This document shows positions 1-64,000 of a stretch of DNA of 64,000 nucleotides, piece after piece; within the stretch, counting starts at the first letter, position 1, and every line of letters begins with the position of its first letter. The notes under the pieces are model-generated. The model worked only from the letters and a program-made list of their open reading frames with translations, searched no databases and was not told where the DNA came from. This DNA is from Solibacillus palustris. Its GTDB lineage: Bacteria > Bacillota > Bacilli > Bacillales_A > Planococcaceae. The DNA lies in NCBI RefSeq assembly GCF_022549215.1, contig NZ_JAKZFC010000001.1, positions 310,001 through 374,000 on the forward strand. Direction: 5' to 3'. A program made the translations under genes and the position numbers.

Positions 1-3000
1 TATCAAGGCGGGCATATGGAATACTTTAAATATATGTATGACCTACTGCGTGAAAAAGGTGCACCACATATTAAAATTTTTGGCGGTGGTGGTGGTGTTA
101 TTTTACCGCGTGAAATTAATGAGCTACATGCATATGGGATTGCGGGTATTTTTTCTCCAGAAGATGGCCGTCAATTAGGGTTACAGGGCATGATCAATAA
201 AAATATAGAAGGTGCTGACTTTTCAACATTAAAAGGAAATTACAGTGAGTTACTAGAAGAATTATCAACAGATACGCCAGAAATTTTGGCAAATTTAATA
301 ACAGCTGCTGAAAATGGTCATGATGTAGAGATTGAATCGATGTTAGAACTAGCTCGTAAAAAATCAAAAAATACGCCAATTATCGGCATTACTGGAACAG
401 GTGGCGCTGGGAAATCTTCATTAACGGATGAATTGATTCGTCGCTTTTTACAGGAATTTCCTGACAAGAAAATCGCTATTTTGTCAGTCGATCCTACGAA
501 GCAAAAAACAGGTGGGGCCTTACTTGGTGACCGAATTCGTATGAACGCAATATTCAATAATCGTGTGTATATGCGTAGTTTAGCAACACGTGGCTCACGT
601 TCGGAATTATCAAGCTCGATTGGCGATGTGCTGGATGTTGTGCGTGTAGCAGGATTTGACCTAGTCGTTGTTGAAACTAGTGGTATTGGCCAAGGTGACG
701 CAGAAATTACGAAGTACACTGATCTTTCGATGTATGTAATGACGAGTGAATTCGGTGCGCCAACGCAGCTTGAAAAAATCGATATGATTGATTATGCCGA
801 TTTAATAGCGATTAACAAATTTGAACGGAAAGGTTCTGAAGATGCACTAAGACAAGTGCAAAAGCAATACCAACGTTCACGTGAATTATGGGATGAATCA
901 ATTGATACAATGCCAGTGTTCGGAACGATTGCGTCACAATTTAATGATTTAGGAACGAATTCATTATTCGCTGCACTTGTCGGTAAAATTAATGAAAAAT
1001 TTGGCTTCAATTGGCATACATCGTACGAGCAATTTGTAAAAACACAAAAGCAAAACATTGTCATTCCAACAGACCGTCGCTATTATTTACGTGAAATTTC
1101 AGAAGCGATTCGCAACTACCATAAGCATGCTGAACAACAAGCTCAATTAGCGACAAAATGGTATCAATTAGAAGGAACAAAAGCGCAATTAGCTCCATCT
1201 GAAACAGCATTAATCGAGTCATTGAATGTGTTAATCGAAGGTGTCCAAAATGAATTAACCGCTGAAACGAAGCGTATTTTAAACAATTGGCATGCATTAA
1301 AAGAGGCCTACATGGGTGATGAGCTTATTACAAAAGTGCGCGATAAAGAAATTAAAACGATTTTACGTACCGAATCATTATCGGGCTTAAAAATTCCGAA
1401 AGTGGCATTACCTAGCTTTAAAGATTACGGTGATATTTTACGCTGGGTATATAAAGAAAACGTACCTGGCGAATTCCCATATACAGCAGGCGTATTCCCA
1501 TTTAAACGTGAAGGGGAAGATCCAAAACGTCAATTCGCAGGGGAAGGTACACCAGAGCGTACGAATAAACGCTTCCACTATTTATCGAAGGATGATGATG
1601 CGAAGCGTCTTTCAACGGCATTTGACTCGGTAACATTATACGGTGAAGACCCGCATATACGACCTGATATTTACGGTAAGGTTGGCGAGTCGGGTGTAAG
1701 CATCTGTACATTAGATGATATGAAAAAGCTGTATGCCGGCTTTGATTTATGTGCACCCTCTACGTCTGTGTCGATGACGATTAATGGTCCAGCACCGATT
1801 ATTTTAGCGATGTTTATGAATACCGCGATTGATCAGCAAGTGCAAAAGCGTGAACAAGCACTGGGACGTACATTAACTGTTGAGGAATTTACTGAAACAC
1901 GTGAACAAACACTACAAGTTGTGCGCGGTACGGTGCAAGCAGATATTTTAAAAGAAGATCAAGGTCAAAATACTTGTATTTTCTCGACAGAATTTGCATT
2001 ACGTATGATGGGCGATATTCAGCAATATTTCATCGACCATAAAGTACGCAATTATTATTCTGTATCAATTTCGGGCTACCATATTGCAGAAGCAGGTGCA
2101 AATCCGATTTCACAATTAGCGTTTACATTGGCAAATGGCTTTACGTACGTGGAATATTACTTGAGTCGTGGTATGAATATCGATGACTTTGCACCGAATT
2201 TAAGCTTTTTCTTCTCAAACGGTCTAGACCCGGAGTATACCGTTATTGGTCGAGTTGCCCGTCGTATATGGGCAGTTGTCATGCGTGATAAGTACGGTGC
2301 GAATGAACGCTCGCAAAAGCTGAAGTATCATATTCAAACATCAGGTCGAAGCTTGCACGCACAGGAAATTGATTTCAATGATATTCGCACAACATTACAG
2401 GCATTAATGGCATTGCAAGACAACTGTAATTCACTGCATACAAATGCATATGACGAAGCGATTACAACACCAACAGAGGAATCGGTACGCCGCGCGATGG
2501 CCATTCAAATGATTATTACAAAAGAGCATGGCTTATCGAAAAATGAAAATCCATTACAAGGGGCATTCATTATTGAGGAGTTAACGCAATTAGTGGAGCA
2601 AGCGGTATTGGAGGAGTTCGACCGCATTAATGATCGGGGCGGTGTCTTAGGTGCTATGGAAACGCAATATCAACGCGGTAAAATTCAAGAAGAATCAATG
2701 TACTATGAGCATTTAAAGCATTCAGGTGAACTACCGATTATCGGCGTAAATACGTATTTGAATCCAAATCCACCATCTGATGAAGCGATTAACAACATGG
2801 AAATCGCGCGTGCATCTATAGAAGAGAAAGATTTACAGATTACTAATTTACAAAATTTTAAAGCTCAACATGAGGCAACGAGTGAAGCGGCCATTGAACA
2901 ATTAAAGCAAGTGGCAAAAACAAATGGCAATATATTTGAACAGCTAATGGAAACAGTAAAGGTTGCAAGTCTAGGACAAATTACAAATGCTTTATACGAA

Positions 3001-3030
3001 GTAGGCGGACAATATCGCCGAAATATGTAG
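1..3030 (+). CDS. icmF: Fused isobutyryl-CoA-type mutase IcmF, 5' end outside window
   Basis: Adenosylcobalamin-dependent carbon-skeleton mutase that interconverts isobutyryl-CoA and n-butyryl-CoA (some members also act on isovaleryl- or pivalyl-CoA), fused to its own G-protein chaperone. The reading frame is open from base 1, so the gene starts upstream and the first ATG at 16 is internal. In order: the end of the B12-binding domain (its DxHxxG motif lies before the window), a MeaB-like GTPase with Walker [10 protein letters not shown], a linker, then the mutase barrel with GVFPF and SGYHIAEAG. The GVFPF segment resembles IcmF rather than methylmalonyl-CoA mutase. About 1009 codons are visible of a usual 1080 or so. 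In many Bacillales icmF lies just upstream of rpoE, as here. Family assignment is firm; exact acyl substrate is inferred. Confidence 0.93.
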
Positions 3031-3180
3031 ATGAAATTAGCTACTTCAATAAATAAAATTTCTTTTTAATTTGTGATTTTGAAAAAAATATAAAAACTGC
3101 GACTTGAAATTCCACGTTTGGTTTAAATTTCGTTATACTAAATAGCATGAACAACTATTTTTGAAAGAAGGTGCGGCACG

Positions 3181-3339
3181 TTGCGACAATATATACATTA
3201 CATTTTAATTTTAGCTTGCCTTGTGGCGACCTTCTTTTTATATAACAAACAACTAGCTGCAATACCACTGCTTCTGTTATCATTAATTTTGTTTTACGTT
3301 GCCTATAAGAAAGCAACAAATTTAAAAAACAAGAAATGA
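3181..3339 (+). CDS. Small membrane protein, 52 aa, upstream of rpoE
   Basis: A short reading frame starting with TTG after GAAAGAAGGTG. It encodes 52 residues: two hydrophobic segments (about residues 5-22 and 27-43) separated by a YNKQ turn, and a lysine-rich tail ending KNKK. This is the pattern of a two-pass membrane hairpin with a basic cytoplasmic end. I do not recognise a family. It fits the icmF-rpoE gap, has a plausible ribosome binding site and ends 75 bases before rpoE. Its function is unknown and it may be genus-level. Confidence 0.5.
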   Translation: MRQYIHYILILACLVATFFLYNKQLAAIPLLLLSLILFYVAYKKATNLKNKK

Positions 3340-3423
3340 AACTAGCATAGTAGTAGCATGTTTGTATATAATGGGTATTATGCTTATCAATAGACATGTA
3401 ACAAAGGAAAGGACGTGCACGAT

Positions 3424-4002
3424 TTGAACTTTCGTGGAATGACAGACGAGCAATTAGCAGAAGAGTCGTTAATCGACTTAGCATACGGAATTTTAGAAGA
3501 TAAAAAACAAGCAATGCCTTTAAATGATTTATTAAAAGAAATCCAAAAATTTAATGGTATATCAGAAGAGGACTTAAAATCACGCTTAGTACAATTCTAC
3601 ACAGACTTAAATGTAGAAGGGCGCTTTTTATTAAACCACGAAAATGGTTGGGGCTTACGTGAATGGTACAAAGTTGAAACAATTGAAGAAGAAACAGCAC
3701 CAACAATTAAAACACGTAAAAAGAAATCAAAAGTGGCTGACGATGAAGACGAAGATTTAGTTGAGCTTGATGAAGAAGATGTATTATTCGAGGAAGACTA
3801 CGATGAGTTCGTAGACAGTGAAGATGATGCAGATGATTCAGAAGAAGAAATCGATTTCGTTGAAGAAGATATCGAAGACTTAGATTCTGATATCGATGAA
3901 GAATTAATCGATGAAGAAGATGATAGCTTCATTGTTGAAGACGACGAAGACGTTGAAGAAGACGAAGACGAAGACGAGGAGTTTGACGACGAATTAAAAT
4001 AA
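3424..4002 (+). CDS. rpoE: RNA polymerase delta subunit
   Basis: Delta subunit of Gram-positive RNA polymerase, which speeds enzyme recycling and sensitises initiation to the first nucleotide. The N-terminal part (about 85 residues) is the HARE-HTH fold, and the C-terminal half is an almost unbroken Asp/Glu stretch, diagnostic for RpoE. The start is ambiguous. TTG at 3424 (protein MNFRGM) sits 10 bases from AGGA. GTG at 3415 is 6 bases from AAAGGA at 3403-3408. ATG at 3439 has no ribosome binding site. I chose TTG by similarity to the expected N-terminus. It is followed by the pyrG leader, as in B. subtilis. Confidence 0.93.
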   Translation: MNFRGMTDEQLAEESLIDLAYGILEDKKQAMPLNDLLKEIQKFNGISEEDLKSRLVQFYTDLNVEGRFLLNHENGWGLREWYKVETIEEETAPTIKTRKKKSKVADDEDEDLVELDEEDVLFEEDYDEFVDSEDDADDSEEEIDFVEEDIEDLDSDIDEELIDEEDDSFIVEDDEDVEEDEDEDEEFDDELK

Positions 4003-4029
4003 GCACTTTGGATTTTTAATGTAAAGTAC

Positions 4030-4056
4030 TTGACTTCTAATTCACTTCCGTATAAT
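4030..4056 (+). promoter_or_regulatory. pyrG promoter (sigma-A)
   Basis: TTGACT at 4030-4035 and a perfect TATAAT at 4051-4056, separated by a short 15-base spacer. The first transcribed bases are predicted to be GGGCTCC starting at 4066, the initiation sequence expected for CTP-sensing control of pyrG. Confidence 0.7.
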
Positions 4057-4065
4057 CTTTTACTT

Positions 4066-4145
4066 GGGCTCCTTTAAAGAGGAGAATGACCGTATAAGTA
4101 ATACGCTCCCCCTGCAAGCAAGATGCAGGAGGAGCGTTTTTTTAT
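4066..4145 (+). promoter_or_regulatory. pyrG leader with CTP-responsive attenuator
   Basis: The leader begins GGGCTCC and contains an intrinsic terminator: a 14-base arm at 4103-4116 and its partner at 4124-4137 (one mismatch), followed by a T-rich run. The left arm carries the C-rich segment CTCCCCC. In B. subtilis pyrG, low CTP stalls the polymerase after GGG, extra G residues are added, and the poly-G 5' end pairs with the C-rich left arm of the terminator to allow read-through. Every element needed for this mechanism is visible here. That it operates in this organism is inference. Confidence 0.8.
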
Positions 4146-4323
4146 TTTTTAGTGGATATGGAAGTATAAGTTTTCAAAAAAATCCACATAAGAAAAGACA
4201 ACAGTTCATGCCGTTTGGTACGAAATGCGCTTTTCTATAAAACACTTTATTAGAAAAACATTCATTTGCACAGGGAGCAACGGATGTTTTTCTAATTTGT
4301 TTAGCAACGAGGAGGAATTAGCA

Positions 4324-5928
4324 ATGACAAAGTATATTTTCGTAACAGGTGGTGTAGTTTCATCACTTGGTAAAGGGATTGTAGCAGCATCTTTAGGTCG
4401 CTTATTAAAAAACCGTGGACTAGAAGTAACGATCCAAAAGTTTGACCCTTATTTAAACATCGACCCAGGCACAATGAGCCCATATCAACACGGTGAGGTT
4501 TTCGTAACAGATGATGGCGCAGAGGCTGACTTAGACTTAGGTCACTATGAGCGTTTCATCGACATCAATCTTGGTAAACACTCAACAGTAACGTCTGGTA
4601 AAGTATACCAATCTGTATTGAATAAAGAACGTCGTGGCGATTATAACGGTGGTACCGTTCAAGTAATTCCTCATGTAACAAATGAAATTAAAGACCGTGT
4701 GCAACGTGCGGGTCGCGAAACTTCTGCTGATGTAGTAATTACAGAAATCGGTGGTACGGTAGGTGACTTCGAATCACTTTCATTCTTAGAAGCCATTCGT
4801 CAAATGCGTCGTGACTTAGGTCATGAAAACGTAATGTACATTCACTGTACGTTAATGCCGTATATCGCAGCTGCTGGTGAAATGAAAACAAAACCAACGC
4901 AACACTCTGTAAAAGAGCTACGTTCATTAGGGATTCAACCAAACATCATCGTTTTACGTACAGAACAACCTGTACCACAAGATATGAAAGAAAAAATTGC
5001 GCTATTCTGTGATGTTCGCTCATCAGACATTATCGAATCTCGTGATGCTGAACACCTATATGAAGTACCATTAAACTTACACGCGCAAGGCTTTGACCAA
5101 ATCGTTCTTGATCACTTCGGTATTAATGCTCCAAAAGCAGATATGGAAGATTGGAAAGAGCTTGTACATCTAGTGAAAAACCTAGAGCACAAAACACGTA
5201 TTGCATTAGTTGGTAAATATGTAGAGCTACAAGATGCCTACATTTCTGTTGTTGAAGCACTTAAACACGCAGGTTATGTTTACAATTCAGATATTGAGAT
5301 TGAGTGGGTCAACGCGGAGCATGTAACAGCCGAAAATGTTGATGAATTACTTGGCCAAGCTGATGGTATTTTAGTACCTGGTGGCTTCGGTGATCGTGGT
5401 GTTGAAGGTAAAATCGAAGCAATTCGCTTTGCACGTGAAAACGATGTACCATTCTTCGGTATTTGCTTAGGTATGCAAATGGCGACTGTAGAATTCGCAC
5501 GTAACGTAATGGGCTTAGAAGGCGCACACTCTACAGAATTAAACAAAGATACGAAGTACCCAATTATTGACTTCTTACCAGATCAATCAGAGAATACAGA
5601 TATTGGTGGTACATTACGTCTTGGTTTATATCCATGTAAATTAAAAGAAGGTTCAGTTGCTCGTGCGGCTTACAACGGCGAAGAGTTAGTTTACGAACGC
5701 CACCGTCACCGTTACGAGTTTAACAACGAATTCCGTGAAGCGATGGAAGCAGCGGGAATGGTATTCTCAGGTCTTTCTCCAGATGGCAAATTAGTTGAAA
5801 TCATTGAATTACCAGAGAAAAAATTCTTCGTAGCTGGACAATTCCACCCAGAATTAATTTCACGCCCTCAACGTCCACAATCACTATTCCGTGAGTTCGT
5901 AGGCGCGGCTTTTAATAATCGTAAATAA
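4324..5928 (+). CDS. pyrG: CTP synthase
   Basis: Converts UTP, ATP and glutamine to CTP, the last step of de novo pyrimidine synthesis. 534 residues, the usual length. The N-terminal synthetase domain has the P-loop [10 protein letters not shown]. The C-terminal class I glutaminase domain has the nucleophile Cys381 in GICLGMQ and the His508/Glu510 pair in FHPE. The start at 4324 is set by GAGGAGG at 4310-4316 and by similarity. The frame is open further upstream, but that part is leader. A strong hairpin terminator follows at 5939. The gene is probably controlled by the attenuator just upstream. Confidence 0.98.
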
Positions 5929-5938
5929 TGTAAAATAC

Positions 5939-5978
5939 AAAGGGAATGTCCGAGAAGTAATTCTGGGACATTCCCTTT
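5939..5978 (+). terminator. Terminator after pyrG; member of a hairpin repeat family
   Basis: Arms AAAGGGAATGTCC (5939-5951) and GGACATTCCCTTT (5966-5978) pair perfectly around a 14-base loop. Read on the minus strand, the loop and inner stem closely match the hairpin at 13637-13680. Confidence 0.75.
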
Positions 5979-5981
5979 GCG

Positions 5982-6095
5982 CTGAGGATGGAGGCCAGCA
6001 CGATGCTGGTCATGAATGCGTTGTCACATGATGTGACGATTTTAGCATTCGTTCTTATTCAGACCATCGCCTACAGTGGATTATTAATACATGAG
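5982..6095. repeat. Intergenic repeat, copy 1 (related to 40735-40870)
   Basis: Non-coding stretch between pyrG and the DUF2529 gene. The core at 6018-6062 contains TCACATGATGTGA, then TTTTAGCATTCGTT and TATTCAG. The same order of blocks occurs at 40783-40830. It looks like one member of a dispersed intergenic repeat family of the kind common in this bacterial family. Confidence 0.45.
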
Positions 6096-6101
6096 ACAAA
6101 C

Positions 6102-6133
6102 ACTGTCCAAAAAGTATTTACTTTTTGGACAGT
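6102..6133 (-). terminator. Terminator of the DUF2529 gene
   Basis: Perfect 15-base arms ACTGTCCAAAAAGTA and its complement with a 2-base loop, directly after the stop codon of the minus-strand gene. Confidence 0.7.
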
Positions 6134-6140
6134 CCTTTAC

Positions 6141-6704
6141 TTATGCAAATGGTGAAGTTATTTCTGATTCGTCCTCTTCATCATCATCATCTACCATTTC
6201 ATCAAATTCCATTTTGATTGCTTCATAAATATATAAAGCGGCCATAATATGTGGGAAAACAATGCGCTCGCTAAGTTTTGTAGGGTGCGGTAAAATTCCC
6301 CCACGCATTTTTAATGAAATGTATGTGTACGCTAAATTGCTTAATTCATTGTCTTCTGACGCTACTTCGCTTGCCACTGCAGCAAATGGAATAAAATCAG
6401 CATGTAATTTTTGTGCTAATTGTATTACTTGTGCATCATTTGCCTGACGTGTGAAAATAATGACACGGTCTGCAGGGATTAATTTTACTGAATCGTTATA
6501 ACGTGCAAATTTTGTGAACGGCTGTACACCCAGTTCTGCCTGCATCGAAATGGCATCCATTTCACCAAATGTTGCAAAGTAGACCGTTCCTTGACCAATT
6601 GCAGCTTGAGCAAGTAAACGTGCTGTTTCTTCAATCGCTTCTTCTTCTGATTGTCCGATACGCTGTAGAAGACCTGTTAATTGTGTTGTTAAAATTTTTG
6701 ACAT
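6141..6704 (-). CDS. ywjG: DUF2529 family protein (YwjG-like)
   Basis: 187-residue cytoplasmic protein on the strand opposite its neighbours, between pyrG and spo0F exactly where B. subtilis has ywjG. Family members have a fold related to sugar-isomerase (SIS) domains. Here an alternating pattern such as GTVYFATFGEMDAIS and DRVIIFTRQAND resembles the beta-strand/loop units of that fold. The C-terminal tail is very acidic (DDDDEEDESE). Biochemical function is unknown. A terminator hairpin lies just downstream. Confidence 0.8.
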   Translation of the reverse strand: MSKILTTQLTGLLQRIGQSEEEAIEETARLLAQAAIGQGTVYFATFGEMDAISMQAELGVQPFTKFARYNDSVKLIPADRVIIFTRQANDAQVIQLAQKLHADFIPFAAVASEVASEDNELSNLAYTYISLKMRGGILPHPTKLSERIVFPHIMAALYIYEAIKMEFDEMVDDDDEEDESEITSPFA

Positions 6705-6841
6705 GATTCCACCTCAAAACTATTATAAAATTGAAGGTACGAAAAAGCAAAATGGTCAAATATTAGCTTGCTAAAGAAGGAATTTATTGATAATAATAGA
6801 AGTACATTACTTACATGTCGAGTTTTGTAAGGGGGATGGCT

Positions 6842-7213
6842 TTGAAGGAAATTTTAATAGTAGATGATCAATCAGGTATTCGATTGTTACTGAATGAAGT
6901 ATTTAAAAAGGAAGGCTACAACACACATTTAGCAGCAAATGGTTTAGATGCATTAAAAATAGCGGAAACAGTCACACTGAATTGTGTATTATTAGATATG
7001 AAAATACCGGGTATGGATGGCTTAGAAATTTTAGCACGTTTAAAAATGATGCAGCCAAATTTACCGGTAATCATGATGACAGCTTATATTGAGCAGCATA
7101 TGATTGATAGCGCGACGGAACTTGGTGTCACAAAATATTTTGCAAAGCCATTTAATATTTTTGAGATGCGCGATGAAGTGGGGAAGATACTAGCTGTTAC
7201 AGAAAAAATATAG
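6842..7213 (+). CDS. spo0F: Sporulation phosphorelay response regulator Spo0F
   Basis: Single-domain receiver that takes phosphate from sporulation sensor kinases and passes it to Spo0B. 123 residues with the canonical acidic pair in ILIVDDQ, phospho-acceptor Asp in LLDMKIPGMDG, the Thr of MMTAY and the Lys of FAKPF. TTG at 6842 is chosen because AAGGGGG lies 6 bases before it; ATG at 6836 directly abuts that purine run. The gene sits between ywjG and fbaA as in B. subtilis and has its own terminator at 7229. Confidence 0.95.
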   Translation: MKEILIVDDQSGIRLLLNEVFKKEGYNTHLAANGLDALKIAETVTLNCVLLDMKIPGMDGLEILARLKMMQPNLPVIMMTAYIEQHMIDSATELGVTKYFAKPFNIFEMRDEVGKILAVTEKI

Positions 7214-7228
7214 TGAAAAACAAGTTAG

Positions 7229-7256
7229 CAGGCAGTAGCGCATACTGTCTGTTTTT
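7229..7256 (+). terminator. spo0F terminator
   Basis: Arms CAGGCAGTA and TACTGTCTG (one G-T pair) with a 5-base loop and a run of five T. Confidence 0.75.
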
Positions 7257-7396
7257 GTTATGATTAATCTGAATGTTTTTTGTCTTTTCAACTTTAAAAT
7301 TTTATGATTTCTGGCAAAAAACGCAGTACTTCAAAAAGTAATCTATTTTTTTACTTGTAGTAAACTAACTAACTATCTTCGAGGAGGATTTTAATA

Positions 7397-8251
7397 ATGG
7401 CATTAGTTTCGATGAAAGACATGTTAATTAAGGCAAAGGCAGAAGGTTATGCTGTTGGTCAATTTAACATCAACAACTTAGAGTGGACACAAGCAATTTT
7501 ACAAGCGGCAGAAGAAGAAAAATCACCAGTTATTTTAGGTGTTTCTGAAGGTGCGGGTAAATACATGGGCGGTTTCATCACAGTTGTGAAAATCGTTGAA
7601 GGTTTAATCGAGTCTTACAAAATTACAGTTCCAGTTGCAATTCATTTAGACCACGGATCAAGCTTTGATAAATGTAAAGAAGCAATCGATGCTGGATTCA
7701 CTTCAGTAATGATTGATGCTTCTCACCACTCATTCGAAGAGAACGTAGCGATTACAAAAGAAGTTGTAGAATATGCACATGCTAAAAATGTATCAGTTGA
7801 AGCAGAATTAGGTACAGTTGGTGGCGAGGAAGACGGCGTAATCGGTGGTATTATGTACGCGAATCCACAAGAATGTAAAGCGTTAGTAGAAGCAACAGCA
7901 ATCGACTGCTTAGCTCCTGCACTTGGCTCTGTGCATGGTCCATACAAAGGTGAACCAAACTTAGGTTTCGCTGAAATGGAAGAAATCTCTACATTAACTG
8001 ACTTACCTTTAGTATTACATGGCGGTACTGGTATCCCAACAAAAGATATCCAACGTTCAATTTCTTTAGGTACAGCCAAAATTAACGTAAACACTGAAAA
8101 TCAAATCGCGGCTACAAAAGCTATCCGTGAATTTTTAGATAACGACAAGAAAACTTACGATCCACGTAAATTCTTAGGCCCAGCTCGTGAAGCGATTAAA
8201 ACAACTGTAATCGGTAAAATGCGCGAATTCGGCAGCTCTCAAAAAGCGTAA
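7397..8251 (+). CDS. fbaA: Class II fructose-bisphosphate aldolase
   Basis: Zinc-dependent cleavage of fructose 1,6-bisphosphate into the two triose phosphates in glycolysis, and the reverse in gluconeogenesis. 284 residues, normal for the Bacillus type. Visible motifs: [10 protein letters not shown] (catalytic Asp and zinc His), [14 protein letters not shown], and VLHGGTGIP near the phosphate site. Strong ribosome binding site GAGGAGGATTTT. Downstream are two hairpins and then transaldolase, with class II FBPase glpX further along. Confidence 0.97.
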
Positions 8252-8269
8252 TTTATGATGGATCCAACG

Positions 8270-8313
8270 AAAAAGGGATGTACTGAAATGACTTTTCGAA
8301 CAGTCCCTTCTTT
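8270..8313 (+). terminator. fbaA terminator, diverged member of the hairpin family
   Basis: AAAGGGATGT pairs, with one bulge, with ACAGTCCCTT, followed by CTTT. The loop carries CTGAAATGACTTTTC, similar to the loops at 5939 and 13637. Confidence 0.55.
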
Positions 8314-8335
8314 GTGAACATTTGTTTTCTACTAA

Positions 8336-8372
8336 AGCATCTCGTTCACAATTGGGCGGGATGCATTTTGTT
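8336..8372 (+). terminator. Second hairpin between fbaA and transaldolase
   Basis: GCATCTCG pairs with CGGGATGC (one G-T) and is followed by ATTTTGTT. It could be a back-up terminator or a leader structure of the transaldolase gene. Confidence 0.4.
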
Positions 8373-8424
8373 AATTATAAAAGAATTCTTTGCATTTAAA
8401 TTTAATTTTGGAGGAAAATAATTT

Positions 8425-9075
8425 ATGAAATTTTTTATCGATACAGCAAACTTTGATGAGATCAAAGAAGCATATAACTGGGGAATTTTATCAGGCGTAA
8501 CGACAAACCCATCATTAGTAGCAAAAGAATCCGGCGTTAATTTCCACGATCGTTTACGTGAAATCGCGGAATTAGTAAATGGTTCAGTTTCGGGTGAAGT
8601 TATTTCTCTAGACGCTGAAGGCATGATTCGTGAAGGGGAAGAGCTAGCAGCTATTCACCCAAATATCACAGTGAAATTACCAATGACGCCAGCTGGTTTA
8701 CAAGCTTGCCGTCACTTCGCAAATAAAGGGATTAAAACAAACGTAACATTAATTTTTTCTGCAAACCAAGCATTAATGGCTGCTCGTGCAGGTGCAACGT
8801 ATGTATCACCATTTATCGGTCGTTTAGACGATATTGGTCAAGATGGTTCAGAATTAATTTCAACAATTGCAGAAATGTTTGCGATTCACGGTATTGAAAC
8901 AGAAATCATCGCTGCATCGATTCGTCACCCACAACATATTCAAGCAGCAGCTTTAGCAGGTGCGCATATTGCAACAACACCATTTAAAGTATTACAACAA
9001 TTGTTCAAACATCCATTAACAGACAAAGGAATTGAAGGATTTTTAGCGGATTGGGCAAAGCGAGAAGGGAAATAA
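8425..9075 (+). CDS. tal: Transaldolase / fructose-6-phosphate aldolase family
   Basis: Short (216-residue) transaldolase-like enzyme of the YwjH/MipB class, which moves dihydroxyacetone units between sugar phosphates in the non-oxidative pentose phosphate pathway. It starts [13 protein letters not shown]. It has the TTNPSL motif, the Schiff-base lysine in ITVKLPMT, and SPFIGRLDD. Strong ribosome binding site GGAGG. Short members can act as transaldolase or as fructose-6-phosphate aldolase; sequence alone does not settle which. Confidence 0.93.
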
Positions 9076-9136
9076 TAAGACTAACCTTTAAAAGCTTCTT
9101 GTAATTGCTCAATTGTAAAGTAAGGGAGAACTCAAA

Positions 9137-10414
9137 ATGGATGTTTATAAAATTAAGGGCGGAAATCGTCTACAAGGTAAAGTAACAGTAAGTGGCGCTA
9201 AAAATAGTGCGGTCGCTTTGATTCCTGCATCAATTTTGGCAGGTTCTTCCGTTACGATTGACGGAATTCCTGAAATTTCAGATGCATGGACGTTAAAAGC
9301 ACTATTAGAAGAAATTGGCGGAGAAGTGTCATTTGAAAATGGCACAATGACGATTGACCCTACAAAAATGGTTGCAATGCCTTTACCAAACGGAAACGTT
9401 AAGAAGTTGCGCGCATCATATTATATGATGGGTGCGATGCTAGGACGTTTTAAAAAGGCAGTTATCGGTTTACCAGGCGGCTGTTTTTTAGGTCCTCGAC
9501 CAATCGACCAGCATATTAAAGGCTTTGAAGCATTGGGTGCAAAAGTAACAAACGAGCACGGTGCAATTTATTTGCGTGCGGATGAGCTAATCGGTGCGAA
9601 AATTTATTTAGACGTTGCAAGTGTAGGAGCGACAATTAACATTATGTTAGCAGCAGTGCGTGCAAAAGGGAAAACAATTATCGAAAACGCTGCAAAAGAA
9701 CCGGAAATTATCGATGTAGCAACGCTGTTAACAAATATGGGTGCCAATATTAAAGGTGCAGGTACAAGTGTCATTCGTATTGAAGGTGTCGAAGAGCTTA
9801 ATGGCACGAATCATACGATTATTCCTGACCGTATCGAAGCAGCAACTTTTATGATTATGGCTGCTGCAATGGGGGATGGTGTACTAATCGATAATGTCAT
9901 TCCCCTGCACTTAGAGGCAGTAACCGCAAAGCTACGTGAAATGGGCGTTAAAATTGAAGAAAACGAAGAAAGTATTTACATCCCAAAGCACGAGAAATTC
10001 CGCGCAGTCGATGTTAAAACACAGGTTTATCCAGGTTTCCCGACAGATGTACAGCAGCCGTTAGCGGTGTTAATGACCCTATCGGAAGGTACATCAAAAG
10101 TGACGGACACAATTTATTCTGCTCGCTTTAAACATATCGATGAATTGCGCCGCATGAATGCAAAAGCGCGTGTGGAAGGTAGTACAGCAATTATCCAAGG
10201 TCCGTCTGCTTTAGAGGGATCTGCAGTAACTGCAACTGACCTTCGAGCGGGTGCCGCACTTGTTTTAGCGGGATTAATTGCGAAGGGTGAAACAGAAATT
10301 CACGACATTTATCATATAGAACGTGGTTATAGCGAGCTAATCCAAAAGCTTTGTGCACTTGGCGCAGATATTCGCAAAGAATCAATCATGGTAAATACAA
10401 ATAATAAGGCGTAA
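9137..10414 (+). CDS. murAB: UDP-N-acetylglucosamine 1-carboxyvinyltransferase 2 (MurA paralog)
   Basis: First committed step of peptidoglycan synthesis, transferring enolpyruvate from PEP to UDP-GlcNAc. 425 residues, begins [20 protein letters not shown]. The catalytic Cys is present in [11 protein letters not shown], so the fosfomycin target residue is kept. Position between transaldolase and glpX matches B. subtilis murAB (murZ). A second paralog, murAA, is at 36050. Ribosome binding site AAGGGAG. Confidence 0.95.
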
Positions 10415-10467
10415 AATGGCGTAAGACAGTTTCGGTTTTAACCGAACAATCAGGAGGCAAATATAAA

Positions 10468-11433
10468 ATGGAACGTAGTTTATCAATGGAAGTAGTTCGT
10501 GTAACAGAAGCAGCAGCAATTGCATCAGCAAAATGGATGGGGCGCGGACTAAAAAATGAAGCAGACGACGCAGCGACAACAGCAATGCGTGTCATGTTTG
10601 ATACAATCCCAATGCATGCGACAGTTGTAATTGGTGAAGGTGAAATGGATGAAGCGCCAATGCTTTACATCGGTGAAGAATTAGGACTTCGTAACGGCGG
10701 ACCGGAAGTTGATATTGCAGTTGATCCATTAGAAGGAACAAATATCGTAGCAAAAGGTACGAACGGTGCAATGACAGTTCTTGCAATTGCAGACCGTGGC
10801 AATCTTTTAAATGCACCAGATATGTACATGGATAAAATTGCTGTAGGCCCAGAAGCAGCAGGTAAAGTAGATATTAACGCGTCTGTAACATATAACTTAT
10901 TACAAGTGGCAAAAGCGAAAAACAAAGACATCGCAGACGTAGTGGCAACATTACTGGATCGCCCACGTCATCAGCATATCGTTGATGAAATTCGTGAAGC
11001 AGGCGCGCGTATTAAATTTATCCAAGATGGGGATGTAGGTGCTGCAATTAATACAGCATTCGACGAAACGGGTATTGACATTATGTTCGGTATGGGTGGT
11101 GCTCCAGAGGGCGTTATCTCAGCAGTTGCATTAAAATGTTTAGGTGGCGATTTCCAAGCGAAATTAGTACCGGAAGACGAAGAGCAATTAGAGCGATGCA
11201 AAAAAATGGGCATCGACGTGGACAAAGTGTTAATGATGGATGACTTAGTAAAAGGCGATGATGCTATTTTCGCAGCTACAGCAGTAACAGACTCAGAGCT
11301 TTTACGTGGTGTTCAATACAAAGGTTCTTATGCGTTAACACATTCAGTAGTAATGCGTGCAAAATCAGGGACAGTTCGCTTTATCGAAGGGCGTCACAGT
11401 ATTGCTAAAAAACCAAAATATGGTCAAAAATAA
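10468..11433 (+). CDS. glpX: Class II fructose-1,6-bisphosphatase GlpX
   Basis: Dephosphorylates fructose 1,6-bisphosphate in gluconeogenesis. 321 residues with the GlpX signatures [17 protein letters not shown] and DPLEGTN for metal and phosphate binding. It lies between murAB and rho as in B. subtilis (ywjI). Ribosome binding site AGGAGG. A short perfect palindrome, TTCGGTTTTAACCGAA, lies in the upstream gap at 10429-10444. Confidence 0.95.
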
Positions 11434-11539
11434 CGTTCAAAAGTATAAATGATTTTTATCTTTATTTAAGCGGGTGCCCAAACATTCGCTTTAAAGAAAA
11501 AAATACTATTTCCACATCATTTACGCTATTATATACTTA

Positions 11540-11570
11540 ATGCCCGGTGATTTTTTACCGGGCATCTTTC
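11540..11570 (+). terminator. glpX terminator
   Basis: TGCCCGGT and ACCGGGCA form a perfect 8-base stem (loop GATTTTTT), followed by TCTTTC. Confidence 0.6.
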
Positions 11571-11671
11571 AAATAAAAGTAAATATACTTCTTCTACTAA
11601 ACCCTTAAGTTTGCACACATTCAAGTGTTATTACCCACAGACAGAAATTTTAAAAAGACTGGAGAAAATTT

Positions 11672-12955
11672 ATGACAGCATTAACAATTGCTCAATTAGA
11701 AAGCATGACGTTAAAAGAATTATATGCTTTAGCGAAGCAATACAAGTTAACAAATGCGAGTAAACTAAACAAAAAGGAACTGATTTTTGCTATTTTAAAA
11801 TCTCGTTCTGAACAAGAAGGCTTCTTTTTCATGGAAGGCGTACTTGAAATTATTCCAACAGATGGCTTTGGCTTCTTACGTCCAATCAATTATTCCCCAT
11901 CAAAGGAAGATATTTATATTTCGGCTTCACAAATTCGCCGTTTTGACTTACGTAACGGAGATAAAGTTTCGGGGAAAGTACGTCCGCCGAAAGAAAACGA
12001 GCGCTACTATGGGTTATTACAAGTCGATGCAGTCAATGGGGAAGACCCTGAAATTGCAAAAGAACGTGTTCATTTCCCTGCATTAACGCCACTTTATCCG
12101 GATCGTCATATCATATTAGAAACAACGTCTGCTAATCTTTCGACGCGTATTATGGATTTAGTAGCGCCAGTTGGTTTCGGGCAACGTGGCTTAATCGTAG
12201 CGCCTCCAAAAGCAGGTAAAACATCATTATTAAAAGAAATTGCTAATTCAATTACAACAAATTACCCTGAGGCAGAGTTAATCGTGTTACTAATCGATGA
12301 ACGTCCAGAAGAGGTAACAGACATTGAGCGTTCGGTAAAAGCTGATGTCGTATCATCAACATTTGACCAAGTCCCTGAAAATCACGTAAAGGTAGCAGAA
12401 ATGGTATTAGAGCGTGCGCGTCGTTTAGTAGAGCATAAGCGTGATGTTATCATCTTAATGGATTCCATTACACGTCTTGCTCGAGCGTACAATTTAGTCA
12501 TTCCACCAAGTGGCCGTACGTTGTCAGGTGGTATTGACCCAGCTGCGTTCCACCGCCCTAAACGCTTCTTTGGTTCAGCACGTAATATTGAAGATGGCGG
12601 AAGCTTAACAATTTTAGCGACAGCACTTGTTGATACAGGAAGCCGTATGGACGAAGTAATTTACGAAGAATTTAAAGGTACTGGTAATTTAGAGTTACAC
12701 TTAGATCGTAATTTAGCAGAACGTCGTATTTTCCCTGCACTTGATATTCGCCGCTCAGGTACGCGTAAGGAAGAGTTGCTTATCCCGAAAGATCAGCTTG
12801 ATAAATTATGGGCAATTCGTAAAACATTCAGCGATTCTTCAGATTTTGCAGAGAAGTTTTTACGCAAATTACGTCCAACAAAAACAAACGAAGAGTTTTT
12901 CGCGAAGCTTGATGCGGATATGAAAAAAGCAACGAATGGTAAAGGGTTGCTATAA
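11672..12955 (+). CDS. rho: Transcription termination factor Rho
   Basis: Hexameric ATP-dependent RNA helicase that ends transcription. 427 residues. The N-terminal helical Rho_N domain ([13 protein letters not shown]) is followed by the RNA-binding cold-shock-like domain with GFGFLR, then the RecA-type ATPase with Walker [11 protein letters not shown], Walker [11 protein letters not shown] and the R-loop PSGRTLSGG. Ribosome binding site GGAG. Confidence 0.97.
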
Positions 12956-12980
12956 AGGATTGAAACTATAAATTAAATAG

Positions 12981-13141
12981 TTGCAACATAAAAATAATCT
13001 TGTTATAATTTTTTAGGTATGTAACGTGCACATATATAGCTGACCTCAAACATTGCTTAGCAGTGATATATTCGGGCTATGTAAGGTGCAGTACGAAAAT
13101 ACTCTGTTCCAGATGGTTCAGGGCGAGAGGAGAAAACGAAT
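12981..13141 (+). promoter_or_regulatory. rpmE promoter and candidate L31 leader RNA
   Basis: TTGCAA at 12981-12986 and TATAAT at 13004-13009 with an ideal 17-base spacer predict a start near 13016 and a 125-base leader. Related blocks AACGTGCAC and AAGGTGCAG occur twice in it. Firmicute rpmE genes often carry an autoregulatory leader that binds L31. I can support the promoter; the leader identity is a suggestion. Confidence 0.5.
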
Positions 13142-13342
13142 ATGAAACAAGGTATCCACCCAGATTACAAAACTGCAACAGTAACTTGCTCTTGCGGTAA
13201 CTCATTTGAAACTGGTTCAGTAAAAGAAAAGATCGTTGTCGAGTTCTGTAACGAATGTCACCCATTCTACACAGGTCGTCAAAAGTTCGCTTCTGCTGAC
13301 GGTCGTGTTGATAAATTCAACAAAAAATACGGTATCAAGTAA
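13142..13342 (+). CDS. rpmE: Ribosomal protein L31, zinc-binding (C+) type
   Basis: 66-residue large-subunit protein. The zinc ribbon is visible as CSCG near residue 16 and CNEC near residue 36, so this is the zinc-containing form, as opposed to the zinc-free paralog (YtiA type) made under zinc starvation. Conserved [10 protein letters not shown] and [11 protein letters not shown] follow. It has its own promoter and terminator. Position between rho and tdk matches B. subtilis. Confidence 0.97.
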
Positions 13343-13349
13343 TATCGTG

Positions 13350-13382
13350 ACCCATTTTCACATTTGTGGAGATGGGTTTTTT
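13350..13382 (+). terminator. rpmE terminator
   Basis: ACCCAT with ATGGGT and an inner CA/TG step, followed by six T. Confidence 0.75.
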
Positions 13383-13636
13383 AATGTTCTTTCAACATGG
13401 TATAATCAATAGAAAAAATGTAATATTATATAGATGATAGTAGGTGCTAATCATTTAGAGTGGGAAGTAGCTATATCTAGATTCGATAAAACAATGAATG
13501 ATAATAATTAACTGCTGATTTAATGAAACAATGTGCTTGGTTAAACGTAAAAATAGTGTTTACTAATAAAGGCAAGCTTCAGCAGTCATTAAAAATAATT
13601 AGAAATTAAAATAGGTCGAGTGAGAGAACATTTTCT

Positions 13637-13680
13637 AAAAAGAGGATGTCCCGGAATTACTTCTTGGACATCCTCTTTTT
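13637..13680. terminator. Strong hairpin before tdk; repeat family member
   Basis: Arms AAAAAGAGGATGTCC and GGACATCCTCTTTTT pair perfectly. The rest of the 13383-13720 gap is AT-rich and holds nothing else I recognise. This hairpin is the near-twin, in opposite orientation, of the pyrG terminator. It may terminate any read-through before tdk. Confidence 0.6.
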
Positions 13681-13720
13681 AGAGGGACTTTTCAGGAAAG
13701 TATGAAATGGGGTATTAAAG

Positions 13721-14293
13721 ATGGCACAATTATTTTACAAACACGGTGCGATGAATAGCGGGAAATCGATTGAAATTTTAAAAGTCGCGCACAATTATGA
13801 AGAACAACAAAAAGCAGTATTAATTTTTACCTCAGGTATTGATACACGTGATGAGGTTGGGACTGTTTCAAGTCGTATCGGATTGCGTCGCCCTGCAATA
13901 GCGGTATTTGAAGATACGAATCTATATGAAATCGTAAAACAGCATAATGAAAAATTGTATTGTGTATTAGTCGATGAAGTCCAGTTTTTATCAAAAGAGC
14001 ATGTACTACAATTAACGCAAATCGTCGATGAATTAAATATTCCTGTAATGGGCTTTGGCTTAAAAAATGATTTCCAAAACGAACTTTTTGAAGGAAGCCG
14101 CTATATGATGATTTATGCTGACAAAATTGAGGAAATGAAAACCATTTGCTGGTTCTGTCACAAAAAAGCGACGATGAATTTACGTGTCGATGAAAATAAA
14201 AAGCCGGTGCGCACAGGTGATCAAATTCAAATTGGGGGTAATGATAGCTACTACCCAGTATGTCGCCAATGTCATACAAACCCACCATTATAA
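13721..14293 (+). CDS. tdk: Thymidine kinase (type II)
   Basis: Phosphorylates thymidine in the salvage pathway. 190 residues with P-loop GAMNSGKS, Walker [10 protein letters not shown], the substrate lid [14 protein letters not shown], and four zinc cysteines in CWFC and CRQC. Typical bacterial/TK1 family. Located between rpmE and prfA as in B. subtilis. Ribosome binding site is weak (GGGG about 10 bases ahead). Confidence 0.96.
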
Positions 14294-14441
14294 ACGGTAT
14301 AGAAATTCAAGAAAGTTTCAGCATATAGGTAGCAACAAGCGCTGAATTTCTTTATACTAATATAGGTACATTTTACAATGATTCTATGGTTTGAATCGAT
14401 TGACAATATATATTAATGTTTTGTTTTATGATGAAATTTAC

Positions 14442-14486
14442 TGTTGCTTGAAGCGGAGAGGTGCGACTCCAAGGGCAGCAAGTAAC
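14442..14486 (+). promoter_or_regulatory. Structured leader element upstream of prfA
   Basis: GTTGCTTG at one end pairs with CAGCAAGTAAC at the other, and GGAG pairs with CTCC inside. It lies 47 bases before the prfA start, with a TTGACA at 14400-14405 upstream. No known riboswitch class matches. Confidence 0.35.
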
Positions 14487-14532
14487 TTTTATAAAAACAA
14501 AACCTAAAAATTATCTCTAGAGGTGAAAATAG

Positions 14533-15609
14533 ATGTTTGATCGTTTACAAGCGGTTGAAGACCGTTACGAAAGATTAAATGAATTACTAAGTGATCCGGA
14601 TATCGTTAGTGATTCGAATAAATTACGCGAGTATTCTAAAGAACAGTCGGATATTCAAGAGATGGTAGACGTATACCGCGAATACAAATCCGTAAAAGAG
14701 CAATTAGCTGATACACGTGAGCTGATGGAAATGGAAAAAAATGCAGATATGCTAGACATGATGAAGGAAGAGTTTAATGATTTAAACAAACAAATTCCTG
14801 ATTTAGAGGATCGTCTACGTATTTTATTAATTCCAAAAGACCCGAACGACTCTAAAAACGTAATTATGGAGGTTCGTGGCGCAGCAGGTGGGGACGAAGC
14901 AAATATTTTTGCGGGCGACTTATTCCGTATGTATACACGCTATGCAGAAACGCAAGGCTGGAAAATCGACATTATGGAAGCCACGCCAAACCCTGCTGGT
15001 GGATACAAAGAAGTGATCTTCATGATTAATGGTCAAGGTGCTTATTCAAAATTCAAGTATGAAAACGGCGCACATCGTGTACAACGTGTCCCAGCGACAG
15101 AGTCACAAGGCCGTATTCACACGTCTACAGCAACAGTAGCGTGTTTACCAGAAGTACATGTTGAAGAAGTAGAAATTCATGAAAAAGATATCCGTGTAGA
15201 CACATTCGCATCATCTGGTGCAGGTGGTCAATCGGTAAATACAACGATGTCTGCCGTACGTATGACTCACTTACCAACAGGGGTTGTCGTGTCGATGCAA
15301 GATGAGCGTTCACAAATTAAAAACCGTGAAAAAGCGATGAAAATTTTAGTGGCACGTGTAGCGGATAAACACCGTGCTGAGGCGCAAGCAGAAATCGATT
15401 CTACACGTAAGTCGGCAGTTGGAACAGGCGACCGTTCTGAGCGTATCCGTACTTACAACTATCCACAAAACCGTGTAACAGATCACCGTATTGGTTTAAC
15501 GATTCAAAAATTAGACCAAATCGTTGAAGGGAAGCTGGATGAAATTATTGATGCACTCATTTTAGATGAGCAAGCAACACGCTTAGCGAACTTAAACGAA
15601 AATGCATAA
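14533..15609 (+). CDS. prfA: Peptide chain release factor 1
   Basis: Recognises UAA and UAG stop codons and triggers peptide release. 358 residues. Domain order is normal: helical N-terminus, the codon-recognition domain, and the peptidyl-release loop GGQ at residues 231-233 ([10 protein letters not shown]). Ribosome binding site AGAGGTG. The stop codon overlaps the start of prmC, so the release factor and the enzyme that methylates its GGQ glutamine are translationally coupled. Confidence 0.97.
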
Positions 15610-16456
15610 AACAATTTTTGAGGCCCTTAATTGGGCTTCTTCTTTTTTAGAGGACAATGGTCGCGAAGGAAATGCCGCAAGATTATTATTGCAGCATGTA
15701 TTGCAAACAAATTATTCTGGCCTAATGATGAAAACGCATGATGAAATTTCAGCAGAACAGATGCAACAATTTACTGCTTATATCGAGGCCCATGTAAAAG
15801 GACGCCCAGTACAATACATTACAGGTGTTGAAGAATTTTATGGTCGTATATTTGAAGTAGATGACTCGGTATTAATTCCACGTCCTGAAACAGAGGAATT
15901 AATTGTGGGAACAATAGAGCGCATCAATCAATTATTTAACAATAATGATTTAACGCTTGCTGATATTGGAACGGGTAGCGGTGCTATTGCGATTACGATG
16001 AAAAAGGAATGTCCCAATTTAGCTATTACGGCAACCGATCTTTCAACAGCCGCACTAAAAACAGCGCAGAAGAATGCGGATAATTTACAGGCAGAACTTA
16101 CATTTATTGAAGGAGATTTAACAGCACCAATAGCCCATCAAAAATGGGATATTGTTTTATCGAATCCCCCGTATATCGCGTTTGATGATATGGCTTCAAT
16201 GTCCGATGTTGTTGTCGAGTATGAGCCGCATAGCGCATTATTTGCTGAAGAGGATGGACTTATTTTATATCGTAAATTGGCAGAACAATTGCCACCACTT
16301 ATGAATACACCAGGTTTGATTGGCTTAGAAATCGGTTATACACAAGGGGATACGGTAGCAAATTTCTTCCGTGAGCATTTCCCACAAGCACAAGTTTCTG
16401 TTGTAAAAGACATTAATGGCAAAGATCGTATGGTATTTTGTGAAATTACTGAATAA
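15602..16456 (+). CDS. prmC: Release factor glutamine methyltransferase
   Basis: S-adenosylmethionine-dependent N5-methylation of the GGQ glutamine in RF1 and RF2. 284 residues: a helical N-terminal substrate domain, then a Rossmann methyltransferase domain with SAM motif [12 protein letters not shown] and the catalytic NPPY. RPETEEL, typical of PrmC, is also present. It overlaps prfA by 8 bases. Confidence 0.95.
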
Positions 16457-16500
16457 AATCTTCTATTCTTGCAAACAATGAGTTGCAAGGGGGAGAGAAC

Positions 16501-17097
16501 ATGTTAAATGATTACGAGATTATAAAAAAATCAAAATGGTGGATTGCTAGCTGGAAGTTGCTCGCAATGACATTTGTTTTATATAGTGCATTAATAATGA
16601 TTCCAACTGTTGTAGCGGATGTACAGGCTGAACGTCAGCAGTTAAATGAACAATTGAAGATACGTGTGATTGCAAATAGTTCATCAAAGGCTGATCAGCT
16701 TATAAAGCAGCAAGTTGTGGATAATATTCAATATTTCATTGAAAGTTCAGACGAGTGGACTGTGGATAATCAAGGAATGGAACGGATTGTTCAAGAAATT
16801 CAAAAAAATTACCCACAATTAAAATTCCGCTATGAATTTGGGGATAACTTAATGCCACCGAAATGGCAATTTGGTGAGTTTTATCCACAAAATCATTATT
16901 ATTCTGTGAACTTTATTATTGGACAAGGGCGCGGAGAAAATTGGTTTTGTTCAGTATTTCCAACGCTTTGTGTACCGAAAAAACAAGAAGTAAGTGAACG
17001 TCCGCAATTTTATTTGAACGAATGGTGGAACAAAAAGAAAAATAAAAATAATCCACAAATTTCAGAAAATTACCCACAGTCACCTGTGAATTATTAA
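16501..17097 (+). CDS. spoIIR: Stage II sporulation protein R
   Basis: Forespore-secreted signal that activates the SpoIIGA protease to process pro-sigma-E in the mother cell. 198 residues from ATG 16501, which has GGGGGAGAG just ahead. One N-terminal hydrophobic segment (residues 18-38) serves as signal/anchor. The SpoIIR core is recognisable from RVIANSSSKADQ and the tryptophan/cysteine motif NWFCSVFPTLC. The C-terminal tail is lysine- and asparagine-rich. The coding DNA holds several DnaA boxes. Confidence 0.9.
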   Translation: MLNDYEIIKKSKWWIASWKLLAMTFVLYSALIMIPTVVADVQAERQQLNEQLKIRVIANSSSKADQLIKQQVVDNIQYFIESSDEWTVDNQGMERIVQEIQKNYPQLKFRYEFGDNLMPPKWQFGEFYPQNHYYSVNFIIGQGRGENWFCSVFPTLCVPKKQEVSERPQFYLNEWWNKKKNKNNPQISENYPQSPVNY

Positions 17098-17393
17098 CGA
17101 TTTGTGGATATAGTACAGAAAAATTTAGAGAAAGAAGCAGAATAAATGGAGACGTTATTATTAACTGTGGATGAATTTGTGGATAATTCAGAAAATTATA
17201 CACAAGCGGTAGATTTATTAAATAATGGGGAAGTTGTAGCTTTTCCTACTGAAACGGTTTACGGTTTAGGGGCAGTAGCAACGGATGAGCAAGCGGTAAA
17301 GAAAATATTTACTGCGAAAGGTCGACCGTCTGATAATCCACTGATTGTCCATATTGGAACAATTGAAGAAGTGGAAGACTATGCTGTGGATAT
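16716..17393. promoter_or_regulatory. DnaA-box cluster over spoIIR-ywlC
   Basis: Perfect TTATCCACA boxes (either strand) lie at 16716-16724, 16761-16769, 16881-16889 and 17178-17186. One-mismatch boxes lie at 16809-16817, 17049-17057, 17070-17078, 17103-17111, 17166-17174 and 17385-17393. That is ten boxes in about 680 bases, far above chance. An isolated further perfect box lies at 18256-18264. My recollection is that ywlC is one of the DnaA-binding loci outside oriC in B. subtilis. Confidence 0.75.
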
Positions 17394-18180
17394 CCCTGAA
17401 GTAGCAAAGAAATGTATGGAAGCGTTTTGGCCAGGGCCGCTAACATTAGTGATGAATGTGAAGCCAAATGTATTGGCAGCTAGTGTGACGCCTGGTATGC
17501 AAACAGTAGGACTTCGAATGCCGGATCATCCTGTTGCACTAAATTTGTTAAAAGTATTAAAAAAACCATTAGCTGCACCAAGTGCAAATCGTAGTGGGAA
17601 ACCAAGTCCAACGAAGGCAATTCATGTATTTGAGGATTTACAAGGTATTATTCCTTGTATTTTAGATGGTGGAATGACTGGAATCGGTGTGGAATCAACG
17701 GTGCTTGATGTGACATTAGATCAACCTGTTATTTTACGTCCAGGCGGTGTGACAAAGGAAATGCTTGAGCAAGTGATTGGTTCAGTATTAGAGCCGAACT
17801 TTGAGCAACAAAAAATTGAATCAACACCAAAAGCACCAGGCATGAAATATACGCATTATGCCCCGGATGCACCGGTCTATTTAATTGATCAAGACAAGAA
17901 TCAAATCGAGTGTGCGGTAGAAAAGTTACAGCAACAACAGCATAAGGTAGCCTTGCTTGCCCCACAAAAATTTGACGATGTAAATGCCGATTATTTTTTC
18001 TCATTTGGGGATGAACATGAGCTAGAGCAAATGAGCGGTAAACTATACGATGCGTTACGTGCATGCGATAAAACGGATGCAACAATTATATTAGCAACTG
18101 TAACTGAGCGAAAAGGTGTCGGTACAGCTATTATGAACCGCCTCGAAAAAGCAGCGGGCGGCAATTGGTATCAACAATAA
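17146..18180 (+). CDS. ywlC: L-threonylcarbamoyladenylate synthase (Sua5/YwlC type)
   Basis: Makes threonylcarbamoyl-AMP from threonine, bicarbonate and ATP, the first step of t6A37 tRNA modification. 344 residues: a YrdC domain with FPTETVYGLG and KGRPSDNPL, SANRSGKPSPT, then a linker (PGMKYTHYAP) and the Sua5 C-terminal domain. The long two-domain form is normal in Bacilli. ATG at 17146 has only a weak AAAGAAG upstream. DnaA boxes overlap its first codons. Confidence 0.95.
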   Translation: METLLLTVDEFVDNSENYTQAVDLLNNGEVVAFPTETVYGLGAVATDEQAVKKIFTAKGRPSDNPLIVHIGTIEEVEDYAVDIPEVAKKCMEAFWPGPLTLVMNVKPNVLAASVTPGMQTVGLRMPDHPVALNLLKVLKKPLAAPSANRSGKPSPTKAIHVFEDLQGIIPCILDGGMTGIGVESTVLDVTLDQPVILRPGGVTKEMLEQVIGSVLEPNFEQQKIESTPKAPGMKYTHYAPDAPVYLIDQDKNQIECAVEKLQQQQHKVALLAPQKFDDVNADYFFSFGDEHELEQMSGKLYDALRACDKTDATIILATVTERKGVGTAIMNRLEKAAGGNWYQQ

Positions 18181-18397
18181 TGAAATCCATATTTTACACG
18201 GATGATGTGTAGAATGTGGATTTTTTTGCGTTAAAGAAAAGATTGAAATTCGTATTGTGGATAACTTAAGCACTTAGGTTTATACACCTAAAAAATTAGA
18301 CTTCAGTTAGCATTGGCGTATTTGAATAGGGTAACGCATACCGTATAAGAGGAATGTATTTTTGTGATTAACAAAAAATAAATGAAAGAAGGCCTTT

Positions 18398-18892
18398 ATG
18401 CAGGAAATTATAGCAGGCATATTAATGTCATTTGATGTAGTGGCACTGTATTTAGTAGCGAATAATGTAAAATATAAATGGCTGCTTGCGAGTTGGACAG
18501 CCTGCTTACATATGGTTTTCCCATTAATTGGTTTTTATTGTGGTCAGTGGCTTGCGGATTTATTAGTGCAATGGTCAAATAGTATTTCGCTGTTGTTATT
18601 ATTTTTTATTGGATTACAATTACTGCTATCAAGGGAAAATGAAAATTTTCCAGCAAAAACTTTACCTATAATCGCAATATTTGCGAGTTTTGATACCTTT
18701 TCAGTAAGCCTATCTTTTGGTATGCTAAATTTAGACAAATACACTTTTATTTTAAGTGCCGGGATTTCGACTCTGATTTTGTCTTATATGGCACTTATTA
18801 TTGCGCAAAAAAATACAATTTTAAAAAATGGCTTGTTAAAAAAATTGGCAGGATTATTATTAATTATTATGAGTGTTTTACTATTAATATAA
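18398..18892 (+). CDS. Diverged MntP/YwlD-like membrane protein
   Basis: 164-residue protein with about six transmembrane segments, in the slot where B. subtilis has ywlD (mntP, manganese efflux). Two halves each hold an aspartate in a similar setting, MSFDVVALYL and ASFDTFSVSL, matching the inverted repeat of MntP pumps where these aspartates bind metal. Overall identity to MntP looks low. Manganese export is therefore an inference from position and the paired Asp motifs. No yybP-ykoY-type riboswitch was recognised upstream. Confidence 0.65.
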   Translation: MQEIIAGILMSFDVVALYLVANNVKYKWLLASWTACLHMVFPLIGFYCGQWLADLLVQWSNSISLLLLFFIGLQLLLSRENENFPAKTLPIIAIFASFDTFSVSLSFGMLNLDKYTFILSAGISTLILSYMALIIAQKNTILKNGLLKKLAGLLLIIMSVLLLI

Positions 18893-18905
18893 GGAATGAT
18901 TGTAG

Positions 18906-19352
18906 ATGAACATATATTTTATTTGTACAGGAAATACTTGTCGTAGTCCAATGGCAGCAGCTATTTTAATGAATAAACATATTCCAAATGTAGAAGTGCG
19001 TTCAGCTGGGATTTATGCTCAGTCTGGAAGCATAATGTCGATTAATGCACAACACGTTTTAAATCAACAAAATATTAAACATAGCCATTCATCAGCGCTA
19101 TTTAATGAACAAGATGCTCAGTGGGCAGATTTAATTTTGACGATGACCGCGGCCCATAAAGAGCTAGTCTTACATTTAGTAAATAATATTGAACATAAAA
19201 CATTTACATTAAACGAGTATGTAGCGCAAGATGTTCGTGATATTCAAGATCCTTATGGTGGCAATATAACCGTCTATGAACAAACATTCGAACAATTAAA
19301 TGAAGCAATTGAAAAGTTAGAGACAAAAATACGTTTGGGGGAACATCAATAA
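18906..19352 (+). CDS. ywlE: Protein arginine phosphatase (low-molecular-weight PTP family)
   Basis: 148 residues with the P-loop CTGNTCRSP: nucleophile Cys7, Arg13, and Thr11, the residue that gives B. subtilis YwlE its preference for phosphoarginine over phosphotyrosine. The general-acid Asp is in QDPYGG. Counteracts the McsB arginine kinase in stress-response protein turnover. It starts 13 bases after the MntP-like gene and ends one base before the chemoreceptor gene, so the three are probably cotranscribed. Confidence 0.93.
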
Positions 19353-19353
19353 T

Positions 19354-20643
19354 ATGGAAACGAACAAAAAAATGTTTACATTACGTAGTAAGCTTGTACT
19401 GTTTGTAGGGATTTTAGCATTAATCACTTATACAACGAGCTTTCTATTTATCAAGTTTATTCATCCTATGTTTTTTGTACAAACCAATCCACTAATCTTT
19501 CAAATCATTACATATGCGCTAGGGATTTTTTGGTCGTGCTTACTAGCAGCAGTATTTAGTTTAATCATTGTGCGCCCGTTACAGCGATTAGAAAATAGTG
19601 CAAATCAAGTAGCGGAAGGCAAAATTGGTAAAGATGTAGAAATGCCACGAACGAATGATGAAATTCGAAGCGTTGGGGAAGCATTTCAAGCGATGGTCGT
19701 TAACTTACGCAAAATGGTAAGTGGGATTGAAGATAACTACAAGTCAACAGATGCTACGATTGAGGATTTATCTAAGCAAAGTAGCTCCGTAGCGAAAAAT
19801 GCAGAATCGATTTCAAGTAATATCGGGCAAATTTCGCTGGGTGCGGAATCTTCAGCCATGGCCATTCAAGAAACAGTAGAAGCAATTGAAGAAGTCCGTG
19901 AATTAGCAACGGAAGTGAATCACAAGGCAATTGGCTCGGCAAATCGTTCCAAAGAAATCTTATCCAATCTATCTTCGACAACAGAAGCGATTCACGGTGT
20001 AGTATTAAGTATTCAGAAAATCGCCTCCGATAACGAGGATGCGTTAATAAATATTCGTGAACTTGAAAAAAATGCAGAGCAAATTGAGCACATTATCGGT
20101 CTAGTGGGGGATATTGCAGGGCAAACGAACTTACTTGCACTCAATGCCTCAATAGAAGCTGCACGTGCTGGTGAACATGGAAAAGGCTTTGCGGTAGTAG
20201 CTGAAGAAGTGCGTGGTTTAGCGGATGAAAGTGCCAATGCGGTGAAGGGGATTACGACATTAGTACAAACAATGCAACAAAATGTAAACGTAGTAGTAGC
20301 ACAAATGAATAAGCAAGTTTCATTTGCCGTAAATGAATCTTCAAGAGTATCAGAAACGACAGTTGCTGTAGAAGGTATGTCCAAAGCAGTTCATGAAATG
20401 GCAGATGATGTTGTTCAAATATCACAATTAGTTAGTCAACAAATGCAAAATATTGAATATACTTCACGTCAATCACAAGAAGTAGCAGCGATTGCTCAAG
20501 AAACGTCAGCGAGTGCACAGGAAGTGAACGCCGCATCAAACGAACAATCCTTTGCTATTCAGCAAGTAGAAGCATTAGCGAATGATTTACAAAAACAATC
20601 TGCTGAGCTATACAAGATGATTCAGCAATTTGATAACAATTAA
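19354..20643 (+). CDS. Methyl-accepting chemotaxis-type protein
   Basis: 429-residue chemoreceptor with two close N-terminal transmembrane segments (about residues 12-32 and 45-70) and almost no extracellular loop between them. A HAMP domain (from about 70) and a long coiled-coil signalling domain with hairpin tip [22 protein letters not shown] follow. With so little outside the membrane it may sense membrane state or a cytoplasmic cue. The gene is not in this slot in B. subtilis, where ywlE is followed by ywlF/rpiB. Confidence 0.9.
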
Positions 20644-20646
20644 TCT

Positions 20647-20692
20647 TACACCGGAATTTTAATTAAATTAAAGTTTCGGTGTTTTTTCCGTA
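20647..20692 (+). terminator. Terminator after the chemoreceptor gene
   Basis: ACACCGGAA pairs with TTTCGGTGT (one mismatch) around an AT-rich loop, followed by six T. Confidence 0.65.
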
Positions 20693-20878
20693 TATTACTC
20701 GTATTTGTACAATCAAATACACGTTAAAAACTAACGATTATTCACACAGACGCACAATTATTCGTGTTTTATACCGAAAATTGAAAATCATTATGGAAAA
20801 TACGTGTCATTCTGATGTAATAAATGGTACACTGTTGATGAAAATAAAAGTAAATAAATATTAGGGAGGAAACCCTCT

Positions 20879-21325
20879 ATGAAAATTGCCATTTCTTCAG
20901 ATCATGGCGGCAATAATTTACGTAAAGAAATTATGGCACTATTAGACGAATTAGCGATTAGCTACGAAGACTTTGGTCCACAATCGAGCGACTCAGTTGA
21001 CTATCCAGATTACGCGCGCCCTGTTGCAGAGCGTGTTGCATCAGGTGAATTTGACAAAGGTATTTTAATTTGCGGAACAGGGATTGGAATTTCAATCGCT
21101 GCTAATAAATTTAAAGGTATCCGTTGTGCATTAGTACATGATACTTTTTCAGCTAAAGCGACACGTAACCATAACGACTCAAATATTTTAGCGATGGGTG
21201 AGCGTGTTATTGGTGCGGGTCTAGCACGAGAAATTGTAACAACTTGGTTAAACGCAGAATTCGAAGGTGGACGTCATATCCGCCGCGTTGAAAAAATTTC
21301 TGAAATCGAAGAACAACAACAATAG
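20879..21325 (+). CDS. rpiB: Ribose-5-phosphate isomerase B
   Basis: Interconverts ribose 5-phosphate and ribulose 5-phosphate. 148 residues. Begins MKIAISSDHGG (substrate Asp/His), with the catalytic Cys in ILICGTGIGISIAANK and THR/HND motif ATRNHNDSN. Strong GGGAGG ahead of the start. It corresponds to B. subtilis ywlF and is followed 8 bases later by ywlG. Confidence 0.96.
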   Translation: MKIAISSDHGGNNLRKEIMALLDELAISYEDFGPQSSDSVDYPDYARPVAERVASGEFDKGILICGTGIGISIAANKFKGIRCALVHDTFSAKATRNHNDSNILAMGERVIGAGLAREIVTTWLNAEFEGGRHIRRVEKISEIEEQQQ

Positions 21326-21333
21326 GTGACCAC

Positions 21334-21879
21334 ATGAAAAACTTACGCGATGTTCAAAAACAGTTGGCCGGAGCCTTACATGAATTCGAGCAGCAAGTGA
21401 AGTTTACCGAGGATCAGTTATTTGTTGTCGGCTGTTCGACGTCCGAAATACTTGGCGAAAAAATTGGAACAGCCGGTGCACTCGATGTTGCGCAAATGCT
21501 GTATGAGGAGTTTTCAAACTTCGCACACAAGCATAAGATGTATTTAGTTTTTCAAGGCTGCGAGCATATTAATCGTGCGTTAACATTAGAAGCAGCAGCC
21601 GCTAAAAAGTACCATTTAGAGCCTGTTTCAGTCGTCCCTGTACGAACAGCAGGTGGCTCGATGTCAGCTTACGCTCATACACAAATGAACGAACCTGTTG
21701 TTGTAGAATCCATTCAAGCTCATGCGGGTATTGATATTGGACAAACATTAATAGGCATGCATTTAAAGCATGTGGCAGTACCCATTCGTACATCAGTAAA
21801 GTTTGTAGGAGAGGCAGTCATTACGTTAGCTACAACACGTCCAAAGCTAATTGGCGGCGAACGTGCGCAATATAAGTAA
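21334..21879 (+). CDS. ywlG: UPF0340 / TIGR01440 family protein YwlG
   Basis: 181 residues, in the conserved rpiB-ywlG-glyA order. Family members have no established activity. The protein is soluble and carries motifs shared across the family such as VVGCSTSEILGE, QGCEHINRALTLE and AGIDIGQTLIGMHL. Confidence 0.9.
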   Translation: MKNLRDVQKQLAGALHEFEQQVKFTEDQLFVVGCSTSEILGEKIGTAGALDVAQMLYEEFSNFAHKHKMYLVFQGCEHINRALTLEAAAAKKYHLEPVSVVPVRTAGGSMSAYAHTQMNEPVVVESIQAHAGIDIGQTLIGMHLKHVAVPIRTSVKFVGEAVITLATTRPKLIGGERAQYK

Positions 21880-21960
21880 CGTTATTACGTTACATAACTA
21901 TCATTTTGAATTGGAAACTCCGAAGTTAATTCGGAACAAAATTTAGGAGGATTTAGACAA

Positions 21961-23205
21961 ATGGCATTTGAAAAATTAGCAGGACAAGACAAGGCAATCT
22001 TAGACGCGATTTTATTAGAGAAAAAACGTCAAAATACAAACATCGAATTAATCGCATCAGAAAACTTCGTATCAGAAGCAGTAATGGAAGCACAAGGTTC
22101 TTACCTTACAAACAAATACGCTGAAGGTTACCCAGGTAAACGTTACTATGGTGGCTGTGAGCATGTAGACGTAGTGGAAAATATCGCGCGTGATCGTGCA
22201 AAAGAATTATTCGGTGCAGCTTATGTAAACGTACAACCTCACTCAGGCGCACAAGCGAACATGGCAGTTTATCATACAATTTTACAACCAGGTGACACGG
22301 TGCTTGGTATGAACCTATCACATGGTGGTCACTTAACACATGGTTCTCCAGTAAACTTCTCTGGTATTTTATATAACTTTGTTGAGTACGGTGTAACAGC
22401 AGATACAAACGTAATCGACTATGAAGATGTTCGTCAAAAAGCTTTAGAATCAAAACCAAAATTAATTGTTGCTGGTGCTTCCGCTTATCCACGTGCAATT
22501 GACTTCGCAAAATTCCGTGAAATCGCGGATGAAGTAGGTGCATACTTCATGGTAGATATGGCGCACATTGCAGGTTTAGTAGCTGCTGGTGAGCATATGA
22601 ACCCAGTACCATACGCTGATTTTGTAACAACAACTACACATAAAACATTACGTGGTCCACGTGGCGGTATGATTTTAACAAATGATGAAAAATGGGAAAA
22701 AGAATTAAATAAATCAGTATTCCCAGGTATTCAAGGTGGCCCATTAATGCACGTAATCGCTGCAAAAGCAGTAGCATTTGGTGAAGCATTACAACCTGAA
22801 TTTAAAGACTATGCAAAACAAATTAAAGTAAACGCAGCAGCACTAGCAAAGAGCTTACAAGAAGAAGGCGTTGAAATCGTATCGGGTGGTACAGACAACC
22901 ACTTATTATTATTAAACGTAAAATCTTTAGGCTTAACTGGTAAAGTTGCAGAGCACATCCTTGATGAAGTGGCGATTACAACAAACAAAAACACAATTCC
23001 TTACGATACTGAAAAGCCATTCGTAACATCAGGTGTTCGAGTTGGTACAGCAGCAATCACTTCTCGAGGTTTCAATGAAGAAGATGCAATCGAAGTAGGT
23101 AAAATTATTGCATTAGTACTTAAAAACCCAGAAGACGCAGCTGTGAAAGAAGAAGCACGTAAGCGTGTAGATGCATTAACTGCGAAACACCCATTATATG
23201 CATAA
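21961..23205 (+). CDS. glyA: Serine hydroxymethyltransferase
   Basis: PLP enzyme that converts serine and tetrahydrofolate to glycine and methylenetetrahydrofolate, the main one-carbon source. 414 residues. PLP lysine in [14 protein letters not shown]; other family motifs are [10 protein letters not shown] and [13 protein letters not shown]. Ribosome binding site AGGAGG. A hairpin terminator follows. Confidence 0.98.
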
Positions 23206-23219
23206 TAAAAAATAATATA

Positions 23220-23268
23220 AAAAAGGCCTTTTTATCTCCTAATTATGGGGTAAATAGGCCTTTTTTTA
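23220..23268 (+). terminator. glyA terminator
   Basis: AAAAAGGCC pairs with GGCCTTTTTTT across a 28-base loop; the T run is long. Confidence 0.65.
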
Positions 23269-23432
23269 AAATAAGAGTGATTAATATAAAGATTCCGTAC
23301 ATAATGACCTATTTTTCTAAATTATTTGATTGATTTATATTGAAATGGATATAGAATGTAAAGTATGTTATTACTATTTATAGAATAATAATACAGAGCG
23401 AGCGAGGGAAATTGAAATTTGATGGAGGTACT

Positions 23433-25523
23433 ATGGAAAAAATAAGTGTAAGCTATTTTGAAAGATTAAAAAAAATTGGCGACCATATACAAACAAACCG
23501 CATTATTATTGATGATACTTTCCAAATTATAGATAGTAATCTCGTTTGTTCGCAAGGAAACTTCCAACAATTATCTAATCTTTTGGAGTTTCTTATCTTT
23601 CAACCCGAAGAACAACAGCGATTTGTAAGCTCTATTATCAATGCAACTGGTGAACCGATAAAAGTTCACTATAGTCGGCAAGATGGTTCTACTTGTTTAG
23701 TTCAACTTCACAGTGTACCTATTTTATTAGAAAAACAATACTATATGTTAATAATGGTAGAGGTCGAACCGAACGCATCAGTAGTACTTACACACACCGC
23801 GAATGATATTATCATTCAAGAAACAAGTTTCGAAAATAAGATTCAAAAAATTTGTACAGAATTAGAGCGCTTGTATCGTGTGATGATTACATTTACATAT
23901 ACAAAAAAACATTCAATCTTACTTATTCCCTCAAATAGTTTTAAGGGAGTTGAAATTCCGCCGATTTCAAGCGAAGAGCAGCATTACCACAGTCAGATGC
24001 GAGGTAAAGCATTAGTGCAGTTAGCATTGCATCAGTCAACAAAACAATATGCAGAACAAAATGGCTATAGTAATAGCTTTGTTGTACCAGTCTGCACAAT
24101 AGAAAATGAAGCAATCGGCTATTTTGTCATCTATCATAATGAACGAGAAATATTTGATAAAGAAGATGATTTGTTTCAGGAGAGGCTAATACAAGTTGTC
24201 CAACTGCTCGATAAAATTTCGATGTATGAACAGCAAATTCAAATACTACAAACGATTGATAGTACAACGAATTTGCCTAGTTATCAACAATTTATTAAGC
24301 AACTCAATTTACATAAACAACAGCAAAAGGTAGGGGTCATCAAAATTATCGAGCCAGGTGAGTTTTCAAAAGTAGTGGAACTATATGGCCGACCTGCTGG
24401 AGATGAATTACTAAGACAATTAGGAAAACATTTGAAACAGGCTTCAATTAGTAAAGATAGTGAAATTGCACGTTTCACAAGCTCTTCACTCATCATGTAT
24501 ACACCGGTCGATTTTCAAACACTCTTCAATCGCCAATCAGTAATAAGTGGAGATGAAATGGAGTCGTTTACGATATTCAATCAACAAATACATATCACAC
24601 TAAAAGTTGGGATTGCGCCATTAGATGACTACACATCAACGCATGATTCGGTTCGCTTTGCGGAATATGCATTGACGAAGGCACGTCAAATTCATGGCGC
24701 ACATACGGAATTTTATACCGCACGCCATGATGATATTCTGGGTCGTGAAATACAACTGAGTAATCATTTAAAAAATGCGATTCGAAGTAAGGAAATTACC
24801 GCATATTTTCAGCCGAAATATGCAGTTTATAATGAAAAAATCGCCAGCATGGAGGCATTAGCACGTTGGTTTTCGCCTTCGCTAGGATTTATTTCGCCGG
24901 TAGAGTTTATTGCAATTGCCGAAAATACAGGGCTGATTAGAGATTTAGAGTTGCAAATTATTGAAAAGGTGCTCGCATGGCAGCAACAACGTCAATATGA
25001 TGGTAAGCGGATTGTGCCAATTGCGGTGAACATTTCGCCAGATCATTTCTATCATCCACAGTTCATTCCAAATTTAAAACATTTGCTTAATCACTATTAT
25101 GCTGACCCAAAATATTTAATTGTAGAAGTGACAGAAAATATGGGGCTGTTTGATTTTGAACGAGCCAACAAAATTATAAATAAATTACAAACAATTGGGA
25201 TTGTGACAAGTATAGATGATTTCGGAATTGGCTACTCATCTCTCAGTTATCTACAAAAATTTTCATTCAACGAATTAAAAATTGATCGTAGTTTTGTTAT
25301 GAAAATTGAAGAACTGGCAACACAGACAATCGTGAAGGCAATTATTGATATCGCACATACACTTGATATGGTCGTTATTGCTGAAGGTGTTGAAACAAAG
25401 GAGCAACGTGATATATTAAAAGCTATTCACTGTGATGAAATTCAAGGGTACTATTATTCAAAACCATTATCGATGGAAGAAGCCTCGAAGTTAATTGATG
25501 ACGAACGTCAAAAACGAAAGTGA
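23433..25523 (+). CDS. EAL-domain protein with degenerate GGDEF (c-di-GMP phosphodiesterase)
   Basis: 696 residues from ATG 23433 (GGAGG ahead); the frame is open a little further upstream. Three parts: a PAS/GAF-like sensory N-terminus of about 270 residues, a GGDEF-type domain, and a C-terminal EAL domain. The GGDEF signature is lost (the site reads ARFTSSSLIMY), so it probably does not make c-di-GMP. The EAL domain keeps the metal and catalytic residues: MEALARW, VNIS, EVTE, IDDFGIGYSS, the Lys of LKIDRSF, and AEGVET. It should hydrolyse c-di-GMP to pGpG. No membrane segment is seen, so it is cytoplasmic. It lies between glyA and upp and is absent there in B. subtilis. Confidence 0.9.
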   Translation: MEKISVSYFERLKKIGDHIQTNRIIIDDTFQIIDSNLVCSQGNFQQLSNLLEFLIFQPEEQQRFVSSIINATGEPIKVHYSRQDGSTCLVQLHSVPILLEKQYYMLIMVEVEPNASVVLTHTANDIIIQETSFENKIQKICTELERLYRVMITFTYTKKHSILLIPSNSFKGVEIPPISSEEQHYHSQMRGKALVQLALHQSTKQYAEQNGYSNSFVVPVCTIENEAIGYFVIYHNEREIFDKEDDLFQERLIQVVQLLDKISMYEQQIQILQTIDSTTNLPSYQQFIKQLNLHKQQQKVGVIKIIEPGEFSKVVELYGRPAGDELLRQLGKHLKQASISKDSEIARFTSSSLIMYTPVDFQTLFNRQSVISGDEMESFTIFNQQIHITLKVGIAPLDDYTSTHDSVRFAEYALTKARQIHGAHTEFYTARHDDILGREIQLSNHLKNAIRSKEITAYFQPKYAVYNEKIASMEALARWFSPSLGFISPVEFIAIAENTGLIRDLELQIIEKVLAWQQQRQYDGKRIVPIAVNISPDHFYHPQFIPNLKHLLNHYYADPKYLIVEVTENMGLFDFERANKIINKLQTIGIVTSIDDFGIGYSSLSYLQKFSFNELKIDRSFVMKIEELATQTIVKAIIDIAHTLDMVVIAEGVETKEQRDILKAIHCDEIQGYYYSKPLSMEEASKLIDDERQKRK

Positions 25524-25563
25524 ATTTGATAATCTTTGTGAACGTATAAAAAACATCCGGTGA

Positions 25564-26259
<696 letters not shown>

Positions 26260-26267
26260 TATACAAC

Positions 26268-26299
26268 AACGCCCGTGAAGTCGTTTACGGGCGTTTTTT
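26268..26299 (+). terminator. upp terminator
   Basis: AACGCCCGT and ACGGGCGTT form a perfect stem followed by T6. Confidence 0.8.
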
Positions 26300-26344
26300 A
26301 TAGAAGAAGCCAATATTATTTAAATTAATAAAAGGAGCTCTATC

Positions 26345-27460
26345 ATGACTAACAAATATAAAGTAATGACAATTTTTGGTACGCGCCCTGAGGCAATTAA
26401 AATGGCGCCGCTTGTATTAGAACTTCAAAAACATCCAGAACAAATCGAATCAATCGTTACCGTAACTGCACAGCACCGTCAAATGCTTGACCAAGTGCTT
26501 GAAACATTCAAAATTACACCAGACTATGACTTAAATATTATGAAAGATCGCCAAACGTTAGTGGACGTGGCTACAAACGCATTAATTGGCTTAGATCGTG
26601 TTATGAAAGAGGCGAAACCGGATATCGTACTTGTACATGGTGATACCGCGACAACCTTTATAGGAAGCTTAGCAGCATTCTATAACCAAATTGCAATTGG
26701 TCACGTAGAAGCAGGTTTACGTACGGGTCAAAAATACTCTCCATATCCAGAAGAAATGAACCGTCAATTAACAGGAGTTATGGCAGATCTACACTTCTCG
26801 CCAACTGAGCAATCACGCGAAAACCTAATAAAAGAAAATAAGCCTGCTGAAGCAATTTTTGTAACAGGCAATACGGCAATTGATGCATTAAAAACGACAG
26901 TAAGCGAAAACTATACACACCCAGTGCTAGAAAAAATGGGTACGGACCGCATGGTTCTTTTAACTGCGCACCGTCGTGAAAACTTAGGGGAGCCAATGCG
27001 CAATATGTTCCGTGCAATCATGCGCTTACTAGCTGAGCATGAGGATGTACAAATAGTGTATCCAGTGCATATGAACCCAGCTGTGCGTGAAGTAGCAAAC
27101 GAAATTTTAGGGGACAATCCACGTGTACATTTAATCGAGCCATTAGAAGTGTTTGACTTCCATAATTTCGCGGCACGTTCATTTATGATTTTAACGGATT
27201 CGGGTGGGGTACAAGAAGAAGCGCCATCTCTAGGTAAGCCAGTACTTGTATTACGCGACACAACAGAGCGCCCAGAAGGTATTGCAGCAGGTACATTAAA
27301 GCTTGCAGGGACTGATGAAGAAGTGATATACACAATGGCAAAGGAATTACTAACGAATCAAGCAGCCTATGACAAAATGGCACATGCCTCAAATCCGTAT
27401 GGTGATGGATTTGCATCTCAACGAATTGTAGAAGCACTAATTAAACACGCTAAGTTATAG
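26345..27460 (+). CDS. mnaA: UDP-N-acetylglucosamine 2-epimerase (non-hydrolysing)
   Basis: Interconverts UDP-GlcNAc and UDP-ManNAc. 371 residues; motifs FGTRPEAIKMAPLV, VHGDTATTF, VEAGLRTG and TDSGGVQEEAPSLGKPVL. UDP-ManNAc feeds the wall-polymer linkage unit, so MnaA is the likely substrate supplier for the TagA-like transferase at 56352. Ribosome binding site AAAGGAG. As in B. subtilis it lies between upp and atpI. Confidence 0.96.
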   Translation: MTNKYKVMTIFGTRPEAIKMAPLVLELQKHPEQIESIVTVTAQHRQMLDQVLETFKITPDYDLNIMKDRQTLVDVATNALIGLDRVMKEAKPDIVLVHGDTATTFIGSLAAFYNQIAIGHVEAGLRTGQKYSPYPEEMNRQLTGVMADLHFSPTEQSRENLIKENKPAEAIFVTGNTAIDALKTTVSENYTHPVLEKMGTDRMVLLTAHRRENLGEPMRNMFRAIMRLLAEHEDVQIVYPVHMNPAVREVANEILGDNPRVHLIEPLEVFDFHNFAARSFMILTDSGGVQEEAPSLGKPVLVLRDTTERPEGIAAGTLKLAGTDEEVIYTMAKELLTNQAAYDKMAHASNPYGDGFASQRIVEALIKHAKL

Positions 27461-27523
27461 AATGAACAATCTTTTTAAATTTAATTGAAATCTTCCTTTA
27501 AAAATTCGTGATACTTTCCAAAG

Positions 27524-27569
27524 GTTTAACAACTTTTACATGAGTGTAGAAGTTGTTAAACTTCACTCA
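27524..27569 (+). promoter_or_regulatory. Long perfect stem-loop, possible pseudoknot, after mnaA
   Basis: GTTTAACAACTT (27524-27535) and AAGTTGTTAAAC (27550-27561) pair over 12 bases. The loop segment TGAGTG (27541-27546) is complementary to the tail CACTCA (27564-27569), which would allow an H-type pseudoknot. There is no T run, so it is not a classic terminator. Confidence 0.4.
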
Positions 27570-27837
27570 AAAATAATAGGGTTTGATGAGTAAGCGTTTT
27601 TTTATGGGAATTTATATAATAAATAAAAAAATAGATTTGTCAATAGTTAAAATCAATATAAATACACGAAAAAAATCTTTTTTTATATAGAAATAAATGG
27701 AAAACAGAAAAAAAGCGTGAAATAGCGAATTATGTTGTTAGTGAAGAAATGTAGATTGAGATTATGCATAACTTTACACAAATTTGTCAACAATTTGACG
27801 AGGACTTCAACTGTGTGAAGTTTTTCACCAATAGCAA

Positions 27838-28189
27838 TTGACATCAAAAACCCCCTATTGTATGCTTACAAAGGGTAAGAATGATAAGAGTTTCCTCTAG
27901 TCTCAAGACGTTGAAACACTTGTTATATCAAGTTTCTACTAGATTGACATTTGAAACTAAACTTGTCAATTTGCAACGTTTTATGCGTCTGGATTAAACG
28001 TCCACAAGATTACGAGTCATTTAGAAGTATGGAATGATTAGTGACGTTGGATAATGCTTCCATAGTCAAAATTATTTAGTACTTGTAACGGCCTCTGATT
28101 TTGTAGTGCATTCACTACAATTTAAATTCACTTAATGGTCGAAGAACGCTTTCTTTACTCGAAAAAATGTTTCAGGAGATTAATTGCCA
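27838..28189 (+). promoter_or_regulatory. ATP synthase operon promoter and long leader
   Basis: TTGACA at 27838-27843 and TATGCT at 27861-27866, spacer 17. The predicted start near 27873 leaves a leader of about 310 bases before atpI with no gene in it. The remaining 27570-27837 is AT-rich and empty apart from a small palindrome, ACTTCAACTGTGTGAAGT. Confidence 0.6.
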
Positions 28190-28561
28190 ATGCTAAATTT
28201 GCATCACATGTTCGCAATGCAGAAAAAGGCGTTCTTTTTTTTGCTTGCTATTTGTGCGTTAGGCTGGGGATTTTCGCCGTATGATTCGATATTTGCTGGT
28301 ATAGCCCTAGGTGCTTTCTTTGGTACGTATAACTTTTGGATATTAGTTCGACGTATGGAAAAATTTGACCGTTCCATGAGTGAAGGGACAAAAGCACCAT
28401 CTATAGGCACGGCATATCGCTTTTTTTCAGGTGTTGCCGCAGTCGCAATCGCAATATCGTTGCCACAATATTTCCACTTAATAAGCACGGTCATTGGGCT
28501 CATGATTCCGTACATCTTTTTAGTAATAGAAAGAATTGTACACCAGAATAAAAGCCATTAA
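28190..28561 (+). CDS. atpI: ATP synthase protein I
   Basis: About 123-residue membrane protein with four hydrophobic segments, first gene of the operon. AtpI helps assemble the c-ring and may affect magnesium transport; it is not part of the mature enzyme. ATG 28190 is preferred, though TTG at 28184 lies closer to AGGAG (5 against 11 bases). Sequence is weakly conserved in this family, so the call rests on topology and operon position. Confidence 0.88.
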   Translation: MLNLHHMFAMQKKAFFFLLAICALGWGFSPYDSIFAGIALGAFFGTYNFWILVRRMEKFDRSMSEGTKAPSIGTAYRFFSGVAAVAIAISLPQYFHLISTVIGLMIPYIFLVIERIVHQNKSH

Positions 28562-29320
<759 letters not shown>

Positions 29321-29353
29321 TTATAAATTCTCGCATTCAATGTAGTGCGGTAA

Positions 29354-29623
<270 letters not shown>

Positions 29624-29648
29624 TCTTTATAAAAAGATTATTTTACAG

Positions 29649-29714
29649 TGGCGAAGAAGACTTTTCGAAGGCCCTTCGCCATTACTTTTGTATAAATAAG
29701 GTATAACCTTATTT
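29649..29714 (+). promoter_or_regulatory. Two tandem hairpins between atpE and atpF
   Basis: TGGCGAAG (29649-29656) with CTTCGCCA (29674-29681), then AAATAAGG (29694-29701) with CCTTATTT (29707-29714). The second is followed by a T-rich stretch. Probable attenuation, stability or processing elements that set atpE apart from the other subunits. Confidence 0.5.
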
Positions 29715-29790
29715 ATTGTTTTTTAACATGAAAGTAAAAGTTTTACAAATATAGATTTCTATTTAAGCTCTTGAAGGGAGTGAAACAATC

Positions 29791-30312
29791 GTGTTTTTAG
29801 ACTATCTTGTACTTGGTGCAGGCGCTAACCACATCAATTTAGGTGACGTTTTCGCTACATTAGTTATCTTCTTAGGTTTAATGGCACTTCTTAAAAAGTT
29901 CGCTTGGGGTCCTTTAATGGGTATCATGCGCGAGCGTGAAGAGTTAGTAGCAAGCGGCATTGATGCAGCTGAAAAAGCTAAGAAAGAAACGCAAGCACTA
30001 TTAGAAGAACAAAAGAGCCTTCTTAAAGAAGCTCGCACAGAAGCGCAATCTATCGTAGAAGGCGCTAAAAAGCAAGGCGAAGCAACTCGCGAAGAAATCG
30101 TGTCAGCTGCACGCGCTGAAGCTAACCGTCTAAAAGAATCTGCAGTTCGTGATATCGAAGCAGAGAAAGAAAAAGCAATCGCTGCGGTACGCGAAGAAGT
30201 GGTTTCATTATCAGTTCTTGCTGCATCTAAAGTTCTTGGAAAAGAAATTTCTGAAGCAGACAACAGCGCATTAATTAAAGAAACGATTGCGAAGGCAGGC
30301 GAAGCGAAATGA
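29791..30312 (+). CDS. atpF: ATP synthase Fo subunit b
   Basis: Peripheral stalk. 173 residues, one N-terminal transmembrane helix (about residues 18-36), then a long charged coiled coil. GTG start with GAAGGGAGTG ahead. Stop overlaps the atpH start by 4 bases. Confidence 0.95.
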
Positions 30313-30845
30313 GTCAATCGACTGTAGCAAATCGCTATGCTCAAGCAATTTTTAAATTAGCGTCTCAGCAAAACTTACTTTCTGAAGTGGGTGCAGATTT
30401 AAAAGAGATCAAAGAAGTATTAGCTTCAAACGATGAGTTTATGGCATTACTTACTGCTCCAAAAATCTCAGCTGACCGCAAAAAAGAGCTTATTGCTCAA
30501 ATCTTAACTGGTGCTCAGTCAATCGTTGTAAACATGGTTCAATTTTTAATTGAAAAGAAACGTTTAAACGAATTATCAGCTGTAGCTGAACAGTTTCAAG
30601 CATTAGCAGCAGCTGCTCAAGGCGCTGCAGATGCAAAAGTATTCTCTACTCGTGAATTAACTGAACAAGAGCGTGCAGAAATTTCTGTTGCTTTCGGTAA
30701 ATTAGTAGGTAAAGAAACACTTAATATTACAAACATTATCGATGCGTCACTAATCGGTGGCGTACGCGTTCAAATTGGCAACTATATTTTCGACAGCACT
30801 GTAGCATCTAAGCTAGAGGACTTAAAAAAAGTTTTAGTTGGTTAA
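30309..30845 (+). CDS. atpH: ATP synthase F1 subunit delta
   Basis: Links the peripheral stalk to the F1 head. 178 residues. Starts within atpF (ATGA overlap). Delta family features: [13 protein letters not shown] at the N-terminus and [16 protein letters not shown] near the C-terminus. Confidence 0.95.
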
Positions 30846-30868
30846 ATCTTAAGAAATGTGAGAGGTGA

Positions 30869-32383
<1,515 letters not shown>

Positions 32384-32391
32384 GATTTGAA

Positions 32392-32432
32392 CAGTTTTTT
32401 TACGTGTGTATTCGTATGCACGTAAAAAACTG
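32392..32432 (+). promoter_or_regulatory. Hairpin between atpA and atpG
   Basis: CAGTTTTTTTACGTG and CACGTAAAAAACTG pair over about 14 bases with one bulged T and a 12-base loop. The run of T lies within the left arm, so it is unlikely to terminate transcription. Confidence 0.45.
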
Positions 32433-32457
32433 AACAGCTCTTTTAAGAACTTGATAA

Positions 32458-34803
<2,346 letters not shown>

Positions 34804-34811
34804 TTAGCTGA

Positions 34812-35234
<423 letters not shown>

Positions 35235-35246
35235 TTTTGATAAAAA

Positions 35247-35274
35247 GTGGGCAGAGCAATCTGCCCGCTTTTTT
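35247..35274 (+). terminator. ATP synthase operon terminator
   Basis: GTGGGCAGA and TCTGCCCGC with loop GCAA, followed by six T. A G-T closing pair at the base. Confidence 0.8.
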
Positions 35275-35376
35275 AAATATTATTTTTGACGTTGGAAAAC
35301 TCTAAGGATTTATAATCTTTAAATAGCAAATTCATTGATTTAAAGACTTAATGAATAGAAGGAGTGAAAGTGTGAA

Positions 35377-35619
35377 ATGGATTTAATCGTACAAACTGGT
35401 CAACAAGCACTAATGAATATTATTGCAAATATTATTTTTATTGGTATGGCTTTGTATGCTTTACAAGGACTTCGTATTGAGCAGCTGTTTAAAAAAGGGA
35501 AAACATTTCAAATTCAACTATTTTATATATTTATGAGTATTGTTATAGGATCAACTGTGGCAGATTTCTTTTTAAATTTTTTGAGTTGGTCTAAAATGAT
35601 CCCCTATATTTACCAATAA
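35377..35619 (+). CDS. ywzB: DUF1146 family membrane protein (YwzB-like)
   Basis: 80 residues with two hydrophobic segments (about 13-32 and 48-66) and the family motif ALQGLRIEQLFKKG between them. Same position as B. subtilis ywzB, after atpC. Function unknown. The next B. subtilis gene, ywmB, is missing here: the 430 bases to murAA contain only a possible hairpin (TTCTTGTAG with CTACAAGGAA, 35650-35690) and AT-rich sequence. Confidence 0.85.
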   Translation: MDLIVQTGQQALMNIIANIIFIGMALYALQGLRIEQLFKKGKTFQIQLFYIFMSIVIGSTVADFFLNFLSWSKMIPYIYQ

Positions 35620-36049
35620 AACAGGAAATTTAATGTGTCATTTTATTTCTTGTAGGGGGAAATAATCACTTGTTTTTCACTACAAGGAATAAAAATTTCC
35701 TAGGAAATACAGTACGTTTATAAGATTATAACGTGCGAGTAGTTATTTAGGTCTGGTACTTCTTTCTTGATTGGTTAGGACTGCATAAGACTTCATATCG
35801 CGTTATTCTGCGTGTGATTTGTATTTCTAATGAATATTTGTCTATTCACAATAATTACTTGTCCTGCGTATTATATATTTATAGCTATTTTGATAAAATT
35901 AGCTTAAAATAGTGATTTGGGTGCTTGAATATGCACCATTATTTATGTAGTATGTTCTAGTGTGTAAAATAACAGTCAAATGAAAAAATTAATTGAACTT
36001 ATCCATTCATTTATTAATTATATGAGAATCGAATTCGGAGGGACGAATT

Positions 36050-37348
36050 GTGGAAAGAATTATTGTTACTGGGGGTAAAACGCTAAAAGGTAACGTACGT
36101 GTCGAAGGTGCAAAAAATGCTGTATTACCGATTTTAGCTGCATCTCTATTAGCTTCTAAAGATAAAAATATTATAAAAGATGTACCAAACTTAGCAGATG
36201 TAAGTACAATCAGCGAAGTATTGAAAAGCTTAAATGCAAAAGTAGAATATAAAGTTGAACATAATGAACTGATCATTGATACGTCTATGAAGCTTTCTAG
36301 TGAAGCACAATTCGAGTTTGTTAGCAAAATGCGTGCCTCAATTTTAGTAATGGGGTCATTATTAGCTCGTAATGGTTATGCACGTGTAGCATTACCTGGT
36401 GGATGTGCAATTGGTTCACGTCCAATAGAACTTCATTTAAAAGGCTTCGAAGCAATGGGTGCTAAAATATCATTTGGTCATGGTTATGTAGAAGCAAAAG
36501 TAATAGAAGAATTAAAAGGCGCAGAGATTTATTTAGACTTCCCAAGTGTTGGGGCGACTGAGAATATTATGACAGCTGCAGCATTAGCAAAAGGCATAAC
36601 AGTCATTGAAAATGCAGCTAAAGAGCCTGAAATTGTTGATTTAGCAAACTTCATTAATGCAATGGGCGGTCGTGTCATCGGTGCAGGTACTGATACGATA
36701 CGTATTGAAGGTGTGAAAGAATTAAAAGGTTGCGAGCATTATATTATTCCAGACCGTATCGAAGCAGGGACGTTTATGGTGGCTGCAGCAATTACTCGTG
36801 GTGATGTATTTATCGAAAACGCTGTACCAGAGCATATGACGGCATTGATTGCAAAAATGCGCGAAATGGGTGTTGAAGTAATCGAAGAAGGTGAAGGTCT
36901 ACGCGTACGTGCAAACGATCCGTTAAAAGCAGTGGATATTAAAACTATGCCACACCCAGGCTTCCCAACAGATATGCAATCACAAATGATGGCATTAATG
37001 TTAACGGCTAAAGGCACAAGTATCATCACTGAAACTGTATTTGAAAATCGTTTCATGCACGTAGAAGAATTCCGCCGCATGAACGCGGACGCTAAGATTG
37101 AGGGCCGTTCTGTATTTATTGAAGGTGATAAAAACCTACAAGGTGCAGAAGTTTCAGCAACAGATTTACGAGCAGCAGCAGCACTAATTTTAACAGGATT
37201 AGTTTCTGAAGGTGTAACACGCGTTACAGAATTACATCACTTAGACCGTGGCTACGTGGACTTCCACAAAAAATTAGCGGCTTTAGGTGCAAATATTGAG
37301 CGCGTAGATATAGAAGAAGTTGTAGTAGAAACAGTGGTAACGGTATAA
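36050..37348 (+). CDS. murAA: UDP-N-acetylglucosamine 1-carboxyvinyltransferase 1
   Basis: Main MurA enzyme. 432 residues, GTG start with GGAGGGAC ahead. Active-site Cys in [11 protein letters not shown], so fosfomycin-sensitive chemistry is expected. It differs from the paralog at 9137 in the loop (CAIGSRP against CFLGPRP). In B. subtilis murAA is the essential copy and murAB is dispensable; gene order here (murAA-spoIID-spoIIQ) matches that copy. Confidence 0.96.
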
Positions 37349-37364
37349 CCGTTTAAGTATTTTT

Positions 37365-37413
37365 AAGCATCTAGTTGCTCGAATAGAATTTCGAGCAACT
37401 AGATGCTTTTTAT
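37365..37413 (+). terminator. murAA terminator
   Basis: A perfect 19-base stem (37365-37383 with 37390-37408) followed by a T run. Confidence 0.85.
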
Positions 37414-37501
37414 ATTGCTTAGACATATAGTAGGAAATATTTTTCTATAGAATTTTTTGAGTTTTCAGGTATATCTACTGGCAAAAATCATACATTGTCA
37501 C

Positions 37502-38407
37502 ATGAAAAAAATCATTCTCACGTTGTTAGTAATTAGCTTATTCCTTACGCCAGTTTTTATGCAAAAAGGTGAGACAAAACAATCGATTTCTACTATAGAA
37601 ACACCGAAAGATGAATGTCCAATATTCATCAAAATCAATAATACTTCGATCCCGTTAGAAGAATATTTAGTAGGGGTACTAGCTGGAGAAATGCCAGCGA
37701 GCTTTCATGAAGAAGCACTAAAAGCACAAGCAATCGCCTCAAGGACGTATGTATTAAAGCAAACCAATAATGGACAAACTCCGATTTTAGCAACTACCGC
37801 ACATCAAGTTTTTAATGATAAAGATTTGCGCGAAGAAAGATGGAAGGCCGCGTTTGCACAAAACGAACAAAAGGTGCAACAGGCTGTCGAGCAAACTAAA
37901 CAACAAGTGCTTACTTATAACGATCAGTTAATTACAGCAATGTTCCATGCTTCTTCCTTCGAACAAACTGAGTCCGCCCAAAATTATAGCAATAGCATAG
38001 TTCCCTATTTACAGTCTGTCTCATCACCAGAGCCGCTTGAAGAAACGGAAACTACTTACACATACAGTGAATTAAACAAGCTGCTCAAACAAAATTTCAC
38101 AATGGCACAGTACAAAAATACGAAAGTTAGCATTAATAGCTCAGGACGCGTGCAATCTATTACAATTGCAAATAAAACGTGGTCAGGGCGTGAAATGCGA
38201 GAATTATTAAATTTACGTGCAACCCACTTTACTTGGCAGTCCACTACAAAGGGGATCACACTAACAACTCTTGGATATGGGCATGGTGTCGGCATGAGTC
38301 AGGAGGGGGCAAATACGCTGGCACAAGGTGGAACCACAGCACAGGAAATTTTGGCGCATTACTATCCGAATACAACATTACAAACTTTTAATTATTGTCA
38401 AAAATAA
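37502..38407 (+). CDS. spoIID: Stage II sporulation protein D
   Basis: Peptidoglycan lytic transglycosylase of the engulfment machinery. About 301 residues from ATG 37502; no good ribosome binding site is visible, and a TTG at 37457 would add 15 residues without improving it. N-terminal membrane anchor (residues 3-20). Catalytic Glu63 lies in LAGEMP, followed by ALKAQAIASRTY. C-terminal GYGHGVGMSQEGANTLA is a clear SpoIID signature. Confidence 0.93.
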   Translation: MKKIILTLLVISLFLTPVFMQKGETKQSISTIETPKDECPIFIKINNTSIPLEEYLVGVLAGEMPASFHEEALKAQAIASRTYVLKQTNNGQTPILATTAHQVFNDKDLREERWKAAFAQNEQKVQQAVEQTKQQVLTYNDQLITAMFHASSFEQTESAQNYSNSIVPYLQSVSSPEPLEETETTYTYSELNKLLKQNFTMAQYKNTKVSINSSGRVQSITIANKTWSGREMRELLNLRATHFTWQSTTKGITLTTLGYGHGVGMSQEGANTLAQGGTTAQEILAHYYPNTTLQTFNYCQK

Positions 38408-38456
38408 TGTTTAACTTGAGAACTTCCTGTCCACACTCTCTCTTGAGGTGATGAAT

Positions 38457-39107
38457 ATGGGAGAAGATAAACGAAAGCCTTCTCGGAAACCATTTATGGA
38501 GAGACCGTGGTTTTGGCCGGTCATTTATAGTAGCATTGCAGTAATGATTGTTGGTGTTATCTTAAGTTACAATGTTCTGTACAACAGTAAGCAAGATCAG
38601 GTTGCACTTGAAGGACAGCCAGAAACGAATCAACAATCTATTTTGCCAACTGCAACGAAGTTAGAAATGTTAAAATATCCGTTTAAAGAGGAATTATTCA
38701 ATGAAGTAAGCATCGTACAAGAATTTTATGATGTAACTGCTGACGAAGCGACACGAGAAAAAGGATTATTAGTTTTTAATCAAGTGTTTACGACTTCTAC
38801 AGGCGTCTCTATTGCCATTAATAGCGAGCCATTTGAAGTTGTAGCGGCAATGAGCGGCGAGGTCACACAAGTCAAAATGGACGTTTTCAAAGGCAATCAA
38901 ATTACGCTGAAACATCCAAATGGTATGGAAACACGTTACAGCTCAGTCTCTGATATTTTAGTAAAAGAAGGCGACAAAGTTACACAAGGGGAAGCCATTG
39001 CCAAATCGCAAGAAAATGAATGGAACCCTCAAGCAGGCGTTCATTTATACTTTGAATTGGTAGAAGATGGTGTGCTAATCAACCCACGCAAATATTTATC
39101 GTTCTAA
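38457..39107 (+). CDS. spoIIQ: Stage II sporulation protein Q
   Basis: Forespore membrane protein that binds SpoIIIAH across the septum and supports engulfment and forespore activity. 216 residues from ATG 38457 (GAGGTG ahead). One transmembrane segment (about 21-43) and a degenerate M23/LytM domain. The first zinc-ligand site reads TTSTGVSIAI instead of HxGxD. The second, VHLYFEL, keeps a His. It therefore probably has no peptidase activity, as in B. subtilis. Confidence 0.92.
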   Translation: MGEDKRKPSRKPFMERPWFWPVIYSSIAVMIVGVILSYNVLYNSKQDQVALEGQPETNQQSILPTATKLEMLKYPFKEELFNEVSIVQEFYDVTADEATREKGLLVFNQVFTTSTGVSIAINSEPFEVVAAMSGEVTQVKMDVFKGNQITLKHPNGMETRYSSVSDILVKEGDKVTQGEAIAKSQENEWNPQAGVHLYFELVEDGVLINPRKYLSF

Positions 39108-39204
39108 ATTCGCAAACTAATTCGAATAAACCTAAACGTTGACACATAAGGTGAACCAATAAGAACTAAACACTCTTCATACATTTTATAGAGAGGAAGA
39201 GAAC

Positions 39205-39486
39205 GTGCACGAGCATATTCGGCAGCGTTGCGTTCGATTAGGTGAGCTGTTTGTGGAGACAGGTGGAACGGTGCGTGCTCTTGCCAGTAAAACAGGATTT
39301 TCGAAAAGTACGGTGCATAAGGATTTAACAGAAAGGCTTGTACAAGTAAATGAGCCGCTTGCTAAACAAGTCCAAGACATGCTAGCGTACAATAAATCGA
39401 TTCGACATTTACGAGGCGGAGAAGCAACACGCAAAAAATGGTTAACAAAGCCAATACAATCCCAAGCAATGTCTAGCGAGTTTTAA
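39205..39486 (+). CDS. spoIIID: Sporulation transcription factor SpoIIID
   Basis: Mother-cell DNA-binding regulator that modifies sigma-E-dependent transcription. 93 residues; helix-turn-helix with SKSTVHKDLTERL and the basic C-terminal SIRHLRGGEATRKK, both hallmarks of SpoIIID. GTG start with GAGAGGAAG ahead. Confidence 0.96.
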   Translation: MHEHIRQRCVRLGELFVETGGTVRALASKTGFSKSTVHKDLTERLVQVNEPLAKQVQDMLAYNKSIRHLRGGEATRKKWLTKPIQSQAMSSEF

Positions 39487-39667
39487 CCTCACTAGGCATT
39501 TTTGTATTTCAATGGTACACAAAAAATCCCTATAAATCCCAAAGTAAAGGAAATTCCCTACCATAATTTTAGATGTAATTTACGTATTGTATATGATAAA
39601 ATAATCTAGATAAAGAGAAAAATGAAACGTACACATGTTGAAATCGGTGGAAGGAGATTAAATAAAC

Positions 39668-40663
39668 ATGTTTTCTAAAGATATTGGGATAGATTTAGGT
39701 ACTGCAAACGTGTTAATTCACTTGAAAGGGAAGGGCATTGTCTTAAATGAACCTTCAGTAGTGGCGATTGACAAAAAGAGTGGTAAAGTACTTGCTGTTG
39801 GTGAAGAAGCACGTCAAATGGTAGGGCGTACACCTGGGAATATCGTTGCAATTCGTCCGTTAAAGGATGGAGTAATTGCCGACTTTGATGTAACGGAAGC
39901 CATGTTAAAGCATTTTATCAATAAGTTGGATTTAAAAGGATTCTTATCAAAGCCTCGTATTTTAATTTGTTGTCCGACAAATATTACATCTGTCGAGCAA
40001 AAAGCGATTCGTGAAGCAGCTGAAAAATCAGGTGGCAAAAAGGTTTATTTAGAAGAAGAACCGAAAGTTGCAGCAATTGGAGCTGGTATGGATATTTTCC
40101 AACCAAGCGGTAATATGGTCGTTGATATCGGTGGTGGTACAACAGACGTAGCAGTATTATCAATGGGCGATATCGTAACGAGCGAATCAATTAAAATCGC
40201 AGGCGACGTATTCGACAATGACATCTTGCAATACATAAAGAAAGAATACAAGCTATTAATCGGTGAACGTACAGCAGAGAATATTAAAACAACAATCGGT
40301 ACAGTATTCCCTGATAGCCGCAAAGAAGCGATGGAAATCCGTGGTCGTGATATGGTAACGGGTTTACCACGCACCATCGAAATTCACTCAGTAGAAATTG
40401 AGCAAGCATTGCGTGAATCAGTAAGTATGATTGTACAAGCGGCGAAGGACGTACTTGAAAAAACACCGCCAGAATTATCAGCAGATATTATTGACCGCGG
40501 CGTTATTTTAACAGGTGGTGGTGCATTATTACATGGCATCGACCTATTGCTAATCGAAGAATTAAAAGTACCAGTATTCATTGCTGAAAATCCGATGAAC
40601 TGTGTAGCTGTTGGAACAGGCATTATGTTAGATAATATTGACCGAGCAGTTAGTAATAAATAA
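39668..40663 (+). CDS. mbl: Actin-like rod-shape protein Mbl
   Basis: MreB-family filament protein that directs lateral-wall synthesis. 331 residues. ATPase motifs IGIDLGTANVL, VDIGGGTTDVAVLS and LTGGGALLHGID. Assigned to Mbl rather than MreB because it sits directly after spoIIID and before flhO. Ribosome binding site AAGGAG. Confidence 0.94.
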   Translation: MFSKDIGIDLGTANVLIHLKGKGIVLNEPSVVAIDKKSGKVLAVGEEARQMVGRTPGNIVAIRPLKDGVIADFDVTEAMLKHFINKLDLKGFLSKPRILICCPTNITSVEQKAIREAAEKSGGKKVYLEEEPKVAAIGAGMDIFQPSGNMVVDIGGGTTDVAVLSMGDIVTSESIKIAGDVFDNDILQYIKKEYKLLIGERTAENIKTTIGTVFPDSRKEAMEIRGRDMVTGLPRTIEIHSVEIEQALRESVSMIVQAAKDVLEKTPPELSADIIDRGVILTGGGALLHGIDLLLIEELKVPVFIAENPMNCVAVGTGIMLDNIDRAVSNK

Positions 40664-40734
40664 CTATCCCCACCTATGTTCCTAACATTTAAGTGACTTT
40701 TACCGATATATAATCAATTACGCCTCGGCGTAAT

Positions 40735-40905
40735 TGTGTCCAGGTTCTTTCTAGTATAGTGCCACAGGGCGTGGGTCAGTCAGCTGCTGTCACAGAATGT
40801 GATGTTTTTAGCCTTCGTTTTCCTATTCAGCTGGGGATTGCCCCCACTGAAGTAAGGTCCTACTTGATATTCAAAGCCCACTTATAGAAGTAGGGGAGTT
40901 CTGTA
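40735..40905. repeat. Intergenic repeat, copy 2 (related to 5982-6095)
   Basis: The mbl-flhO gap (40664-40980) is filled by a structured, non-coding element. The core at 40783-40830 has TCACAGAATGTGA, then TTTTTAGCCTTCGTT and TATTCAG, in the same order as copy 1. It continues with GGGGATTGCCCCC and pairs such as AGGTCCTACTTGATA. Likely a dispersed repeat; not a gene. Confidence 0.5.
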
Positions 40906-40980
40906 TCTGTCACTTTACTGATGGTACAAAAAGAATCTGCAGTAGCAAGGTAAATATGACGTAAATTCGAGGTGAAGCGA

Positions 40981-41820
40981 ATGTTTAAAGGGTTTTATAC
41001 AGTAGCGACAGGAATGGTTGCTCAACAACGTAAAACAGAAATTTTAACAAATAATATGGCGAATGCGAATACACCTGGTTTCAAATCAGATCAAACGACA
41101 ATTCGCTCATTTCCAGATATGTTGATGTCGGCAGTAGGTTCAACAAATATTCCTACAGAAAATGGCTTTGCATTAAAAAGACTAGATACAGTTGGCGCAT
41201 TAAATGCGGGTGTATACTTACAAGAAACAATGCCAGACCAAGCACAGGGACAGATTTATTCTACGGGCTTGACGACAGACGTAGCGCTTATTAATAGTCA
41301 AGTTCCAACAGATGTAGCTTCAGGCAACTCCGGGCAAATTTTCTTCCGATTAGAAAACGAAAACGGCACAGAAAGCTATACGCGTAACGGGAATTTTACT
41401 TTAGACGGCGCGGGGAACTTAGTGAATCCAATGGGGTTATTCGTACTTGATGCAAACGGCAACCGTATGCAATTTGCGAACGATAACATTCGTATTGATT
41501 CAACAGGGGCAATTTTCGATGAAAACAACGTACAGGTGGGCGTATTAGGCGTAGCATTTTCGGCAAACCCAGACGTTTTAGTAAAGCGTGGCAATGGTCT
41601 TTACAATACGTTAGATGGTGCAGACTTACCTTCAGCTTACGGACAAGATGGCGTACAATTTTCAATGCAACAACAATACTTAGAAGGTTCTAATGTTGAT
41701 GCTTCAAAAGCAATGACGGACCTTTTAACGGCTTATCGCGCATTTGAAGCCAACCAAAAAGTATTACAGGCATACGATAAAAGTATGGATAAAGCCGTAA
41801 ACGAAATCGGACGTGTGTAA
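40981..41820 (+). CDS. flhO: Flagellar hook-basal body protein FlhO
   Basis: Distal/proximal rod-type structural protein of the FlgF/FlgG family. 279 residues from ATG 40981 with GAGGTGAAG ahead. N-terminal flagellar rod motif LTNNMANANTPGFKSD and a C-terminal helix (NVDASKAMTDLLTAYRAFEANQKVL) typical of axial proteins. Paired with flhP behind mbl as in B. subtilis. Confidence 0.93.
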   Translation: MFKGFYTVATGMVAQQRKTEILTNNMANANTPGFKSDQTTIRSFPDMLMSAVGSTNIPTENGFALKRLDTVGALNAGVYLQETMPDQAQGQIYSTGLTTDVALINSQVPTDVASGNSGQIFFRLENENGTESYTRNGNFTLDGAGNLVNPMGLFVLDANGNRMQFANDNIRIDSTGAIFDENNVQVGVLGVAFSANPDVLVKRGNGLYNTLDGADLPSAYGQDGVQFSMQQQYLEGSNVDASKAMTDLLTAYRAFEANQKVLQAYDKSMDKAVNEIGRV

Positions 41821-41889
41821 CTTCGTTTAGCACAGTGAATTATTTTCATTCATGGGCGAAATTTCGTATAATAAGGAGGTAGTATTCAA

Positions 41890-42729
41890 ATGCTACGTAC
41901 AATGATTACAGCGACAAATACGTTGTCTCAAATCCAGAATCAATTAGATACCATTAGTACAAATATCGCAAATAGTAATACACACGGTTATAAAGCACAA
42001 CAAGCGAATTTTACAGAGCTACTATATCAACAGTTTAATAATGATGAATACGACAAAACTGTACGACAAACACCAGTAGGCATTCGCTATGGAGTTGGAG
42101 CACAAATTGGTCAAATTCAATCAAATCAATCGCAAGGCTCAATCCAAGTAACAGACCGTGACTTAGATTTTGCTTTAACAACGAAAAATCAATACTTCAA
42201 CGTACTGATGACAAATGATGCGGGCGAAACGCGTACAGCATATACACGTAACGGGAGCTTTTACGTATCGCCAGCGCAACCAGGTATTGTAACACTTGTA
42301 AATAGTGATGGCTATCAAGTGGCAGATGTGAATGGTCAAGCAATTACGTTCCCAGACAACGCAACACAGTTTACGATGGATTCAGATGGAACATTAGTAG
42401 TGAATTATGCAAATGGTCAACCACAACGTTTCCAATTAGCTGTTTCAACACTGCAAAAGCCGCAAATTATGGAAAACCTACAAGGTGGTACATACATTGG
42501 CTTGCCAGAAAATCTTGACGAACTTGGTTACACAGAAGCCGAGATTTTAACAGATTTACAGGGGGCAAACCGTCAAGTTGGCATTCAAAAAGGGGCACTT
42601 GAAATGTCAAACGTTGATTTATCGAAAGAAATGACAAATTTAATTCAGGCACAGCGTTCTTACCAGTTCAACACACGTGCGGTAACGATTGCTGATCAAA
42701 TGCTGGGCTTAATAAACGGTATTCGCTAA
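41890..42729 (+). CDS. flhP: Flagellar hook-basal body protein FlhP
   Basis: Second rod/hook family protein, 279 residues. N-terminal ISTNIANSNTHGYKA and C-terminal NVDLSKEMTNLIQAQRSYQFNTRAV are the family's polymerisation helices. AAGGAGG ahead. Its presence implies a flagellated organism; the main fla/che operon is outside the window. Confidence 0.93.
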   Translation: MLRTMITATNTLSQIQNQLDTISTNIANSNTHGYKAQQANFTELLYQQFNNDEYDKTVRQTPVGIRYGVGAQIGQIQSNQSQGSIQVTDRDLDFALTTKNQYFNVLMTNDAGETRTAYTRNGSFYVSPAQPGIVTLVNSDGYQVADVNGQAITFPDNATQFTMDSDGTLVVNYANGQPQRFQLAVSTLQKPQIMENLQGGTYIGLPENLDELGYTEAEILTDLQGANRQVGIQKGALEMSNVDLSKEMTNLIQAQRSYQFNTRAVTIADQMLGLINGIR

Positions 42730-42753
42730 AGGATATTGTAAGGGAGAATAGTT

Positions 42754-43053
42754 ATGACAGATGAGTTTGAACAACAAGCAGCACAGCCGACAATAAAAAA
42801 GACGAGACGTGGCTTCAGAAGAAAACAAGAGACACCACAGCCGGAGCCAACGAACGATCAACCAGTCCGCTGGGTTCAGCTTCGTCTCATTCCCATTTGG
42901 TTACGCATAATTTTAGTAGCAGTACTTTTTGTTGCCGCTGCTGGAATTGGTCTTACAATTGGCTACAGCGTCATTGGTGATGGTGATTCCGCTGACACAT
43001 TAAAATGGAGCACTTGGCAACATTTACTCGATATTATGAGTGGAAAACAGTAA
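42754..43053 (+). CDS. EpuA-family small membrane protein
   Basis: 99 residues: a basic, proline-rich cytoplasmic tail, VRWVQLRLIPIWLRIIL, one transmembrane segment (about 50-72), and an extracytoplasmic GYSVIGDGD motif. This is the PF11772 family, often mislabelled as an RNA polymerase beta subunit; it has no relation to RpoB. Function is not established. It lies between flhP and fabZ. Confidence 0.8.
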   Translation: MTDEFEQQAAQPTIKKTRRGFRRKQETPQPEPTNDQPVRWVQLRLIPIWLRIILVAVLFVAAAGIGLTIGYSVIGDGDSADTLKWSTWQHLLDIMSGKQ

Positions 43054-43124
43054 AGAAGTTGTCATAAACATGATGTTGTGCTACCCTTTTAAGCTAGCTA
43101 ATTGTGACATAAAGAGTAAGTGAG

Positions 43125-43152
43125 CATGGCTGTAGGAAACTTTTTCTACAGC
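43125..43152 (+). other. Hairpin between the EpuA-family gene and fabZ
   Basis: GGCTGTAG and CTACAGCC with a 10-base loop. It lacks a T run, so a terminator role is doubtful. Confidence 0.35.
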
Positions 43153-43223
43153 CTGTTACACATAGTTTATACGAATTTTTTACATAACGATTACCTATCA
43201 AACAAATCAAAGGGGGAAGTTAT

Positions 43224-43658
43224 ATGTTAAATGCAGAGCAAATTCAAAATATTTTACCACATCGTTATCCGTTTCTATTAGTTGATCGTATTTTAGAGAT
43301 TGAAGAAGGTAAGCGTGCAATCGGTTTGAAAAATGTGTCAATTAATGAACAATTTTTCAATGGGCATTTTCCAGGTTATCCAGTTATGCCAGGTGTGTTA
43401 ATTGTGGAAGCATTAGCGCAAGTTGGAGGCGTAGCATTACTTAACACGCCAGCCTATAAAGGGCGTCTTGTATTTTTGACAGGCATTGATAATTGCCGCT
43501 TTAAACGTCAAGTTGTACCGGGCGATCAGCTAAAACTTGAAGTAGAGTTTATAAAATTACGTGGGCAAATGGGCAAAGGGAAAGCAATTGCTACTGTAGA
43601 TGGTGAGCTAGCTTGTGAATGTGAAATCTTATTTGCAATTGGACCAGAACAGCCGTAA
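43224..43658 (+). CDS. fabZ: (3R)-hydroxyacyl-ACP dehydratase FabZ
   Basis: Removes water from 3-hydroxyacyl-ACP in fatty-acid elongation. 144-residue hot-dog fold protein with catalytic His and Glu in [33 protein letters not shown] ahead of the ATG. Corresponds to B. subtilis ywpB. Confidence 0.97.
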
Positions 43659-43847
43659 TAAAGCAATTTGCAATTATACCGCAAAGATTATAGAATATAT
43701 AGGTTGAAGTGAAATTTTTACCTTTTGACAGGAGTTAAAAAAAAACGGAGCTCTACTGATTAATAACCGTATGCAATTGTCAAAATATAAATATAGAGAA
43801 TGATAACAAGCAAAATTCGGCTTTAAACGTAGGAGGTTTTAAAAGAG

Positions 43848-44231
43848 ATGTATAAACAATTGTCTTCAGGCGTAAAAATTAGTATTACACGATCAATCTC
43901 GACGTCGTTTGAAGCTTATTTAGCAAATATTGGTTGGGATGAAGAAAAATTTTCAATGGAAGACTACATGGTAAGTTGGCAAAGTTACTTCAAGGAAAAT
44001 GCGGCTTGGATCGATAAAATACCAACAGAGGTATTATTAAGCCCTGAATTCCACGAAGAAATCGCCAAGAAAATGGACGAGGTTATTGCAAAAATTTTAA
44101 ATGAAGCGCCAACTGATAAGCAAAAGAAAGAAATTGCGAAGTTACAAAAACAGTTAGGCACGGACTATAAATTTGATTGTAAGGCTGAGGCTGCTTACGT
44201 GGAGCAACTGTTAAAAGATAAATTAAAATAA
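43848..44231 (+). CDS. Hypothetical cytoplasmic protein, 127 aa
   Basis: Good ribosome binding site TAGGAGG and ordinary codon use support a real gene. The protein is soluble and mostly helical by composition, with tryptophans in the first half and a charged lysine-rich C-terminal half (KQKKEIAKLQKQLG). I do not recognise its family. It stands alone between fabZ and a lipoprotein gene, outside the B. subtilis gene order. Confidence 0.7.
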   Translation: MYKQLSSGVKISITRSISTSFEAYLANIGWDEEKFSMEDYMVSWQSYFKENAAWIDKIPTEVLLSPEFHEEIAKKMDEVIAKILNEAPTDKQKKEIAKLQKQLGTDYKFDCKAEAAYVEQLLKDKLK

Positions 44232-44335
44232 TCCCATTTATATGTTGGATAGATCCTTCTTTTCCCGGGCACTATATTTATGATCACTTGAGGTGATTAT
44301 GAATTGAGTTTCTAAGCGAAAGGAGGGATTTTTTT

Positions 44336-44698
44336 ATGCGTACTTCAGCAGTAATGGTAAGTGTATTTTCGCTTTTTCTACTTGCTGGCTGTAACTGGAA
44401 CACAGCTGAGCGTGATACAACAACTCCCGTAGAGGATGTAAAACGTGGAGTAGATGATACGATGGACGATACACGGGATGCCATTGATGATACAATCGAT
44501 ACTGTTGATCCGAATCGACCAAGAAACGGGGAAGTAAACGAAAGTACGATTGATAAGAATGGAACGTATCCAAACGGTTCAAGTAACCCAAATGGTGAAA
44601 ATGGGATAACTGCACCAGGGGCTCCGTCTGTTAATCAAGAGGATATCATCGAGGATAATAAAGATCGCGTAGATAAAGACAAAGTGGATAATCACTAA
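44336..44698 (+). CDS. Small lipoprotein, hypothetical
   Basis: 120 residues with a lipoprotein signal: a hydrophobic stretch then lipobox LLAGC, so Cys19 should be lipidated and the protein anchored outside the membrane. The mature part is hydrophilic, Asp/Asn-rich and probably disordered, with a short repeat pattern (DDTMDDTRDAIDDTIDTVD). AAAGGAGGG ahead. No known function. Confidence 0.7.
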   Translation: MRTSAVMVSVFSLFLLAGCNWNTAERDTTTPVEDVKRGVDDTMDDTRDAIDDTIDTVDPNRPRNGEVNESTIDKNGTYPNGSSNPNGENGITAPGAPSVNQEDIIEDNKDRVDKDKVDNH

Positions 44699-44700
44699 TG

Positions 44701-44738
44701 AAAAAAGGAAGTCCGTATTTAATACGGATTTCCTTTTT
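44701..44738. terminator. Bidirectional terminator between the lipoprotein gene and ywpF
   Basis: AAGGAAGTCCGTATT pairs with AATACGGATTTCCTT (one mismatch), with an A run on the left and a T run on the right, serving both converging genes. Confidence 0.8.
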
Positions 44739-44746
44739 CATTAGCT

Positions 44747-45205
44747 TTATTTAATAACCTGTGTATTCTCTAAACGTTCATTCCGTTCTTGAAGTGATGG
44801 GCGTTCACGCATGCCTTGTTCAAATGCAACAAGTAGCTCATCGTTGCGTAAGCCCTGCTCAAGCAATTGTGACAATAATAACTCAGCGTATTTTTTGCGC
44901 TGTGCTTTCAACCGTCCTTTAAATAGTACCGAAATATTTTGATCAATAGGTGTTAAGGAATGTGCGATAATTGAAAACGGCGCGGGCTCGTTGTCTGGAA
45001 ATGAAATAATAACGCGTGCATCGAGCATTGTACCGGATAAAATGAGCTCGTCAAACAGTTCTTTATATTCTGAAGTTGTAAATGCTTCAATTACCCAAAG
45101 TTGGTGGCTATTTTCTTGGCTGATAATTATGCCATCTGTTAGTGGGATTTTTTTGAGTTTGCCATCTAGTTGTAATTCAAACGAAAGCATTTTAAAAGTT
45201 TTCAA
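44747..45205 (-). CDS. ywpF: YwpF-like family protein
   Basis: 152 residues, begins MKTFKMLSFELQ. I assign it to the YwpF family from the N-terminus and from its position next to the ssbB gene. No signal peptide or membrane segment. Function unknown. It is divergent from ssbB, so the 45206-45458 gap must hold promoters for both. Confidence 0.75.
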   Translation of the reverse strand: MKTFKMLSFELQLDGKLKKIPLTDGIIISQENSHQLWVIEAFTTSEYKELFDELILSGTMLDARVIISFPDNEPAPFSIIAHSLTPIDQNISVLFKGRLKAQRKKYAELLLSQLLEQGLRNDELLVAFEQGMRERPSLQERNERLENTQVIK

Positions 45206-45378
45206 AAATTAACCCCCTTCGAATTTATTGATACATAAAGTATAACATAATCAAATTGCGAAACTGTCAAGATCGGCTACAATAATAATACTTTCAAACC
45301 ATGATTACGTCTTATTTTGTTCAAAAACCAATAATTTTAACGCATCAAAAAAAACAATTTGACTTGTAAAAAGGGCTT

Positions 45379-45391
45379 AAAATTAATTTTT
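45379..45391. promoter_or_regulatory. Possible ComK half-box upstream of ssbB
   Basis: AAAA, five bases, TTTT, the consensus AT-box of the competence regulator ComK, 67 bases before the ssbB start. In B. subtilis ssbB (ywpH) is ComK-controlled. A clean second box is not evident and the region is AT-rich, so the evidence is thin. Confidence 0.3.
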
Positions 45392-45458
45392 CAGATTTTG
45401 AAAAAAATTAGGTAATTATTTATTATGTAGTTACTTTAATACGAAAGGAGGAGAATGC

Positions 45459-45860
45459 ATGAATCATGTTGGAATTGTCGGACGCACGACGAAGGATTTG
45501 AGCCTGCGTCAATTATCAGAAGGGCGTATACAAACAACTTTCACCGTAGCGATAAATCGCCAATATAAAAATAGTGAAGGGGTGAATGAGGCCGATTTTG
45601 TGCAATGTATTGCATGGGGAAAGCTAGCAGAACGGCTTATTAAGTATTGTGGAAAAGGCTCACTGATTGGCATTAAAGGTCGTTTACAAACAGGTTCCTA
45701 TATTAATCGAGAAAACCAAAAAGTGTTTACAACAGATGTTGTAGCCGAGGAAATTCGCTTTTATGCAATGAAGCCAGTTACAAATACCACAGAGGCACCA
45801 TCAATTCCAAAAGATTTTGTATTACCTGAGCAAGAAAGTGAGCTAGTAAAATCGTTATAG
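45459..45860 (+). CDS. ssbB: Single-stranded DNA-binding protein SsbB type
   Basis: 133-residue OB-fold protein: MNHVGIVGRTTKD, FTVAINRQYKN, DFVQCIAWGKLAE. It lacks the long glutamine/glycine-rich tail and acidic tip of the main replication SSB, as expected for the competence paralog that protects incoming transforming DNA. AAAGGAGGAG ahead. It ends the block of genes that matches B. subtilis order. Confidence 0.9.
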   Translation: MNHVGIVGRTTKDLSLRQLSEGRIQTTFTVAINRQYKNSEGVNEADFVQCIAWGKLAERLIKYCGKGSLIGIKGRLQTGSYINRENQKVFTTDVVAEEIRFYAMKPVTNTTEAPSIPKDFVLPEQESELVKSL

Positions 45861-45960
45861 TTTGTCCTAGTTAGCTTAACATTACAATGGACAAGTCTAC
45901 TGTATGACCGCACAGTAAAAATCTATTCCAATCTCAATGAAAACAAGTTGTGAAGTAAGC

Positions 45961-45998
45961 AAAAAATAGAGTCTACTTCAAGGCGTAAAGTAGACTCA
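45961..45998 (-). terminator. ywqA terminator
   Basis: GAGTCTACTT pairs with AAGTAGACTC. On the minus strand it is followed by a run of six T. Confidence 0.75.
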
Positions 45999-46003
45999 AC
46001 ATT

Positions 46004-48754
46004 TTATTTAAATGTTGCTGTATCGAGGGTAAGTAAATTCATGAGCTCCTGATCATCGAGCTCAGTAAGCCATTTACTGGATTGAATCAATTCCTCTGAC
46101 AGCGCAGACTTCATCGTGATCATTTTATCGATTTTTTCCTCAACTGTTCCAATTGTCACAAATTTATGCACTTGTACAAATTGTGTTTGGCCGATACGAT
46201 AGGCACGGTCTGTTGCTTGGTTTTCAACGGCCGGATTCCACCAACGATCGGCATGTAGTACATGTGTAGCCGCTGTTAAGTTAAGCCCCGTACCACCAGC
46301 CTTCAGTGACAGTAAAAATACTGGGAATTCCCTCGCTTGAAAGGCCTCTACTAAATGGTCACGTTGAGCTTTTGAGGTACTACCTGTTAAAAACGGTGCA
46401 TCGACATTGTAAAGCTCTTGTAGACAATGTTGGATTAAATTTCCCATACCGATATATTGCGTAAAAATTAAGCATTGTTCACCACTATCAATTATTTCCT
46501 TCGTCATTTCAATTATGCGTTTAAGCTTCACCGAACGATTCATCATCGTTTGTGCTTCATCAAAAGGTTCTTTTAAATAAAGGGCAGGGTGATTACATAA
46601 TTGTTTAAGCTTTCCGAGCATTTTTAAGATGCGACCTTTTTTCTCAAAGCCCGCTAATTGTTCTAAACTTGCAAGCGTATCTTGAATATAGCCTTCATAT
46701 AGCGCGGCTTGCTCTGTTGTTAATGCACAGAACTCATGAGATTCTTGTTTGTCAGGTAAATTTAATTGAAGCTCTGGATCTCGTTTAGAGCGACGTAGTA
46801 AAAACGGACTAATTTTTGTACGTAATATACGTTTATGTGATTCCGATTCGTCGCGTTCAATCGGGATAATATATTGTTCCGAAAACTTACTGAAGCTACC
46901 TAAATAACCCTTATGGATAAAGTCAAAAATAGCCCATAATTCAGAGAGGCGATTTTCAACAGGAGTGCCGGTTAATGCAATATGATGTGTCCCACTCAGT
47001 TTACGAATGGCACGGGATTGCATCGTTTGCATATTTTTGATATTTTGAGCTTCATCAAGCGCAATCGTCGACCAATGAAGGAGCTTTAAATCATCTGCGT
47101 CTTGAGTCACTGTACCATAAGTCGATAAAATTACATGCGGACGCTGCGTTAGTACATAGCTTGTTAAACCGTCACCTTTCAAACGGCGAGGACCGTAATG
47201 CGTATACACTTCTAAGTCTGGTGCGAATCGCGTTAATTCCTTCTGCCAGTTCCCAACAACAGAAGTCGGACAGACGATTAATGTAGGCTCCTGTACTTGC
47301 AAAGTTTGAACCGTGTGTAAAATATACGTAATTAACTGAATGGTTTTTCCTAGACCCATATCGTCAGCAAGACAAGCGCCGAACTTTTGCTCACGCATAA
47401 ACGTTAACCATTCAAATCCCTCTTGCTGATATGGACGTAGCTCGGCGTGTAGCTTAGATGGCACTACGATTGGAGGTAAGCCCTTTTTATGTTGAAGCTG
47501 TTCGATATATGCGGCGAGTGATTGCTGCATTTCAAAGGCAAATAGCGGATCATCGCGCTCTGCATCATCATCTTCTTCATCAAGTGGTGCGGTTAACGTT
47601 TCTGGTAGCTCACGGAATAATAAATCCTTTACGGTCCAATTTTCTTCTTCCGCTTGCTCCATTAGTTCTTTCATTTCAGTAAGCCACTGCTCATCGATGC
47701 GGAACCATTCATTACCGATACGTACGAATTCACGTTTTTCGTCAACTAAACGTTTGAATTGCTCGGCAGAAACTTCTTCACCATTCATCGAGAATTGCCA
47801 CTTAAATGTTAAAATATCATCAAGTCCAGCGACACTACGCGTAGATTGGTTACCTGCGCTTACGCGAACCCGAAGTTTTGACTGCTTTAATTCTTTTAAC
47901 CATGCAGGCAAAATAACTTCAAACCCAATTGCCTGAAGCTTCGCTAAATCATGGCGTAAAAATTCGCGTACAGCTGCATCTGCTAGTGTTAAACGAATAA
48001 ATTGAGAAGGTTCCAAATCGATTTGCAATAACTCTAACACTTGCTGCTGCGTATTTTCAATCTGTGATGCAATAGGTTCCCATTTTTTCGGTAAGGCATC
48101 ATTGATTGGTAGTTGTCGTTTTGTAGCAGCAGGTGTCCAATGCTTAGCGGAAGAAGGACTTATTAAAACGGTTTCTAATAGCCAGTTTTCTTCATTTTCC
48201 TCTGGCTCACTTAAACGTAGCGCCATTTTTACGCCATCAAAAGTATGTGTTCCTTGCAGTGGCCAACCTCCGTTTAAAAAGTATGGAATTAGCGTAAGAG
48301 AATCTTCTTTTGACAGCCCTGCATTTGCGAGCTTTTGTTCCATTGCGTGCTGCAATAATTCCTGCTCAAAGTGAAAGCCATCTTCCGTAAGTGTTGCATG
48401 CTGCCATAGCTTTGGATCGGACCATAAAGGGAGTATCGTTTGTAGGTCACTAAACAGCTGAGTGGTTTCGCTATTTAGCGCCGAAAAATCTATAAATGGA
48501 TGACGGTAGCGAGGGGATAATACATCAAGTAAATCCGCTGCATCTATAAGTAAGTCACGTTCTTCTAAAGACGTGTTTAACCCATATAAATTTTGCTCAA
48601 ATTTAAAAAACAATGTCGGTACCCAGCTTGTGGTTGGCAAAATTAAATCGTCCTTATTGTACGCAGTCATACGAAAAAGTCCCGGACGTACTGTGGCAAG
48701 CTTGATGCGCATTGTTTGTAAAAATGGCAGTTTTGTATTGAGTAAAGTTTGCAT
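46004..48754 (-). CDS. ywqA: SNF2-family helicase (YwqA-like)
   Basis: 916 residues. The first 430 or so form a family-specific N-terminal region; the rest is a SWI2/SNF2 double RecA motor with Walker A DDMGLGKT (about residue 460), Walker B ALDEAQ (about 565) and motif VI TDRAYRIGQ (about 850). Bacterial SNF2 proteins move along double-stranded DNA and remodel bound proteins; the target here is unknown. Lies just downstream of the SWIM-protein gene, as ywqA follows ywqB in B. subtilis. The Shine-Dalgarno AGGAGGTG is separated from the ATG by a hairpin. Confidence 0.93.
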   Translation of the reverse strand: MQTLLNTKLPFLQTMRIKLATVRPGLFRMTAYNKDDLILPTTSWVPTLFFKFEQNLYGLNTSLEERDLLIDAADLLDVLSPRYRHPFIDFSALNSETTQLFSDLQTILPLWSDPKLWQHATLTEDGFHFEQELLQHAMEQKLANAGLSKEDSLTLIPYFLNGGWPLQGTHTFDGVKMALRLSEPEENEENWLLETVLISPSSAKHWTPAATKRQLPINDALPKKWEPIASQIENTQQQVLELLQIDLEPSQFIRLTLADAAVREFLRHDLAKLQAIGFEVILPAWLKELKQSKLRVRVSAGNQSTRSVAGLDDILTFKWQFSMNGEEVSAEQFKRLVDEKREFVRIGNEWFRIDEQWLTEMKELMEQAEEENWTVKDLLFRELPETLTAPLDEEDDDAERDDPLFAFEMQQSLAAYIEQLQHKKGLPPIVVPSKLHAELRPYQQEGFEWLTFMREQKFGACLADDMGLGKTIQLITYILHTVQTLQVQEPTLIVCPTSVVGNWQKELTRFAPDLEVYTHYGPRRLKGDGLTSYVLTQRPHVILSTYGTVTQDADDLKLLHWSTIALDEAQNIKNMQTMQSRAIRKLSGTHHIALTGTPVENRLSELWAIFDFIHKGYLGSFSKFSEQYIIPIERDESESHKRILRTKISPFLLRRSKRDPELQLNLPDKQESHEFCALTTEQAALYEGYIQDTLASLEQLAGFEKKGRILKMLGKLKQLCNHPALYLKEPFDEAQTMMNRSVKLKRIIEMTKEIIDSGEQCLIFTQYIGMGNLIQHCLQELYNVDAPFLTGSTSKAQRDHLVEAFQAREFPVFLLSLKAGGTGLNLTAATHVLHADRWWNPAVENQATDRAYRIGQTQFVQVHKFVTIGTVEEKIDKMITMKSALSEELIQSSKWLTELDDQELMNLLTLDTATFK

Positions 48755-48792
48755 AGCTAGCTTGCGTTACGCAAGTTCACCTCCTAATGACA
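48752..48792 (-). promoter_or_regulatory. ywqA translation start with hairpin between SD and ATG
   Basis: Reading the minus strand: AGGAGGTGAA, then CTTGCG-TAA-CGCAAG, then CTAGCT and ATG. Folded, the 15-base hairpin brings the perfect Shine-Dalgarno to a normal distance from the ATG; unfolded, it is about 25 bases away. A TTG inside the hairpin opens a 5-codon minigene ending TAG, 2 bases before the ATG. Confidence 0.6.
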
Positions 48793-48801
48793 ACATACAT
48801 A

Positions 48802-50376
48802 TTATGAAGCAATTAAATTGCTTTTTATGATTTCTTCTTGTAGTGCACGTAGACGCTTAAACTGCTGTTGCACGGCATCTATATAGTTTTCAAAATAGTC
48901 GAGCTTTCCTGCTTTTTTAGCCGCAGATTTCATTGATCGCCAAATACGGACAGCCTGTTTATAATTTTGACGAGATTTTTGGTTAATTTCATCCATCGCA
49001 TAAAAATGATAAAGCGGTAATGCGGCTTCTGGGGCATGGGCAACGACTTCCTTTAAGCCACTTTGCTCTAGATAAGCAATGGAAGTAGGGTAGAGCTGAT
49101 GCAATGCGACCCATTCATTATAACGCGCATGACGTAGTAAATAATCAGAAAACGCCTCGATTCCAAATTTACCGAATGCTGCATACAGTGTAAGTTCCTC
49201 GGCTTCTGTTAAGTCAATTTGCTCATACAGTACATCAAGTTTACGTGTGTATTTTTGACGACGAATAGGTATTAACTGTTCTTGAATAAAGGTTTGTAAA
49301 AAAGGAAGCGCTTTTTTCAAAATCAGTGTCGCTTCAGCAAGATAGCCTTTTTCAAGACTTTGCTGCGCAACATCAATAAAGCTTTCTACATTTTCTAATG
49401 ACATCTCTTGTATTATTCGTTCTAGCGGCGTCATCGTGCGTAATAAAATATAGAACAGCGCTTTCACTACGTTTAAATCGATATCGATTGGAGCGTTTGT
49501 TTTTTCTAAAACGGAAAGCTCCGCTGTTAAGCGCTTTTTCTCTGTGAATAGCTTCGTCCAAAATTGTAAGTATAGTGCAAGACGAAAATGCGTAGCCCCT
49601 TTTTCGAGCAGTAAAATATCGCGTGTTATTAGCTGTAGTGCATCAAAAAATGGTTCGGCTGCGAATAATTTCGTGGTTCTACTAATGATATCAATTGCAC
49701 GTTCCATACGAATGAACGCATTTTCTAAGTAATAGTTGAAGTAATTATTGTCCATTGACATACCCGTTTTCACAGCATGCTGTAATAGGCGCTTCATTAA
49801 CGCAATTTCCATATACAAATCAAATAAATGCTGCCACTCTTGTTCAAATGGTCGCTGGCGTTGTAATTTTAAACGGGCATTTTCAAGAAGCGAAGAAATT
49901 AAAAAGCTATCGATAGGTCGCTGCTCTTTAAAGGTATAGTTCAGCACTTCATCGGCCATACGCTGCCAGCTTTCAGGACTTCGCTCAGAGGCGAGGGTAC
50001 TCAACTGCACTGTTTTTTTCGCGCGCCAACTTGTTAGCCAATCTTGCAACGAAATGAAATATTGTGAAAGCTTAAAAATAACTGCTAGCTGATGTCGACA
50101 TAGCTTTTTTTGAGGGCATGTACAGCTAATTTGCTTCTGTGTAAAAGATATGGTTACGTCGGTTGTGCGAACATCTTGGATTTGGCACACCAAAATTTGT
50201 GTAAACGCTGAGTAATTACGTAGCTTGATCGCTTGATTACGCACGGAAAACATCGCACGCGTGACAAGTTCTGCATCCTCATTTGCAGAGGGATGGAGCT
50301 GCTCTTCGAAGCGCTGTAATGTTTTTTCAATAAAATCTTTATGTGAATGAGCAACATCAGAAAAACTGGAACTCAC
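48802..50376 (-). CDS. ywqB: SWIM zinc-finger protein (YwqB-like)
   Basis: 524 residues from GTG at 50376, set by AGGAGG 9 bases ahead. The SWIM motif, CTCPQKKLCRH near residue 84, binds zinc. The remainder is helical and lysine/arginine-rich. SWIM domains mediate DNA or protein binding, and this gene is commonly paired with a SNF2 helicase gene, so it may be the partner or loader of YwqA. The stop lies 47 bases before ywqA. Confidence 0.88.
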   Translation of the reverse strand: MSSSFSDVAHSHKDFIEKTLQRFEEQLHPSANEDAELVTRAMFSVRNQAIKLRNYSAFTQILVCQIQDVRTTDVTISFTQKQISCTCPQKKLCRHQLAVIFKLSQYFISLQDWLTSWRAKKTVQLSTLASERSPESWQRMADEVLNYTFKEQRPIDSFLISSLLENARLKLQRQRPFEQEWQHLFDLYMEIALMKRLLQHAVKTGMSMDNNYFNYYLENAFIRMERAIDIISRTTKLFAAEPFFDALQLITRDILLLEKGATHFRLALYLQFWTKLFTEKKRLTAELSVLEKTNAPIDIDLNVVKALFYILLRTMTPLERIIQEMSLENVESFIDVAQQSLEKGYLAEATLILKKALPFLQTFIQEQLIPIRRQKYTRKLDVLYEQIDLTEAEELTLYAAFGKFGIEAFSDYLLRHARYNEWVALHQLYPTSIAYLEQSGLKEVVAHAPEAALPLYHFYAMDEINQKSRQNYKQAVRIWRSMKSAAKKAGKLDYFENYIDAVQQQFKRLRALQEEIIKSNLIAS

Positions 50377-50538
50377 AATAGACGTCCTCCTATCTAAAAA
50401 AGTCGTTCCTTTCATTATAATATGAATTCCAACAAAGTGAAACTTTGCTCGATTGGGGTTTTCCTCATTCCCTTCAGAGCAATAGCCTTCACTAGTCAGG
50501 CATTTGTAAAGCTTTTAAGGGCTACGACATGTCGGCTT

Positions 50539-50665
50539 TGCGAGAATACGTGCGAATTTTGTGCCGGTATGTGCGGATTCACAAGGGATATTTGCGAATT
50601 TCGGAATTTTTTTGCGAAATCATAATGGAAATGAGCTAATTTTAAAATATACTTGCGAATACCCA
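50539..50665. repeat. Degenerate tandem repeat, about 21-base period
   Basis: TGCGAATT-like units begin at 50551, 50572, 50593, 50613 and 50654, with a decayed unit near 50634. A related unit is at 50539. The spacing of 20-21 bases is two helical turns. The rest of the 50416-50975 gap has no gene I can support. Confidence 0.5.
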
Positions 50666-50975
50666 GTAAATACCTGCTTTTCCGACAAAAATGTAAATGT
50701 ACAAACGCTCGCAACTCAATTTGCATTCACTTAATAATGAAAAATGGCTCCATCACAATTTATAGGGATGGAATGTACATTTTTACCATGTACATTAATT
50801 GGAAGTTTGAAACGTTGAAAGTATGGGGATACTAAATGCAAATAAAAAATTTATCGAATTTTCAAAAATATTTAATTCCGTATTGTTAAATTTATTGAAT
50901 AAAAACCTTGAAATAAGGTCTTTTGGTTGTGATAAAAACGAATGGGAACAAAACGACATCCAAGGAGGAATTCAT

Positions 50976-51458
50976 ATGATTCAAGTTCAATTTATGAAAC
51001 CATTTTATACAAAATTAAATGGTTCAAAACTACGCTTAGTATTTGCCTATCAATACTTTTCAATTACAAAGGACGATGAGATTTTTCATTTCATTCCAAT
51101 TGAAGGCAAAGAAATGATTGTGGATTTAAATACGTTGCAAGTTGAAAATTTATCAGAAGTATTTGTCTTCCAGCGTGGGAACCGTTTCGTGCGACTTCCG
51201 CTTTATCAACTACTATTAGTATCCAACGTACACGATCATTTAATGCCGATTATCGAAAACGTATCGACACATGTGAAGCCATCACAAGCTGAGGTGCTAT
51301 ATAAATTTGATGAGGAAGTAGAAGGGATTGTGCGCGTATTAGAAGAGGAAAACTTATCTCGCTTAATCGACAATGCACTTGAAGCGCGTAACGAAGCATT
51401 GTTTCATACCTTAATGGCAAAGAAGGCAAAATTGACTGGAGGCTTCGCCGCATCATGA
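50976..51458 (+). CDS. IDEAL-domain protein
   Basis: 160 residues from ATG 50976, chosen because CAAGGAGG lies 9 bases ahead; the frame is open further upstream but without a start signal. The last third contains the IDEAL motif region, LSRLIDNALEARNEALFHTL, a short helix found at the C-terminus of several Bacilli proteins of unknown function. The front two thirds look like a compact beta-rich domain. It has its own terminator. Confidence 0.8.
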   Translation: MIQVQFMKPFYTKLNGSKLRLVFAYQYFSITKDDEIFHFIPIEGKEMIVDLNTLQVENLSEVFVFQRGNRFVRLPLYQLLLVSNVHDHLMPIIENVSTHVKPSQAEVLYKFDEEVEGIVRVLEEENLSRLIDNALEARNEALFHTLMAKKAKLTGGFAAS

Positions 51459-51480
51459 TTGTCAATAAGCTTAATTAGCG

Positions 51481-51518
51481 CCCACTGACGTATAAATTAT
51501 ACGCCAGTGGGTTTTTTT
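51481..51518 (+). terminator. Terminator of the IDEAL-domain gene
   Basis: CCCACTG-A-CGTATA and TATACG-C-CAGTGGG form a long stem with one internal mismatch, followed by T7. Confidence 0.85.
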
Positions 51519-51523
51519 AAAGT

Positions 51524-51702
51524 GTCTAGGCTAAAGCGCCAGCCCCTCGCACCATTAGATCCCTCCTGCATAAGTGGTAGATCGCTTACTTTTGCGTCGG
51601 GCTATCCAATGTCTGAGACTCACACGATGTGAGTCATTGGGGGCATGCCACATGGATGTGGTGTTTTGCCCCCTATGGGCTGGAAGGGCGCTTTAGCACT
51701 TT
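51524..51702. repeat. Intergenic repeat with inverted ends
   Basis: GCTAAAGCGCC near 51530 is matched by GGCGCTTTAGC near 51697, and AGCCC by GGGCT just inside them. The interior contains TCACACGATGTGA and CCACATGGATGTGG. The ends and the known look of such elements in related genera suggest a miniature, MITE-like or structured-RNA repeat. No coding content. Confidence 0.55.
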
Positions 51703-51713
51703 TCTGATTACAC

Positions 51714-51761
51714 AAAAAAGTCCCATGAAGCTTTTCCTCAAAAATGAAAAGCTCATGGGAC
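51714..51761 (-). terminator. csaB terminator
   Basis: GTCCCATGA plus AGCTTTTC pair with GAAAAGCT plus TCATGGGAC; the T run lies on the minus strand. Confidence 0.8.
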
Positions 51762-51769
51762 AAAAGAAA

Positions 51770-52849
51770 TTATTTACCTGTAAATAAATCCATCGCTAAT
51801 TGCGCGGTATGTTGTGCTTGTTCATGTAATACGACAATTTGCGCGCGTAACGAAGCTTCGATTGATTCGCGTTCTGCTAGCATGTGTTGTGCTTGTTTGA
51901 ACAAGTCTTTACCAGTCCAATCATCTTTTTCAACATGTCCGATCGTTGGTTGGTTTGCGATATCGGCAAAGGCATCGATTTTTGGGTCATATGAAATTGC
52001 AATAAATGGTGTTGTTTGAATCGCGGCAAAAATTAAAGAATGCAGGCGCATCCCGATTAATAAATCCGCGTTGCCAATAACCGCAATTTTTTCTTCGATG
52101 GATAAGTTACCCGGTGCGACTAAGCTTTGTTCAGCCATCATTTGTGAAAGTTGAAATGAAGCTTTTTCATCATGTTCATCATGCATCGGAATAAAGACAA
52201 TTCGCTGACCCGCTTGTGCGAGTAATGATAAGCTATCGACAATTTTTTGTTTGAAGTCCACGTCAGATGGCCAATCACGTACACTTACCGCAATATAGCC
52301 ACCTTCGAATGTTTGATAGTCTAACCAGCTGCTTTTGAACTCAGTAGCATTCAATCCAATAACAGGATCAGGTACAATCGACATGGGCTTGTTTACACCG
52401 ATATCGATTAATAACTGACGAGATGCTTCATCACGCAGGGTAATTTGGTTGACCTTGTTTAGTGTAAATTTCGTCATCCACTTGCTAAATGCATGATTGA
52501 TTGGGCCCATCCCTTGTGCATAGACGAAGACAGGCTTTTTATGAAACTTTGCGATCTGCATAATTGCGCAGTAGTAAGGAATGGTTTTCATGCCTGTTTG
52601 GTCCTGTAGTAAACTACCCCCACCACTAATTAAGCCATCAGCACGCTTTAATACAGCAGAAATTTCTTTTAGTTTCCAACGATTCACCGCTTGGACACCG
52701 TAAGTAGTAGCTGTGTGCTCTGGGTTATTCGATAGCACCGTTAATTCAACAGCAGGCTCTAACTTGCGTAGGGAAGTGATGATGGATAACAAAATCGCTT
52801 CATCGCCTACATTATCAAAGCCGAAATAGCCAGAAAGAACGATATGCAT
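51770..52849 (-). CDS. csaB: Polysaccharide pyruvyl transferase CsaB
   Basis: Adds ketal pyruvate to the secondary cell wall polymer; pyruvylated polymer is the ligand of SLH domains. 359 residues from ATG 52849, which shares one base with the stop of the upstream gene (TAATG) and has GAGGTG ahead. Family motifs: LSGYFGFDNVGDEA, SGGGSLLQD, VYAQGMGPI, and GMRLHSLIFA. Next to an S-layer locus, its role in S-layer anchoring is very likely. Confidence 0.94.
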   Translation of the reverse strand: MHIVLSGYFGFDNVGDEAILLSIITSLRKLEPAVELTVLSNNPEHTATTYGVQAVNRWKLKEISAVLKRADGLISGGGSLLQDQTGMKTIPYYCAIMQIAKFHKKPVFVYAQGMGPINHAFSKWMTKFTLNKVNQITLRDEASRQLLIDIGVNKPMSIVPDPVIGLNATEFKSSWLDYQTFEGGYIAVSVRDWPSDVDFKQKIVDSLSLLAQAGQRIVFIPMHDEHDEKASFQLSQMMAEQSLVAPGNLSIEEKIAVIGNADLLIGMRLHSLIFAAIQTTPFIAISYDPKIDAFADIANQPTIGHVEKDDWTGKDLFKQAQHMLAERESIEASLRAQIVVLHEQAQHTAQLAMDLFTGK

Positions 52850-55800
52850 TATGACCACCTCGCGATTGCTTTTTTCACTAATTTAGCTAAAACAATATAA
52901 ATCCCGATAAATACTAACCCAATAACAAAGCCAAACACAACACTATAAAACGTACGTAATAACGAAACATCTAACGGAATGTGTAAGTGTGTAAAAGTAT
53001 TCATAATCGATAAGAAACCAATTACACCAGGAACTAATAAAATGCTACCAAGCTTACGGTTAATACCCATTACATAAAGCGCTAATACAAAGAATGGGAA
53101 GCCAATTAAAAATTCCTTCGTACGTGGACGAACATACAGTGTATTTTCTAGCCATTGACGAAGAGCCAGCTCAAGCGCACTTGCTGTACCAGAGTTACCA
53201 GTACGCGTAATGTAAAACACACCCACTGCCGCAATTACAACGAATAATAGAAGATGCCAGTAGCGAACTTCCATGTTCACAAGCTTTACTGTACGAGTAA
53301 GCGCATGCTTGGAGCCATTTTCGAAAATATTGTACATTTGCATAATGACAAGAACAATAACACCTGCAATCGGAATGACATAAACGAGCTTAACGCCACG
53401 GAACGCTTCAATACCTGTTAAGAAAGGATTGCCGTTTAGTAAACCAACAACGATCGCAATACCTATCGCACTAATCGCAATAGCTTTTACATATTGTACG
53501 AGGATGTTACCGATTTTACGCGAACCTTTTGCCGTAGACATTACTGCATAAATAGGTGTTAATACAGCGATAATTAACGCAAAGACTTGAATAAATAGTA
53601 AGCGATCTAATAAGAAATACGCCACTGCCAGTAAAATCATCCCCACTGTAGCGACTAAACGTAGCGGATGGCATTTAATAATACTAAACATCATGTACGT
53701 AAATAATACACCTGCCAGTAAAATGAATGCCGTAGACCAAGATGGAATCGTTACTTTATCTAATGTAGTCGGCTTGCCTAAAGTGAATGATGAAGGCACG
53801 GCTGATTGAATATCTGTTAAGTAATCCGTTGCTAATTCTAGATTTTCTTCAACATCGCCCTTTGTTTTCAAATGGTAGAAAATCGATTTAATATTACGCT
53901 CTTTAATCGCACGCACGGTACGCTCAACCATTACTTGGTTTGTTAGAGTTGGCTGACGATTAATATCGATACTGTGCAGTCGCACAATGTCGTAATCTGT
54001 TTGACGAGCAATCGCTTGCTCACCTTTTAGTGGGCCACCTTCGATTAAGTAGAAGAAATAGCCCGCTTCTTCTAATCTGTCTACAAATTTCGGTTGAGAT
54101 GTTTGTCCAAATCCGATTGTTTCTTCACCCATACCAAGTAAACCAGATGTAGACTCATTTTTCATCTCTACTAATTGCGATACAATTTTGCCGTTTACTT
54201 CATCCGTTTCGGCATTTGTTGCGCGGAAAACATGTAGTAAATTATGCTGTTCAATCGTTTGTAGTGCTTGTTCATCATAGCCAATCGGTGTATCTAAATC
54301 ATAAAACTCATCTGAGCTTGCTAAGAAGTAGAATGATTCATCGCCAATTTTTGTACTTTCAACGTCGATTGTGTTCGTAATCAGCTTTTGGTAATGTTCG
54401 TTTTCAGGAATAGAAATATAGAAGCCTGTCTTTTTCACATCTACTTCATCACGATAAGGTGTGAAGCGTAACATAGAAGCTAACTCATTTTCTTCAAAAA
54501 TAGTCAGTACATTTTGATTTTGTAAATCTTTTAAGCTCAGTGGACTTAAGCTAACTGTTGTTAAACCAGCATCCTTCAACTCTGATAAAATATCGTCTAC
54601 AGATAGCTCACTTTCCATCGATAGCGTTAAAATTTCCTCATATGGAATAATTACTTCATAATTATGACTGTTTTGCTCGGCATTCCAGCGATTTATAAAG
54701 CCAATGGAGCCAGCCAGCAATAAAATAAGAATGGCTGCCCATAGCCATGTACGTTTATTCTTCATAGTAGTACGATTGCCCCCGTTTCTTTCTTTAAGTT
54801 GTAGTTTTTTCCCAAGGACAGGGATTCGTTTCAAATCTTCTGGATGAATGGCACGAAGCACCCAAAGTAGCGCAAAGTACACAACGCCGCCAATCGCAAT
54901 CGCGACGAACACATAGCCAAGCGCAAGCATACGCCCAAAGTTTGCTACGTCGAACCACAAAGTAGGGAGCCCAACGATGACTGCCATTATAATAGAAGAA
55001 ATAATGATTTTTAATATTGTGGCATTGAAAGCCGAGAATGGAATTTTACGTAAAATAAACAGTGTGTTCACAATAAATACAACAGCATACACTATTAAAG
55101 TTGACCACGCGGCACCTTCTAAGCCATATTGCTGAATAAGCACGATGTTAAGTACGATTTTTAACGCAACACCTACCAAGATTATATAGGCGGCAAGCTT
55201 TGCTTTGTTCATGCCTTGTAAAATCCCCGTACTTACAAGTGTTAATGAGGTAAATACCGCACTCGCATTAATAATAGCAAGCATCGAGCTACCTTCAATA
55301 TTTGTATAGAGTGCTAAGTTTAATGGTAACGTTAATGCCAGTAAGCCCATCGCAGCAGGCCATGTAATTAAATGCGTCATTCGGTAAGTTTGCTCGATTA
55401 CAGAACGTGTACCAGCTACATCATTTTGCGCGAGCTTTTTTGTAATGAGTGGCACAAGCGGTAAAATAATTGACGACGCAAATACCGTAGTAATTTGAAC
55501 TAACGTAGCACCACGACCATATAGTCCGTATAAGTAGTTAATTTCTTGCTGTGTGGTAATACCGATTTGTTTTAATGAATATGTAGCAGTAAACGAATCA
55601 ACAAAGTTAAACAATGCCATTGTTACCGAACCTATCGCAATCGGAATCGAAATTTTTAAAATCGTGCCACTCCATGTTGAGAAGTCGCTTGATTGATATT
55701 TTTCATCTGAAGTTACTTTTACATTAGACCGCTGATATCTTAGACGCAGATAGATTAATGAAGCAAGTGCCCCAAGTACAGAGCCGATCATTACACCACC

Positions 55801-56355
55801 GGCAATGATTTCAGTGGATAGCTCCATTTTTACAAGAACATACGCAGCCACGATAATGAGAACAGCACGGATAAGCTGTTCTAAAACTTGCGAAATTGCA
55901 GTAGGGCGCATATCATCATAGCCTTGGAAAAATCCTCGATAGACCGCCATATAAGGTGCCACTAATAATGTCAATGCTACAACAATAAGGGCAAAGCGTG
56001 TTGATGGCCCCCCAAGCCAATCTGCTAAAACGTGAGAGAAGCTAAAGATAATCGTAAAGCTAAAAACCCCAAAGCAAATGGCTAATATACTTGCTGTAAG
56101 ATAAATCTTTTTGACCTGCCCAGCTTCACCTCGCGTATTTGCTTCGGCAATGAGCTTCGAGATTGCGAGTGGAATACCAGCTACTGATAGATACAGTGCC
56201 ACCATATATACTGGATACACAAGGCTGAAAATACCGAGTACCTCATCGCCCGCGATATTTTGCAGCGGAACACGGAAAATACTGCCTAATATTTTGGAAA
56301 GCAATGTAGCAATCGTTAAAATGAGCGTGCTTTTCACTAATGTGGATTGGCTCAT
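52849..56355 (-). CDS. Polysaccharide flippase fused to DUF5693 protein
   Basis: 1168 residues in one open frame. Residues 1-520 are a MATE/MVF-type lipid-linked polysaccharide flippase (SpoVB/Wzx-like) with 12-14 transmembrane helices. Residues 531-1168 form a DUF5693 protein: one N-terminal helix, a soluble outer domain of about 330 residues, and about nine C-terminal helices with RPRTKEFLIGFP. These are usually two genes (flippase like csaA, then DUF5693). The junction lies at a G5 run (54779-54783); one more G would end the flippase at 54755 and start DUF5693 at ATG 54765, an 11-base overlap. Either a true fusion or a recent/sequencing indel. Overlaps tagA (ATGA) and csaB, so this is one operon. 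Role: probably export and assembly of the SLH-binding wall polymer. Confidence 0.85.
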   Translation of the reverse strand: MSQSTLVKSTLILTIATLLSKILGSIFRVPLQNIAGDEVLGIFSLVYPVYMVALYLSVAGIPLAISKLIAEANTRGEAGQVKKIYLTASILAICFGVFSFTIIFSFSHVLADWLGGPSTRFALIVVALTLLVAPYMAVYRGFFQGYDDMRPTAISQVLEQLIRAVLIIVAAYVLVKMELSTEIIAGGVMIGSVLGALASLIYLRLRYQRSNVKVTSDEKYQSSDFSTWSGTILKISIPIAIGSVTMALFNFVDSFTATYSLKQIGITTQQEINYLYGLYGRGATLVQITTVFASSIILPLVPLITKKLAQNDVAGTRSVIEQTYRMTHLITWPAAMGLLALTLPLNLALYTNIEGSSMLAIINASAVFTSLTLVSTGILQGMNKAKLAAYIILVGVALKIVLNIVLIQQYGLEGAAWSTLIVYAVVFIVNTLFILRKIPFSAFNATILKIIISSIIMAVIVGLPTLWFDVANFGRMLALGYVFVAIAIGGVVYFALLWVLRAIHPEDLKRIPVLGKKLQLKERNGGNRTTMKNKRTWLWAAILILLLAGSIGFINRWNAEQNSHNYEVIIPYEEILTLSMESELSVDDILSELKDAGLTTVSLSPLSLKDLQNQNVLTIFEENELASMLRFTPYRDEVDVKKTGFYISIPENEHYQKLITNTIDVESTKIGDESFYFLASSDEFYDLDTPIGYDEQALQTIEQHNLLHVFRATNAETDEVNGKIVSQLVEMKNESTSGLLGMGEETIGFGQTSQPKFVDRLEEAGYFFYLIEGGPLKGEQAIARQTDYDIVRLHSIDINRQPTLTNQVMVERTVRAIKERNIKSIFYHLKTKGDVEENLELATDYLTDIQSAVPSSFTLGKPTTLDKVTIPSWSTAFILLAGVLFTYMMFSIIKCHPLRLVATVGMILLAVAYFLLDRLLFIQVFALIIAVLTPIYAVMSTAKGSRKIGNILVQYVKAIAISAIGIAIVVGLLNGNPFLTGIEAFRGVKLVYVIPIAGVIVLVIMQMYNIFENGSKHALTRTVKLVNMEVRYWHLLLFVVIAAVGVFYITRTGNSGTASALELALRQWLENTLYVRPRTKEFLIGFPFFVLALYVMGINRKLGSILLVPGVIGFLSIMNTFTHLHIPLDVSLLRTFYSVVFGFVIGLVFIGIYIVLAKLVKKAIARWS

Positions 56356-57092
56356 TGCTTTTTACCTTGTCCTTTAAATTTTAGTGCAAATACTTTCAAA
56401 GCGAATTGTGGAAGCACAAGCGCACGCTTCCAACGGCTAGGCTGTTTTAGGAGGCGGTATAGCCATTCTAAATTGAGCTTTTGCCAAACTATCGGTGCAC
56501 GTTTAACTGTACCAGCGATTACATCAAATGAACCGCCAATCCCCATAAAGACACCATGTGAAAATTTATCCATATTTTCAGAGATCCATTTTTCTTGGCG
56601 CGGCACACCTAGTGCTACAAAGATGAAATCAGGCTGTAGGGCCGCCGCTTCTTCGGCAATCGTATTGTTATTCCAATCAAAGAACCCATCATGATAGCCA
56701 ACAACCTCAACATTCGGATAATCACGCTGAATATTTGCCGCTGTTTTTTCGATCGTTTCCTTTTGCGCTCCAAGTAAATAAATTTTGTAATGCTTTTCTT
56801 GTCCAATTTTTAAAAGCTCTACCATTGTATCGTAGCCTGTCACACGCCCCGGTAAATCCTCGCCTAAAATCGAAGCCGCTTTCACAACACCAATTCCATC
56901 TGCGCATATATACGTTGCTTCATTAATATACTGGTTAAGTGTGTCATCTTCATTGGCGCGCATGACAATTTCCGGATTCGCCGTAATGACAAAGGTCTTT
57001 TCCTTGTGCTCAGCTCGCTGGGCAAGTAATTTCACAAAGCCTTGCTGATCGATATGTAGAAAGGGAACGCCCATAATCTGTACATGTCTCAT
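56352..57092 (-). CDS. tagA: WecG/TagA-family N-acetylmannosaminyltransferase
   Basis: Adds ManNAc to undecaprenyl-linked GlcNAc, the second step of wall-polymer linkage-unit synthesis. 246 residues from ATG 57092; upstream AAAGG is rather distant. Motifs TANPEIVMRAN, the catalytic-region Asp in ICADGIGVV, and VALGVPRQEKWI. First gene of the minus-strand cluster with the flippase-DUF5693 and csaB genes; UDP-ManNAc would come from mnaA at 26345. Symbol by homology; the polymer here is more likely an S-layer-binding polymer than classical teichoic acid. Confidence 0.88.
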   Translation of the reverse strand: MRHVQIMGVPFLHIDQQGFVKLLAQRAEHKEKTFVITANPEIVMRANEDDTLNQYINEATYICADGIGVVKAASILGEDLPGRVTGYDTMVELLKIGQEKHYKIYLLGAQKETIEKTAANIQRDYPNVEVVGYHDGFFDWNNNTIAEEAAALQPDFIFVALGVPRQEKWISENMDKFSHGVFMGIGGSFDVIAGTVKRAPIVWQKLNLEWLYRLLKQPSRWKRALVLPQFALKVFALKFKGQGKKQ

Positions 57093-57125
57093 ATTTTTTT
57101 GACAACCTTTCTTATATAAATACAA

Positions 57126-57833
57126 TTAACTGCCCCTTATCATACCACAAATTCTACATGGAAAAAATATGTCACAGGGGGAAATGGCTAGGTGCAGTTA
57201 ATCATTTGACGAGGAATCGAAGGGAAGGTTCTTATGAGCAGGTATATATAAAAAAATAATGAAAATTAGCGGATGTACAGGAAGAATTTACATTACAATT
57301 GCATTACAAGATTGACACTTATATTACTAAAAATAACAAATTGGTAGCGTATTTATGATGCTATTTTAAAGTAATTAACCTAAAAAGTTAGTATTTGGTT
57401 ATACGAAAGAATCAGAATAATAAAATTTTAAATTTACAATTTTATTAATTTTTTGCCGTATTTTGGTGTTTTATGTTATGAAATGGTTTAAAAAAGCCAC
57501 AATTCACCTAAAATTATGCATTAACATAATGCAAACTTTTCCAACATAAGGTATACTAGGTTTTGGATATGCCATAATTAGGGTTAGTAGGATATATTAT
57601 TATTTTTAACTTTTTGGTAATGTGGAATTATTTAAGAGTCGAAATATATCCTTGTTTTCTAAAATAATAGATGGTATATTATTGAAGTAATTAAATGTGC
57701 CAAATTGATACTCTTGTACCAATTTATGCTCATTTACTAAAAAAATCCCTTATTCAGCCGTTAGAGGTAGCTAAAACGCAATGCGTACTATTTCTGGATG
57801 GATAAACGGAAAATTTAGGAGGAAAAAAATAAA
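57126..57833 (+). promoter_or_regulatory. S-layer gene upstream region
   Basis: A 740-base AT-rich gap between the divergent tagA and S-layer genes. Visible: the palindrome TGCATTA-ACA-TAATGCA at 57517-57533; a -10-like TATACT at 57552-57557 just after it (no convincing -35); and a hairpin AAATTGATAC/GTACCAATTT at 57702-57725. The Shine-Dalgarno is AGGAGG at 57818. It suggests a long, structured leader typical of very abundant S-layer mRNAs. No open reading frame was found in it. Confidence 0.5.
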
Positions 57834-60800
57834 ATGGCAAAATCAAACAAAGGTCGTAAGTTATTTGCGACAACTGCAACTGCTGCATTAGTAGCATCTG
57901 CAATCGTACCAGTAGCTTCTGCTGCTCAAATTAATGACTTCAATTCAATTTCATCATACGCTCAAGAAGCGGTACAAGATTTAAACGATCGTGGAGTTAT
58001 TAAAGGTGACCAAAAAGGGAACTTCAACCCTAAAAACCCAATCACTCGTGCAGAAGCAGCTACAATTTTAGTTGGAGCTTTAGAATTAGAAGGTTCTGGT
58101 TCTACTAGCTTCACAGACGTGAAAAAATCTGCTTGGTACTATGAAGCAATCGATGCTGCAGTATCTAACGGAATTTTCCAAGGTCAAGGCGCTGGTAAAT
58201 TCAATCCATCTGCTAACTTAACTCGTTCTGAAGCGGCAATCATCCTTGTTGATGCTTTCGGTTTAGAAGGTTCTGCTGATCTTTCAGAATTCAAAGACAG
58301 CGCTAGCGTAAAATCATGGGCTGAAGAAGCTTTATCAATCGCAGTAGCTAACGGCGTTATGAAAGGCGACAACGGCAACTTAAAACCAAACGCTGCTATC
58401 TCTCGTCAAGACTTCGCTGTAATGTACCACCGTACAGAAGCTGCTGAAGGTACTGAAGAAGTATCAGGTTCAGTTAAAGCAATTAACTCTACTACTGTAG
58501 AAGTAACATTCCCAGAAGCAGTGACTGAATTAAATGAATTAAACTTCGCTATCGAAGGTTTAACAATTTCTAACAAAGTACTTAAACAAACGGATTCTAA
58601 AACTGTAGTATTAACAACTTCAGCTCAAACTGCTGACGTAGAATACACAGTAACTGTTAACGGTGAAGCTGTTGGCAAATTCAAAGGTGTATCTGCTGTA
58701 GTTCCAACTGCTGTTAAAACAGTTGTTGCTTCTCAACAAGGTATTATTGGTAAAGAAGTGACTTTAACTGCTGAAGTAACAGTTGCTGATGGCCAATCTA
58801 AAGCAGGTATCCCTGTAACTTTCAACATCGTTAACGGTGAAAAAACTAACGATAAAATTGAAGTTGTAGCGCATACTAACGATAAAGGTGTAGCAACATA
58901 CTCTTACACTCGTTACTATAATGGAATTGATGATGTAGTAGCTTACGCTACAAACAAATCAAGCGTTAAAGATAACGCAAAAGTATACTGGGCTTCTTCT
59001 CCTCAATTAACAATTAAAGAAGATAAAGCAGGTACAACAGTAGCTAACGGTGGTAAAAAGAGCTACCAAATCACTGGAGACAAAAACTCAGTTGTATTAG
59101 TAGCATTTGAAGAAAACTTAGACATCAAATCTAACAAAATCGCTGACGTTCAAGTAACTAGCGCTGTTGGTTATATCGATGAAGACGATAACTATAAACC
59201 ATATAGCAGTTCTAAAAAACTTACTCCTTATGAATTATCAACTGGAGCTGCACAATATGTAGTGGTTGAATTAGACAAAAAAGGTGAAGGTTCATTAATC
59301 ATCACTGGTAATGATGCTTCTGTAACTCCAATCGTTTATGAAGCTGCATCAATTGGTGATTTAGACCTTAAAAAACTAGATACAGCTCAAGCAAATCTTA
59401 AAAAACTAGATGTAGAGTACAGCCGCACTCTTCTTCAAGCTAAAGCTGATAAAGTTAAATTCGAGCAAAACGATAAGCTAGCTCTTGATGTAAAAGCATT
59501 AGGAACTGAAGATGCTGCTCAAGCTTCAGCATTAAAAACTGCAGGAACTGAAATTGACGAGAAAAATGATTTCGGTTTAGGTGGTCGTGAATACGAAGTA
59601 ACAGTTAGAACTAAAGATGGCGAATTAGCTTCTAAAGGATCTAAAGCTCATTTAGTATTCGAAGATATCAAAGGTGATATCCAAGTTATTATCGGTGATG
59701 TTGTATACAACGTTGAAGAAGATAAAGTTCTTTCAGCTCCAATTACAGTGGAGAAAGATGGAAAAGCTTCATTCCGCGTAATCGGTAAAGGTAAAGACTC
59801 TTATGCAACACCAACTGTATTCTTAAATACTGAAGGCAGTACTACTGATGTTAAACTTGATAAAAAAGATGTTCAAGTTAAAGCAGAAACTACTTACTTC
59901 ACAGCAGCTGATGTAGAAGAAGCAGTTATTAAAGTACTTAATGGTGAGTTTGGTACAGAAGTAACATCATTACAAGCTGGTAAAAAAGCATACGCTGTTT
60001 ATCAATCAGTGGATCAAAACGGATTCGCATATGGAACTGGTAAAACTTATGATGTAACATTCGAATTATCTAACACATTTGGTGAATTAGAAGTTACAGG
60101 TAAAGATGTTCAAAATGTAGGTAGAACTTATACTTACGAAACTACATCTGATGTAAATGGCCGCGCTGTAGTAGAATTCACTTCTAAATCAGCTACAACA
60201 GTAAGCATTGATATTTTAGGTTCAAGAAATGTTCTACCTACTAAAGTAGCAACTATGAAATTCACTCAATACGCAACAGGTGAAACAACTGGCGTAATTA
60301 CAGCTACTAACACAGAAGATGATACATTAACTATTGGTACAAATGTATACAGCTATGCTGATGCTAAGGAATATAAGCAAAATGGATCAAAAATCAACAA
60401 ATCTGAATTTGAAAAATTAATCGTTAAGGCAAATGCACGAGTATCTATTACAAAAGATGCTGATGGCAAATTAACATTTGATGTATTAAATGCAGCTGAT
60501 CCAGCTGATGTTCCTGTAACTGTTACATCTGCTGAAGCTGTTGATACAGATGGAAATAATATCGCTGATCAAATTAAATTAACATTCAGTAAAGATGTTG
60601 ATGAAGCTGTATTAACTGCTGCTTATCTTGGAGCTGTAACATTAACAGGTGGTACTGTAGGAACAACTGTTGTTGCTGATTCAAATAGCAAAGATAATAA
60701 AGTTACATTAGCTGTTACTGGTGCAACTGGTTTAGGTCTTGGTACATTAACAATGCCAGCTCTAGTTGACTTAGGTGTAGACGCTTCAGACTTTGCAAAA

Positions 60801-61490
60801 TATACAACTTCTTTAGGTACTGCAGTAGCTCCTACATTAGTAGCTGCTACTTCTACTCCAACTCCTGGAACAGCTGTTAAACAAGTTGAGACATTAACTA
60901 TTGATGCGAACGCTGCAGTTAATACTGGAGATGCAATTGTTACTGTTAAAGCTGCTGGCTTTAATGGCGGAGCTCCATTAGACATTAATGTACGTGTTGA
61001 AGTTGGTCAAGATGCAGATACAGTAGCTGCTTCTGTAGTAAAAGCATTAAAAGCTAACTCAACAGTTACAGGATTCTTCACTGTTACAGGTACTGCAGAT
61101 GAAGTTATCTTAACTGCTAACACAGCAGCTGGTGATGATTCAACAATGAACATTGCAATTGCTGGTGGTTCACATAATGTAGTTACAGGTGTAGCTGCTT
61201 CAGTTGATACAAAAGCTGGTGAATTAACTGCAGAAACAGTTGATGTTAAAATTACAACTGGTGCAACAAATGCAGGTACTGTAACTGCTACAGTAACTGA
61301 TGGTGCATCTAGTAAAACAGTTACATTCCAAGTTGCTGCAAATGATACAGCTAATCAAGTTGCTACTAAATTAGCAATTGCGTTATCAGCTGATTCTCGT
61401 TACGTTATTACTCAAACAGCTCTTGATACAGTTACTTTAACTAACAAAACTGCTGGTACTGCACCTGCTACTACTGTAACTGTTAAATAA
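57834..61490 (+). CDS. S-layer protein with three SLH domains
   Basis: Major surface-lattice protein, 1218 residues. Signal peptide of about 30 residues, cut after VPVASA. Three SLH domains at about 33-82, 92-142 and 152-201; the wall-binding motif reads TRAE, TRSE and SRQD, so the third is diverged. The SLH repeats bind pyruvylated wall polymer (see csaB). From 205 on are beta-rich Ig-like domains. The C-terminus has two related copies of one domain, about 1018-1115 and 1129-1218. The start MAKSNKGRKLFA resembles Lysinibacillus S-layer proteins such as SbpA. Codon use is strongly biased towards T- and A-ending codons, fitting very high expression. Confidence 0.95.
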   Translation: MAKSNKGRKLFATTATAALVASAIVPVASAAQINDFNSISSYAQEAVQDLNDRGVIKGDQKGNFNPKNPITRAEAATILVGALELEGSGSTSFTDVKKSAWYYEAIDAAVSNGIFQGQGAGKFNPSANLTRSEAAIILVDAFGLEGSADLSEFKDSASVKSWAEEALSIAVANGVMKGDNGNLKPNAAISRQDFAVMYHRTEAAEGTEEVSGSVKAINSTTVEVTFPEAVTELNELNFAIEGLTISNKVLKQTDSKTVVLTTSAQTADVEYTVTVNGEAVGKFKGVSAVVPTAVKTVVASQQGIIGKEVTLTAEVTVADGQSKAGIPVTFNIVNGEKTNDKIEVVAHTNDKGVATYSYTRYYNGIDDVVAYATNKSSVKDNAKVYWASSPQLTIKEDKAGTTVANGGKKSYQITGDKNSVVLVAFEENLDIKSNKIADVQVTSAVGYIDEDDNYKPYSSSKKLTPYELSTGAAQYVVVELDKKGEGSLIITGNDASVTPIVYEAASIGDLDLKKLDTAQANLKKLDVEYSRTLLQAKADKVKFEQNDKLALDVKALGTEDAAQASALKTAGTEIDEKNDFGLGGREYEVTVRTKDGELASKGSKAHLVFEDIKGDIQVIIGDVVYNVEEDKVLSAPITVEKDGKASFRVIGKGKDSYATPTVFLNTEGSTTDVKLDKKDVQVKAETTYFTAADVEEAVIKVLNGEFGTEVTSLQAGKKAYAVYQSVDQNGFAYGTGKTYDVTFELSNTFGELEVTGKDVQNVGRTYTYETTSDVNGRAVVEFTSKSATTVSIDILGSRNVLPTKVATMKFTQYATGETTGVITATNTEDDTLTIGTNVYSYADAKEYKQNGSKINKSEFEKLIVKANARVSITKDADGKLTFDVLNAADPADVPVTVTSAEAVDTDGNNIADQIKLTFSKDVDEAVLTAAYLGAVTLTGGTVGTTVVADSNSKDNKVTLAVTGATGLGLGTLTMPALVDLGVDASDFAKYTTSLGTAVAPTLVAATSTPTPGTAVKQVETLTIDANAAVNTGDAIVTVKAAGFNGGAPLDINVRVEVGQDADTVAASVVKALKANSTVTGFFTVTGTADEVILTANTAAGDDSTMNIAIAGGSHNVVTGVAASVDTKAGELTAETVDVKITTGATNAGTVTATVTDGASSKTVTFQVAANDTANQVATKLAIALSADSRYVITQTALDTVTLTNKTAGTAPATTVTVK

Positions 61491-61567
61491 TTAACTTCGA
61501 AAGTTAATTATCGTGTACTAAACGCATTATAATTTTGACAAATCAATAGATTATCAGAATGATATAG

Positions 61568-61613
61568 AAAGTCCTTGTATGAGAGAAATCTTGTGCAAGG
61601 ACTTTTCTTTTTG
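61568..61613 (+). terminator. S-layer gene terminator (copy A of a duplicated segment)
   Basis: AAGTCCTTG and CAAGGACTT pair perfectly, followed by TTCTTTTT. The sequence from here to about 61780 is repeated in diverged form at 63641-63815. Confidence 0.8.
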
Positions 61614-61729
61614 TCCTTCAGCCTCGCTCATGTTGAGTTCTGTAACATTCATAAATGGCGGAACACTTATAGCATGTATCAACCTCACAACAATTAAAGC
61701 TTCACCAGTAGAGATTTAAATGAGGAATA

Positions 61730-61782
61730 TCTAAAAAAGCCTTTTATTCCAATGTTGGGAACGAAGGGTTTTTTTATTGGAT
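61730..61782. terminator. Second hairpin in segment A
   Basis: CCTTTTATTCCA pairs imperfectly with TGGGAACGAAGG, then T7. The equivalent at 63760-63805 reads CCTTTCATTCCA. It could terminate the minus-strand remnant or read-through. Confidence 0.4.
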
Positions 61783-61820
61783 ATTAATCTAACTGTAGTT
61801 TTAAATTTGCTCTGTCTTCA

Positions 61821-62231
61821 CTAAATTGCTTCTTGGATATACCAGTTAAGACGAGGCTCTTTTATTTGCATTTTATCTATATTAATAGACAGGTTCTTTA
61901 AGTATCTAAACATATCTGCAATGGAAACCTGTGGATTGAACCATAGATAGTGAGATATTTCTTTTTCCTTTTCAAAATAAGGTAACGTTTGTTGTATTGA
62001 AAAGTTAATACTATATGTCCCTAACCATTCTTCAAAATACTGGACTTTTTGTCGGTCTTTGTGAAGCACGTTAAGTGTTAGTGCAAACTCATTTAATTGA
62101 AGAGAAAAGAATAGAAGAGAAGCAAAGTGAAGTACCCGCAAAAAAAAATCAGCTAGTAGATGTAGTGTTGGAGAGAAAGGGGAGTCAGATGTTCTCAGTA
62201 AGACGTGTACGATCGCCAGAAGATACGGCAA
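61821..62231 (-). pseudogene. Chimeric hypothetical reading frame, probably a gene remnant
   Basis: 136 codons, of two unrelated parts. The C-terminal 90 or so residues (61821 to about 62095) look like a real soluble protein (aromatic-rich, KEKEISHYLWFNPQVS), without a family I can name. The N-terminal 45 are the antisense of the radC remnant on the other strand and read as leucine-rich noise. So a true gene was probably cut by the radC segment, losing its start. Confidence 0.4.
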
Positions 62232-62254
62232 ACATCATTGTACATAGAAAATAA
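62096..62254 (+). pseudogene. RadC-like (JAB domain) remnant, copy A
   Basis: The frame reads IEEKRIEEKQSEVPAKK, then QLVDVVL and VRRVRSPEDTANII, and stops. It matches the start of the second copy at 63825. The start codon is ATT where copy B has ATG, and the protein ends before the JAB catalytic domain, so this copy is dead. RadC-like genes of this kind often travel with mobile elements. Confidence 0.6.
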
Positions 62255-62277
62255 TTTGCATACAATCATTAAGTTGA

Positions 62278-62639
62278 TACAGGAGCATAATCAGAATTTT
62301 ATTACAGAAGAGGTCGGATTATGGAGATTGGGGTTTACCTGGTGGAGCAATGGAACCAGGAGAGCCAATTGAAGAAACAATGATTCGTGAGGTAAGAGAA
62401 GGGGCAGGAATAAGTATTAAAGAATTTGATTTTCTTTCTGTTTATATGGGGAAAAGAATGATGTACAAATATCCTGATGGTAACGAAGTGGTTTTCGTAA
62501 TGTTTTTTTTGAAGTAAAAATCGATGAACAAGGAATACTGTTAAATGATGGTGAAACATTGGATTATCAAGATAAATACAATGAATGGTTCAACAAGATT
62601 TTGATAATGTTGGAATTTATAGTGTTCTGTGAGTTATGA
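62278..62639 (+). pseudogene. Nudix hydrolase pseudogene
   Basis: A frame reading RILLQKRSDYGDWGLPGG, then a Nudix box, runs to a T8 tract (62503-62510), where it shifts; the continuation FFEVKIDEQG lies in another frame up to 62639. The box reads GAMEPGE...REVREGAG, with Gly in place of one catalytic Glu of REVxEE. The N-terminus is also missing. Three separate lesions show it is inactive. Confidence 0.75.
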
Positions 62640-62703
62640 TATACCATAATTTCCATATTTAGTGTATAATATAATTTAGAAACTATAATAGGAGTGATGA
62701 AAT

Positions 62704-63537
62704 TTGGATAAAAAGATGTTTGGAAAAGTCAGAAAAGGTATTGCTTCAACGATTGTTGCTAGTCTTTTAATATTTTCACAAACGGCTGTATCTGAAGCTG
62801 CTGTAGTATCGAAAAAAGTTGAGACTAGCCCACAAATTAAGATTCTAAATAATAATGTTCAAGTGTCTGGTAATGTTGGTCCAATCGTTATCGATGGAAC
62901 TACTTATTTACCTGTGCGTTCCTTGTCGAATGTACTTAACAAAAATGTTCGTTGGGATGGACCAACTAAATCTATTTTTATTACGGATACAGTGGACCCA
63001 AATGAATCAAAGAATGAAATTTATAATTTAGAAAAATTTATTAAAACTCAGGAAGCTAAAATTACTGATTTTGAAAGTTCAATTAAATCCAAAGATACTA
63101 AAATTACAGAGTTAGAAAACTCAAGTAAATCCAAAGATGCAAAAATTTTAGAATTAGAAAATGCAATTAAAGCAAAAGATGCTAGAATTGCTGAATTGGA
63201 AAAGAAATCTAGTACTTCCCTAAAAGATTTACAAAATCAATTGAATAAAGACTACGATGATTGGAGTGATTTGGCATTTGATATTACACTCAAAGGAGAT
63301 AAGGATGATATTGATGTCGAAATCGAAATTGATTTAGGTAAAAATAGTTATTATAAAGAGTGGAATGCACTATCGGATTCAACAGTTAAAAAATTCATAA
63401 CTTATATCGTTGAAGATATTTGGGATGAATATGAAGATGCTGAAATCACGGGTGAAGTGATTGATATTGATGAAGATGATACATTAGTTACATTCTCTGG
63501 TAAAGATGAGAAATTGGAAAAATTTAAACGATACTAA
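62704..63537 (+). CDS. Secreted stalk-domain protein with coiled-coil repeats
   Basis: 277 residues from TTG 62704 (AGGAGTGATG ahead). Signal peptide (to about residue 32, after SEAA), then a copper-amine-oxidase-N-like stalk domain with VIDGTTYLPVRSL, common in surface proteins of this group. Next come four 14-residue coiled-coil repeats (about residues 113-168; units such as KSKDAKILELENAI), and an acidic C-terminal domain of about 100 residues that I do not recognise. No membrane anchor or LPxTG sorting signal, so it is secreted or wall-associated. Confidence 0.8.
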   Translation: MDKKMFGKVRKGIASTIVASLLIFSQTAVSEAAVVSKKVETSPQIKILNNNVQVSGNVGPIVIDGTTYLPVRSLSNVLNKNVRWDGPTKSIFITDTVDPNESKNEIYNLEKFIKTQEAKITDFESSIKSKDTKITELENSSKSKDAKILELENAIKAKDARIAELEKKSSTSLKDLQNQLNKDYDDWSDLAFDITLKGDKDDIDVEIEIDLGKNSYYKEWNALSDSTVKKFITYIVEDIWDEYEDAEITGEVIDIDEDDTLVTFSGKDEKLEKFKRY

Positions 63538-63640
63538 GAATAATGAGTAACTACCAACAATAGATATCGTGTACCAGGTTCACAAATAACTTTGATAATT
63601 ACCTGTAGTTTATGAAAATATAGTGAATGTTGTTAGTTGA

Positions 63641-63815
63641 GGGAAGTCCTTTGCGAGAGTAATCTTGCATGGGGCTTTTCTTTTGCGCTCCTTGCCTTAG
63701 CTCCTGTCGAGAGCCGTAACAACTCGACTTTCAAATGGTTAAAATAATTATGAAGCAATGTATTAATGCCTTTCATTCCAATATGGAGTAAAGGGCTATT
63801 TTTCATTTTGAAGGA
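63641..63815. repeat. Terminator segment, copy B (duplicate of 61568-61782)
   Basis: AGTCCTTTGCGAGAG, then ATCTTGCAT and GGGCTTTTCTTTT, correspond block by block to copy A, followed by TAGCTCCTGTCGAG and the second hairpin. The stem is weaker than in copy A. Both copies sit between a surface-protein gene and a radC-like gene. Confidence 0.55.
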
Positions 63816-63824
63816 GGAATTCAT

Positions 63825-64000
63825 ATGGAAGAAAAACAAAAGAATGTACCTGCAAAGCGGATTCAGCTAGTTGATGTGGTGCTGGATAAGAAAGGGTTCA
63901 TAGATGTTCGAGGGAAGACGCGTTCGATCGCCAGAGGATGCAGCTAACATCATTCGAGATTTCATCGGGGACAGAGACAGAGAGAAGTTTGTGGTGCTTG
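63825..64000 (+). pseudogene. RadC-like (JAB domain) gene, copy B, frameshifted, cut by window end
   Basis: ATG 63825 has AAGGAGGAATTC ahead. The frame reads MEEKQKNVPAKRIQLVDVVL and stops at 63947. The RadC continuation VRSPEDAANIIRDF, then IGDRDREKFVVL, is in the +1 frame, so a 1-base insertion (or 2-base loss) lies near 63905-63915. The catalytic JAMM motif would be beyond the window, so whether the rest is intact cannot be seen. Confidence 0.65.

Follow-up and report, generated by a model that had tools for sequence, protein, structure and literature searches.

In a 64,000-nucleotide stretch of the Solibacillus palustris genome (the window; C1:310001-374000), we identified a compact and widely conserved array of DnaA boxes whose sequence is conserved at silent sites inside coding sequence. 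Between positions 16716 and 17393, the array comprises 12 boxes (TTATCCACA, with at most one mismatch), four of them perfect, with five boxes on the plus strand and seven on the minus strand (Table 1). Among these boxes, seven reside in spoIIR, four in ywlC, and one in the 48-bp gap between the two genes, such that 11 of the 12 are coding. An earlier note on this DNA had counted ten boxes, four of them perfect and on both strands, together with a further perfect box at 18256, and had placed all of them in coding sequence; the perfect copies, the strands, and the box at 18256 stand as described, whereas the number within the cluster rises to 12, and the boxes at 17103 (in the gap) and 18256 (downstream of ywlC) are not coding. 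We consider it likely that the array is bound by DnaA and represents the host family's version of the ywlC cluster of Bacillus subtilis, acting as a sink for DnaA and repressing ywlC; binding, titration, and repression are inferred here from B. subtilis.

Table 1. Genes and DnaA boxes at the ywlC locus (window coordinates) and further DnaA-box clusters of the same genome (coordinates within the locus named)
Feature	Coordinates	Strand	Context or support
prmC (release factor glutamine methyltransferase), upstream neighbor	15602..16456	+	TIGR03534, 278.5 bits (cut-off 199.1)
spoIIR (stage II sporulation protein R), divergent	16501..17097	+	PF09551, 53.2 bits (above cut-off); 7 boxes
ywlC (tsaC/Sua5), threonylcarbamoyl-AMP synthase	17146..18180	+	TIGR00057, 216.1 bits (cut-off 123.2); 4 boxes
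DnaA box, perfect	16716..16724	-	spoIIR, reads VVDN
DnaA box, perfect	16761..16769	-	spoIIR, TVDN
DnaA box, 1 mismatch	16809..16817	+	spoIIR, NYPQ
DnaA box, 1 mismatch	16839..16847	-	spoIIR, FGDN; identical in the 6 aligned genomes
DnaA box, perfect	16881..16889	+	spoIIR, FYPQ
DnaA box, 1 mismatch	17049..17057	+	spoIIR C-terminal tail, NNPQ
DnaA box, 1 mismatch	17070..17078	+	spoIIR C-terminal tail, NYPQ
DnaA box, 1 mismatch	17103..17111	-	spoIIR-ywlC gap
DnaA box, 1 mismatch	17166..17174	-	ywlC +20, TVDE
DnaA box, perfect	17178..17186	-	ywlC +32, FVDN
DnaA box, 1 mismatch	17196..17204	+	ywlC +50, NYTQ
DnaA box, 1 mismatch	17385..17393	-	ywlC, AVDI; same place in 2 of 14 other genomes of the genus
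Outlying DnaA box, perfect	18256..18264	-	downstream of ywlC
Eight boxes after tsaD	L084 (G000:C5:1-10000) 3706-3908		convergent ABC-F gene beyond a small reading frame
Eight boxes just upstream of rlmH (yydA)	L082 (G000:C41:38000-52000) 7102-7509		
Eight boxes upstream of GntR-like regulator/ABC transporter operon	L083 (G000:C2:18000-30000) 6059-6330	-	regulator matches below cut-off

The identification of the locus as ywlC is based on (i) the TIGR00057 match above its cut-off, (ii) the position beside spoIIR, and (iii) comparison with the published table of B. subtilis DnaA-binding regions (Table 1 of that source). The named relatives found, two Lysinibacillus odysseyi strains, share 73-75% identity over YwlC; their loci (L031 and L032, with 8 and 6 boxes) were excluded from all tallies below. 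Expression of spoIIR is forespore-specific. The encoded SpoIIR scored 56.7 bits against TIGR02837, under the cut-off of 151.9, over residues 26-158; it is distant from the curated model, and its C-terminal tail, past the matched stretch, carries two of the boxes.

To compare the density of boxes here with the background and with oriC, a check that the earlier note had proposed, we scanned the whole genome (3,994,581 bases in 42 contigs), which contains 59 perfect sites and 1277 perfect or one-mismatch sites, versus 1418 perfect or one-mismatch sites for the reversed pattern. Since the genome-wide total is not raised relative to this control, the excess of boxes is local and the motif is concentrated. 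Indeed, 0.22 boxes are expected per 678 bp, where 12 are present (Poisson P ~2e-17, and ~1e-13 after counting windows). In 400 kb of background (20 stretches of 20 kb; 678-bp windows at steps of 100 bp), every window contained 0, 1, or 2 boxes, such that random windows do not approach the density seen here, whereas the best 678-bp windows at four other cluster sites contained 9 (upstream of dnaA), 8, 8, and 8 boxes; these sites were chosen for closely spaced perfect boxes, a choice that clusters of one-mismatch boxes alone would escape. The ywlC array is the densest cluster within the DNA read (the window and 456 kb of further stretches), and it is an extra-oriC cluster, with dense boxes far above background and the oriC-type clusters on another contig. 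One-mismatch sites are common in this genome, as the total of 1277 attests, and could in principle cluster by chance; this explanation is already refuted by both the Poisson value and the conservation of the array in 28 of 48 genera, and we give it essentially no weight.

To examine this conservation, we collected YwlC loci from all 195 genomes searched (81 plus 114 new ones, the order sample being drawn evenly from a larger group) and counted boxes within ~760 bp around the ywlC start. At least four boxes were present in 160 of the 195 loci, fewer than four in 35, and none in 27. The median was at least four in 28 of 48 genera, including 13 of the 19 genera of the host family, where counts were grouped by genus with no other correction for shared ancestry and most class-level genera comprise one genome. 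The expectation of a conserved site at this locus was thus borne out. In the DNA of the 195 loci, the real motif occurred 1195 times, compared with a mean of 43 for 100 letter-permuted motifs. The top permuted motif, TTTCCACAA, had 481 sites and reached at least four in 56 loci, while the next had 142; we attribute the high count of TTTCCACAA to the fact that it overlaps the true box at a one-base offset.

Within the window's genus, all 15 genomes carry 8 to 11 boxes per locus, and the ywlC boxes at +20, +32, and +50 are found again at identical codon positions in many genera. In other families, the boxes lie mostly from ~190 bp upstream to 60 bp downstream of the ywlC start. The most upstream box has a median position of -352 in the host family versus -180 in 14 loci of other families, and the extension in the host family reaches ~430 bp upstream of ywlC; this long extension into spoIIR is characteristic of the host family. 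Individual boxes turn over. In an alignment of six genomes, the minus-strand box of the window at about -385 has its counterpart in three of the five relatives in a plus-strand box offset by a few bases, as expected if the number of boxes matters more than their exact place.

Since 11 of the boxes are coding, we investigated codon usage at the conserved positions. The valine codon of the +20 box was GTG in 146 of the 150 genomes with valine there (184 aligned), where codon use elsewhere in each gene predicts 32.8, and that of the +32 box was GTG in 100 of 109 genomes with valine (23.9 expected). No excess was seen at two control valines of this gene (GTG in 20 of 124, with 29.5 expected, and in 19 of 182, with 42.2 expected). 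Moreover, in all 135 genomes (15 genera) in which the +20 pair is Val-Asp, the valine codon was GTG, while the aspartate codon showed a small excess (GAT in 115 of 135 versus 101.8 expected; 5 of 19 in genus g14). A loss of boxes in relatives at silent positions, which the earlier note had named as evidence against a conserved site, was thus not seen at the box valines. Synonymous shuffling of 115 spoIIR genes left 140 boxes where 334 are observed, and that of the first 300 nt of 163 ywlC genes left 124 where 434 are observed; such within-gene shuffling is conservative, because the box codons remain in the pool. For the window itself, the excess was modest, with 7 boxes in spoIIR versus 4.1 after shuffling (37 of 5000 shuffles reached 7) and 4 in ywlC versus 1.3 (23 of 5000 reached 4). 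The protein sequence (YPQ and VDN) therefore carries part of the signal and silent sites the rest. Selection appears to act on the DNA.

A shared codon register also seemed noteworthy at first. All 11 coding boxes of the window share one register, as do 418 of 434 boxes in ywlC and 256 of 334 in spoIIR across the host family; this evidence proved weak, since background reading frames (which include non-genes) favor the same register (48 of 76). The shared register could also be read as a sign that the repeated YPQ and VDN peptides are selected at the protein level, with the DNA motif as a by-product. About four of the seven spoIIR boxes follow from the protein sequence alone under synonymous shuffling, and one box-less genome (L087, genus g10) retains Val-Asp in the YwlC N-terminus, both of which fit peptide selection. 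It is, however, opposed by (i) the GTG preference at box valines and not at control valines, (ii) the continuation of the array in the prmC-ywlC gap where spoIIR is absent, and (iii) the lack of the VDN/YxQ pattern in one g4 and one g16 YwlC N-terminus read. We thus regard peptide selection as very unlikely.

The second of these points comes from genus g8, in which none of the 33 loci has a spoIIR match, yet all 33 have at least four boxes; these occupy the prmC-ywlC gap, which holds 70 of 103 upstream boxes, and the last part of prmC. The idea that loss of the array follows loss of spoIIR does not hold strictly, as 38 of 50 spoIIR-negative loci have at least four boxes, while 13 of 134 spoIIR-positive loci have fewer than four (184-locus cross-table, with 11 class-level loci outside it). 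In genera g9, g13, and g16 (two loci each), prmC nearly abuts ywlC (medians 10-24 bp), and 0 or 1 box is present. Genus g10 is mixed, with 0 to 8 boxes in five loci. Genus g4 retains spoIIR and has no boxes in any of its seven loci. In three g4 genomes (G017, G035, and G139), perfect boxes are grouped at spacings similar to those near dnaA in the host genome; from these oriC-type groups, recognized by their spacing, DnaA specificity in g4 is probably unchanged, and the array is thus dispensable. In addition, box counts fall as the G+C content of the locus rises (Spearman -0.66 across 19 host-family genera), so that compositional drift could account for some of the loss. One g16 genome without a ywlC array has 21 perfect boxes within ~9 kb (G046:C78:51754-60835), possibly its oriC region.

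In B. subtilis, the corresponding cluster is region 6, located upstream of ywlC and downstream of ywlB, for which Smith and Grossman (2015; PMC4447404) give nine predicted sites in 300 bp and an apparent in vitro Kd of 0.25 uM with ATP, placing it among the top DnaA-binding regions. The statement in the earlier note that ywlC is a DnaA-bound locus in B. subtilis is therefore correct. The two clusters share the same gene and a dense arrangement of boxes, and in relatives of the host the site is likewise origin-proximal. They differ in that the B. subtilis cluster is listed as intergenic, whereas 11 of the 12 boxes here are coding and extend back into spoIIR, with no ywlB in between.

Other DnaA-box clusters of the genome follow the B. 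subtilis pattern in part. Clusters lie on both sides of dnaA, whose neighbor we take to be dnaN, on contig C41. By neighboring genes, the tsaD/ABC-F cluster matches B. subtilis gcp/ydiF (region 4), the rlmH cluster matches yydA (region 8), and a jag-mnmE group of only three boxes matches region 5; thus four of the six non-oriC B. subtilis regions 3-8, including ywlC, have a matching box group in this genome. The sda/yqeG cluster of B. subtilis has no counterpart at yqeG here, with one box in the 3,489 bases covered. The cluster upstream of the GntR-like/ABC operon, which does not appear among the B. subtilis table regions consulted, is possibly lineage-specific. Each of the four clusters with a B. 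subtilis match has an RNA-modification gene as its neighbor (tsaC, tsaD, mnmE, and rlmH). Between jag and mnmE, two perfect boxes abut head to head (L081, G000:C41:1-20000, 13335-13352), and such pairs also occur in two g4 genomes, in one on its oriC-type contig (G035:C39:12452-12469) and in the other on a different contig (G139:C8:1158758-1158775). Although spoIIR is present, no match to Sda (PF08970) was found in the whole genome; the host may lack the sporulation checkpoint that DnaA activates in B. subtilis.

With 12 boxes against nine in the cluster upstream of dnaA, the array could be viewed as a cryptic or former replication origin. The boxes here, however, do not flank dnaA, which resides on C41 with its own clusters. 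Moreover, in all 35 single-contig genomes of the host family, the site lies 0.35-1.02 Mb from dnaA, at 0.22-0.48 of the replichore (with genome length rounded for ten of the 35); the host genome itself is a 42-contig draft. An origin of this kind is accordingly highly improbable. The oriC-type clusters of the same genome are of similar box density and differ in that they flank dnaA and lie mostly between genes. In two single-contig genomes of other families, the locus lies at 68 and 108 kb, with no array. The origin-proximal position could be explained by conserved gene order alone.

Among systems outside Bacillus, datA, DARS1, and DARS2 of Escherichia coli are likewise box-containing loci outside oriC that adjust the available DnaA; datA and the DARS sites are described as noncoding and as working with IHF or Fis, whereas 11 of the 12 boxes here are coding, which sets the array apart from them, and B. 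subtilis lacks IHF according to one review. Nor does anything at the present locus point to a conversion of the DnaA nucleotide state. The origin-proximal enrichment in E. coli (Olivi et al. 2025; PMC12371093) resembles our finding in that a high density of boxes near the origin is conserved, a feature argued to favor titration, and differs in that density was taken in windows of 2-10 centisomes rather than in one compact array; in its text, the word "synonymous" is absent, and "coding" occurs three times. In our literature search, whose coverage leaves out most subscription journals, no paper contained both "DnaA box" and spoIIR, and neither titles nor the openings of abstracts pointed to work on how far the ywlC cluster is conserved beyond B. 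subtilis or on boxes that shape coding sequence, which is weak evidence of absence.

In the mechanism that we favor, DnaA would bind along ~500-680 bp, from the 3' part of spoIIR across the 48-bp gap to the first codons of ywlC. Each new copy of the locus, made fairly early in the replication round, would add about a dozen DnaA-absorbing sites, and the ywlC array together with the tsaD/ABC-F, rlmH, jag-mnmE, and GntR-like/ABC clusters would withdraw DnaA from oriC and thereby delay re-initiation. The bound array would also cover the probable ywlC promoter region and repress ywlC. Given the sporulation role of spoIIR and the gap of only 48 bp before ywlC, the vegetative ywlC promoter probably lies in the 3' part of spoIIR, under the array, which would explain why the array enters coding sequence in the host family. 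Our scan of the locus returned no convincing ywlC promoter, with promoter-like sites fewer than in shuffles, and the terminator scan was uninformative.

Alternatively, the array could be a regulatory site that only represses ywlC, with inconsequential titration and with its conservation reflecting DnaA control of t6A synthesis. B. subtilis ywlC is apparently repressed directly by DnaA (PMC4447404), and a mutant in which DnaA is raised about twofold showed reduced expression of a PywlC-lacZ fusion (-240 to +73) (PMC12112137). A purely local role would also suit the placement of boxes around the ywlC start outside the host family and the absence of the array where prmC nearly abuts ywlC. The ~430-bp upstream extension in the host family, however, exceeds the need of one promoter, and several unlinked clusters coexist in the genome; according to PMC5295017 and PMC13220808, removal of six extra-oriC clusters from B. 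subtilis led to early initiation, an effect that was strong only with all six gone. One review assigns extra-oriC clusters no significant role in the control of B. subtilis initiation. We regard repression alone as possible, although somewhat doubtful, and retain the combined reading of a DnaA sink that also represses ywlC.

In summary, the array is a known kind of site, and the novelty, as far as the literature was searched, lies in how widely it occurs across genera, in its location within two genes, and in the conservation measured at silent sites. That the boxes are kept at silent positions suggests that a DNA-binding code shapes the proteins that it overlaps. In annotation, neither the variable parts of SpoIIR nor the N-terminus of YwlC should be taken as purely protein-level features. 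The presence or absence of the array across genera is an evolutionary readout of dependence on DnaA clusters outside the origin, for which genera without it, such as g4 and g13, serve as natural deletion experiments. More broadly, the locus presents a chromosome-replication site that evolves inside genes, with its conservation measurable at silent codons and at the ends of the encoded proteins. We lean, by a little, toward the wider reading that a replication-control array is written through two genes and held there by selection on DNA, fixing silent codons and dictating VDN- and YPQ-like motifs both in a sporulation protein and at the N-terminus of a tRNA-modification enzyme; this would hold for many of the family's genera and, as regards the ywlC part, outside the family as well. 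Given the box groups beside tsaD, mnmE, and rlmH, DnaA availability and RNA modification may be coupled.
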